A stretch of 37,984 nt of DNA from a virus: positions 1 through 37,984 of IMG/VR virus record IMGVR_UViG_3300030117_004700. One strand, written 5' to 3'. Of the stretch, positions 1 through 37,984 are shown piece after piece. Positions within the stretch are counted from its first letter, which is position 1, and each line of letters opens with the position of its first letter. The translations under genes were made by a program, and so were the position numbers. Under the pieces are notes generated by a model that was not told the origin of the DNA, did not search any database, and saw nothing but the letters and a program-made list of their open reading frames with translations.

Positions 1-18
1 TATAAAATATGTTTCCAT
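1..18 (-). CDS. Possible 5' end of a further minus-strand gene (partial)
   Basis: On the minus strand an ATG at 18-16 opens a frame (METYFI) that leaves the window after six codons. It lies six bases downstream of a TATAAT element and follows the minus-strand operon in the same direction. Six codons cannot establish a gene; the call rests only on the promoter-like sequence and the tight packing of the region. Confidence 0.25.
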
Positions 19-24
19 GAGACT

Positions 25-52
25 ATTATAGCACAGTCTCTCTAATGTGCAA
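25..52 (-). promoter_or_regulatory. Putative sigma70-type promoter with extended -10
   Basis: On the minus strand TATAAT lies at 30-25 and is preceded by TGC, which gives an extended -10 (TGnTATAAT). A weak -35 match, TTGCAC, lies at 52-47 with a 16-base spacer. The -10 sits in the loop of an inverted repeat (GAGACT at 19-24, AGTCTC at 35-40). No T tract follows the repeat, so I favour a promoter over a terminator. Initiation would fall almost on the ATG at 18. Confidence 0.45.
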
Positions 53-377
53 GTATTTCCTTCATAATGTAATCTGTTGGTAATATTGGGTCTTCTCCGA
101 ACAGATTCAACTGTAATTCTTCTGCTTCTGTGTAAATATCGTCCTTATTCTTTCGGCAATGGTGCCAATAGAAGGTGCCATTCTCTCTTTTATAGAAGTA
201 ACTGGTGTTATGAGAGTCAATTGTGAACAAAGCAACTGCATAAGGGTACTCTCTGACCCGATTTGGGTCTGGTTTGCAAGATTTTCCCATGTCAGCATAC
301 ATGGGTCGAGCACCACTACCATGAGGAGTGGGCAAATTTCGCCCATGATCACCAAATAAGTCGTATCCTTTGCTCAT
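42..377 (-). CDS. Hypothetical protein, 111 aa
   Basis: I do not recognise this protein. It is soluble, with a mixed charged and aromatic composition. The middle is aromatic-rich (SYFYKRENGTFYWHH) and the C-terminal third is acidic and leucine-rich (AEELQLNLFGEDP). No signal peptide or membrane segment is visible. The start overlaps the stop of the upstream membrane-protein gene by four bases (ATGA at 377-374), so the two are probably translationally coupled as the last genes of the minus-strand operon that begins with the sulfotransferases. The function is unknown; the coding call rests on length, the overlap and the operon arrangement. Confidence 0.75.
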   Translation of the reverse strand: MSKGYDLFGDHGRNLPTPHGSGARPMYADMGKSCKPDPNRVREYPYAVALFTIDSHNTSYFYKRENGTFYWHHCRKNKDDIYTEAEELQLNLFGEDPILPTDYIMKEILAH

Positions 378-613
378 TTTCGGACGACTACAACGTCTCC
401 TTCGCCATCATCTTCGTCTTCATCCTCTGATGCATGAAAAACGAGCAATTCTGTACCGCTTTGAACGTCTCTCATCTCTGGGTGAACGTTAGTTTGGACT
501 GGTTGACCCAATGCTTTGAAAGATTCTGTCATACTTTTCCACATAAAGACGATGGCAGAGACCAAAGTCGTCATGAAAAGTAAAAAATAGAGGAAAAGTA
601 CGGTTGAGTTCAT
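374..613 (-). CDS. Small N-terminally anchored membrane protein with acidic tail
   Basis: This is a 79-residue protein. Residues about 3-25 form one strongly hydrophobic segment (VLFLYFLLFMTTLVSAIVFMW), consistent with a signal anchor in the host inner membrane. A polar stretch follows, then an acidic run at 62-73 (ASEDEDEDDGEGD) and a short VVVVRK end. No enzymatic motif is visible. It overlaps the next gene at 374-377 and the previous gene at 610-613, both as ATGA, so it is the middle of a coupled trio. It might act as a membrane-associated adaptor or inhibitor, but nothing in the sequence says which. A cyanophage hypothetical is the safe label. Confidence 0.72.
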   Translation of the reverse strand: MNSTVLFLYFLLFMTTLVSAIVFMWKSMTESFKALGQPVQTNVHPEMRDVQSGTELLVFHASEDEDEDDGEGDVVVVRK

Positions 614-1014
614 TGTCTGATCACATTTTTGAGATTTTGTAGTATATCTCCTTCAACTCTTTGAGTAATTTTGTCTAAAATATCGATATCGATGCCCATA
701 AATGGAGGAACAACTCCTAAAAGACGTAATAAACCGTCTACGAAGAACGCTAAAACAGTAAAACCAAGAATCATACTGATCACAGTGGCATCTCTGTTGT
801 GTTTTCTCATTGATGCTTCATCAATTGCCTTCGCTTCTGCCAATGCAGCAGCAATAAGTTCGTCAACCTCTCTTCTTGTGTAGGTTGTCTCTGGCATTTT
901 GAATTGCACCTTGGCAAAAACATCAGAAATTGGTAAATTTTTGGTTATTTTCTCGGTCATAGTTACTTGAGGAGAAGGTTTGCCCATGCTGCTATCACCA
1001 AAAGGGTCAAGCAT
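610..1014 (-). CDS. Hypothetical single-pass membrane protein, 134 aa
   Basis: The N-terminal part (1-75) is hydrophilic. Around 45-73 it contains a probable amphipathic helix rich in Ala, Glu and Arg. Residues about 77-101 form a transmembrane segment (VISMILGFTVLAFFVDGLL). The C-terminal 30 residues are again helical and charged. Methionines at 10 and 19 are alternative starts. The gene lies six bases after the stop of the last sulfotransferase gene and overlaps the next membrane-protein gene by ATGA, so it belongs to the same transcript. I do not recognise a family; the topology suggests a membrane-anchored helical protein. Confidence 0.72.
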   Translation of the reverse strand: MLDPFGDSSMGKPSPQVTMTEKITKNLPISDVFAKVQFKMPETTYTRREVDELIAAALAEAKAIDEASMRKHNRDATVISMILGFTVLAFFVDGLLRLLGVVPPFMGIDIDILDKITQRVEGDILQNLKNVIRQ

Positions 1015-1020
1015 AATTGA

Positions 1021-2052
1021 TTATACCTCATAGTTGTATGGTTTTCCCCAGTATAGCGGTAAACTACCATACTTGTCCACCCATTGTTGGTAAACGGGGA
1101 ACAATGGTCTTACTTTATTGTATAATTCATCTTGTAACCAGTATTTATCACTTGTCCACTGGTCTTGAAGACCCAACAACTCAGGAGCATTGGGTCCACA
1201 GTCGGGACAATAGACATTTTGATGGATTTTTTTGATGTCATAGTCTAGAAAGTCGGATAATCTTTGCTTTTCTCTCTCTTGTTGGTCACCTTCCCACAAT
1301 TGTTCCATTATGATGACATGAATCGGGCAGACTCTCTCCCATTTCTTAATAATTTCAACATAATTCCAATAATCATGTCGTCTTATCTTGTCAAAAAAGT
1401 GTTCAGTGAGTTGTTCTTCACTATTCCACTGCTCTTTTGACTCAGGACCCCAAAAACTGTTCACTTCTGACCATAATCGACGAATCGGGTCTCTTACAAT
1501 CATCAAAACCTTGACATCAAAGTCTTCAGAAAGTCTTTCTACTACCTCATGACAGAATTTTTCTGGTAATTGAGCGTTTGAATTTGAGAAATCACCAACT
1601 GCCTGATATGGGCAGTTATTCTCTTGTAGATGCTTCCAATGAGTTTTGTAATATTGAATGTATTTCTCAAATAAAGGGTTCTTTACATAGTCATCTATTT
1701 CTTCCTGAGTAAAGAAGCAGTCTTTTCTCACACTAGCAAAAACACCCTCGACTCCATCTGATGTCAGGACTGTATCTGGGTTTTTCTCTAATTCTTTCAA
1801 TAACTCTTGATTCTTCTGAAGAACTGTTTTTGCCCACTTACGATTTCGTTCAGATCTTGATTTACCACTAAATTTCTTTTGCTTTCGTTCACTATAAAAT
1901 CTTTCAGAACTACTCATACTCAAGAAATCAAGATATTCACCCTCTTTCTTCAATCCAGTGTGCATGTATTGATTATCCAGTTCTAGAGTATACCAAAGTG
2001 GAGTTGTTGCCGACCACCCAGTACCCGAACTGATTATAAACTTAGGTTTCAT
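1021..2052 (-). CDS. Sulfotransferase-like protein (paralog 1)
   Basis: This 343-residue protein resembles PAPS-dependent sulfotransferases, which move a sulfuryl group from PAPS to a hydroxyl or amine on a glycan, lipid or small molecule. The N-terminal strand-loop (KPKFIISSGTGWSATTPLW, residues 2-20) is in the position of the 5'-phosphosulfate-binding loop. VLMIVRDPIRRLWSEV (182-197) matches the 3'-phosphate site, with Arg187 and Ser195 spaced as in the family (R then S eight residues later). The C-terminus YGSLPLYWGKPYNYE is shared with the two upstream paralogs. It is close to the paralog at 2962-3978 along its whole length. The start overlaps the upstream stop by ATGA (2052-2049). The acceptor is not predictable; the fold call is firm, the activity is inferred. 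Confidence 0.85.
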   Translation of the reverse strand: MKPKFIISSGTGWSATTPLWYTLELDNQYMHTGLKKEGEYLDFLSMSSSERFYSERKQKKFSGKSRSERNRKWAKTVLQKNQELLKELEKNPDTVLTSDGVEGVFASVRKDCFFTQEEIDDYVKNPLFEKYIQYYKTHWKHLQENNCPYQAVGDFSNSNAQLPEKFCHEVVERLSEDFDVKVLMIVRDPIRRLWSEVNSFWGPESKEQWNSEEQLTEHFFDKIRRHDYWNYVEIIKKWERVCPIHVIIMEQLWEGDQQEREKQRLSDFLDYDIKKIHQNVYCPDCGPNAPELLGLQDQWTSDKYWLQDELYNKVRPLFPVYQQWVDKYGSLPLYWGKPYNYEV

Positions 2053-2975
2053 AGTGGTTTACCAGTTTGATAGTCTAAAGGGACTCCCCAATACAAAGGA
2101 AGCGACCCATAATAGTCCTCCCATTCATCATATACGAATTGAAACTTTTCTTTTGCTCTGTAATATAGTTCTGGTGTCATTTCAAATAAATTTTGACCCA
2201 TAAACTGACAAGCAGTATCTTTATCATACTCGATAAGATGTCCTCGATCAGGTGAATATTGGTTTTTGTATAGATCTGTGATTGGATGGTCAAGAAACTC
2301 AGAAAGTTCCTTTTTGGCAGTTCCGTCGCCTTCCCATAATTCCTCCATCACCACTGTATGATTGCTTTCTTCACCCCATAACTCATTATCCTCCTTAATT
2401 CTCTCAATATAGGAAGGAGGATTGAAATGATCTGGAAAATCCAAAGTCTCAGGACATTTGGCAAGATACTGTCCGAATGCTCGACGAATTGGATCACGAA
2501 AAATCTTGATTTGCTTGAATTCAAACTCAGTTTTCAGTGCTCTGTAAAAATCACGGATAAATGGTGTCAAATGATAAGTCCAACCACTACCAACAGACTT
2601 ATATCCCTTTGTTATCACATGCTCATATAGTGCAGTATAAAAATTGATGTATTTTTCGATTTTAGGTCTACCTAATACCAAAGTCTTGAAGTGATTTGTT
2701 GAAAAATCTCTGAGTGGTTCAAGATCTTCTGTTGTATTCATATTATGAGAACCTATTTTTCCGATTTGGTAGTTTTCCCAAGTATTTGTAAGAACACGTT
2801 TCGATAGTTCAGGACATTGAGGGGCATCCTTGTATCTGACGCCTTTACTAAAGTACCTGAACGCTTTAGTGTAACCAAAGTGAGCATATTTTGATTTTCT
2901 TTGAAGAGTATAGACCAATGGCGAGGTCGCTGCCCATCCATACTTACTCAAAAGTAGAAATTTAGGTTTTTGCAT
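2049..2975 (-). CDS. Sulfotransferase-like protein (divergent middle paralog 2)
   Basis: This 308-residue protein has the same ends as its neighbours: an N-terminal KPKFLLLSKYGWAATSPLVY loop and a C-terminal YGSLPLYWGVPLDYQ. The interior is shorter and much more diverged. In the N-terminal loop, SGTGWSATTP of the paralogs has become SKYGWAATSP. The 3'-phosphate motif reads IKIFRDPIRRAFGQY (Arg160 kept), and the residue equivalent to the conserved Ser is Gly168. That Ser contacts the 3'-phosphate in the family, so PAPS binding may be weakened or this copy may be non-catalytic. It overlaps the upstream paralog by 14 bases and the downstream one by 4, so all three should be co-translated. Confidence 0.8.
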   Translation of the reverse strand: MQKPKFLLLSKYGWAATSPLVYTLQRKSKYAHFGYTKAFRYFSKGVRYKDAPQCPELSKRVLTNTWENYQIGKIGSHNMNTTEDLEPLRDFSTNHFKTLVLGRPKIEKYINFYTALYEHVITKGYKSVGSGWTYHLTPFIRDFYRALKTEFEFKQIKIFRDPIRRAFGQYLAKCPETLDFPDHFNPPSYIERIKEDNELWGEESNHTVVMEELWEGDGTAKKELSEFLDHPITDLYKNQYSPDRGHLIEYDKDTACQFMGQNLFEMTPELYYRAKEKFQFVYDEWEDYYGSLPLYWGVPLDYQTGKPL

Positions 2976-3978
2976 AGTTATATGGTTGACCCCAGTATAA
3001 AGGAAGACTCCCGTATCTGTCTACCCACTCTTCGTAGATAGAAAACAGTGGTTTGACCTTATTATACAACTCTTCTCGTAAAAAATACTTGTCAGATGTC
3101 CACTGGTCTACAAGACCGGGATATTGAGGTGCATTTGGTCCATAATCGGGTGAATAGACATTCTGATGAATTTCTCCGATGTCATAATCCAAAAATTTGG
3201 ATAATTTGTATTTTTCTTCGTCTTGTTCGTATCCTTCCCACAATTGTTCCATAATCACAACATGAACGGGTGCAACTTTTTCCCATTTTTCGATAATTTT
3301 CAAATAATTGTAATATCGCCTTGTCATGACTCTTTCAAGAAACGCTCTTTCAATACTTTCTTGATCACCATCTAAAAAAGCACCACTTTCAGACCAGAGT
3401 CGGCGAATTGGATCTCTGACGAGCATAATGACCTTGATATCAAAGTGTTCTTGTAGTTTTGGTATTGTAGACTCTATAAACGACTCTGAAAGAAAAGCAT
3501 TTGAGTTAGAGAGGTCTGCAACTGCTTGATAGGGGCAATTATTTTCTTGCAACGTCTCCCAAACCCTTTTGTAGTAAGTGATGTATTTTTCGAGTGTGTA
3601 AGGTGGTGTGATAAAGGCATCTATGTCTTCTTGAGTCAAATATAGGTCTTCTCTGATCGCTGCAAGTGATCCTTTGTAATTCCAAGTCGGATGCTCGCTT
3701 CTTATCTCTCTCATCTTGGTTTTTTTGTATTCATCTCTTTCTGCCAGAACTCTCTTTGCCATTTTCTTCGTTTTTTCAAAAGATGACAGATTTTTCAATT
3801 TTTTATCATGAAAACTTGATCTCAGTCTTTCTTGAGGTGTCATTGCTAACAAACTAAGATATGAACCTTCTTTTCTGAATCCTGTATGTAAATACTTGTT
3901 ATCCAACATCAATGTGTACCACAAGGGAGTTGTTGCCGACCACCCAGTGCCCGTACTCATAATAAACTTCGGTTTCAT
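2962..3978 (-). CDS. Sulfotransferase-like protein (paralog 3, operon-first)
   Basis: This is a 338-residue protein if translation starts at the ATG at 3978-3976, which aligns exactly with the MKPKFI start of paralog 1. An in-frame extension to 4020 would add 14 residues (MLRSIHIWYSTIIY) that paralog 1 lacks and would run into the divergent HNH gene, so I reject it. Motifs: 5'-phosphosulfate loop STGTGWSATTPLW (8-20) and 3'-phosphate motif VIMLVRDPIRRLWSES (183-198) with Arg188 and Ser196. Shared blocks with paralog 1 include ENNCPYQAV and LSNSNA, besides the common YGSLPLYWG end. It is the first gene of the minus-strand operon. It probably uses PAPS made by the host; the acceptor is unknown. 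Confidence 0.86.
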   Translation of the reverse strand: MKPKFIMSTGTGWSATTPLWYTLMLDNKYLHTGFRKEGSYLSLLAMTPQERLRSSFHDKKLKNLSSFEKTKKMAKRVLAERDEYKKTKMREIRSEHPTWNYKGSLAAIREDLYLTQEDIDAFITPPYTLEKYITYYKRVWETLQENNCPYQAVADLSNSNAFLSESFIESTIPKLQEHFDIKVIMLVRDPIRRLWSESGAFLDGDQESIERAFLERVMTRRYYNYLKIIEKWEKVAPVHVVIMEQLWEGYEQDEEKYKLSKFLDYDIGEIHQNVYSPDYGPNAPQYPGLVDQWTSDKYFLREELYNKVKPLFSIYEEWVDRYGSLPLYWGQPYNYAKT

Positions 3979-3985
3979 ATAGATA

Positions 3986-3995
3986 ATAGTACTAT
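3986..3995. promoter_or_regulatory. Perfect 10-bp palindrome in a 28-bp divergent intergenic region
   Basis: ATAGTACTAT is its own reverse complement. It sits between the start of the minus-strand sulfotransferase operon (3978) and the plus-strand HNH gene (4007). On the minus strand a weak -10 (TATAGT, 3996-3991) overlaps it, with a poor -35. It could be an operator serving both directions, but a chance palindrome in AT-rich DNA is also possible. Confidence 0.3.
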
Positions 3996-4006
3996 ACCAA
4001 ATATGT

Positions 4007-4390
4007 ATGCTTCTAAGCAAACCTTCAGAGTATCTTTATGAAATGTTGGCGAGTAATTATGGGAAGGCGAAAAAGATGTGGAGAAAACATATAAAGGAGG
4101 CGTGGGATTACAAGTGTGCATATTGTGGTGAATACGGTGATACGATAGATCATATACATGCTCAGACACATGGTGGGCAGAGTGAATTGACAAATATGGT
4201 TTGTTGCTGTGATAAGTGCAACAAAGACAAATCACACGAAGCAGTGGAGATCTGGTACTTTCAACAAGAGTTCTTTGATCAAAAACGTTGGGAGGCAATA
4301 GAAGTGTGGAGAGCATCACTTGCTCCTGCTCAAAGAAAGAGATATATAAGAGGACGGGGAGGTATTCCCACTAAGTGCATTGTTTTATGA
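4007..4390 (+). CDS. HNH endonuclease
   Basis: This 127-residue protein carries a clear HNH nuclease core with a zinc ribbon. CAYC (37-40) and CDKC (68-71) are the two Cys pairs, TIDHIHAQTHGG (46-57) holds the Asp-His pair, and LTN (61-63) gives the Asn. Such proteins nick or cut DNA; in T4-like phages many are free-standing homing endonucleases found at gene boundaries. The N-terminus before the core is basic (GKAKKMWRKHIKEAW). Met13 (4043) is a plausible alternative start. Neither start has a good ribosome binding site. The gene lies at the switch point between the minus-strand operon and the plus-strand genes, and its stop overlaps the next start as ATGA. Confidence 0.85.
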   Translation: MLLSKPSEYLYEMLASNYGKAKKMWRKHIKEAWDYKCAYCGEYGDTIDHIHAQTHGGQSELTNMVCCCDKCNKDKSHEAVEIWYFQQEFFDQKRWEAIEVWRASLAPAQRKRYIRGRGGIPTKCIVL

Positions 4391-5103
4391 TTTTCGTAAA
4401 TGGAGATAGCATCTCCTTTGGATGTGAACTCTCTGCTGATGATATGGAATATATCGAAGAGCATAGGTTCTCAAATATTATAGGAAAGAAACTAAACAAA
4501 GAAGTAGTCAATATATCAAATGTTCAAAGGACAAATGACTCTATTGCAAGATCAACAATAGAGTGGATAGAGTCGCATAGGAAACCAGAATTTGCAATCA
4601 TACAATTTGGACCTGACAAGAGGTTTGAATGGTATGATGAGAATGAGGGTTGGATAAAGATATCTCCGAATCGTGTTGACACTAAAAAGTACTTCAAAGA
4701 CAAGAAGATAAGAAGAGTGCCTGCTTTGCCTGCTGCAATAGCATACTACAGGGATATTGATAATCTACATGTGAGACAGATGAATATGTGGAAGAACGTA
4801 TTTCTATTGGAGTCTTACTTAGAGTCTGAGGGTATTCCTCACTACTTTTGGTATGGTAAGGGTAACCCAAGAGAAGAAAATCGTAAACTGGATGATTTAG
4901 ACATATCGTATAGGAATCTGTCTTGGTGGAAAGACATGGAAGAAATGTGTGATATAATAGGAACAAAGAATGACAATCCAGAAAACTACCCTGTCTCTAA
5001 AACAAGTATGGTAAGTATGAATTGGGGGGCAGCAAATGGCATTCATCCCAACGAGAATGGGCACAAACTACTAGCGGAGCACTTACTTGCACATATTATT
5101 TAA
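4387..5103 (+). CDS. SGNH/GDSL hydrolase-like protein (copy 1)
   Basis: This is a 238-residue protein. The start at 4387 gives an ATGA overlap with the HNH stop and aligns with the other copies; an ATG at 4375 would add only MHCF. Block I is FVNGDSISFG with Ser at about position 9, and the C-terminal block is NGIHPNENGHKLLAEHL with His220. SGNH enzymes use Ser plus Asp-x-x-His as esterases, deacetylases or acyltransferases on carbohydrates and lipids. Here the usual Asp three residues before His is Asn217, so classical catalysis is uncertain. The gene overlaps copy 2 by 17 bases. The fold is well supported; the substrate is unknown, with glycan O-acyl groups as a guess from the neighbours. 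Confidence 0.75.
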   Translation: MIFVNGDSISFGCELSADDMEYIEEHRFSNIIGKKLNKEVVNISNVQRTNDSIARSTIEWIESHRKPEFAIIQFGPDKRFEWYDENEGWIKISPNRVDTKKYFKDKKIRRVPALPAAIAYYRDIDNLHVRQMNMWKNVFLLESYLESEGIPHYFWYGKGNPREENRKLDDLDISYRNLSWWKDMEEMCDIIGTKNDNPENYPVSKTSMVSMNWGAANGIHPNENGHKLLAEHLLAHII

Positions 5104-5638
5104 TGGAGACTCATGGTGTTGGGGTTATTCTCTAGAGAATAGAGATGACAGATATGCTTGTGTGCTGTCAAAGACTTTGAAGTCTGATTTTACCGATCTA
5201 TCGTTTCATGGTTGCAGTAATCGAAGAATTGTAAGAACCACACTAGAACACGATATAAGCAAATACGATTTGGGAGTAATTTGTATGACATTCAAGAATC
5301 GTACAGAATTTCATATCGATGGTAAGTGGGAGAATGTAAATCCCGGTAGGAAACACGGGGAAATGTTCCTAGATTACTACAGAGATTACTACAGCGAACG
5401 ATATGGTGAATCTGATGAGTTTATTTTTAGACAGGCAATCATAGATCACTTCAAAGCAAACAATATACCACTGTTACTTCTTACAGTTGCAAAAAACTCT
5501 AAATTAGAGTATGATCTACTGATTGACACACCTGACATTCCGTTAGGAAAAACAAAACACCCTGATAGGGTGGGTCACCGTATTATTGCACACCGAATAC
5601 ATGAAACGCTTCGTCAAATGGATAAAATTCCGCTATAA
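5087..5638 (+). CDS. SGNH/GDSL hydrolase-like protein (copy 2), TTG start
   Basis: This 183-residue protein begins at a TTG (5087). No ATG in this frame lies upstream of the ILFNGDSWCWGYSLEN motif, which must be included because it matches copies 1 and 3. The frame overlaps copy 1 by 17 bases, so reinitiation is plausible. Block I is GDSWCWG. The C-terminal block is KTKHPDRVGHRIIAHRI: the His and the following HP-x-x-x-GH pattern are kept, but the position of the catalytic Asp is Lys. NRRIVRTTLEHD resembles the segment NDSIARSTIEW of copy 1, so the two are probably an old tandem duplication. Its end overlaps a 27-codon microgene in another frame. Confidence 0.68.
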   Translation: MHILFNGDSWCWGYSLENRDDRYACVLSKTLKSDFTDLSFHGCSNRRIVRTTLEHDISKYDLGVICMTFKNRTEFHIDGKWENVNPGRKHGEMFLDYYRDYYSERYGESDEFIFRQAIIDHFKANNIPLLLLTVAKNSKLEYDLLIDTPDIPLGKTKHPDRVGHRIIAHRIHETLRQMDKIPL

Positions 5639-5684
5639 GATGTGGAAACTTCGTAGGGAGGATCCTTATGACTATGAGGATTAG
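5601..5684 (+). CDS. Basic microprotein, family A copy 1 (27 aa)
   Basis: The ATG at 5601 lies inside the end of SGNH copy 2 in a different frame. It encodes a very basic 27-residue peptide with an acidic end: MKRFVKWIKFRYKMWKLRR followed by EDPYDYED. The last 17 residues match the end of the 42-residue protein at 6182-6310 (YKLWKLRKQDPFNYDED) with conservative changes, and both stop at the same point. That paralogy, with third-position differences, is why I call this tiny overlapping frame real. An N-terminal amphipathic basic or aromatic helix is likely. The function is unknown. Confidence 0.6.
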   Translation: MKRFVKWIKFRYKMWKLRREDPYDYED

Positions 5685-5688
5685 ACTA

Positions 5689-5694
5689 TATAAT
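5689..5694 (+). promoter_or_regulatory. Putative -10 element upstream of microgene 5712
   Basis: TATAAT at 5689-5694 lies 17 bases before the ATG at 5712. No good -35 is visible; TTATGA about 17 bases upstream is a weak match. Similar TATAAT boxes precede other small genes of this region. Confidence 0.4.
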
Positions 5695-5711
5695 ACAGAG
5701 TGTGTAGTTTT

Positions 5712-5870
5712 ATGAGTTATTCCGTATATCTCGATAAAAAGATTGCATTCCATCATCTCAGTGAGGAAGAGGCATTACGGCGACAAGAACTATTTCGCCA
5801 AATGATAAATGCCGGTGTAAAAAGTTGTTACACTCCAGAACAGGTGACAATCAAGTATGACTCTATATAA
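5712..5870 (+). CDS. Microprotein, family B copy 1 (52 aa)
   Basis: This is a 52-residue protein with the pattern YSVYLDKK, then LSEEEAL, a helical middle, and CYTPEQVTIKYDSI at the end. The same layout (YDIYLQGEK, DEEEML, HPDDIEVKYLG) appears in the 55-residue protein at 7272-7439, so the two form a small paralogous family with strand-helix-strand character. It overlaps no other gene and follows its own TATAAT. The -10 of the next promoter overlaps its stop codon. The function is unknown; this resembles the many uncharacterised early microproteins of cyanophages. Confidence 0.68.
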   Translation: MSYSVYLDKKIAFHHLSEEEALRRQELFRQMINAGVKSCYTPEQVTIKYDSI

Positions 5871-5871
5871 T
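5844..5871 (+). promoter_or_regulatory. Putative sigma70-type promoter
   Basis: GTGACA (5844-5849) and TATAAT (5866-5871) are separated by 16 bases, close to a host housekeeping promoter. The -10 overlaps the stop codon of the family B microgene and lies 23 bases before the ATG at 5895. It would drive the set 5895-6310, which ends at the terminator at 6392. Confidence 0.6.
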
Positions 5872-5894
5872 AGAAATAGAGAACAAACTTACTT

Positions 5895-6101
5895 ATGATC
5901 TTTTCTGCTATTTCTTATTTCATGGCGAACCCACCTGTCTACTTCATCAGAAGTACATGGACAGACCAAGTAACAGTGGGTACCGGTTTGACAGATCTCG
6001 AAATGATGGTTACAATGCATATTATAACCGTGCCACTCGTCTTTATGTTGGCATACTATTTGATTTTTCAGAAAAATGGAAAAAGATCCACTATTAGATG
6101 A
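5895..6101 (+). CDS. Small single-pass membrane protein (68 aa)
   Basis: Residues 1-38 are mildly polar with aromatic residues (MIFSAISYFMANPPVYF). Residues about 39-58 form a membrane helix (VTMHIITVPLVFMLAYYLIF), followed by a basic tail QKNGKRSTIR, which suggests the C-terminus is cytoplasmic by the positive-inside rule. Met10 is an alternative start. The gene follows a good sigma70-like promoter and overlaps the next microgene by 26 bases. I do not recognise the family. A phage early protein that alters the host membrane is possible but unproven. Confidence 0.65.
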   Translation: MIFSAISYFMANPPVYFIRSTWTDQVTVGTGLTDLEMMVTMHIITVPLVFMLAYYLIFQKNGKRSTIR

Positions 6102-6192
6102 ACTGGCAGACGCGATAGCACAAGGTCCTGTCATTTTTACCCCCGATGATTCTTGGGAAGAGAAATTAGAGGAGGCGAAGGATGAAACTTAG
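6076..6192 (+). CDS. Acidic microprotein (38 aa)
   Basis: The ATG at 6076 lies within the end of the membrane-protein gene in another frame and opens a 38-residue acidic protein: MEKDPLLDELADAIAQG, then PVIFTPDDSWEEKLEEAKDET. Two short helices around a Pro-rich turn are likely. It overlaps the following microgene by 11 bases. Its own downstream sequence provides the strong ribosome binding site of the next gene (GAGGAGG at about 6170-6176). Being short, it is supported mainly by the chain of overlapping starts and stops between a promoter and a terminator. Confidence 0.55.
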   Translation: MEKDPLLDELADAIAQGPVIFTPDDSWEEKLEEAKDET

Positions 6193-6310
6193 ACATACAC
6201 CGTTTACGATAGAGCATGTAAAGAACTGGCATCCTATTCGTTGGGTCAGAAACCAATACAAACTGTGGAAACTTAGAAAGCAAGATCCTTTCAATTATGA
6301 CGAAGATTAA
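6182..6310 (+). CDS. Basic microprotein, family A copy 2 (42 aa)
   Basis: The ATG at 6182 follows a strong purine-rich ribosome binding site (AGGAGGCGAAGG) and gives a 42-residue protein. The first half, MKLRHTPFTIEHVKNWHP, has no counterpart in copy 1. The second half, IRWVRNQYKLWKLRKQDP then FNYDED, matches the 27-residue protein at 5601-5684 up to the stop codon. The basic, Trp-rich helix and acidic end would suit binding to nucleic acid, membrane or a protein partner, but no function is known. It is the last gene before the terminator at 6392-6414. Confidence 0.68.
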   Translation: MKLRHTPFTIEHVKNWHPIRWVRNQYKLWKLRKQDPFNYDED

Positions 6311-6391
6311 CAAATTATTCGACATAGGTAAGATTTTATATAACTAACTCTGTGAGTTTTCGCCGAGGGGTATAACTTAATATTTCTTTAA

Positions 6392-6414
6392 GGCGACAAA
6401 AGTCGCCTTTTTTT
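6392..6414 (+). terminator. Rho-independent terminator
   Basis: GGCGAC (6392-6397), loop AAAA, GTCGCC (6402-6407), then seven T residues. This is a six-pair GC-rich stem with a U tract. The 81 bases between the stop at 6310 and the hairpin hold only a 16-codon frame and no clear signal. The terminator isolates the microgene set from the glycosyltransferase promoter immediately downstream. Confidence 0.9.
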
Positions 6415-6422
6415 ATGGGTTG

Positions 6423-6451
6423 TTGACGGTGTATAAATTACAATGTATAAT
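6423..6451 (+). promoter_or_regulatory. Strong sigma70-type promoter for the glycosyltransferase
   Basis: TTGACG (6423-6428) and TATAAT (6446-6451) are separated by exactly 17 bases, only one base from full consensus. The promoter lies directly after the terminator and 22 bases before the ATG at 6474. It implies expression by unmodified host RNA polymerase, early in infection. Confidence 0.8.
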
Positions 6452-6473
6452 GAAATGAAAAACATTTTCTGTA

Positions 6474-7235
6474 ATGGCAAAAGGATTCAAGGTGGTGACT
6501 ACTCCACCAAAAACAGATAAGACAGATGACGGTGAGTTCTCGATAGAGAAAGCAAGGCAACTTATCAAAGGCAAAGCAATTGTATTCTGTCTTCCCGGTC
6601 GAGGAGTATCATATACCTTTTTGAAGAACTTTGTGCAACTCTGTTTTGAATGTGTGCAGCAAGGAGCATCAATTCAGATCTCACAAGACTATTCTTCAAT
6701 GGTCAACTTTGCTAGATGTAAAGTATTAGGAGCAAACGTACTCAAAGGACCAGATCAGTTACCGTGGCAAGGTAAACTCAACTATGATTTTCAGTTATGG
6801 ATTGATAGTGATATCGTATTCAATCTAGAAGCATTCTACAAACTTGTGTGGATGGATAAGGATATTGCTGCAGGATGGTATTGTACAGAAGATGGTAGAA
6901 CTACATCTGTTGCACATTGGTTAGAAGAAGACGAATTTGAACAGAATGGTGGAGTCATGAATCACGAGATGGTTGATGGCATACAAAAGAGAAGAAAACC
7001 ATTTACATGTGACTATACAGGTTTTGGATGGGTCATGATCAAGAAAGGTGTGTTTGAACATCCTGATATGAAGTATCCATGGTTTGCTCCTCAGATGCAA
7101 GTATTTGAGTCTGGTGCTGTCCAAGATATGTGTGGTGAAGACGTTTCTTTCTGTCTTGAAGCAATCAAAGCAGGATTCGAGATTTGGTGTGACCCAACTA
7201 TCAGAGTAGGACACGAGAAGACAAGAATTATATAA
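6474..7235 (+). CDS. GT-A-type glycosyltransferase
   Basis: This 253-residue protein has the features of a nucleotide-sugar-dependent GT-A enzyme. A Rossmann-like N-terminal half is followed by LWIDSDIVF, with the metal-binding Asp-x-Asp at D111-S112-D113. A later GEDVSFCLEAIKAGFEIW segment resembles the acceptor-side and catalytic ED region of many phage and bacterial GT2-like proteins, and VGHEK follows near the end. No membrane segment is visible, so it should be cytosolic. It sits alone behind its own host-like promoter and is followed by a family B microgene. Donor and acceptor are unknown; phage glycosyltransferases modify DNA bases, virion proteins or host glycans, and nothing here decides among them. 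Confidence 0.78.
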   Translation: MAKGFKVVTTPPKTDKTDDGEFSIEKARQLIKGKAIVFCLPGRGVSYTFLKNFVQLCFECVQQGASIQISQDYSSMVNFARCKVLGANVLKGPDQLPWQGKLNYDFQLWIDSDIVFNLEAFYKLVWMDKDIAAGWYCTEDGRTTSVAHWLEEDEFEQNGGVMNHEMVDGIQKRRKPFTCDYTGFGWVMIKKGVFEHPDMKYPWFAPQMQVFESGAVQDMCGEDVSFCLEAIKAGFEIWCDPTIRVGHEKTRII

Positions 7236-7271
7236 GTACTGTTGTAGTATCACAATATACAACCGACAGAG

Positions 7272-7439
7272 ATGGAAAGGTACGATATATACTTGCAGGG
7301 TGAGAAAGTCCGTTCTGACATTGATGAGGAAGAGATGCTTGAGGTAACTCAAGAATATGCAGAACAATTTTATCGTGACGGAACCCCACACCCTGACGAC
7401 ATCGAAGTGAAATACTTGGGTACAGAAACAGAGGACTAG
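7272..7439 (+). CDS. Microprotein, family B copy 2 (55 aa)
   Basis: This is an acidic 55-residue protein (MERYDIYLQGEKVRSD, DEEEMLEVTQEYAEQFYRDG, PDDIEVKYLG). It lines up with the protein at 5712-5870: Y-x-(V/I)-Y-L at the start, E-E-E in the middle, and P-x-x-(V/I)-x-(I/V)-K-Y near the end. It lies 36 bases after the glycosyltransferase, probably on the same transcript, and its stop codon is in the loop of the terminator at 7431-7453. The function is unknown. Confidence 0.7.
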   Translation: MERYDIYLQGEKVRSDIDEEEMLEVTQEYAEQFYRDGTPHPDDIEVKYLGTETED

Positions 7440-7453
7440 ACGTCCTCTTTTTT
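7431..7453 (+). terminator. Rho-independent terminator
   Basis: GAGGAC (7431-7436), loop TAGAC, GTCCTC (7442-7447), then six T residues. The stem forms from the last two codons of the microgene at 7272-7439, and its stop codon is in the loop. It ends the glycosyltransferase transcript. Confidence 0.85.
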
Positions 7454-7458
7454 GTGTG

Positions 7459-7464
7459 TATAAT
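7459..7464 (+). promoter_or_regulatory. Putative -10 element upstream of gene 7485
   Basis: TATAAT at 7459-7464 lies immediately after the terminator U tract and 20 bases before the ATG at 7485. The region 17 bases upstream is occupied by the terminator stem, and no good -35 is present. Confidence 0.45.
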
Positions 7465-7484
7465 TAGTACAGGTAAAGTTTATT

Positions 7485-8204
7485 ATGTCAACGCTGATCT
7501 GCAATCTACCTGCAATTCATGTGTGGGTGAGGAAGGAATATCTAAGAGACCATAAAGACGGACATGGAGAGTTCGTAAAAGGAGTGTGGGTGTCTGCAAA
7601 GTCTATGCCCGGTCGTGCCTTTTACTTTGAGACATATTTGTATGAATATGCTGCATTATTTGACAAACTACCAATCAGTGCATTTGTGTCTTCACCAAAG
7701 ACTCCAGATCCAGACATGAACCTACCCAACCTACAATTCTGGAACTGTATGGATTATGGAGTCACAGCAATCACAAAATCGATCATCGGAAGTGCGGATT
7801 ACGAGATTAATACTCGTGATCACGGAAGCATTAGAGGAGAATACATCTGCACACTGGACAACTATCACGACTCTGCAGATAGCATTGACTGTTCTACTGC
7901 TGAAACTCCTGCGGAACACAAGTCACACAATCTCATAGCATTAGACAATGGTCAGTTCGCTCTATATCCTAATAACAGGATGAGAATCTATGATAATAGT
8001 CTAACACCCCCAGAACCTAAAGTACCCGACTTCAAGGTCTCTACAGAGTACTATCAGGTTGAGAATGGACATGATAACCTAGGTCTTGGTGATCAGGAAG
8101 AGTATTTTTGGAAAACACAGAAAGATAGAGAAAAGGGTATGGCAGATATAGATGATATGTACTATCATCATTTTAGTGAAATTCATAAGTCAGACGAAAG
8201 ATGA
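7485..8204 (+). CDS. Conserved-looking hypothetical protein, 239 aa
   Basis: This is a soluble protein of 239 residues with no recognised domain. The N-terminal third is rich in aromatics (HVWVRKEYLRDHKDGHGEF, FYFETYLYEYAALFDKLPI). The middle has NLQFWNCMDYGVTAI and a DNYHDSADSIDCS segment. The last third is acidic and Tyr-rich (EYYQVENGHDNLGLG, DDMYYHHFSEIH). It lies directly upstream of an SGNH gene (ATGA overlap at 8201-8204) and the gp25 gene, behind a TATAAT but no late promoter. It could be an accessory virion or assembly protein, given its location. I cannot name its role. Confidence 0.7.
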   Translation: MSTLICNLPAIHVWVRKEYLRDHKDGHGEFVKGVWVSAKSMPGRAFYFETYLYEYAALFDKLPISAFVSSPKTPDPDMNLPNLQFWNCMDYGVTAITKSIIGSADYEINTRDHGSIRGEYICTLDNYHDSADSIDCSTAETPAEHKSHNLIALDNGQFALYPNNRMRIYDNSLTPPEPKVPDFKVSTEYYQVENGHDNLGLGDQEEYFWKTQKDREKGMADIDDMYYHHFSEIHKSDER

Positions 8205-8764
8205 TATTCAGTGGATGTAGCATTACTTGGGGTGATGAATTAGAGAATCAACAGGATAGATTCAGTACAATAGTATCAAATACAATTAATGTCACAGAGA
8301 CTAACATATCTCTATGTGGTATTAGTAATGATGCGATTGTAAGAAGAGCAGTATCTTATAATCCAAAAGAACCTGTCATATTGCAATTGACTGTTCCTAG
8401 TCGTATGGAATACTTTACACCGGACGGTCCTCAGAAGTTTTCATTACAGAGACAACTGAAGATGGTGCCCTATCGTAGACCAATGAGGACTTATTATACT
8501 GAAGTCAATAATGAACATCATCAGATGGAGAATCTGTTCAAGAATCTCTTTGTATTTGAACAATACTGTTATAGTAATAATATAAAGCATGTAGTTCTTT
8601 TTGCAGACTGTGATATTGAACTCTCACACGGTCATTGGAGTTCCTTGTGCAAATCTAAGATATGGAATATTTGGAAAGATATATTGGGTTATAAGCATCG
8701 TGGTGGACACCCTACAAAAGAGGAACATAGAAAGATAGCAAACTTTCTCCTAGAAACTGTCTAA
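8201..8764 (+). CDS. SGNH/GDSL hydrolase-like protein (copy 3), GCS variant
   Basis: This is a 187-residue protein starting at an ATGA overlap with the previous gene. Block I is MIFSGCSITWGDELEN, where the usual GDS reads GCS; the GCS-x-T-x-G form is common among phage SGNH-like proteins. NDAIVRRAV matches NDSIARSTI of copy 1. The C-terminal block is KHRGGHPTKEEHRKIANFL: the His-Pro and a second His are kept, but the position of the catalytic Asp is Arg. A central segment (VVLFADCDIELSHGHW) forms a predicted strand and loop. The two CTAAATA late promoter elements begin at its stop codon. The fold is likely, the reaction unknown. Confidence 0.68.
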   Translation: MIFSGCSITWGDELENQQDRFSTIVSNTINVTETNISLCGISNDAIVRRAVSYNPKEPVILQLTVPSRMEYFTPDGPQKFSLQRQLKMVPYRRPMRTYYTEVNNEHHQMENLFKNLFVFEQYCYSNNIKHVVLFADCDIELSHGHWSSLCKSKIWNIWKDILGYKHRGGHPTKEEHRKIANFLLETV

Positions 8765-8777
8765 ATAGCACTAAATA
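8761..8777 (+). promoter_or_regulatory. Twin late-promoter-like elements (CTAAATA x2)
   Basis: CTAAATA occurs at 8761-8767 (overlapping the stop codon of the SGNH gene) and again at 8771-8777, ten bases apart, on the same helical face. The second lies 19 bases before the gp25 start. T4 late promoters have a TATAAATA box read by the gp55 sigma factor, and CTAAATA is, from memory, the form seen in cyanomyoviruses. These elements probably drive the gp25-gp6-gp7 transcript. Confidence 0.7.
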
Positions 8778-8796
8778 CACGAGTATTGTATAAAAA

Positions 8797-9201
8797 GTGC
8801 CTCTCAAAAAAATATCAAGGGGTTTCAGGGATATATCATTATCCTTTTCGAGACATCCAATCACAAATGACATATTAATGCTCAAAGATGCAGATGCCAT
8901 CAAACGTGCGGTGCAGAATCTTGTGAGAATAAAAATTGGAGAAGTATTTTTTAGAAATGATGTAGGTACAAGACTAACAGGGGCACTTTTTGAATTGGCA
9001 ACAGATGATTTGATCGATCCCCTCGTTAGTGAAATTGAAACTGTTATAACAAACTTTGAACCCAGAGTTAATTTGAAAAATGTCAATGTTTCTTCTATTC
9101 CGGACGAAAATACTCTGAACGTTGAAATCTCATACGATATTATAGGTTTGCCCTTACCACAGCAGACAATAGACTTCATTCTAGAACCCACTAGACTATA
9201 A
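8797..9201 (+). CDS. 25: Baseplate wedge protein gp25
   Basis: This 134-residue protein of the GPW/gp25 family is nearly the size of T4 gp25 (132 aa). It is a baseplate wedge component that links the baseplate to the tail sheath and helps trigger contraction. Visible family features: a central LMLKDADAIKRAVQNLV segment, KIGEVFFRNDVGTRL, and FEPRV at 87-91 with a following strand region. The start is GTG at 8797; there is no ATG upstream, and the N-terminal PLKKISRGFRDIS is typical. It is the first gene after the twin CTAAATA elements and joins gp6 by a TAATG overlap. Confidence 0.93.
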   Translation: MPLKKISRGFRDISLSFSRHPITNDILMLKDADAIKRAVQNLVRIKIGEVFFRNDVGTRLTGALFELATDDLIDPLVSEIETVITNFEPRVNLKNVNVSSIPDENTLNVEISYDIIGLPLPQQTIDFILEPTRL

Positions 9202-11306
9202 TGGCTCTTACACAATTTACAAACCTAAACTTTGAGGACATCAAGACCTCTATAAAAAGTTATTTGAGACAAAACTCAAAATTCACAGATTTTGACTTTG
9301 AAGGATCAAACCTTTCAATTCTTCTCAATACGTTAGCATATAATTCCTATATTACAGCATATAATACTAATATGGTTGCTAACGAGTCATTTATTGACTC
9401 AGCAACGTTGAGAGAGAATGTTGTATCATTAGCAAGAAATATTGGATATACACCTAGATCAAAACGTGCTGCAGTTGGTGTTGTTAGATTCAACTTTACA
9501 GGTATATCCTCAACTGCTGCTTCTGTAAGTATTCAACCGGGGGTTTTCGCAAATGCAGGGTTTGATCAGAAAAACTACCTTTTCTCTTTAGCAGAGAAAC
9601 TAACTGTTCCTGCAAATAAAGGAAAGGCAACAGGTGCTGCTTTAATTCATCAAGGACAATATCTTGAGAAGAAATGGACAATAGATTTATCACAACCCAA
9701 TCAAGTTTATGTTCTACCTAACAACGGTATTGATTTATCTACTCTGAATGTCACAGTTCAGAACTCTGCTTCTGATACAACTGTAACTAATTTCAAGGGT
9801 GTAGATAGCATTGTTGGTATCGATGGAAACTCAAACATATATCTTACACAAGAGACAACAGATGAGAAGTATGAAATTATATTTGGTGACGGTATCTTCG
9901 GTAAAAAATTAGAAACAGGTAATGTAGTAACTGCATCTTATATTGTTACAGATGGTCCTACTGGTAATGGTGCGAAGTATTTCAACTTTGCAGGCACTGT
10001 AAAGGACGATAGTGGAGCAGATGTGAATACTTTGTCAGTAGAGATACGCACATTGAGGGCAGCAGAGGGTGGAGGTGATATCGAAAGCGTTGAAAGTATC
10101 AGAAACTACGCACCTAGAAGGTATGCTGCACAGAATCGTGCGGTAACTGCTACGGATTATGAGGCATTATTACCATCAATATACACAAATATAGAATCTG
10201 TGAGTGCATTTGGGGGAGAAGATCTAAATCCACCTCAATATGGTCGTGTCTTTATCGCAGCAAAACCCAGAAATGGTAATTTTTTACCTGATTCTACAAA
10301 AACATCTATACTGAAATCTCTGAAGAGTTATTCTATAGCGGGTATTGTTCCATCTTTTGTGGATCTAAAATTCTTATATGTTGAATTGGATAGTTACATT
10401 TACTACAATACAAACTTTGTTGGTGCTCCTGACACTCTAAAAACAGATGTTATAGATGCTGTTTCAGAATTTGGAAAACAAGGAGATCTGAATAAGTTTG
10501 GTGGTAGGTTCAAATATTCTAAACTGGTATCAGTTTTAGATTCTGTGGATGATGCTATAACATCTAACATCACTAATATAATCATTAGAAGAAATCTAAA
10601 ATCATTAATAGATCAATTTACACAGTATGAATTATGTTTTGATAATGAGTTTTATCATGAATTAGACTCTTACAATATCAAGAGTACAGGATTCAGTGTC
10701 TCAGGGGTCAATGGAACGGTCTATCTTGCCGATAAAGTGGTTCCGGGGTCAGATATAGGTAATTTGTTCTTATTCAAACTCACAGACGCTGTAGACGTTG
10801 AGATAGTGTCCACAAACTTTGGTACAGTTGATTATAAGAAAGGTGAGATCATTATAAACACAGTGAACATAACTTCTACACTCTTACCAGAAAATATTAT
10901 TGAAATACAGGCAGTACCATTATCAAATGATGTTCTAGGAAGAAAAGAGTTGTATTTACAACTCAGCAGTGATAAGAGCAACTTTACTATGAGACAAGAT
11001 TTGATATCATCAGGAGCGAACTTGTCTGGAACAAGATTTGATGTTCAATCAAGTTATAGTAATGGTAATAAGGTAAGGGGTGCTATTGTTTCAAGTGCAT
11101 CAGGAACTGGTGGTCAATTAGTTGGTTATGTCAATGGGCAAGCGTATTACGGTCCATTCCACACTATGACAGATGGAACTAAAATGACCGGTTCTGTTCA
11201 CTCAGTAAATAGTGTACAGATTCGTGATACTCTCACCTCAATCACACCCGTGAATACATCTTCGTCATCAACATCATCAAGTAGCAGCAGTAGTAGTACA
11301 TACTAA
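9201..11306 (+). CDS. 6: Baseplate wedge protein gp6 with His and Ser-rich C-terminal extension
   Basis: This 701-residue protein (T4 gp6 has 660) belongs to the baseplate J/gp6 family, which forms the wedge ring of the baseplate. The N-terminus is diagnostic: LLNTLAYNSYITAYNTNMVA and LRENVVSLARNIGYTPRSKR (about 46-95). AVTATDYEALLPSIY (about 315-330) is typical of the J-like core. The C-terminal part differs: residues about 643-670 carry GYVNGQAYYGPFHTM and DGTKMTGSVHS, a Y-x-G-x-x-H plus D-G-x-x-M-x-G-x-x-H motif that I have seen as a recurrent element in phage virion proteins. The chain ends in a tract of Ser with a few Thr. It is joined to gp25 and the next gene by TAATG overlaps. Confidence 0.92.
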   Translation: MALTQFTNLNFEDIKTSIKSYLRQNSKFTDFDFEGSNLSILLNTLAYNSYITAYNTNMVANESFIDSATLRENVVSLARNIGYTPRSKRAAVGVVRFNFTGISSTAASVSIQPGVFANAGFDQKNYLFSLAEKLTVPANKGKATGAALIHQGQYLEKKWTIDLSQPNQVYVLPNNGIDLSTLNVTVQNSASDTTVTNFKGVDSIVGIDGNSNIYLTQETTDEKYEIIFGDGIFGKKLETGNVVTASYIVTDGPTGNGAKYFNFAGTVKDDSGADVNTLSVEIRTLRAAEGGGDIESVESIRNYAPRRYAAQNRAVTATDYEALLPSIYTNIESVSAFGGEDLNPPQYGRVFIAAKPRNGNFLPDSTKTSILKSLKSYSIAGIVPSFVDLKFLYVELDSYIYYNTNFVGAPDTLKTDVIDAVSEFGKQGDLNKFGGRFKYSKLVSVLDSVDDAITSNITNIIIRRNLKSLIDQFTQYELCFDNEFYHELDSYNIKSTGFSVSGVNGTVYLADKVVPGSDIGNLFLFKLTDAVDVEIVSTNFGTVDYKKGEIIINTVNITSTLLPENIIEIQAVPLSNDVLGRKELYLQLSSDKSNFTMRQDLISSGANLSGTRFDVQSSYSNGNKVRGAIVSSASGTGGQLVGYVNGQAYYGPFHTMTDGTKMTGSVHSVNSVQIRDTLTSITPVNTSSSSTSSSSSSSSTY

Positions 11307-14300
11307 TGATAGAAACCTCACTATCCAGAGTCAAAATACATGAAGTAATTGAAAGTCAGATACCTGAATCTATAGGTTCTGACAATCCTGTATTTGGCGA
11401 ATTTCTAAAGCAATATTACATATCACAGGAATATCAAGGAGGACCAGTTGATATTGTTGAGAATCTTGTTGAGTATAAAAGTCTTGATTTTCTCAATAGC
11501 GATAATCTGACTGGATTTACCTCAGTATCGAATTATACTCCTTCATTCAGCAAAACAATATACGTTGATTCGACAAAGGGATGGCCGTCTTCATACGGAC
11601 TTTTGAAGATTGATGATGAGATAATCACATATACAGGTATAGGTTCTACATCATTTACAGGATGTGTTAGAGGGTTCAGTGGTATTGAGAACAATCAGAA
11701 AACGAATGCTCCAGAATATTTGACATTTACTCAATCAGGAGTTTCGACACACGCTGATAAATCACGAGTAACAAATCTAAGTAACATATTCTTACAGAAA
11801 TTTTTCAAAAAGGTAAAGGGTCAAATTGCACCCGGTTTTGTAAATCGCAACTTTACAGGCAATTTAGATAATCGTCTTTTCCTAAAGCAGGCAAAGGATT
11901 TTTATAGTTCTAAGGGTACAGAGGAAGGTTTCAAGATACTCTTTGGAACTTTGTATAATGAAGCGGTTGATATGATCAAACCGCAGGAATTTCTCTTCAA
12001 ACCATCGGATGCAGAATATACTGTAAATGATGTATTGATTGCAGAAGTTATAAGCGGAGATCCGAAAAAGATTAAGTCTCAATCTATATCACAGGGCGAT
12101 TATGCATTAGCATCTGTCTATGATGTTGAAAATATAGTTATTCAAGATAAGACTTATTATAAGATACGATTATCTTCAGACACTATTGAAGGTAAATTCT
12201 TGCCTAATGTAAGAACTAATCTTACAAGTGAACTTACATCAGGTTCTTCTGTCATACATGTAGATTCAACTGTTGGATTTGCAAAATCAGATTCTGTGAC
12301 CATAGGAAGGAGAGTTTATGCATATACTGATAAAACTGTTACAGAATTTTTGAATGTCACTGGTGTAGGGACTGTATCAATTGGTGCTACTGTAAATCAA
12401 GGTGATAATGTCATATCATATGAAGATGGTAAGTTATATCGTCCAGTCAAACTAAGAGTATTGAATTCTATTGTTGGGTTTGAAGGAAGTGGTGTTTTAC
12501 AGCAAAAAGGAAGCGAGTATAATATCAAAACTCTTGGATGTAAGAAGACAGATCTTAGATATAGTGAGTGGTTAGAGAATATTGCAACGAAACATGTTGT
12601 GCAGGATTTCAAGACAATCTCTGCAGGAAACTATGAACTTATATTGACTGCGAAACATTATTACAAGTCTGGACAACTCATATCTGTCATTGACGCTGAT
12701 GGTGGATCTCAAGACGGTACGATTACGGGTATATTGAATGATCATGTTGTTTATATCAGTGCACCCTCTCTTTTAGCGAGTAAGAATTATCACATACAAG
12801 CAAAACTAAGAAAACAGAACAATAATGTTGCAGATGTACAAAATACCTACGCACAAGGTGATACAGTTGTTACCACATCAAATAGTTTACCTCACTATTC
12901 AATTGATGTACAAAAAAGAATTAGAGACTTCAATACTTCTGGAATTTCAACAAGATCTCAAGTAATTAATATACCAGACCACAATTTACAGAATGGTGAC
13001 ATTGTTTTATACAATCCTAGAGTAGCAGGATCGCCTGTAGCGGGTCTCAGCACTGGTCAATCTTATTATGTGACCAATCTGTCTCAATCTACGATTGCAC
13101 TCTCTCTATCGGCAGAGAACGCTCGTAGAAGTGAATATATCTTTGCATTTGATACTGCTGATATTGGAACAAACACAAATCACTCACTAACTCCATTTGA
13201 AGTTGGTTTTGGAACTATTGGTGCTCAAAAATTAGTTCGTAAATTTACACAACCAGAATACGGTTTTCCTAAAGATAAAACTGAAACTGGTAAAGGTGTA
13301 GGACTCTTTGTAAATGGTGTAGAAGCATATTCTTACAAATCTTCTGACAAAATTTACTATGGATCATTAGAAACAGTAGATGTATTAAATACAGGATCTG
13401 ATTATGATGTAATCAATCCACCTCGTATATCCATGCAGCAAGACGGACATACTGGTGTAGGTGCATCTGTTATCGCACATGTGAGTGGTAAATTACAGGA
13501 GATACAAGTAACTTCTCGCGGATTAGACTATAAAGGAACTCCTGACGTAAAAATTATCGGTGGTAATGGTCAGGCAACTGCTGAAGCGAAGATGAGACTC
13601 GCTCCACATGAAGTATTCTTTGATAGTACCAGTGTTGGTGGTGTTCTGAATACTAGCACTGATAAATTTACATTTACTGAACCACATGGATTCAAACATG
13701 GTGAAGAGGTTGTCTACGGAACCGATGGTTCAACGACCATTGGAATTGGCACTACTCCGGGAAATCTTGTTAACAAATCAAGTTATTTTGTCATCAAGAA
13801 TGACGACTTTACCCTATCACTTGCCAAAACCCGTAATGAGGCACTTGCAGGTATCACAACACTTCCGATTACAACAAATGGTGGTGGATTACATAAGTTT
13901 GAAACAAAAGAGTCTAGACTAAAAGTAGACCGTGTAGAAATCATATCGTCAACAGATTTTCAAAATAGAGAGAATACTGTTGATAGTGTTGGTATCAATA
14001 CCTTTACAGATGTTATAACAATACCTAATCACAGATACTCATCAGGAGAGTTGATAAGATATGGCGGAGGAACAGTAGCAGATATCTCTGGTCTTACAGT
14101 AGGAAATGATTATTATGTTGTGAAGATAGATGATAATAACTTTAGAGTTTCCATTTCAACCTCTTTAGTTGATTATGTAGAGATGACTCTACCCGGAACT
14201 GGCGTTCATTCTTTCAACTATCCACCGGTATCCGTAACTATTGATGGTACACAAGGAATATCGACTTCTAATGCGACTGCATCTGCTGTGATAAGAGGAG

Positions 14301-17300
14301 AAGTCGATGGAGTTCACGTAAAAACTAAGGGAGATAATTTTGGTTCTCTCTTTATCAACGATAACTTTAGACCTGACGCGGTGGTTATTGAGGGATCTAA
14401 ATCAGCATTTGATCCTGTCATTGTCAATGGAAGAATAGATTCTGTATCAATCAAGAGTGGTGGTAAGGACTACTTCAGTGTCCCTGACATGGTTATCAAT
14501 GGTGATGGTGTGGGTGCTAAACTCATTGCAAGAGTAGCAAACGGAAAGGTTGTAGGTGTAGATGTCATAACGAAGGGTGCAGGTTATACTGATAGTGGAA
14601 CCACTATCACTGCGAAAACTCCGGGTTCTGGAGTGATAATGTCATCCAACTTGAAAACATGGACTATCAATAATGTTCAACGTTACGCTAATTTTGGTGA
14701 TGTAAAGGATGATGATGGTTTTTATGGCGAACTGAAAGTGGCAGACAACGGATATCCTTATGTAAATTACTATGCATCTAGAAAATTACGCGATCATTTA
14801 GAGGATGATGGCACATCACACTCACCAATATTAGGTTGGGCATATGATGGGCATCCAATATACGGTCCATATGCGACTGCAAATTCTGATGGCACTGGAC
14901 CTCTAAAATATCTACAATCTAGTTATGCCAAGATATCTGGACTATCAAGAACAAATGGTCCCGCTTTGACTGACTATGCTGCAGGATTCTTTATTGAGGA
15001 CTATGAGTTCCAAGAAGGATTCGGCGATCTTGATGAGCATAACGGTAGATTTGCAGTAACACCAGAATATCCATTTGGCGTGTATGCTTATTACATCACA
15101 GTTTCTCCAAATCCGGTAGCAAATGCTCTATCACCATTTCATAATAGGAGAGAACCTATATTCCCTTACATAGTTGGTGATTCATATAATTCAACATTAT
15201 TACAGTATAATAATGAATTTACTTCAACACAAGATTCTTTACCTGAAGATTTATTAAGAAATACTGCGAAATATAACTTAGATGACTATCAATCAATATC
15301 AGATGGTTCAAAAACAAAGACTAGCATAGCATCTATAAAGAATACTCAAAAGGGATCTATCGATAGTTTGAAGATAGTTGACGGTGGAACAAATTACAAT
15401 ATAAATGACAAACTAACATTTGACAATTCAAAAACAGAAGGTTTTGGTTCATTTGGTAAGGTTACTGAATTAGTCGGAGTTGCTGCAACTGTTATTACCT
15501 CTGCTGTACAAATCAAAGAAAGAATTGAACTAATTGCTAATGGTAGAACTGTAACAGGTATTGTCACTTCTGGTTTACATGATTATGAGTCTGGAATACC
15601 CGTACAGATAAGTGGTATTTCATCTGCGATATACAGTGGATTAGAGGGAACATATCCAATCAAAGTCAAGTTTGTAAGAAGTGGATTAGGAACATCTCTA
15701 CTTGCAAGTGGTTTGACCACTACAATTACTCTTCGTGACGATATTAATATCTTTGATATCAATGATATCGTACAAGTGGGTGATGAGCAGATGAGAGTGA
15801 TTGAACGTGATCACCTCAATCAAAAGATTACATTCTTACGTGCCCAGAATGGAACTACAGGTGCTGCACATACTGATAGAGCAGAAATCTACAGAAAAGA
15901 AAATAAGTTTACGTATGAGATCGATAGACCAATAGATGCTCCAACTCCAAAGAATGAATTATATTATTTTGATGCTACTGGTAATATTGGTGTCGGTCTT
16001 ACAGGTGGAGTAGGTATCGGCACCACCGTATCGTTTGTGGGTGCAGGAAATATCTCTACCACTACATTTCTTCCAATCAAGTCAATAAGACTTCCCGGTC
16101 ATCCATTTGTACACGGTGATCCTGTAACTTATACACCCGGTGGTGGATCAAAGTTATTATATTCATTCGATGGCAGTAATACACATTTCTTACCAGAGAC
16201 AGGACTGTTTGTACAGAAAATCAATAATGATCTAATTGGTATAGTGACCAATGCTTATCAGATTGATAATAAGCACGATAGAGTCTTCTTCAACGGAACT
16301 ATTGGTATTGGTAACAGTCATTCATTCAGAACAAATAGAAACGTTCCAACTGCAAATGCAACTACATTTGAAGTTACTGTTTCGACTGCTACAACACATC
16401 ATCTTGATAGATTTGATGAAATAGACATGAAAGTTGTTTCTGCAGGATCAAGCACACTCAATATCAATTATGATCCCGGAACTAGATTCATAAGTATTGG
16501 TTCATCAAATAATCCACCAATTACAACAACAATTGGTGAGCAACTTATATTTGACACTTCTGACAATGATCTATCAGGAACAAGACTAGACTTCTTCTTA
16601 GATCAAGACTTTACAAAGAGATTTGTCGGTTCTGGCAAATCAACCATGGAAAGAAGCGATACCTTGATTCCCGGAATCTCTTCTGCAAGAACTGTTTTAC
16701 ATGTCACTGAAAATGTGCCTGATGTTCTTTTCTACAAGTTCACATCTGTATCATCTAGCAAGTATGTTGATATTGATGAAGATGTGACTGATTATGGTAA
16801 AATTATTGTAAAAGCAAGTGAATTTACAGGTAAACACTCTCTAACCACATCTACAGGAACCACCTTCAAATTCTTTACTGGGGGACTACCAGAAAGAGTT
16901 GGATATACAAGTGAATCTAGTATTACTTACACTACATCTTCTGCAAACGCTCGTGGACCTATTTCCAAGGTTTTACTAGAAGAAGGTGGAATAAACTACA
17001 AAGATCTTCCAAAAGTATCTGTTGCTTCTACCACAGGTAAATCAGCAGTCATATTAGCAGAAACTGAAACTGCAGGTAAATTACTCACTACAGAAATTTT
17101 AGAATTTGGATATGATTATCCTTCAGACCCCACATTGAAACCTGAAGCATCTGTACCTAATATTATTACTCTAAAAGACAATTTCAGTCTAAAATCTATA
17201 GGAATCACTTCTACAGGTTCTAATTATCTAACTGCACCTGATGTCATCGTTTATAACAGACAAGATGATGTTGTAAACACAAGTATTGAGGCAGTAGCAA

Positions 17301-19492
17301 ATCTAGAAGGATCCTCTGTCAATAGTGTTAGAATTATCAATTCTGGTGGTAATTTGAAGAGCACAGACACTGAAGTCTTTGCTGTCAACAATACAAACGG
17401 TGTTGGTATTATAAGTGCCACATATTCAGATCCTACAGTTACCTTGAGGTTACAAACACCTTCCGGTGGATTTACAACAGCATTACCTTTACCATTTACT
17501 ATTGGAGATGAAATCTTTGTTGAAAACGTTGGAGTATCAACTGGGCATGGATATAACTCTGCTGACTTCCAGTATTCATACTTTGTCGTAAGTGGTGTCA
17601 ATACCAATGCAGGTCTTGTTGATCAAGCAACTATTACATATAATGTGACCAAAAATCCCGGAATTCATGATTTCCAGAATTTTGGTATAGTAACTAAAAA
17701 GTCTGACATAGCACAATTCAACGCTACACTTGAAGAAGGTTCCTTCTTCTCAGGTGAAGAAATTTACAATAACAATGCAGAAACAAACATCTCCAGAGGA
17801 CAAGATAGTTCCACAAATATTATTCGAGTTGATTCTGTTGATGGGTTCAATATCGGAGACCTTGTAACAGGAAGAACATCTAGAGCGTCAGGTGTAATAG
17901 AAAGTATCACTCCAAACACAGGTAGATTCACAATAGGATCTACATTGAAAAGGTCGTTTGGATGGCAAAAAGATACTGGTAAGGCAAATGAGTTCTTCCA
18001 AAGAATACAAGATAATGATTACTATCAAAACTTCTCTTACTCTCTCAAATCTCTTGTAGGAATATCAAGTTGGAGTGAACCAGTTGACTCACTGGCACAC
18101 CCTGCAGGATTCAAGAAGCATTCAGATCTATTAGTACCATCAGTTGCATCAGTTGGATTAGGATCTACTGTATCAGCAAAAGAGCAAACTATCTCTTCTC
18201 TAGTTCTTATTGATAACGTAGCAGATACAAATTGTAAGCATGACTTTGATTTAGTCAGAGAATTGACTGACGCTGCTCAAACTAAGAGTGATAAGGTTGT
18301 ATTCCAATCTAACAAGTTTGGTAATGCTTTGATTTGTAAGACAAACAGGGTGTTAGAAATAGATGATATCAGTCCACAATTCTACACAGATCCAAATCTA
18401 CTAAGAGCAACAGAACTTGATACTTGGTCTGCTACTGATTTCACAGCAGTCAAATATTATGCTCAAGTAGTTCTTGACTCAACTGCAGGTGTATTGGTAA
18501 ACGAAACACAGTATTCTGAGTTTCTTGTATCTCACAATGGTGAGGTATCGATGATCAATCAATACTCTGATTTGTCAGATTCTTTTGATCTTGGTGATTT
18601 TACTGCTGATATGGCTAATGGTCTGGTTACAGTATCATTCAGTCCTTATAACAGCACCTTTGTTTATGATGTAACAGTGTATCGTGAGATCCTGAATAAT
18701 GGCGTGGGTGTTGGTACTACCTCATACGGTGGTATAAAGAAGGTTGGTGTTTCATCTTTTGTTGCAGCGTCAGGTTCTCCATCAGAACAGATCATTCAAT
18801 CAATTGATGCCAATGCATTCAAATCTGGAACTGTTCTTGTTGCAGTCACTGGTAATCAAAAAGAGAAAGAAATCCTAGAGGCAAGTTTTGTCGGTGTTGG
18901 ATCTACAGTCCAATACATTGAATACGGTATGATGAAGGAAGATATGGATTTGGGAACATTCAATGTGGGTATGACCACCACAAATGATATGCAGATCAAA
19001 TTTACTCCTATCGCCGGTATGGGTGTGACAGTTGCAACATTGACCACCCTTGTAGGTGTTGGAACTACAGTTGCAGGAACTGGTATTCCGGGTGGTACAT
19101 ATGAAGTGGGTGATGCATATCTTCAGTCAAATAGAACTGAGATATCAGCATCCGGAACTCCTACTGCTACTAACGTATCTTCTTTATCATATAGTAATTA
19201 CACCAGTGTTAAATATTATGTGGAAGTTGAGAATGTTACCAACAACGAATACTCAGCATTCCATATCGCTGCCAATGCATATGAAGGCGATTCTAATTAT
19301 GTCAAGTATGGAAATGTCTCTACTGGTTTGACTGCTCGACGAGATATTCAGAATACAGATGTAAGTGTTTCTGGTTTCAATGTAATCTTACAATTTACTC
19401 CTATGGAGAATCGAGATTATATTGTGAGAGTATCTGAAATACGAATTGACAAACCTGATGATGTTGCTAACGACACTACGATAGAATACTAA
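11306..19492 (+). CDS. Giant baseplate wedge protein in the gp7 position, with YHYH-like domain
   Basis: This 2728-residue protein lies between gp6 and gp8, where T4 has gp7 (1032 aa). The N-terminal 240 residues are of a phage baseplate type: NPVFGEFLKQYYISQ near 27-41 and YSSKGTEEGFKILFGTLYNE around 198-217. The rest is built from repeated modules: GxGY-type units (about 689-765, 1034-1109, 1882-2025), HGF/GxxVxY units (552-631, 789-868, 902-972, 1595-1675) and IDDE-type units (85-128, 1475-1532). Around 1175 the motif GWAYDGHPIYGPYATA marks a YHYH-like domain, often annotated in cyanophage structural proteins. It is probably an outer wedge or arm protein. Assignment to gp7 is by position; sequence similarity to T4 gp7 is not evident to me. 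Confidence 0.82.
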   Translation: MIETSLSRVKIHEVIESQIPESIGSDNPVFGEFLKQYYISQEYQGGPVDIVENLVEYKSLDFLNSDNLTGFTSVSNYTPSFSKTIYVDSTKGWPSSYGLLKIDDEIITYTGIGSTSFTGCVRGFSGIENNQKTNAPEYLTFTQSGVSTHADKSRVTNLSNIFLQKFFKKVKGQIAPGFVNRNFTGNLDNRLFLKQAKDFYSSKGTEEGFKILFGTLYNEAVDMIKPQEFLFKPSDAEYTVNDVLIAEVISGDPKKIKSQSISQGDYALASVYDVENIVIQDKTYYKIRLSSDTIEGKFLPNVRTNLTSELTSGSSVIHVDSTVGFAKSDSVTIGRRVYAYTDKTVTEFLNVTGVGTVSIGATVNQGDNVISYEDGKLYRPVKLRVLNSIVGFEGSGVLQQKGSEYNIKTLGCKKTDLRYSEWLENIATKHVVQDFKTISAGNYELILTAKHYYKSGQLISVIDADGGSQDGTITGILNDHVVYISAPSLLASKNYHIQAKLRKQNNNVADVQNTYAQGDTVVTTSNSLPHYSIDVQKRIRDFNTSGISTRSQVINIPDHNLQNGDIVLYNPRVAGSPVAGLSTGQSYYVTNLSQSTIALSLSAENARRSEYIFAFDTADIGTNTNHSLTPFEVGFGTIGAQKLVRKFTQPEYGFPKDKTETGKGVGLFVNGVEAYSYKSSDKIYYGSLETVDVLNTGSDYDVINPPRISMQQDGHTGVGASVIAHVSGKLQEIQVTSRGLDYKGTPDVKIIGGNGQATAEAKMRLAPHEVFFDSTSVGGVLNTSTDKFTFTEPHGFKHGEEVVYGTDGSTTIGIGTTPGNLVNKSSYFVIKNDDFTLSLAKTRNEALAGITTLPITTNGGGLHKFETKESRLKVDRVEIISSTDFQNRENTVDSVGINTFTDVITIPNHRYSSGELIRYGGGTVADISGLTVGNDYYVVKIDDNNFRVSISTSLVDYVEMTLPGTGVHSFNYPPVSVTIDGTQGISTSNATASAVIRGEVDGVHVKTKGDNFGSLFINDNFRPDAVVIEGSKSAFDPVIVNGRIDSVSIKSGGKDYFSVPDMVINGDGVGAKLIARVANGKVVGVDVITKGAGYTDSGTTITAKTPGSGVIMSSNLKTWTINNVQRYANFGDVKDDDGFYGELKVADNGYPYVNYYASRKLRDHLEDDGTSHSPILGWAYDGHPIYGPYATANSDGTGPLKYLQSSYAKISGLSRTNGPALTDYAAGFFIEDYEFQEGFGDLDEHNGRFAVTPEYPFGVYAYYITVSPNPVANALSPFHNRREPIFPYIVGDSYNSTLLQYNNEFTSTQDSLPEDLLRNTAKYNLDDYQSISDGSKTKTSIASIKNTQKGSIDSLKIVDGGTNYNINDKLTFDNSKTEGFGSFGKVTELVGVAATVITSAVQIKERIELIANGRTVTGIVTSGLHDYESGIPVQISGISSAIYSGLEGTYPIKVKFVRSGLGTSLLASGLTTTITLRDDINIFDINDIVQVGDEQMRVIERDHLNQKITFLRAQNGTTGAAHTDRAEIYRKENKFTYEIDRPIDAPTPKNELYYFDATGNIGVGLTGGVGIGTTVSFVGAGNISTTTFLPIKSIRLPGHPFVHGDPVTYTPGGGSKLLYSFDGSNTHFLPETGLFVQKINNDLIGIVTNAYQIDNKHDRVFFNGTIGIGNSHSFRTNRNVPTANATTFEVTVSTATTHHLDRFDEIDMKVVSAGSSTLNINYDPGTRFISIGSSNNPPITTTIGEQLIFDTSDNDLSGTRLDFFLDQDFTKRFVGSGKSTMERSDTLIPGISSARTVLHVTENVPDVLFYKFTSVSSSKYVDIDEDVTDYGKIIVKASEFTGKHSLTTSTGTTFKFFTGGLPERVGYTSESSITYTTSSANARGPISKVLLEEGGINYKDLPKVSVASTTGKSAVILAETETAGKLLTTEILEFGYDYPSDPTLKPEASVPNIITLKDNFSLKSIGITSTGSNYLTAPDVIVYNRQDDVVNTSIEAVANLEGSSVNSVRIINSGGNLKSTDTEVFAVNNTNGVGIISATYSDPTVTLRLQTPSGGFTTALPLPFTIGDEIFVENVGVSTGHGYNSADFQYSYFVVSGVNTNAGLVDQATITYNVTKNPGIHDFQNFGIVTKKSDIAQFNATLEEGSFFSGEEIYNNNAETNISRGQDSSTNIIRVDSVDGFNIGDLVTGRTSRASGVIESITPNTGRFTIGSTLKRSFGWQKDTGKANEFFQRIQDNDYYQNFSYSLKSLVGISSWSEPVDSLAHPAGFKKHSDLLVPSVASVGLGSTVSAKEQTISSLVLIDNVADTNCKHDFDLVRELTDAAQTKSDKVVFQSNKFGNALICKTNRVLEIDDISPQFYTDPNLLRATELDTWSATDFTAVKYYAQVVLDSTAGVLVNETQYSEFLVSHNGEVSMINQYSDLSDSFDLGDFTADMANGLVTVSFSPYNSTFVYDVTVYREILNNGVGVGTTSYGGIKKVGVSSFVAASGSPSEQIIQSIDANAFKSGTVLVAVTGNQKEKEILEASFVGVGSTVQYIEYGMMKEDMDLGTFNVGMTTTNDMQIKFTPIAGMGVTVATLTTLVGVGTTVAGTGIPGGTYEVGDAYLQSNRTEISASGTPTATNVSSLSYSNYTSVKYYVEVENVTNNEYSAFHIAANAYEGDSNYVKYGNVSTGLTARRDIQNTDVSVSGFNVILQFTPMENRDYIVRVSEIRIDKPDDVANDTTIEY

Positions 19493-22400
19493 TGTTCAAG
19501 ATAGGATCAGTAAATAAAAAATTCAATAGAGAAACTGAAACCTTTAGGTATTCATTTCATCTGACTCATCAGGGGGATCCCATCTTCCTAAAATCTTTTA
19601 GTGGTGCAGACACTTCTGCGGTTTTATTAGGTTCAGATACGATCGTATTGGATAATCATTTCTTCACTACAGGTGAAGAGTTGGAATATTTTGCAGATGG
19701 TACAGCGATAGGTATAGATCACACAAGTAGTGGTGTTGGTGCTGCTACCACATTACCGATGAAGGTTTATGCTATAAAGGTTGATGAAGGCAAGATTAAA
19801 CTTGCAGCAACACCTGCTTTAGCAGCAGCAGGAACTCATATTGGTCTTACCACTGTCGGCGTAGGGGCAAGTCATTCATTTACTGCAAAGAAACAGAATA
19901 GTAAAGTTATAGTAGCACTGGATAATATTATTCAGTCTCCACTTTATAGTAAGGTTGGTGCTGCCACAACGACAGTATCAATTCTAAACAGAGTAGTATC
20001 ATTATATGATGCAAGTATATTCAAATCTTATGATCTAATCAAGATAGATGATGAGATTATGAGAATTCAAGTTGTTGGATACAACGGTAATCCAAATGAT
20101 GTTCTTGTAGATAGAGAATGGATGGGGACAAAATCAGCATCACATACTAATGGATCTGCTGTTCAATTAGTGAAGGGTGACTATAATATTATCAAAGATA
20201 GAATTACTTTTGCTGATGTTCCTTTTGGTGGTATCAAAGTCAATGTTGGCGTAAGTTCAAATCAATTCAACCTAACAACGAATAGTTTTACAGCACTATC
20301 TGATTTTCTTGTGAGTGGATCAGAAGTAAGACTTAGAAGTGTGAATCCCCCTGCACCATTAGTGGGTAATGATAATTACTTTATTATCAAGAATGGAGTA
20401 AATAACTTCTCTATAGCAGCAAATAGAGGAGATGCTCTTGTTGGCACTGCTATCACACTTACATCTGCAGGTATAGGAACTCACAACTTCTTATTTGTTG
20501 ATACATCAAACGGAAGTTCGTTCCAAGGAAGATCCTTTATGAGATCTGATTACACTGGCAACGTGGTGATGGACGACGTTTCTGGAGGTTTTACTGGTAT
20601 AGCGAAGACCTTTACTATTACAAGTGCAGGTGTCAACACAACAGGTATTACCAGTGATTTTGGTGCTATACTTGTAAACAATATATTCCAGAAACCAGAA
20701 GTAGATTATGACTTCATAGGTGGTTCTTCAACTGGTATAACATCGATAAGATTTACAGGTAATAGTTCAAATACTATAAATCTAAGTGATGTAAATGCAA
20801 ATAATTTACCCAGAAAGGGTCTTATAGTTTCAATAGCAAATTCGGAGGGATATGGATATCAACAACGACAAGTGGGAACAGGAACCGCAGTGGTTACGGG
20901 ATTTGGTACGATTACAGTTGCAATTGGATTTAGTGGATCCGGATACAGAAATCCTCCTACAACTTATAGAATTTTGGTCGATGGCGGAAATCCTACGGTT
21001 GGGAGTGCTGGCACATTTACAGTCGAAGGGGGACATATAAAGGATGTGTACATGAATCCTGTGGGTACAGGATATACATGGACTGATGTTCCTAGAATTA
21101 CCTTCGATAGTCCAGTAGGATATGATGATTTACAACTGATTAGTTCCTCAACTGGTGTTGGTGCTTCTGTAACAGTGGATGTGGGTGCAGGACTCAGTAT
21201 ATCATCATTCAACTTGAATAATATTGGATATGGGTTTACACAAGGAGAACAACTAAGAATTGCAGGAATACCAACTGTTACAAGTATTGGATCTACATTT
21301 AAAAACGCTGTATTTACAGTAACTGAAACAAGAGATGATGAATTTGCAGGATGGGTATTTGGTAAGGTTCAAGTTTTAGATGATTTTTCTAACGAGTTTG
21401 ATGGTCGTAAGAAAGTCTTTACAATGACCGAAAATAATGAACCCTTGAGTGTAGAAAAAAATCCCGGTTCACTTATTGATTTACAGCATAATTTACTGAT
21501 ATTCTTGAATGATATAATTCAGGAACCCGGTGTTTCATATGTGTTTAGTGGTGGAACACAAATTGAATTTACTGAACCTCCTGTAGAGGGCACATCTTTA
21601 CAAGTTTTATTGTATAGAGGAACTGACTCTGATGTCGCCATAGAAGGTGCACTACAAACAGTCAAGGCTGGTGATAGTATAAGAATTAGAAAGACTAATG
21701 AAGATATCACTCCTGTCACACAGAATGAAAGAATTGTTTCTGCAATTACTTCAAGAGACACACTAAGAACAAACGTATATTCTCAACAGGGGATATCAAA
21801 TCAGATTGCACCACTAAGACCTGTAGTTTGGTGTAAGCAACAAGATGATTTGATTGTTGATGGTGCTGTTGTAAGTAAAGCAAGAGATATTTACGATGCA
21901 AGAGTAAAACCTGCAACGAGAATTATAAAGAGCATCAGTACAAGTGATAACACCTTCTACACAGGTGGTGGATCTGTAGTATTCAGCACTACAGAAGAAC
22001 CAAATACAACAACATTTGGTGTTCAAATAATAGATGCTGATAAAAATAACACTGGGTTTGGAACTACCACATTCACAAACCCTGTTGAGACAGTAACAGG
22101 AGTATCTGTTTCTGGAGATCATGGTGTAATAACTGGTATTGGAACAACTGCACAAGGAATACAGTTCAACATGCATATACCGTTATCTTCACCAATCAGA
22201 GATAATGATTTGGGTGGTTTGACTAAGACAGGGATTTCCACCGGAGATTACTTCTTAGTAAGTAGATCAAATGTAGGAAGTGGAGTGACTGCACTATCAC
22301 AAGATAGAACAGTTGCTATTTCGTCATGCTCTGACCTTATAGATACTGTGTTCCAAGTGTCTCATATAGAAGATATCGCCCCTGTGGGTTCTGCATCTTC

Positions 22401-22620
22401 TGTTAGAGTTCATGTAAATGTAGAGACTGGTCATGGTCTAAACTTTACAGGACTAGGTTCAGGGGTTGGAAACTATTACGGTGACTATAGTTGGGCAAAA
22501 TTCAGTTCATCTAGAACCACTGGAATAGCATTTACTTGCAATACCTCAGATGGACTCACAGGTCTGTCTACTGCACCGACAATAGTTCGTACAACGAAAC
22601 TATCACTAGATTATACCTAA
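19492..22620 (+). CDS. Modular baseplate/tail structural protein, 1042 aa
   Basis: This is a 1042-residue virion protein sharing modules with its upstream neighbour. HFFTTGEELEYFADGT (from about 52) and VNPPAPLVGNDNYFIIKNG (from about 283) belong to HGF/GxxVxY units. YDLIKIDDEIMRI with SHTNGSAVQ (178-222) is an IDDE unit. IGFSGSGYRNPP and MNPVGTGYTW (about 475-540) are GxGY units. Around 640-720 there is a stretch DGRKKVFTMTENN, LLIFLNDIIQEPGVSY that resembles a phage hub/fibre attachment segment. It has the TAATG junction with the 2728-residue gene and lies before gp8, so it is probably an extra wedge or peripheral baseplate component. No T4 counterpart is recognised. Confidence 0.78.
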   Translation: MFKIGSVNKKFNRETETFRYSFHLTHQGDPIFLKSFSGADTSAVLLGSDTIVLDNHFFTTGEELEYFADGTAIGIDHTSSGVGAATTLPMKVYAIKVDEGKIKLAATPALAAAGTHIGLTTVGVGASHSFTAKKQNSKVIVALDNIIQSPLYSKVGAATTTVSILNRVVSLYDASIFKSYDLIKIDDEIMRIQVVGYNGNPNDVLVDREWMGTKSASHTNGSAVQLVKGDYNIIKDRITFADVPFGGIKVNVGVSSNQFNLTTNSFTALSDFLVSGSEVRLRSVNPPAPLVGNDNYFIIKNGVNNFSIAANRGDALVGTAITLTSAGIGTHNFLFVDTSNGSSFQGRSFMRSDYTGNVVMDDVSGGFTGIAKTFTITSAGVNTTGITSDFGAILVNNIFQKPEVDYDFIGGSSTGITSIRFTGNSSNTINLSDVNANNLPRKGLIVSIANSEGYGYQQRQVGTGTAVVTGFGTITVAIGFSGSGYRNPPTTYRILVDGGNPTVGSAGTFTVEGGHIKDVYMNPVGTGYTWTDVPRITFDSPVGYDDLQLISSSTGVGASVTVDVGAGLSISSFNLNNIGYGFTQGEQLRIAGIPTVTSIGSTFKNAVFTVTETRDDEFAGWVFGKVQVLDDFSNEFDGRKKVFTMTENNEPLSVEKNPGSLIDLQHNLLIFLNDIIQEPGVSYVFSGGTQIEFTEPPVEGTSLQVLLYRGTDSDVAIEGALQTVKAGDSIRIRKTNEDITPVTQNERIVSAITSRDTLRTNVYSQQGISNQIAPLRPVVWCKQQDDLIVDGAVVSKARDIYDARVKPATRIIKSISTSDNTFYTGGGSVVFSTTEEPNTTTFGVQIIDADKNNTGFGTTTFTNPVETVTGVSVSGDHGVITGIGTTAQGIQFNMHIPLSSPIRDNDLGGLTKTGISTGDYFLVSRSNVGSGVTALSQDRTVAISSCSDLIDTVFQVSHIEDIAPVGSASSVRVHVNVETGHGLNFTGLGSGVGNYYGDYSWAKFSSSRTTGIAFTCNTSDGLTGLSTAPTIVRTTKLSLDYT

Positions 22621-22623
22621 ATA
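22617..22623 (+). promoter_or_regulatory. Late-promoter-like element (CTAAATA)
   Basis: CTAAATA overlaps the stop codon of the 1042-residue gene and lies 23 bases before the gp8 ATG. The spacing matches the gp25 promoter (19 bases), so gp8 probably begins a new late transcript. Confidence 0.65.
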
Positions 22624-22646
22624 ACACTATCAGTTTGTAGAAAAGA

Positions 22647-24185
22647 ATGCCTGCGATCATTACAGATCAAATCAGAGTATTAAATGCGGAGAATTTTGTC
22701 AACGGAATTTCAACCACGACAAATAGTTACTACGTGTTTATAGGGTTGCCGAATGCTACGGAAGTTAATTCAGATTGGAATACCAATACTCCGGCACCTA
22801 TTGATAACTTTGACGATCACGACAACATATACGATACACTAATATCTGCTAAGAAAGTCAATTCTAGCGATGTGCTTCAAGTCATAAGAAAAATTTCTTG
22901 GACTACTGGAACGATATACGAGATGTATCGTCATGATTATGATATCAATAATACAACTCCACAGACTAATTCGTCTAATTTATATAATTCTAATTTCTAT
23001 GTGATGAACTCTGATTTCAGAGTTTATGAGTGTATATACAATGGAGCAAACCCAACTAATAGTGGTAAGGGTATTGCATCACTTGAAGAACCAACACATA
23101 CTGATTTACAACCAAGATTAGAATCTGATGGGTACTTGTGGAAATATCTTTATACTATAAAACCAAGCGATATTGTAAAATTTGATAGTGTAGATTATAT
23201 TCCAGTTCCACAAAACTGGTTGACTAATACTGATACTCTTGATGTGAGAAATGCTGCTGTAGACGGTAAGATAGAGACAATAGTTATAGAAGACACATCA
23301 TCTGCTGCCTATCAATTCAGTGGTACAAAAAACAATGTTCCTATAAGAGGAGATGGTCAGGACGGATTAGCATCTGTCACATTTGTGAATGGTAAACCAA
23401 CTACTGTTCAGGTAACGAATGGTGGTTCAGGATACTCCTTTGCAACATTAGATTTGAATTCAGTTGTTACAGGATCGGGTGCAGAATTTTCAGTTATAAT
23501 ACCACCACCAAAAGGACATGGTGCAGACATATACACAGAACTAGGAGCAAACAAGGTTCTTGTATATTCAAGAATAGAAAATAGTGATACTACAAACCCT
23601 GATTTCCCAACAGGTAATCAGTTTGCTCGTATCGGAATAGTGAAGAATCCAAATGTAAACGGAACCACTAATTTACTAACTGCATCAAGTGCAAGTGGAG
23701 TATATGGTCTTCGTCTTGTAGGAGCAGCATCCAGTACAATGAGTGTATCTGTTGATGGACAGATTACACAAACAATTGGTATAGGATCAACTGCAGTTGG
23801 AAAGATTATATCATACGATCCAGTTACTAAATTCCTGAGATATTGGCAAGATAGATCCCTTGCTACAAATAGTTCTTCAGGTGCAAATCCCACCTACGGT
23901 TACCGTCTAAATAGGTTCACGAGCACTCCTGCAACAGGAGGTTCTATCAACGTTGTTGTGACAACAACCACAGGAACAGAAACTGTAGGAATTGAAACCA
24001 CATTCACAGGTGTTTCTACATCAGTGAACTCAAAAACATATTATTTTGGACAATCCATCAGTAGCGGTATTGCTTCCCCTGAGATAGAAAAATACTCTGG
24101 TGATATCATTTACATTGATAACAGACCAGAGGTGACAAGAGCAGCAAATCAAAGAGAAGATATTAAAATCGTCTTAGAATTCTAA
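22647..24185 (+). CDS. 8: Baseplate wedge protein gp8
   Basis: This 512-residue protein is related to T4 gp8 (334 aa), a wedge subunit. The N-terminal region has the marine T4-like gp8 pattern: SYYVFIGLP, IRKISWTTGTIYEMYRHDYD, FYVMNSDFRVYECIYNG and ESDGYLWKYLYTIKPSDI (about 26-175), with VDYIPVPQNW after it. Between about 238 and 285 a GxGY module (VQVTNGGSGYSFATL) has been inserted, accounting for part of the extra length. The C-terminus has PTYGYRLNRFTS and ends with REDIKIVLEF. It is separated from the next gene by only two bases. The role is structural, in the baseplate. Confidence 0.88.
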   Translation: MPAIITDQIRVLNAENFVNGISTTTNSYYVFIGLPNATEVNSDWNTNTPAPIDNFDDHDNIYDTLISAKKVNSSDVLQVIRKISWTTGTIYEMYRHDYDINNTTPQTNSSNLYNSNFYVMNSDFRVYECIYNGANPTNSGKGIASLEEPTHTDLQPRLESDGYLWKYLYTIKPSDIVKFDSVDYIPVPQNWLTNTDTLDVRNAAVDGKIETIVIEDTSSAAYQFSGTKNNVPIRGDGQDGLASVTFVNGKPTTVQVTNGGSGYSFATLDLNSVVTGSGAEFSVIIPPPKGHGADIYTELGANKVLVYSRIENSDTTNPDFPTGNQFARIGIVKNPNVNGTTNLLTASSASGVYGLRLVGAASSTMSVSVDGQITQTIGIGSTAVGKIISYDPVTKFLRYWQDRSLATNSSSGANPTYGYRLNRFTSTPATGGSINVVVTTTTGTETVGIETTFTGVSTSVNSKTYYFGQSISSGIASPEIEKYSGDIIYIDNRPEVTRAANQREDIKIVLEF

Positions 24186-24187
24186 AG

Positions 24188-27100
24188 ATGCCACAGAACA
24201 CCAACCTAAACGTCAATCCATATTTTGATGATTTCGATAAGAATAAGAAGTTCAACAAAGTCTTATTCAAACCCGGAACACCTGTTCAAGCAAGGGAACT
24301 GACAACACTACAATCGATCTTACAAGATCAGATTGAAAAATTTGGACAACATATGTTCAAAGAAGGATCCGTAGTGATACCCGGATCTGTTGCTTATGAT
24401 GATTCATATTATGCTGTAAAATTAGAGTCTACATTTTTTGGTGTTCCTGTAGAGTCATATTTTGATCAATTAGTTGGGTTAGAAATAAAAGGTAAAGCAT
24501 CAGGTGTAACTGCTGTAGTCAAGAGTGTTCTAAAGGCATCAAAGTCCACTCAAGATGCTACAACATTATATGTAAAATATCGTGCAGCTAACGCTAATGA
24601 CAAGACAACACAAACTTTCCAAGATGGAGAGAACCTTGTTACTCTATCTGACTTCACTTTTGGCAGTACTACTACTACTGCAGGATCGGATTTTGCAACT
24701 TGCATTCTAAAAAATGCCACATCAACAGGATCAGCATTTACTGTTGTTGAGGGTGTATTCTTTGCTCGTGGTGCCTTTGTACAGGTAGACACAGAGACTA
24801 TAGTATTAGATCAGTATTCTAATAATCCTTCATATAGAGTCGGATTCCAAGTTATTGAAGAGATTATAACTGCTGTAGAGGATGACTCATTATACGATAA
24901 TGCTGCAGGTTTCAGTAACTATACAGCACCGGGTGCTGATAGACTCAAGATTAGTCTAAAACTAACAAAAAAAGCATTAGACAACTTTCAAGATGAAAAC
25001 TTTATTGAACTCTTCAGAACCAATAAAGGTGAAATCAAGAAGATTGTTGTAAGAACTGTATATAATGAATTAGCAAAAGAACTTGCTAGAAGAACATTTG
25101 ATGAGAGTGGAGATTACTTTGTAACACCATTCTCCTTTGAATCGAAGGAAAGTCTGAATGATAGACACACACAATTTGGTGTCTTCTTCCCAGAAGAAAC
25201 TACTGATGATAATAACACTCCATCTAAAGATCTTGCAAGTATCAAAGTTGGACCCGGAAAAGCATATGTCAAAGGTTATGAAGTAGAAACCTTTGGAGCA
25301 TTATTTGTAGATTCTAAAAAACCTAGAGAAACAGAATTGGTAGAGTCATCTACTGTTCCCTTTCAAGCAGGAAATCTTATAAGAGTCAACAATGTATATG
25401 GTGGTGCTAGTGTTGGTATAGCAACAACAGGATATGTTGACCTAAGAAGTAACAGATTAGGCACTGACAGAGATGAACCTGCAGGTCAGTCAGTTGGTAG
25501 AGCAAGAGTATATGATTTCAAACTATCTGCAGGAGCATATGCAGATGCCACATCTAGTTTTGATCTATTCTTATTTGACATACAAACAGACACAGAGATC
25601 ACTCTGAATAACACGTTATCAATCTCAGCACCTGCATTAGTAGAAGGAAAGAGATCTGGTGCAAGAGGATTCTTGAGATCTCAGACAGGTAATATATTGA
25701 CATTACATCAGACTGCAGGTCAGTTTATTCAAGATGAAGCGATTACTGTTGACGGTATCGATAATGGTAGAATCATTACTAAGGTCACAGAGTTTGGTGT
25801 AAATGATATTCACTCAATCAGACAGGAAGTTGGTGTTCAAACATTTAGTGGTGATACAGTTCTAGAACCTAGAATTGTATTTGGTGGACAATCATTCAAC
25901 TTTACTGCTGCTGCAGGAAGTAAATCAACAGTATCATCATCTTCAAATTCATGGACAGTTGGAATACAAACGGGAGACATCATTCAGTATAACAGATCTG
26001 GTATTACTGGAACTGTATTAAACAGAGTCAAAACTGTATCTGCTGTAGGTACAAGCATTGAAGTGGAAGCAGTTGCAAACGTATCTGATGTATGTACAGG
26101 ATCTATTCCTTCTGTTGCAACTAATGTATCAGGTTTGAGTGTTGTATCTCCAATCATAAGAAATTCACAGAGTGGATTCTTATTTGCAGATATGCCTGAT
26201 AGTAATGTAGAATCTGTTGATCTTACACGTTCAGATATATTTGTAAGAGGAGAACTTAGAAATAGATCAACGAACTCACTAGGAACATTAGATCTACCAT
26301 CTCTAAGTGGCACAGATTTTGTATATGCACCATTTGATGAAGAAAGATATACAGTATTATATGAAGATGGCACAATTGAACCCCTTACAACAGATCAGTT
26401 TGCAATAACTGGTGGTGGAAAAGGTGTAACTTTGAGTGGATTATCTGCAAGTAAAAGTAATGTTGTTGTTCATGTAACAAAACAGAAAACAAAAGTTGTA
26501 GCAAAAGATAAAGATCTAATACGTTGTGAATCTATAGTTGTAAGTGGATCAAAATACACCTATTCAGGTGTCTCAACTTCGATAAGCGATGGACTTACTT
26601 ATAATCTTGCCTATGGTAAGAGAGTGCAAGATAGAGAGGTATCTCTAGATACTGCTGATATTGTAAGAGTTCGTGCTGTATTTGAATCTTCAACAAATGC
26701 TGATCCAACAATTCCATCACTTACATTCACAGGTTTGAATGGACCAAATGCTAACAACTCAGATCTCATCAAGGGTGAATCTGTTATAGGTAAAGTTTCA
26801 GGTGCCTCTGCGTTGATTCTAGGCACTACTGGCACTCAATCTGCATTTATTGTAAGTAGTAATGAAGGAAACTTTATAGAAGGTGAAGAGATTACATTTA
26901 CTGAAAGTAAAGTTGGTGGTAAGATTAGTTCTGCAACACTAGGTGATAAAGAAATAAGTGGAAACTTTATATTAGATAATGGTCAAAGAGCAGAGTTCTA
27001 TGATTTTGGTAGACTCATAAGAAGACAGGGTTCTCCTGAACCATCGGGCAGAATCAAGATATTCTTTGATAAATTCGTAATCAATTCTGAAGATAGTGGT

Positions 27101-30100
27101 GAACTTGTAACAGCAAGTAGTTATGGTGCAGATGTGTATGATATTGTTCCTAGTTTTAGAGGAACAAGAAACACTGATGTAGTTGATATGAGACCAAGAG
27201 TTTCAGATTACAACTCAGCATTATCACCATTTGAGTGGAGTGCAAGAGTATTCTCAGGATCTGGACAATCAGTTGCAAACGTTCTTGTTTCTGATGAAAA
27301 TATCACATTTGATTATAAGTATTATCTTGGTAGAATAGACAGATTATTCTTGAATAGTGATTCTACTTTCACATTGGTAGAGGGAACTCCTTCTAGAACA
27401 CCTACAATACCCGAAGGAATTGATAGTTCATTTGAATTAGCAGAGATCACATATGCTCCATATGTATTCGATGTCAATAGAGATATTACTATCGAAACAA
27501 AAGGTAATAAGAGATACACCATGAGAGATATTGGTGCTATCGAAAAGAGAGTTGAGAATGTAGAATTTGCAACTTCATTATCATTACTAGAAGCAAAAAC
27601 TGAAGCATTAGTTGTCAAAGATCCAGACACAGGATTAGACAGTTTCAAAACTGGTTTTGCTGTAGATAATTTTAGCACTTTTGCTCTAGCAGACACTTCA
27701 TTACCAGAATTAAAATATGATGTGCAAGACGGTGCTGCTGTAGCAAGGGCAAATTATGATGCTGTTGATCTACTCATTGGATCTGAATCATTGATTGGTT
27801 TGACTGGTGTTCCTAATAATGCAGTTGATGTTAGATATGCAACTGACTTAGGTTCTCAAAATGTAACCAAGAAAGGATCTAAAGTTCTTCTAAACTATAC
27901 AGAGGTTGTAGATTTTGATCAACCATTTGCAAGTAGAGTTGTAAATGTCAACCCATATGATGTGGTGACATGGTTTGGTCAAATGAAAATCAATCCAACA
28001 GAAGATGTATGGGTAGAAAGAAGATTCGAGAGTGTTGACGGTGGTTTTGGTGTCACTGAGGTGATTACAGAAACTGAGTCAATACCAAATCTAAGATCAC
28101 AAAATATTGAGTTTACAGGATACAGACTAAAACCCGGAACCAAATTCTACAGTTCATTCTCTAGAACTGACATGTCAGATCAGAGAAGTTTGACAGTTCC
28201 AAAACTAATAGAAGTAACACCAGTCAAAGGTGCATTCCAAGTTGGTGAAACTGTATCAGGTAAGTTACTCAACAATCAAAATTCCAATACAGTTCCTGAG
28301 ATTAGATTCCGTGTTGCAACACCTAATCATAAAGATGGTCCATACAACGCTCCAACTTTAGTTTATGAATCAAGTCCTTATGATGGTGCAGGTATATCAT
28401 CCTCCTACAGTGACACAAGCACACTTATCAACGTAGACACCGGTAGTTTGAATCAGAAATCTGATGAAAGATTCTTTGGTAATATTGTCAAAGAGATGAG
28501 ACTTGTGGGTGAAACAAGTAATGCAGAAGCACAGGTCAAAGAAGTTAGATTGATTTCTGATAGTTTTGGTGCGTTGCAAGGATCTATTCATATACCTGAT
28601 AGCAATCCTAACTTTACCAACGGAAGTAACACAGTTGGTTTGAGTGCTGCTAAAGGTGATCCAGCTCGAGTTCCCGGACAGTTACCAATCAGTAAAGCAA
28701 AGGCAAACTTCTTCTCTAGAGGAGAGTTGATTACACAGACCACTATAAACAGGATAGCACCTCCACCTCCTCCACCACCACCAGAACCAGATGATGATGA
28801 TCCTTTAGCACAGTCATTCAATGTGACTGAGTATCCCGGAATATTCATGACATCTGTGGATATGTTCTTCTTCTCGAAGAGTAATAGTATCCCTGTTGAG
28901 GTAAGAATAGTCCATGTAGAGAATGGATATCCAACAAAACGTACAATAGCAAGTAAGGTTCTAGAACCAAGTCAGGTTTCAACATCTGACAATGGAACAG
29001 TAGCAACTAACTTCCAGTTTGACTTCCCAGTATATCTTGCTGCAGGAGAATATGCTTTTGTTATACTAGCATCTACTCAAGAGTATCAAGCATGGATATG
29101 TCGTGTAGGTGAAGACGACATTCTTACTCGTGATTTACCAGAACTTGCAAAGGTTGTAATCAGTAAGCAACCATCTACAGGTTCACTATTCAAATCACAG
29201 AATGCATCTACTTGGACAGCATCTCAACTAGAGGATCTCAAGTATAAAGCATATAAAGCGAAGTTTACAACTGGTCAGGGCACATTCAAGATGTATAACC
29301 CAGAGTTGCAAACATTCAATCAAAGAAACTTACTACCTTCTAATCCTATAGAAGTATTTGATAAGAAAGTTACCGTTGGTCTCTCTTCTGATTTGAAGAA
29401 TCCAAATATTGTGGTTGGTACACAAATCAAACAAAACAATAGGACATCTAGTGGTTTTGTTGAAGGTAAATTAGGTGCTGTTGGTGCAGCAAATACTGGA
29501 TTCAGTATTACTAATGCAGGTATTGGTTACTCTAACACAACCTTTGGTGCTGTGAACTTCACAACCTTGACTGGTAATGGATCTGGTGCAACAGGTATCG
29601 TTACTGTATCAGGTGGCACTGTAGATAGTGTATGTGTTCTAAACACAGGATCTGGATATCAAGTTGGTGATACTGTGACTGCTACTCTTGGAAGTAACAA
29701 TCTTGGTAGAAACTTGGTATTGACAGTTGGTGTTGTAACATCCACTAATGCATTGAAATTGACAGGTGTAACAGGACAAGACTTCAATACATCTGAACTT
29801 GTACAGTATGTTCCATCAGGAGGATCAGGAGTTGGTCTAGGATCAACACTTGCATCTATCACACCTACAAGTGTAACAATAAACGCTGATGAGTTTGATG
29901 GTAAGCATGTAAGAGTTTCTCATCCTAATCATGGTATGCATGCCTTCAATAACACAGTTGATTTGACTAGAGTTGAGGGAGATACTATACCAACAAATAT
30001 TACTGTTGGATATGGTGCTAGTTCTATTGAGAATATCAGTATTGGTTCTTCTTCTAACTTTGGTATATTTGAAGGATCACAAGTATCTACAACAAATCCC

Positions 30101-31195
30101 GGATTTGCATTGATAGGTAACGAAATTATTGCATACACTGGTGTAGGTAATAATGTGTTGACTGGTATTACAACAAGAGGTGTTGATGGCACAACAACTC
30201 AATCATTCTTACCCGGAACACCTATTCAAAGGTATGAGTTCAAGGGTGTCTCACTAAGAGAAATCAATAAGCAGCATAGTTTTGCTGATGTCACAAATTC
30301 TATTACAGAGAAGATTGGTTTAGATCATTACTTCTTGAAGATTGGTGGCACAAAGACATTTACATCACATTCACTAGGTGGTGGAGTAAATGCAAGAGCA
30401 TCACAGAATGTTCAGTTTGAAGCAATGACTCCAAATCTAAAACACACTTTACCTGATAATACAAGTATCAGTGCTAGTGCAAGAACTACATCTGGCACAA
30501 GCATAAGTGGTAGTGAAACATCATTCCAAGATCGTGGTTATCAACCAGTATCTCTTGGTGGTGAAACTAAATTTGCAGACCCTCGAATCATTGCATCTAG
30601 AGTCAATGAATCAAATAAACTTAGTGTATTACCGGGTGCCAAATCATTCACACTTGATGTAACTATTGGTAGTACAAATGAGAATGTGTCACCTGTTGTT
30701 GATGTCTTTGATAGTAATATCACATTGAGATCATCAAGAGTAAATGCACCCATCACAAACTACATCACTGATAGAAGATCTAATACTCTTCTTGAAGATC
30801 CTCATACATTCTCATATGTAACATCTGTAATTGGATTAGAGAATCCTGCAAGTTCATTGAAGGTCATTCTCGCTGCATTCAAACCCGGAACTTCTGAAAT
30901 CAGAGTTCTTTACAGATTGAGAAGGACAGATGGTTCTGATATCGATAAGGTATTTGAACTAATGCCCGGATTCAATAACATTGATATCAATGGTAAAGTT
31001 ATTGATGGTAAGAATAATGATGGTACATCTGATAGACAGATAAGTAATAGTGTGGCAGGACAGTTCCTAGAACATCAGTTCACAGCGAATGGTCTTCCTC
31101 AGTTTAGTGGTTATCAGGTCAAGGTTGAAGTTATTTCAACCAATCAGGCACAATCACCAAGCATACGTGACTTTAGAGTGATCGCTTTGGCATAG
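24188..31195 (+). CDS. Giant DUF4815-type virion protein, 2335 aa
   Basis: This 2335-residue protein occupies the gp9/gp10 position of T4. The N-terminus has the DUF4815 pattern: NVNPYFDDFDKNKKFNKVLF, PGTPVQARELTTLQSILQDQ and IEKFGQHMFKEGSVVIPG (about 6-65). LASIKVGPGKAYVKGYEVE (about 350-370) is also typical. A hinge at about 1524-1540 consists of eight consecutive prolines followed by EPDDDDP. Beyond it are GxGY units (NAGIGYSNTTF, NTGSGYQVGDTVTATLG; 1762-1845) and an IDDE-type unit (LIGNEIIAYTGVG; 1957-2018). The end has SIRDFRVIALA. It is presumably a long, extended component at the baseplate periphery that holds fibres. Residue positions are approximate. The DUF4815 call is firm; the assembly position is inferred. 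Confidence 0.82.
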   Translation: MPQNTNLNVNPYFDDFDKNKKFNKVLFKPGTPVQARELTTLQSILQDQIEKFGQHMFKEGSVVIPGSVAYDDSYYAVKLESTFFGVPVESYFDQLVGLEIKGKASGVTAVVKSVLKASKSTQDATTLYVKYRAANANDKTTQTFQDGENLVTLSDFTFGSTTTTAGSDFATCILKNATSTGSAFTVVEGVFFARGAFVQVDTETIVLDQYSNNPSYRVGFQVIEEIITAVEDDSLYDNAAGFSNYTAPGADRLKISLKLTKKALDNFQDENFIELFRTNKGEIKKIVVRTVYNELAKELARRTFDESGDYFVTPFSFESKESLNDRHTQFGVFFPEETTDDNNTPSKDLASIKVGPGKAYVKGYEVETFGALFVDSKKPRETELVESSTVPFQAGNLIRVNNVYGGASVGIATTGYVDLRSNRLGTDRDEPAGQSVGRARVYDFKLSAGAYADATSSFDLFLFDIQTDTEITLNNTLSISAPALVEGKRSGARGFLRSQTGNILTLHQTAGQFIQDEAITVDGIDNGRIITKVTEFGVNDIHSIRQEVGVQTFSGDTVLEPRIVFGGQSFNFTAAAGSKSTVSSSSNSWTVGIQTGDIIQYNRSGITGTVLNRVKTVSAVGTSIEVEAVANVSDVCTGSIPSVATNVSGLSVVSPIIRNSQSGFLFADMPDSNVESVDLTRSDIFVRGELRNRSTNSLGTLDLPSLSGTDFVYAPFDEERYTVLYEDGTIEPLTTDQFAITGGGKGVTLSGLSASKSNVVVHVTKQKTKVVAKDKDLIRCESIVVSGSKYTYSGVSTSISDGLTYNLAYGKRVQDREVSLDTADIVRVRAVFESSTNADPTIPSLTFTGLNGPNANNSDLIKGESVIGKVSGASALILGTTGTQSAFIVSSNEGNFIEGEEITFTESKVGGKISSATLGDKEISGNFILDNGQRAEFYDFGRLIRRQGSPEPSGRIKIFFDKFVINSEDSGELVTASSYGADVYDIVPSFRGTRNTDVVDMRPRVSDYNSALSPFEWSARVFSGSGQSVANVLVSDENITFDYKYYLGRIDRLFLNSDSTFTLVEGTPSRTPTIPEGIDSSFELAEITYAPYVFDVNRDITIETKGNKRYTMRDIGAIEKRVENVEFATSLSLLEAKTEALVVKDPDTGLDSFKTGFAVDNFSTFALADTSLPELKYDVQDGAAVARANYDAVDLLIGSESLIGLTGVPNNAVDVRYATDLGSQNVTKKGSKVLLNYTEVVDFDQPFASRVVNVNPYDVVTWFGQMKINPTEDVWVERRFESVDGGFGVTEVITETESIPNLRSQNIEFTGYRLKPGTKFYSSFSRTDMSDQRSLTVPKLIEVTPVKGAFQVGETVSGKLLNNQNSNTVPEIRFRVATPNHKDGPYNAPTLVYESSPYDGAGISSSYSDTSTLINVDTGSLNQKSDERFFGNIVKEMRLVGETSNAEAQVKEVRLISDSFGALQGSIHIPDSNPNFTNGSNTVGLSAAKGDPARVPGQLPISKAKANFFSRGELITQTTINRIAPPPPPPPPEPDDDDPLAQSFNVTEYPGIFMTSVDMFFFSKSNSIPVEVRIVHVENGYPTKRTIASKVLEPSQVSTSDNGTVATNFQFDFPVYLAAGEYAFVILASTQEYQAWICRVGEDDILTRDLPELAKVVISKQPSTGSLFKSQNASTWTASQLEDLKYKAYKAKFTTGQGTFKMYNPELQTFNQRNLLPSNPIEVFDKKVTVGLSSDLKNPNIVVGTQIKQNNRTSSGFVEGKLGAVGAANTGFSITNAGIGYSNTTFGAVNFTTLTGNGSGATGIVTVSGGTVDSVCVLNTGSGYQVGDTVTATLGSNNLGRNLVLTVGVVTSTNALKLTGVTGQDFNTSELVQYVPSGGSGVGLGSTLASITPTSVTINADEFDGKHVRVSHPNHGMHAFNNTVDLTRVEGDTIPTNITVGYGASSIENISIGSSSNFGIFEGSQVSTTNPGFALIGNEIIAYTGVGNNVLTGITTRGVDGTTTQSFLPGTPIQRYEFKGVSLREINKQHSFADVTNSITEKIGLDHYFLKIGGTKTFTSHSLGGGVNARASQNVQFEAMTPNLKHTLPDNTSISASARTTSGTSISGSETSFQDRGYQPVSLGGETKFADPRIIASRVNESNKLSVLPGAKSFTLDVTIGSTNENVSPVVDVFDSNITLRSSRVNAPITNYITDRRSNTLLEDPHTFSYVTSVIGLENPASSLKVILAAFKPGTSEIRVLYRLRRTDGSDIDKVFELMPGFNNIDINGKVIDGKNNDGTSDRQISNSVAGQFLEHQFTANGLPQFSGYQVKVEVISTNQAQSPSIRDFRVIALA

Positions 31196-31389
31196 TGAAC
31201 CTCCCATCTCTCCAAGATATAATAAGGAGATACTTTCGTCTTCCCCGTAAGAAATTATGGATCGTTGCTTTGAAAATTAATCGTTGGCCAGTCAAATGGT
31301 GGGACGAAGAAGTAGAAGCAAGAAGGAGAAAGGAGGAATTACGTAAAAAGCGAATCAAATCTTTATACCCCAGTAATGGCAAAAAATGA
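31195..31389 (+). CDS. Small basic protein, 64 aa, GTG start
   Basis: This 64-residue protein starts at a GTG (31195) that overlaps the stop of the giant gene (TAGTG). It is strongly basic: LQDIIRRYFRLPRKKLW, a Trp-rich middle (INRWPVKWWDEE) and a coiled KKR-rich helix (VEARRRKEELRKKRIKSLY) at the end. There is no membrane segment. Its stop overlaps the next start as ATGA, so it is translationally embedded between two late genes. The composition suggests nucleic-acid or protein binding in tail assembly, but the family is unrecognised. Confidence 0.7.
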   Translation: MNLPSLQDIIRRYFRLPRKKLWIVALKINRWPVKWWDEEVEARRRKEELRKKRIKSLYPSNGKK

Positions 31390-31643
31390 TTAATGCATGG
31401 AGTTTAGCAGCAGAGGTTCTTGAGGGAACTTTAGATGAAACTTATCCAATTATGAAAAAAGCACCTATCAACGATCGTGACGATCTAAAAAGAGATTTAG
31501 ATACTGGAGCGATCGTGAACACAGACACCATATATTATGAAAAATATATGGCAGAAAAGAACAGGGTCAAAACACAACGGAATGAAATCACCGAACTGAG
31601 AGCAGAGATAGAACTGCTCAAAGCGTTGATACGTGATAAATAA
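31386..31643 (+). CDS. Small coiled-coil protein, 85 aa
   Basis: This is an 85-residue protein. The N-terminal half, AWSLAAEVLEGTLDETY and DRDDLKRDLDTGAIV, looks mixed. Residues about 55-85 form a long heptad helix (AEKNRVKTQRNEITELRAEI, then ELLKALIRDK), likely a dimer or trimer coiled coil. It is coupled by ATGA to the basic gene upstream. The late-promoter element GATAAATA covers its last codons and stop. The function is unknown; a small assembly or trimerisation factor for the nearby fibre proteins is possible. Confidence 0.72.
   Translation: MINAWSLAAEVLEGTLDETYPIMKKAPINDRDDLKRDLDTGAIVNTDTIYYEKYMAEKNRVKTQRNEITELRAEIELLKALIRDK
31635..31642 (+). promoter_or_regulatory. Late-promoter-like element (GATAAATA)
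   Basis: GATAAATA overlaps the final codons (GAT AAA TAA) of the coiled-coil gene and lies 21 bases before the ATG at 31664. It matches the ATAAATA core of T4 late promoters. Confidence 0.6.
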
Positions 31644-31663
31644 TTTTAGTAAATTAAGTATAA

Positions 31664-32026
31664 ATGTCAGTTCCAACAGTCAATCTAGTAATTGAGCAGG
31701 GTACTGACTTCGCGAGGACGTATTCCTTGAAGAAGTCAGATAATACCCCATTGGATCTTTCCATCTATACGTTTGAAGCGAATATGTTCAAAAGTCGTTC
31801 CGCTATGCAAAAGGGAATGTCAGGTAACATGATTAGTATGGGCACTACCTTTGGTAATACTCCCTCACTAGGGCAACTTACTGTATCCTTTGCATCGACA
31901 GAGACAGCAGTTGGCATACTTACAGCAGGTAGATATGATTATGATATTGTTATTGAAAATACCAATAACAATAAAAAGACCAAGGTTATTACTGGTCAAG
32001 CATTAGTAAATGGCACCGCTATCTAA
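31664..32026 (+). CDS. Small virion-associated protein, 120 aa
   Basis: This 120-residue beta-rich protein has the pattern VNLVIEQGTDFARTYSLKKS, LDLSIYTFEANMFKS and a terminal TAGRYDYDIVIENTNNN. That layout (QGTDF, D-L-S/T-xY-x-F, G-x-Y-x-Y-D-I) is common in phage tail or fibre-associated proteins resembling the N-terminal domain of BppU-like proteins. It probably forms an Ig-like or similar beta domain in the tail appendage. It follows its own late promoter and shares a TAATG junction with the next gene. Exact assembly partner unknown. Confidence 0.74.
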   Translation: MSVPTVNLVIEQGTDFARTYSLKKSDNTPLDLSIYTFEANMFKSRSAMQKGMSGNMISMGTTFGNTPSLGQLTVSFASTETAVGILTAGRYDYDIVIENTNNNKKTKVITGQALVNGTAI

Positions 32027-32442
32027 TGGCAGATGACATCCAAGTATTTGTAGTCGAATCAGATTCTGATTTCGTCGCGTCTATTACAGTAGACGATAAT
32101 AATGTGGCGGATACAAATATTTCGGGTGATGGTGTTGGAGACCTTATAGTGCAATTTGTTTCTAGTGGAACAGGAGTTGGAGGAACAGTAAATAAATTAG
32201 TAGAACTTGGAGACATACAATCCACTAATCTCAATAGTTCAACAGGGGCAGGAAATAAATTTGTATTGACATATGATGCACCAAATGATAAGTTTGTATT
32301 CGTAAATCCAGACGAGGTAATAGATGCAGCAGTGGGTGCCGGAGCAACATTCCCACCACCAGTAGGACTCTCTACAGCAGCAATAGACTACTTAGACACT
32401 GCATTAGACGATAAGATAGATTTAGACGCTGGTACATTCTGA
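32026..32442 (+). CDS. Tail-associated protein with DAGTF C-terminus (copy 1)
   Basis: This is a 138-residue protein. After an acidic, Gly-rich start it has a unit with STNLNSSTGAGNKFVLTYDA and KFVFVNPDEVIDAAVG (about 65-100). It ends in YLDTALDDKIDLDAGTF. Both the unit and the ending recur in the next protein, so the two are paralogs. It is probably a fibre or adaptor subunit in the tail-appendage operon. It joins its neighbours by TAATG (32026) and TGATG (32442) overlaps. No catalytic motif is visible, and the specific role is unknown. Confidence 0.74.
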   Translation: MADDIQVFVVESDSDFVASITVDDNNVADTNISGDGVGDLIVQFVSSGTGVGGTVNKLVELGDIQSTNLNSSTGAGNKFVLTYDAPNDKFVFVNPDEVIDAAVGAGATFPPPVGLSTAAIDYLDTALDDKIDLDAGTF

Positions 32443-33002
32443 TGAGCAGTCTAAAGGATCTAGATGATGTAGTTTCAACTAATCTAAATTCAGGTGCTGA
32501 TAAATTTGTACTAATCTTCGATGCAGATCAAAATAAGATGATCTTCGTAAATCCAGACGACGTAATAGATTCAGCAGTAGGAATATCATCAACAAGACAT
32601 ACACCAACTTTTTCTTGGTGGGATGGTGTTTTAGGAACTCTTACAGTGCAAATTGCTAATCACGGGTTCTCAGTGGGAGATCATATTAAGATTGCTGATT
32701 ATGGAATAACTTTTACCTGTGATCAAGATAGTCATGCTACTAATCATCCATATCCTAGACCAACAGATTTTGCTAGTGATAGGTGGTTGACTATTACTCA
32801 GACTCAGACAAATACTTTCAGAGTCCAAGCAACTGATACAATACCCTCTACAAACGTAGGTGTTCATACATTTGTATCTGCAGTTGCAAACAGTGTTTAT
32901 CACACATCAGATCCTACACCAATAGGACTTACTACAGAAACAATTGCTTACCTTGATACAGCATTAGATGATAAGATAGATTTAGACGCAGGGACTTTCT
33001 AG
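32442..33002 (+). CDS. Tail-associated protein with DAGTF C-terminus (copy 2, with inserted module)
   Basis: This 186-residue paralog of the previous gene has the same LDDVVSTNLNSGADKFVL and MIFVNPDDVIDSAVG unit at 5-46 and the same YLDTALDDKIDLDAGTF end. Between them about 110 residues are inserted: NHGFSVGDHIKIADYGITFT, CDQDSHATNHPYPRPTDF, WLTITQTQTNTFRVQATDT and VGVHTFVSAVANSVYH. This inserted unit is one I recognise as recurrent in cyanophage tail proteins, and its NHGFSVGD start resembles the HGF/GxxVxY units of the giant proteins. It is likely a fibre-tip or adaptor beta domain. The stop is followed by the fibre's late promoter. Confidence 0.76.
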   Translation: MSSLKDLDDVVSTNLNSGADKFVLIFDADQNKMIFVNPDDVIDSAVGISSTRHTPTFSWWDGVLGTLTVQIANHGFSVGDHIKIADYGITFTCDQDSHATNHPYPRPTDFASDRWLTITQTQTNTFRVQATDTIPSTNVGVHTFVSAVANSVYHTSDPTPIGLTTETIAYLDTALDDKIDLDAGTF

Positions 33003-33020
33003 GTATAGTTACTTTTTTTA

Positions 33021-33027
33021 ATAAATA
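33021..33027 (+). promoter_or_regulatory. Late-promoter-like element (ATAAATA)
   Basis: ATAAATA (within AATAAATACT) lies 35 bases before the tail-fibre ATG at 33063, preceded by a T tract. It matches the core of T4-type late promoters. Confidence 0.62.
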
Positions 33028-33062
33028 CTAAAGAAGAAAACAACATAACTTAAACAAAATAC

Positions 33063-36000
33063 ATGGGAGCTCCTGTTTTACAGTTTAAGAGGGGTCAGTT
33101 TTCAAATCTACCGGGACTACGTGCGGGTGAACCGGGATTTACGACTGACAAATTTGACCTCTACGTGGGTATTGACTCCACGACGTCTGCAAATAAATTT
33201 TTCGGATCACATCGTTATTGGAACAGAGAAACTACGACAGTAGGTTCATCTGTCAGATTAGTTGAAGGAAGTAATAATGGTTCAAATTATATTGCACTCA
33301 AATCACCTAACTCGCTAGGTGGAAATGTTACATACACTTTACCCGGAACCGATGTCGCGAACGGTATCTTAGTAAGTGATGGATCAGGTAATTTATCATA
33401 CACAACCACAGTCACAGGATCTGGTTCTGGTTTATCAGCAGGATCTGTTCCATTAACATCACTTGATATAGATGGTGGAACAGACATCGGTGCTGATTTA
33501 GCAGACGGTGACTTACTTGTAGTTGATGACGGTGCAGGCGGTACTAATAGAAAGACCGCTATGTCACGAGTCAAGACTTATGTTCTTGGCGGTGGATCAG
33601 GAGCAACCTTTGCCGGAATCAATGTAACAGGTATTGGTACTATTGCTTTTGCTGATGCAACTCAACTCAAAGTATCTGGTGTTTCTACATTCACAGGTGC
33701 TATTGATGCAAACGGAAACTTAGATGTAGCAGGAACTGCCACATTTGCCACTCCACTTGCAAACTCAAACTTAGCAAACGATAGTGTTTCTTTTGGTGGA
33801 GTATCTGTTGATCTTGGTGCTTCTGATGCAACACCTGCATTTGATCTAAGTGATGCTACAAACTATCCTACCAGTAGTTTGAGTGGTACTATAACCAATG
33901 CTCAACTTGCAGGATCTATTGCAAATGATAAACTTGCTGGATCGATTGCAAATAACAAATTAGCAAACAGCACAGTATCTTTTGGTGGTATATCTCTAGC
34001 ACTAGGTGGAACTGATGCAACTCCGGCATTCAACCTGAGTGATGCTACAAACTATCCTACAGGTAGTTTGAGTGGTACTATATCCAATGGTCAGTTAGCA
34101 GGATCTATTGCAGATTCAAAACTTAACACCATAACCACAGCAAATAAAGTTGGTCTTGCTGCTTTAGATATAGATGGTGGCACAGATATAGGTGCTGATC
34201 TAGCGGATGCTGACTTACTTATTGTTGACGACGGAGCAGGCGGTACAAACCGTAAGACTGCAATGTCTAGAGTCAAGTCTTATGTTCTAGGTGGTGGATC
34301 AGGTGCTACATTCGCTGCTATCAACGTAACAGGTATTGCAACAGTAGCATATACAGATGCAACTCAACTCAAAGTATCTGGTATCTCGACATTTACTGGA
34401 CAGACAAACCATTCAACAATCAATGCTTCAAGCACTGTTACTGGTAGTGCATTCCACACAGGTGCTGAAGGATCTGCAATCAGAGTTACTTCAAACACAA
34501 TATCAGGTCCTGCTACAATCACTCTTGACCCTGCAGGGGTAGGTGATAATACAGGTAAGGTTGTTATTGCCGGTGACTTACAGATTGATGGTACAACTAC
34601 CACGGTTAACTCAACCACTATGACAGTGGATGATAAGAACCTTGTTTTAGGATCTGGTGCTGCTAATGATGCTGCTGCAGATGGTGGTGGTATTACTATC
34701 GAGTCTGGTTCAGGTAATAAGACATTCCAATTCCAAGATACAGGTGATAACTTAGGATCTTCTGAAAACCTAAACGTTGCTTCTGGTAAGGCATACAAAG
34801 TAAACAATGTATCAGTTCTAAATGCAACAACTCTTGGATCAAGTGTCGTAAACAGTTCTCTTACATCTGTAGGAAACCTAACAACTCTTGATGTAACTGG
34901 AGCAACAAACCTAAACGCTACTACTCAGTCAACCAGTAACACAACTGGTGCTTTGATAGTTGATGGTGGTGTTGGTGTTGCTAAGAACCTCAACGTAGGT
35001 GGTGCTCTTGATGTTGATGGACAAATCACAAGTGGTGCCCCACTAAGAAACTCAACCGGAGATGGATTGATTCCCGGAGTTGGTGTTATCACAGCGACTT
35101 CTGATGCCGGTCTTGTAACTGCATTCAAATTCAGAGGTAATGGTCTAGAGAACTTCATTGTTGAAGATGGAGTTGCTGACGTTGTTCTATCTGGTGTTGC
35201 TGCTACTACATTCACAACATCTGAGACAACAACTGCAACTCAAGGACAGACTGCTATATCAGTTTCTGCAGGATACACAGATGGATTCCTTGACGTATAT
35301 CTAAATGGTGTTCGTCTAATCACAGGAACTGACTACACTCAGACAAACGCAACCACAGTTACTCTTGCATCAGGTGCTACTGCAGGCGACGAAATTGAAA
35401 CTGTTGCTTGGAAATCACTTGGTGATGTTGTAAACATCTCAACACTTAAAACTGCTAGTGATCTAACAGTATCTGGGGTGGCAACTGCAACCGGTGGATT
35501 TGTTGGAAACTTGACAGGTAATGTTACTGGTAATACATCTGGTTCGTCTGGATCTTGTACTGGTAACTCTGCTACTGCTACTGAAGCAACAAACATTACT
35601 GTCACTGCAAATAACGCAACCAACGAGACTGTTTATCCATTATTTGTAGATGGTGCAACTGGAACTCAAGGTGCTGAAACTGACACAGGATTATCTTATA
35701 ATCCTTCAACAGGTGCTCTTACATCTACATCTTTTGTAGGTAACCTAACTGGTAACGTAACTGGAAATACTTCTGGTTCATCCGGATCTTGTACCGGTAA
35801 CGCTGCAACTTCTACTGTTGCTACAACTGTAACTGTTGCTGATGAGTCGGCAGACACAACTTGTTTCCCTCTATTTGCTACTGCTGCAACTGGAAACCTC
35901 GCTCCTAAGAGTGGAGATAACTTAACATTCAATGCTGACACAGGTGCTTTATCTGCTACATCTTTCTCAGGATCTGGTTCTGGATTGAGTGCAGGTACTG

Positions 36001-36779
36001 TTCCATTAACATCACTTGACATAGACGGTGGTACAGCGACATCAACACTCGCTGATGCTGATCTATTCATCGTTGATGATGGTGCAGGTGGTACAAACCG
36101 TAAGGTAACCTTTGAAACCATCTCTGACGCGATTCTAGGCGGTTCTGGTGGTGCTACATTTGCTGCTGTAAATGTAACTGGTATTGGTACATTCGGTGGA
36201 ATAATCGATGGTAACGGTGGTGCTAACATCTCAGGTGGTGCAGGTTTAGTTGCTTCAAGTGCAAAGGTTTCAGATCTTACTTCTGGAAGAGTTGTTCTTG
36301 CAGGAACATCTGGAGAGATCGAAGACAGTGGAAACCTCACATTCAACGGTTCAGCACTAACAGTTACTGGTACTGCTAACGTAACAAGTAATCTTACAAT
36401 TGGTGGTAACCTAACGGTCAACGGTACGACTACACAGGTCAATACAGTCAACACAACCATTGAAGATACATTACTTGAACTTCAGAAGGTTGATGGTGGT
36501 AACTTAGGTTCAGATACCAACAAAGACGTTGGTCTTGTAATGAACTACTATGACGGTTCTGCTAAGAAAGCAGCAGTCTTCTGGGATGATTCTGCAGGAA
36601 GATTTGCTTTCGGTAGTGTGGTTACTGAAACTGCAGGTGTTCTAGGGTCTATCACATACGGTGGTGTTGAAATCGGTTCGTTGTACCTCAACGATTGTGC
36701 AGGTGCTTCACAAGTTATCTCATGTAGTGGTACTACAAGATCACTTGAGAACATCACTATCGACGGTGGTTCGTTCTAA
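33063..36779 (+). CDS. Repetitive tail-fibre-like protein, 1238 aa
   Basis: This is a 1238-residue Gly/Thr/Ser/Asn-rich protein. The first 40 residues (LQFKRGQFSNLPGL, GEPGFTTDKFDLYVG) resemble the N-terminal domain found on phage tropism determinants and fibres. The shaft is built of repeats: LDIDGGTDIGADLADGDLL units (three), GGSGATFAGINVTGIGT units (three), SFGG..ATPAFDLSDATNYP units (two) and GNLTGNVTGNTSGSSGSC units (two). About 100 residues at the end are less repetitive (DVGLVMNYYDGSAKKAAVFW, GGVEIGSLYLND) and probably form the receptor-binding tip, ending in TIDGGSF. No chaperone domain is visible. It has its own late promoter and a downstream terminator. Host-receptor binding is inferred. 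Confidence 0.84.
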   Translation: MGAPVLQFKRGQFSNLPGLRAGEPGFTTDKFDLYVGIDSTTSANKFFGSHRYWNRETTTVGSSVRLVEGSNNGSNYIALKSPNSLGGNVTYTLPGTDVANGILVSDGSGNLSYTTTVTGSGSGLSAGSVPLTSLDIDGGTDIGADLADGDLLVVDDGAGGTNRKTAMSRVKTYVLGGGSGATFAGINVTGIGTIAFADATQLKVSGVSTFTGAIDANGNLDVAGTATFATPLANSNLANDSVSFGGVSVDLGASDATPAFDLSDATNYPTSSLSGTITNAQLAGSIANDKLAGSIANNKLANSTVSFGGISLALGGTDATPAFNLSDATNYPTGSLSGTISNGQLAGSIADSKLNTITTANKVGLAALDIDGGTDIGADLADADLLIVDDGAGGTNRKTAMSRVKSYVLGGGSGATFAAINVTGIATVAYTDATQLKVSGISTFTGQTNHSTINASSTVTGSAFHTGAEGSAIRVTSNTISGPATITLDPAGVGDNTGKVVIAGDLQIDGTTTTVNSTTMTVDDKNLVLGSGAANDAAADGGGITIESGSGNKTFQFQDTGDNLGSSENLNVASGKAYKVNNVSVLNATTLGSSVVNSSLTSVGNLTTLDVTGATNLNATTQSTSNTTGALIVDGGVGVAKNLNVGGALDVDGQITSGAPLRNSTGDGLIPGVGVITATSDAGLVTAFKFRGNGLENFIVEDGVADVVLSGVAATTFTTSETTTATQGQTAISVSAGYTDGFLDVYLNGVRLITGTDYTQTNATTVTLASGATAGDEIETVAWKSLGDVVNISTLKTASDLTVSGVATATGGFVGNLTGNVTGNTSGSSGSCTGNSATATEATNITVTANNATNETVYPLFVDGATGTQGAETDTGLSYNPSTGALTSTSFVGNLTGNVTGNTSGSSGSCTGNAATSTVATTVTVADESADTTCFPLFATAATGNLAPKSGDNLTFNADTGALSATSFSGSGSGLSAGTVPLTSLDIDGGTATSTLADADLFIVDDGAGGTNRKVTFETISDAILGGSGGATFAAVNVTGIGTFGGIIDGNGGANISGGAGLVASSAKVSDLTSGRVVLAGTSGEIEDSGNLTFNGSALTVTGTANVTSNLTIGGNLTVNGTTTQVNTVNTTIEDTLLELQKVDGGNLGSDTNKDVGLVMNYYDGSAKKAAVFWDDSAGRFAFGSVVTETAGVLGSITYGGVEIGSLYLNDCAGASQVISCSGTTRSLENITIDGGSF
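33460..34400 (+). repeat. Tail-fibre long repeat, period 702 bp (two copies)
   Basis: The segment encoding LDIDGGTDIGADLA through GGSGATFAGINVTGI and TQLKVSGVSTFTG begins at 33460 and recurs at 34162, exactly 702 bases (234 codons) later, and a partial third copy begins near 36017. Copies differ mainly at codon third positions. Confidence 0.8.
33789..34115 (+). repeat. Tail-fibre medium repeat, period 189 bp (two copies)
   Basis: The segment encoding SFGGVSVDLG...ATPAFDLSDATNYP...SLSGTI..AQLAGSIA starts at 33789 and repeats from 33978, a period of 63 codons. It sits inside the first 702-base repeat unit. Confidence 0.78.
35499..35800 (+). repeat. Tail-fibre short repeat, period 234 bp (two copies)
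   Basis: The segment encoding FVGNLTGNVTGNTSGSSGSC begins at 35499 and again at 35733, 234 bases (78 codons) apart. Confidence 0.75.
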
Positions 36780-36807
36780 AATAGAGTTATAAAACTTTGA
36801 TATATAA

Positions 36808-36831
36808 GGGGACTAGACAGTCCCCTTTTTT
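36808..36831 (+). terminator. Rho-independent terminator after the tail fibre
   Basis: GGGGACT (36808-36814), loop AGAC, AGTCCCC (36819-36825), then six T residues. It lies 29 bases after the fibre stop codon. Confidence 0.9.
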
Positions 36832-36841
36832 ATTGTTTACT

Positions 36842-37045
36842 ATGGATCCTGAAGTACAAGCATTGATTGCAGTTTACCAAAAGAGATTGGCAGACGTAAC
36901 TGCACAAGCGATTGCCTATGAAGCAAGAATTTCAATTTTGGCGAAACAAATACAAGAATTAACACAACAACCTCCTATTCCAGAACCTCCTGCACCACAG
37001 AAAAAATCAGCAAGAGGTAAAAAAACAGACGCTGGAACTTTTTAG
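36842..37045 (+). CDS. Coiled-coil microprotein with DAGTF end (67 aa)
   Basis: I start this gene at ATG 36842. An in-frame TTG at 36797 would place coding sequence across the terminator hairpin, so I reject it. The protein has a helical N-terminal 38 residues (VQALIAVYQKRLADVTAQAI, EARISILAKQIQELTQ) that look like a coiled coil. A Pro-rich linker (PPIPEPPAPQ) and a basic stretch (KKSARGKKT) follow, and it ends in DAGTF, like the two paralogs at 32026 and 32442. It may be a small virion or assembly protein that interacts with the fibre. No promoter is evident, so its expression may need read-through of the terminator at 36808. Confidence 0.66.
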   Translation: MDPEVQALIAVYQKRLADVTAQAIAYEARISILAKQIQELTQQPPIPEPPAPQKKSARGKKTDAGTF

Positions 37046-37070
37046 ATTGTAACGATCTATACGGTTATCC

Positions 37071-37099
37071 TTGACAATAAGTATTAATTTTTTTATAAT
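37071..37099 (+). promoter_or_regulatory. Perfect-consensus sigma70 promoter
   Basis: TTGACA (37071-37076), exactly 17 bases, then TATAAT (37094-37099), with an AT-rich spacer. This is the full housekeeping consensus. The next ATG lies at 37105, only five bases after the -10, so the start of transcription would be nearly the start of translation. Confidence 0.88.
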
Positions 37100-37104
37100 T
37101 ACTT

Positions 37105-37284
37105 ATGTGTTCATTTCAAAACAAAATGCATAACAGAGAAGTCTCTTACAACAATCTTCGAGCATGGACTGCTGAAGGTGAAATGCTAAGTTCAACTGAT
37201 CCTATTGATGATTATTTTGAGTGTATAACCGAATGCGATCCAGTAGACAAACAATGTATAACATCATGTAGAACTTTATTGTAA
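37105..37284 (+). CDS. Cys-rich microprotein with twin CX3C motif (59 aa)
   Basis: The frame from ATG 37105 to TAA at 37282-37284 encodes 59 residues. Five of them are Cys, four in a compact pattern near the end: C-x3-C-x6-C-x3-C (CITECDPVDKQCITSC, residues 40-55), which resembles a helical hairpin with two disulfides or a metal site. The N-terminal half (VSYNNLRAWTAEGEMLSSTD) is ordinary. If transcription begins about six bases after TATAAT, the first ATG would be at or just upstream of the 5' end; the second in-frame ATG (37126) is an alternative. No strong ribosome binding site is visible. The function is unknown. Confidence 0.66.
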   Translation: MCSFQNKMHNREVSYNNLRAWTAEGEMLSSTDPIDDYFECITECDPVDKQCITSCRTLL

Positions 37285-37287
37285 TCT

Positions 37288-37806
37288 ATGGAATCTTATT
37301 TTAATGGTAAGTGGTCAGACAGCAGTTTCGATTCGTATAAGTGGTCTGGTTACCGATTGGTCGATGAAGTAAATTCCCATAATCCTCATTCTGTATTGGA
37401 CGTAGGTTGTGGTTTCAACAGATTGAAAGGAAAAATAAACAACTTGGTCGGCATCGACCCGTATAATGATTATGCTGACATAAAAGTATCTCTAGAAGAT
37501 TACACCGGTGGACCCGTAGACATAGCATTATGTCTTGGGTCTATTAATTTTGGAGATGCATATACAATTGACAAGCAGATCTCATTACTTGATAATATCT
37601 GGCATAAGAGAGCATATTTCAGAGTCAATCCCGGCATAGAACATTCGTGGCATGACAAGGCAGATTGGGACGGAATCGTTTGGTATGACTGGACTCGTTC
37701 AAAAATTGACAGTATTGTTGCTAACTACAAATATCACTTAGGTAGGTTTGAAGAAGAATATACAACACAAGGTCATAAGCGTTACTACTTTGAATTATAT
37801 AAATAA
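37288..37806 (+). CDS. Class I SAM-dependent methyltransferase-like protein
   Basis: This is a short 172-residue protein with the core of the Rossmann-fold methyltransferases. Motif I, SVLDVGCG (35-42), contains the Gly-rich loop with D38, G40 and G42. GIDPYNDY (55-62) supplies the acidic residue that contacts the ribose of SAM. PVDIALCLGSINFGDAY (about 75-92) corresponds to motif IV. No target-recognition domain is visible, so it is a minimal methyltransferase whose substrate (small molecule, sugar, nucleic acid or protein) is unresolved. It starts three bases after the Cys-rich microgene, and its end overlaps the late promoter of the next gene. Proximity to the sugar-related enzymes invites a glycan or metabolite role, but that is speculative. 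Confidence 0.72.
   Translation: MESYFNGKWSDSSFDSYKWSGYRLVDEVNSHNPHSVLDVGCGFNRLKGKINNLVGIDPYNDYADIKVSLEDYTGGPVDIALCLGSINFGDAYTIDKQISLLDNIWHKRAYFRVNPGIEHSWHDKADWDGIVWYDWTRSKIDSIVANYKYHLGRFEEEYTTQGHKRYYFELYK
37798..37805 (+). promoter_or_regulatory. Late promoter (TATAAATA)
   Basis: An exact TATAAATA box, the T4 late promoter element, overlaps the end of the methyltransferase gene and lies 26 bases before the ATG at 37832. Confidence 0.75.
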
Positions 37807-37831
37807 TCCCGTAACTACAAGTAATACACAA

Positions 37832-37984
37832 ATGTTATCTGGAACCGATTTTGTAAAAAAAATCAAAGAAGGAAACAAAGAATTATTTGAAGCATCACGC
37901 TCAAATGTTCGTCGTTTCTTCGAGTCAAAACCAAGCGATGAGTATCTTGTTGAGCACTTCCGTGGACGTATGGTTAACGAAGCT
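37832..37984 (+). CDS. Partial late gene, 5' end only
   Basis: The frame opens at ATG 37832 and is uninterrupted for 51 codons to the right edge. It begins MLSGTDFVKKIKEGNKELFE and continues FFESKPSDEYLVEHFRGRMV. The visible part is helical and charged with no motif I recognise. A TATAAATA late promoter 26 bases upstream argues for a late, virion or assembly gene. Confidence 0.7.
   Translation, partial: MLSGTDFVKKIKEGNKELFEASRSNVRRFFESKPSDEYLVEHFRGRMVNEA

Follow-up and report, generated by a model that had tools for sequence, protein, structure and literature searches.

Among the closest described arrangements is the collar of phages T5 and DT57C. In T5 the L-shaped fibres are grafted onto a dodecameric collar of p132 (PMC10038345). 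In DT57C the end segments of the fibre extend the beta-sheets of LtfC, the fibre amino terminus being the end that enters the LtfC ring (PMC10713586). A gene coding a related protein is found in the DNA analysed here (the window), an IMG/VR virus record of 37,984 bases. The window baseplate genes are T4-like and code gp25-, gp6- and gp7/gp8-like wedge proteins. They are followed by the gene for a protein of 2,335 amino acids (24188) and then by a cassette (Table 1) whose products include two small tagged proteins (STP1 and STP2), a tail fibre and a coiled-coil protein that share their last residues, the tag. Beside the baseplate genes, minus-strand genes at positions 610-4020 have no PHROG or confident Pfam match, and the one at 2962-4020 shows a weak likeness to sulfotransferases, below the cut-off. 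A protein of 59 amino acids containing Cys (37105-37284; phrog_665, function unknown) is kept after the cassette in close relatives.

Table 1. Genes and tags of the cassette and its upstream neighbour, in window coordinates.
Feature	Position	Strand	Evidence and remarks
Small coiled-coil virion protein (phrog_473), untagged, conserved upstream neighbour	31386..31643	+	PHROG E 6.7e-14; neighbourhoods
LtfC/p132-like Ig-fold collar protein, candidate tag receptor	31664..32026	+	phrog_1084/phrog_3304 'L-shaped tail fiber protein assembly'; DT57C LtfC and T5 p132 matches
STP1, small tagged protein, 138 aa	32026..32442	+	family alignment; D, G, F invariant at end
STP1 C-terminal tag DAGTF	32425..32439	+	
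STP2, STP1 paralogue with inserted fibre-type domain, 186 aa	32442..33002	+	BLASTP blocks; phrog_5342/1276 in insert
STP2 C-terminal tag DAGTF	32985..32999	+	
Tail fibre, Mtd_N-like N-terminus, 1238 aa	33063..36779	+	Pfam Mtd_N E 8.7e-6; phrog_697
Fibre C-terminal tag DGGSF	36762..36776	+	D146, G148, F150 invariant, 38 aligned sequences
Coiled-coil protein, 67 aa, Pro/Lys-rich linker and C-terminal tag	36842..37045	+	
Coiled-coil protein C-terminal tag DAGTF	37028..37042	+	

The Mtd_N match of the fibre scored 26.0 bits, slightly below the curated Pfam cut-off of 26.3. The fibre also contains LDIDGGTDIGADLADADLLIVDDGAGGTNRKTAMSR-type repeats, which begin with a tag-like stretch (IDGGT). STP1 has no match in the PHROGs search. 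The STPs of P-SSM2 (E 2e-31) and S-T4 (E 1e-13), and more weakly those of contig L047 and the fused one of L172, match phrog_13853, a family with no described function or tag.

The initial annotation had counted four proteins with the same ending, which it found coded by differing codons in the two small ones. The endings are real: DAGTF lies flush with the stops at 32442, 33002 and 37045, and DGGSF with that at 36779. STP1 and STP2 share 17 end residues while 7 of the 17 codons differ (43 of 51 nucleotides identical). No other ORF of the window terminates in [DNES][AGST]G[ST][FYWL], and the sole other match to this class of pentapeptides sits inside a spurious minus-strand ORF. BLASTP, however, aligned STP1 to STP2 in two homologous blocks (E 8e-15 and 3e-13, 50% and 79% identity) flanking the fibre-type insert of STP2. 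The two are paralogues and the window therefore holds three independent families, not four. The profile of the coiled-coil family aligned with that of the fibre or STP family over DAGTF/DGGSF alone (5 columns), and profile comparison found no homology between the ends of STPs and fibres. The carboxyl-terminal parts of the P-SSM2, S-CAM9, S-SRM01 and S-SKS1 proteins aligned with the window-type fibre end over only 7 residues (TLDGGTF/TIDGGSF). As judged from sequence, the tag is carried by at least three non-homologous families and by additional fibre types in other phages: it is short, conserved and at a fixed position on proteins that are not homologous.

Enrichment at the exact carboxyl terminus, suggested as a check in the initial annotation, was scanned in the loci fetched by STP homology and in 28 whole records. 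D[AG]G[ST]F is far above the controls and chance is excluded. The fetched loci comprise ~1,576 unique ORFs, a set biased toward the tag by its selection; in them the pattern is exactly C-terminal 86 times, one residue in 3 times and never at offsets 2-11, and it occurs elsewhere 6 times in ~596,000 positions. The pattern followed by a stop is found 47 times in the 28 records (~2.0 Mb), against one match for the reversed-pattern control, and all sites among those 47 that were compared with gene calls lie inside the cassette. The seed for the STP loci included residues adjacent to the tag and the single seed of the coiled-coil search spanned it, while the fibres and the whole-genome scans were selected independently of such seeds. 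Genome-wide, the exact D-[AG]-G-x-F-stop is nearly confined to the cassette; the looser [DN][AGSC]Gx[FY]-stop, where genomes lack the cassette, occurs at about the frequency of its control. Those looser matches outside the cassette that were read are spurious ORFs or one P-SSM4 protein of 55 amino acids. PFGTF, an ending often seen in pelagiphage-like loci, is not the tag but the conserved gp14 terminus.

The phenomenon extends beyond the window to T4-like phages of marine and fresh waters and is larger than the initial annotation saw. In 64 viral contigs with STP relatives the gene order is LtfC-like gene, one to three STPs, Mtd_N fibre and coiled coil, and the LtfC-like gene lies directly 5' of the first STP in nearly all metagenomic cassettes covering that stretch. 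The cassette follows a 24188-type gene in marine contigs and gp16-type or unrelated genes in others. Fibre bodies range from ~330 to 1,870 amino acids and the end is constant: 47 of 51 non-redundant fibres terminate in D-x-G-x-F, followed by one residue at most, and the other four are a short ORF close to the end of a contig and first copies of doubled fibres. In the fibre alignment the invariant F150 is the last residue, and D80, G82 and F84 are invariant among STPs. Judged by eye, the residues at tag positions three and four of an STP do not match those of the fibre in the same genome. Doubled fibre genes coding the same Mtd_N-like amino terminus occur in L033, L057, L059 and L061; their first copy is untagged, and the second ends in the tag where it was seen (L033, L061).

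Coiled-coil proteins end more variably, some in DAGTF, DAGSF, DGGEF, DSGEF or DGGTFE and others without the tag; freshwater members have acidic-Phe ends like EEDFS or PEDFS. Their linker before the tag is Pro/Lys-rich, hypervariable and ~10 to 65 residues long, yet D, G and F stay constant in the tagged members. In the coiled coils of L015, L016 and L018, DAGDF, DAGNF and DAGGF are internal to the carboxyl-terminal tail, before a Lys-rich end.

Cultured phages with the ending are P-SSM2, S-CAM9, S-T4, S-SKS1, S-SRM01, S-B05, S-B43, RN05-S, DSL-LC02 and Melnitz-2, and in some of them the tagged fibre ends are unrelated to the window fibre. Prochlorococcus phage P-SSM2 was reached by the scan alone: PSSM2_118 (527 amino acids), coded just before gp13, ends in WSSTLDGGTF and is neighboured by a coiled-coil protein lacking the tag and by an STP ending in LDINGGNF. 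Synechococcus phage DSL-LC02 codes, in its complete genome, only two tagged proteins, both in the cassette. Whole-genome scans found three D[AG]GxF-stop sites and one DGGTFE in each of S-B05, S-B43 and RN05-S, all in the cassette. STP homology led to S-CAM9 (STP IDLDGGAF, fibre DTIDCGTY), S-T4 (LEIDGGTY), S-SKS1 (SILDGGEY), S-SRM01 (NAIDGGTY) and Methylophilales phage Melnitz-2 (STP RLNGGTF, fibre GIDGGTYS). These endings widen the motif to [DN]-[GA]-G-x-[FYW], mostly with no more than one trailing residue. Whole-genome scans found no D[AG]GxF-stop in T4, T5, HTVC008M, S-TIM5, Syn19 or P-SSM4. Phage B23 codes two small proteins with the variant tags DLGEY and DMGEY; outside them, those of its D[AG]G-type matches that were read are not gene ends. 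Literature searches on these peptides returned unrelated text only and nothing on a cyanophage C-terminal fibre motif; they turned up no paper that describes the motif.

Sequence establishes that the tag is exactly terminal and invariant, that non-homologous proteins carry it and that it is confined to the cassette. The ending is probably a C-terminal short linear motif, approximately [ILV]-[DN]-[GA]-G-x-[FYW]-COOH, which selection keeps as a peptide for docking to, or assembly with, one common partner. The initial annotation had seen in it a tag with its own job. Invariance, the families concerned, the terminal position kept behind coiled-coil linkers of very different length and cassette confinement bear out the tag. 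Docking to a common receptor in the tail, one of the roles then proposed, fits best. STPs, fibre and often the coiled-coil protein would all bind the same partner via the tag, during assembly or in the finished tail. As in the 12-subunit ring of a T5-like LtfC, whose beta-sheets are extended by short strands from the fibre amino-terminal ends, the carboxyl-terminal peptides of several cassette proteins might make a comparable contact, a strand plus an aromatic plug, so that proteins differing in oligomeric state could share one ring. The tag may lie in a flexible stretch: in the coiled-coil protein a variable linker precedes it, and it has lower confidence in the models, although these are of single chains of probable oligomers. 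The model of the fibre end found no fold match in the PDB.

The LtfC/p132-like product of 31664 is, by association, the likeliest partner of the tag, although this assignment is tentative. Its family profile matches DT57C LtfC (8hqz, E 0.0016) and T5 p132 (7qg9, E 0.0044), and the protein matches phrog_3304 with E 3.5e-13. LtfC-STP fusions occur naturally in L047 (9638-10216), L172 (8001-8561), L174 (8001-8561) and as B23 gp320 (L074:11593-12156). The AlphaFold model of the L047 fusion, a homologue of 31664, is an Ig-like beta-sandwich with confidence ~95 over the LtfC domain and ~50-64 in the tag region (a single chain of a probable oligomer); its best Foldseek hits are 8hqz (E 1e-7) and 7qg9 (E 8e-7), then BppU-type baseplate and neck proteins. 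An LtfC-like gene is present in 10 of 10 tagged isolates and absent from P-SSM4, S-TIM5, Syn19 and T4, four genomes that have no convincing tag. It is because of homology, gene position directly before the first STP, co-occurrence in tagged isolates and fusions that an LtfC-like ring is the best receptor candidate.

Four observations weaken the assignment. The two LtfC/p132-like genes of P-SSM2 (PSSM2_214 and PSSM2_216, annotated hypothetical, at 173,637-175,177) lie ~70 kb from its tagged genes. An LtfC-like gene occurs without the tag in HTVC008M and in many pelagiphage-like contigs. Tagged neighbours make no difference to the LtfC core residues (GRxxYD, K, G). Finally, the tag itself is modelled with low confidence. 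No tag pocket could be named in the LtfC-like family, since tagged and tagless genomes differ at scattered positions and not in the invariant core. Window-type fibres have their own Mtd_N-like amino terminus, so that their tagged end may be distal.

Chaperone recognition, also among the roles first proposed, would make the tag a peptide for a releasing assembly chaperone of phage or host origin and not a contact of the finished virion. Fibres commonly need chaperones near their carboxyl-terminal end, as for Pam3 gp24-gp25 (PMC9608196), the tag lies at the terminus a fibre chaperone would encounter, and PHROGs labels the neighbour 31664 as an assembly protein. However, the 31664 homologues solved in T5 and DT57C are structural proteins of the collar (PMC10038345; PMC10713586), the cassette showed no Tfa/gp38-like gene, and the short coiled-coil protein has no evident need for a fibre chaperone. 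This role is unlikely, if still ahead of trimer-tip closure, which fits poorly. A local cap, with D-G-G as a turn and the terminal aromatic residue as a plug of the trimer axis, would suit fibres, which are trimers, and the coiled-coil protein if it is one too. It is improbable: the variable linker means that the tag cannot cap the coil, the last 10 residues of the fibre model have no secondary structure (confidence ~70), and generic caps would not require invariant D and G across unrelated domains.

Two readings in terms of gene history are less probable still. If the conserved gene ends served as crossover sites in the exchange of fibre modules, the peptide would be a by-product, which agrees with cassettes in differing genomic contexts and with fibre bodies that vary before a constant end. 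The synonymous divergence between STP1 and STP2 inside one genome disfavours this, and the DNA common to coiled-coil and fibre ends is insufficient for recombination, leaving it a very small chance. Descent of a longer carboxyl-terminal domain, named at the outset as what would refute the tag if it accounted for all four proteins, does account for the 32026/32442 pair. For fibre and coiled-coil protein it is refuted at the profile level by similarities that end after 5-7 residues, and as a general explanation of the endings it is highly improbable. The reading as a tag is well supported; trimer closure, long shared descent and gene-end recombination are disfavoured, and the receptor is inferred.

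T4-like cyanophage fibre genes are hard to annotate and, to our knowledge, how fibres attach in these phages and their relatives is largely unknown. For phages of Prochlorococcus, Synechococcus and Methylophilales, the five-residue ending offers an annotation handle on members of the cassette, and it bears on how unrelated fibres share one attachment platform. It is conceivable, if some way short of likely, that aquatic T4-like phages have a widespread C-terminal address tag, by which proteins ending in [DN]-[GA]-G-x-[FYW] are taken up by one common receptor, an LtfC-like ring being the foremost candidate. If so, carrying the tag would be enough for phages to exchange fibres, small proteins and coiled coils that are unrelated to one another.

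The bacterial SSB tail is a flexible, acidic docking peptide ending in Phe at the carboxyl terminus. The tag resembles it in joining acidic residues to a terminal Phe, on what may likewise be a flexible tail, but SSB is one protein with many partners, whereas the tag is on many proteins with presumably one partner, and the sequences differ. Chaperones of the Tfa/gp38 type (phage Mu, Pam3 gp25) likewise act near the carboxyl-terminal part of fibres, but they bind clients by a large surface and not by a terminal pentapeptide (PMC9608196), and have no identified homologue in the cassette. A further likeness is to the T5 p132/DT57C LtfC collar, whose homologous Ig-like protein is encoded in the cassette and whose ring-bound fibre end peptides, from LtfA (pb1), are the mode of contact proposed here. 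In DT57C the donated strands are amino-terminal and come from one fibre protein, while in the cassette the conserved peptide is carboxyl-terminal, carried by at least three unrelated proteins and found in T4-like phages.
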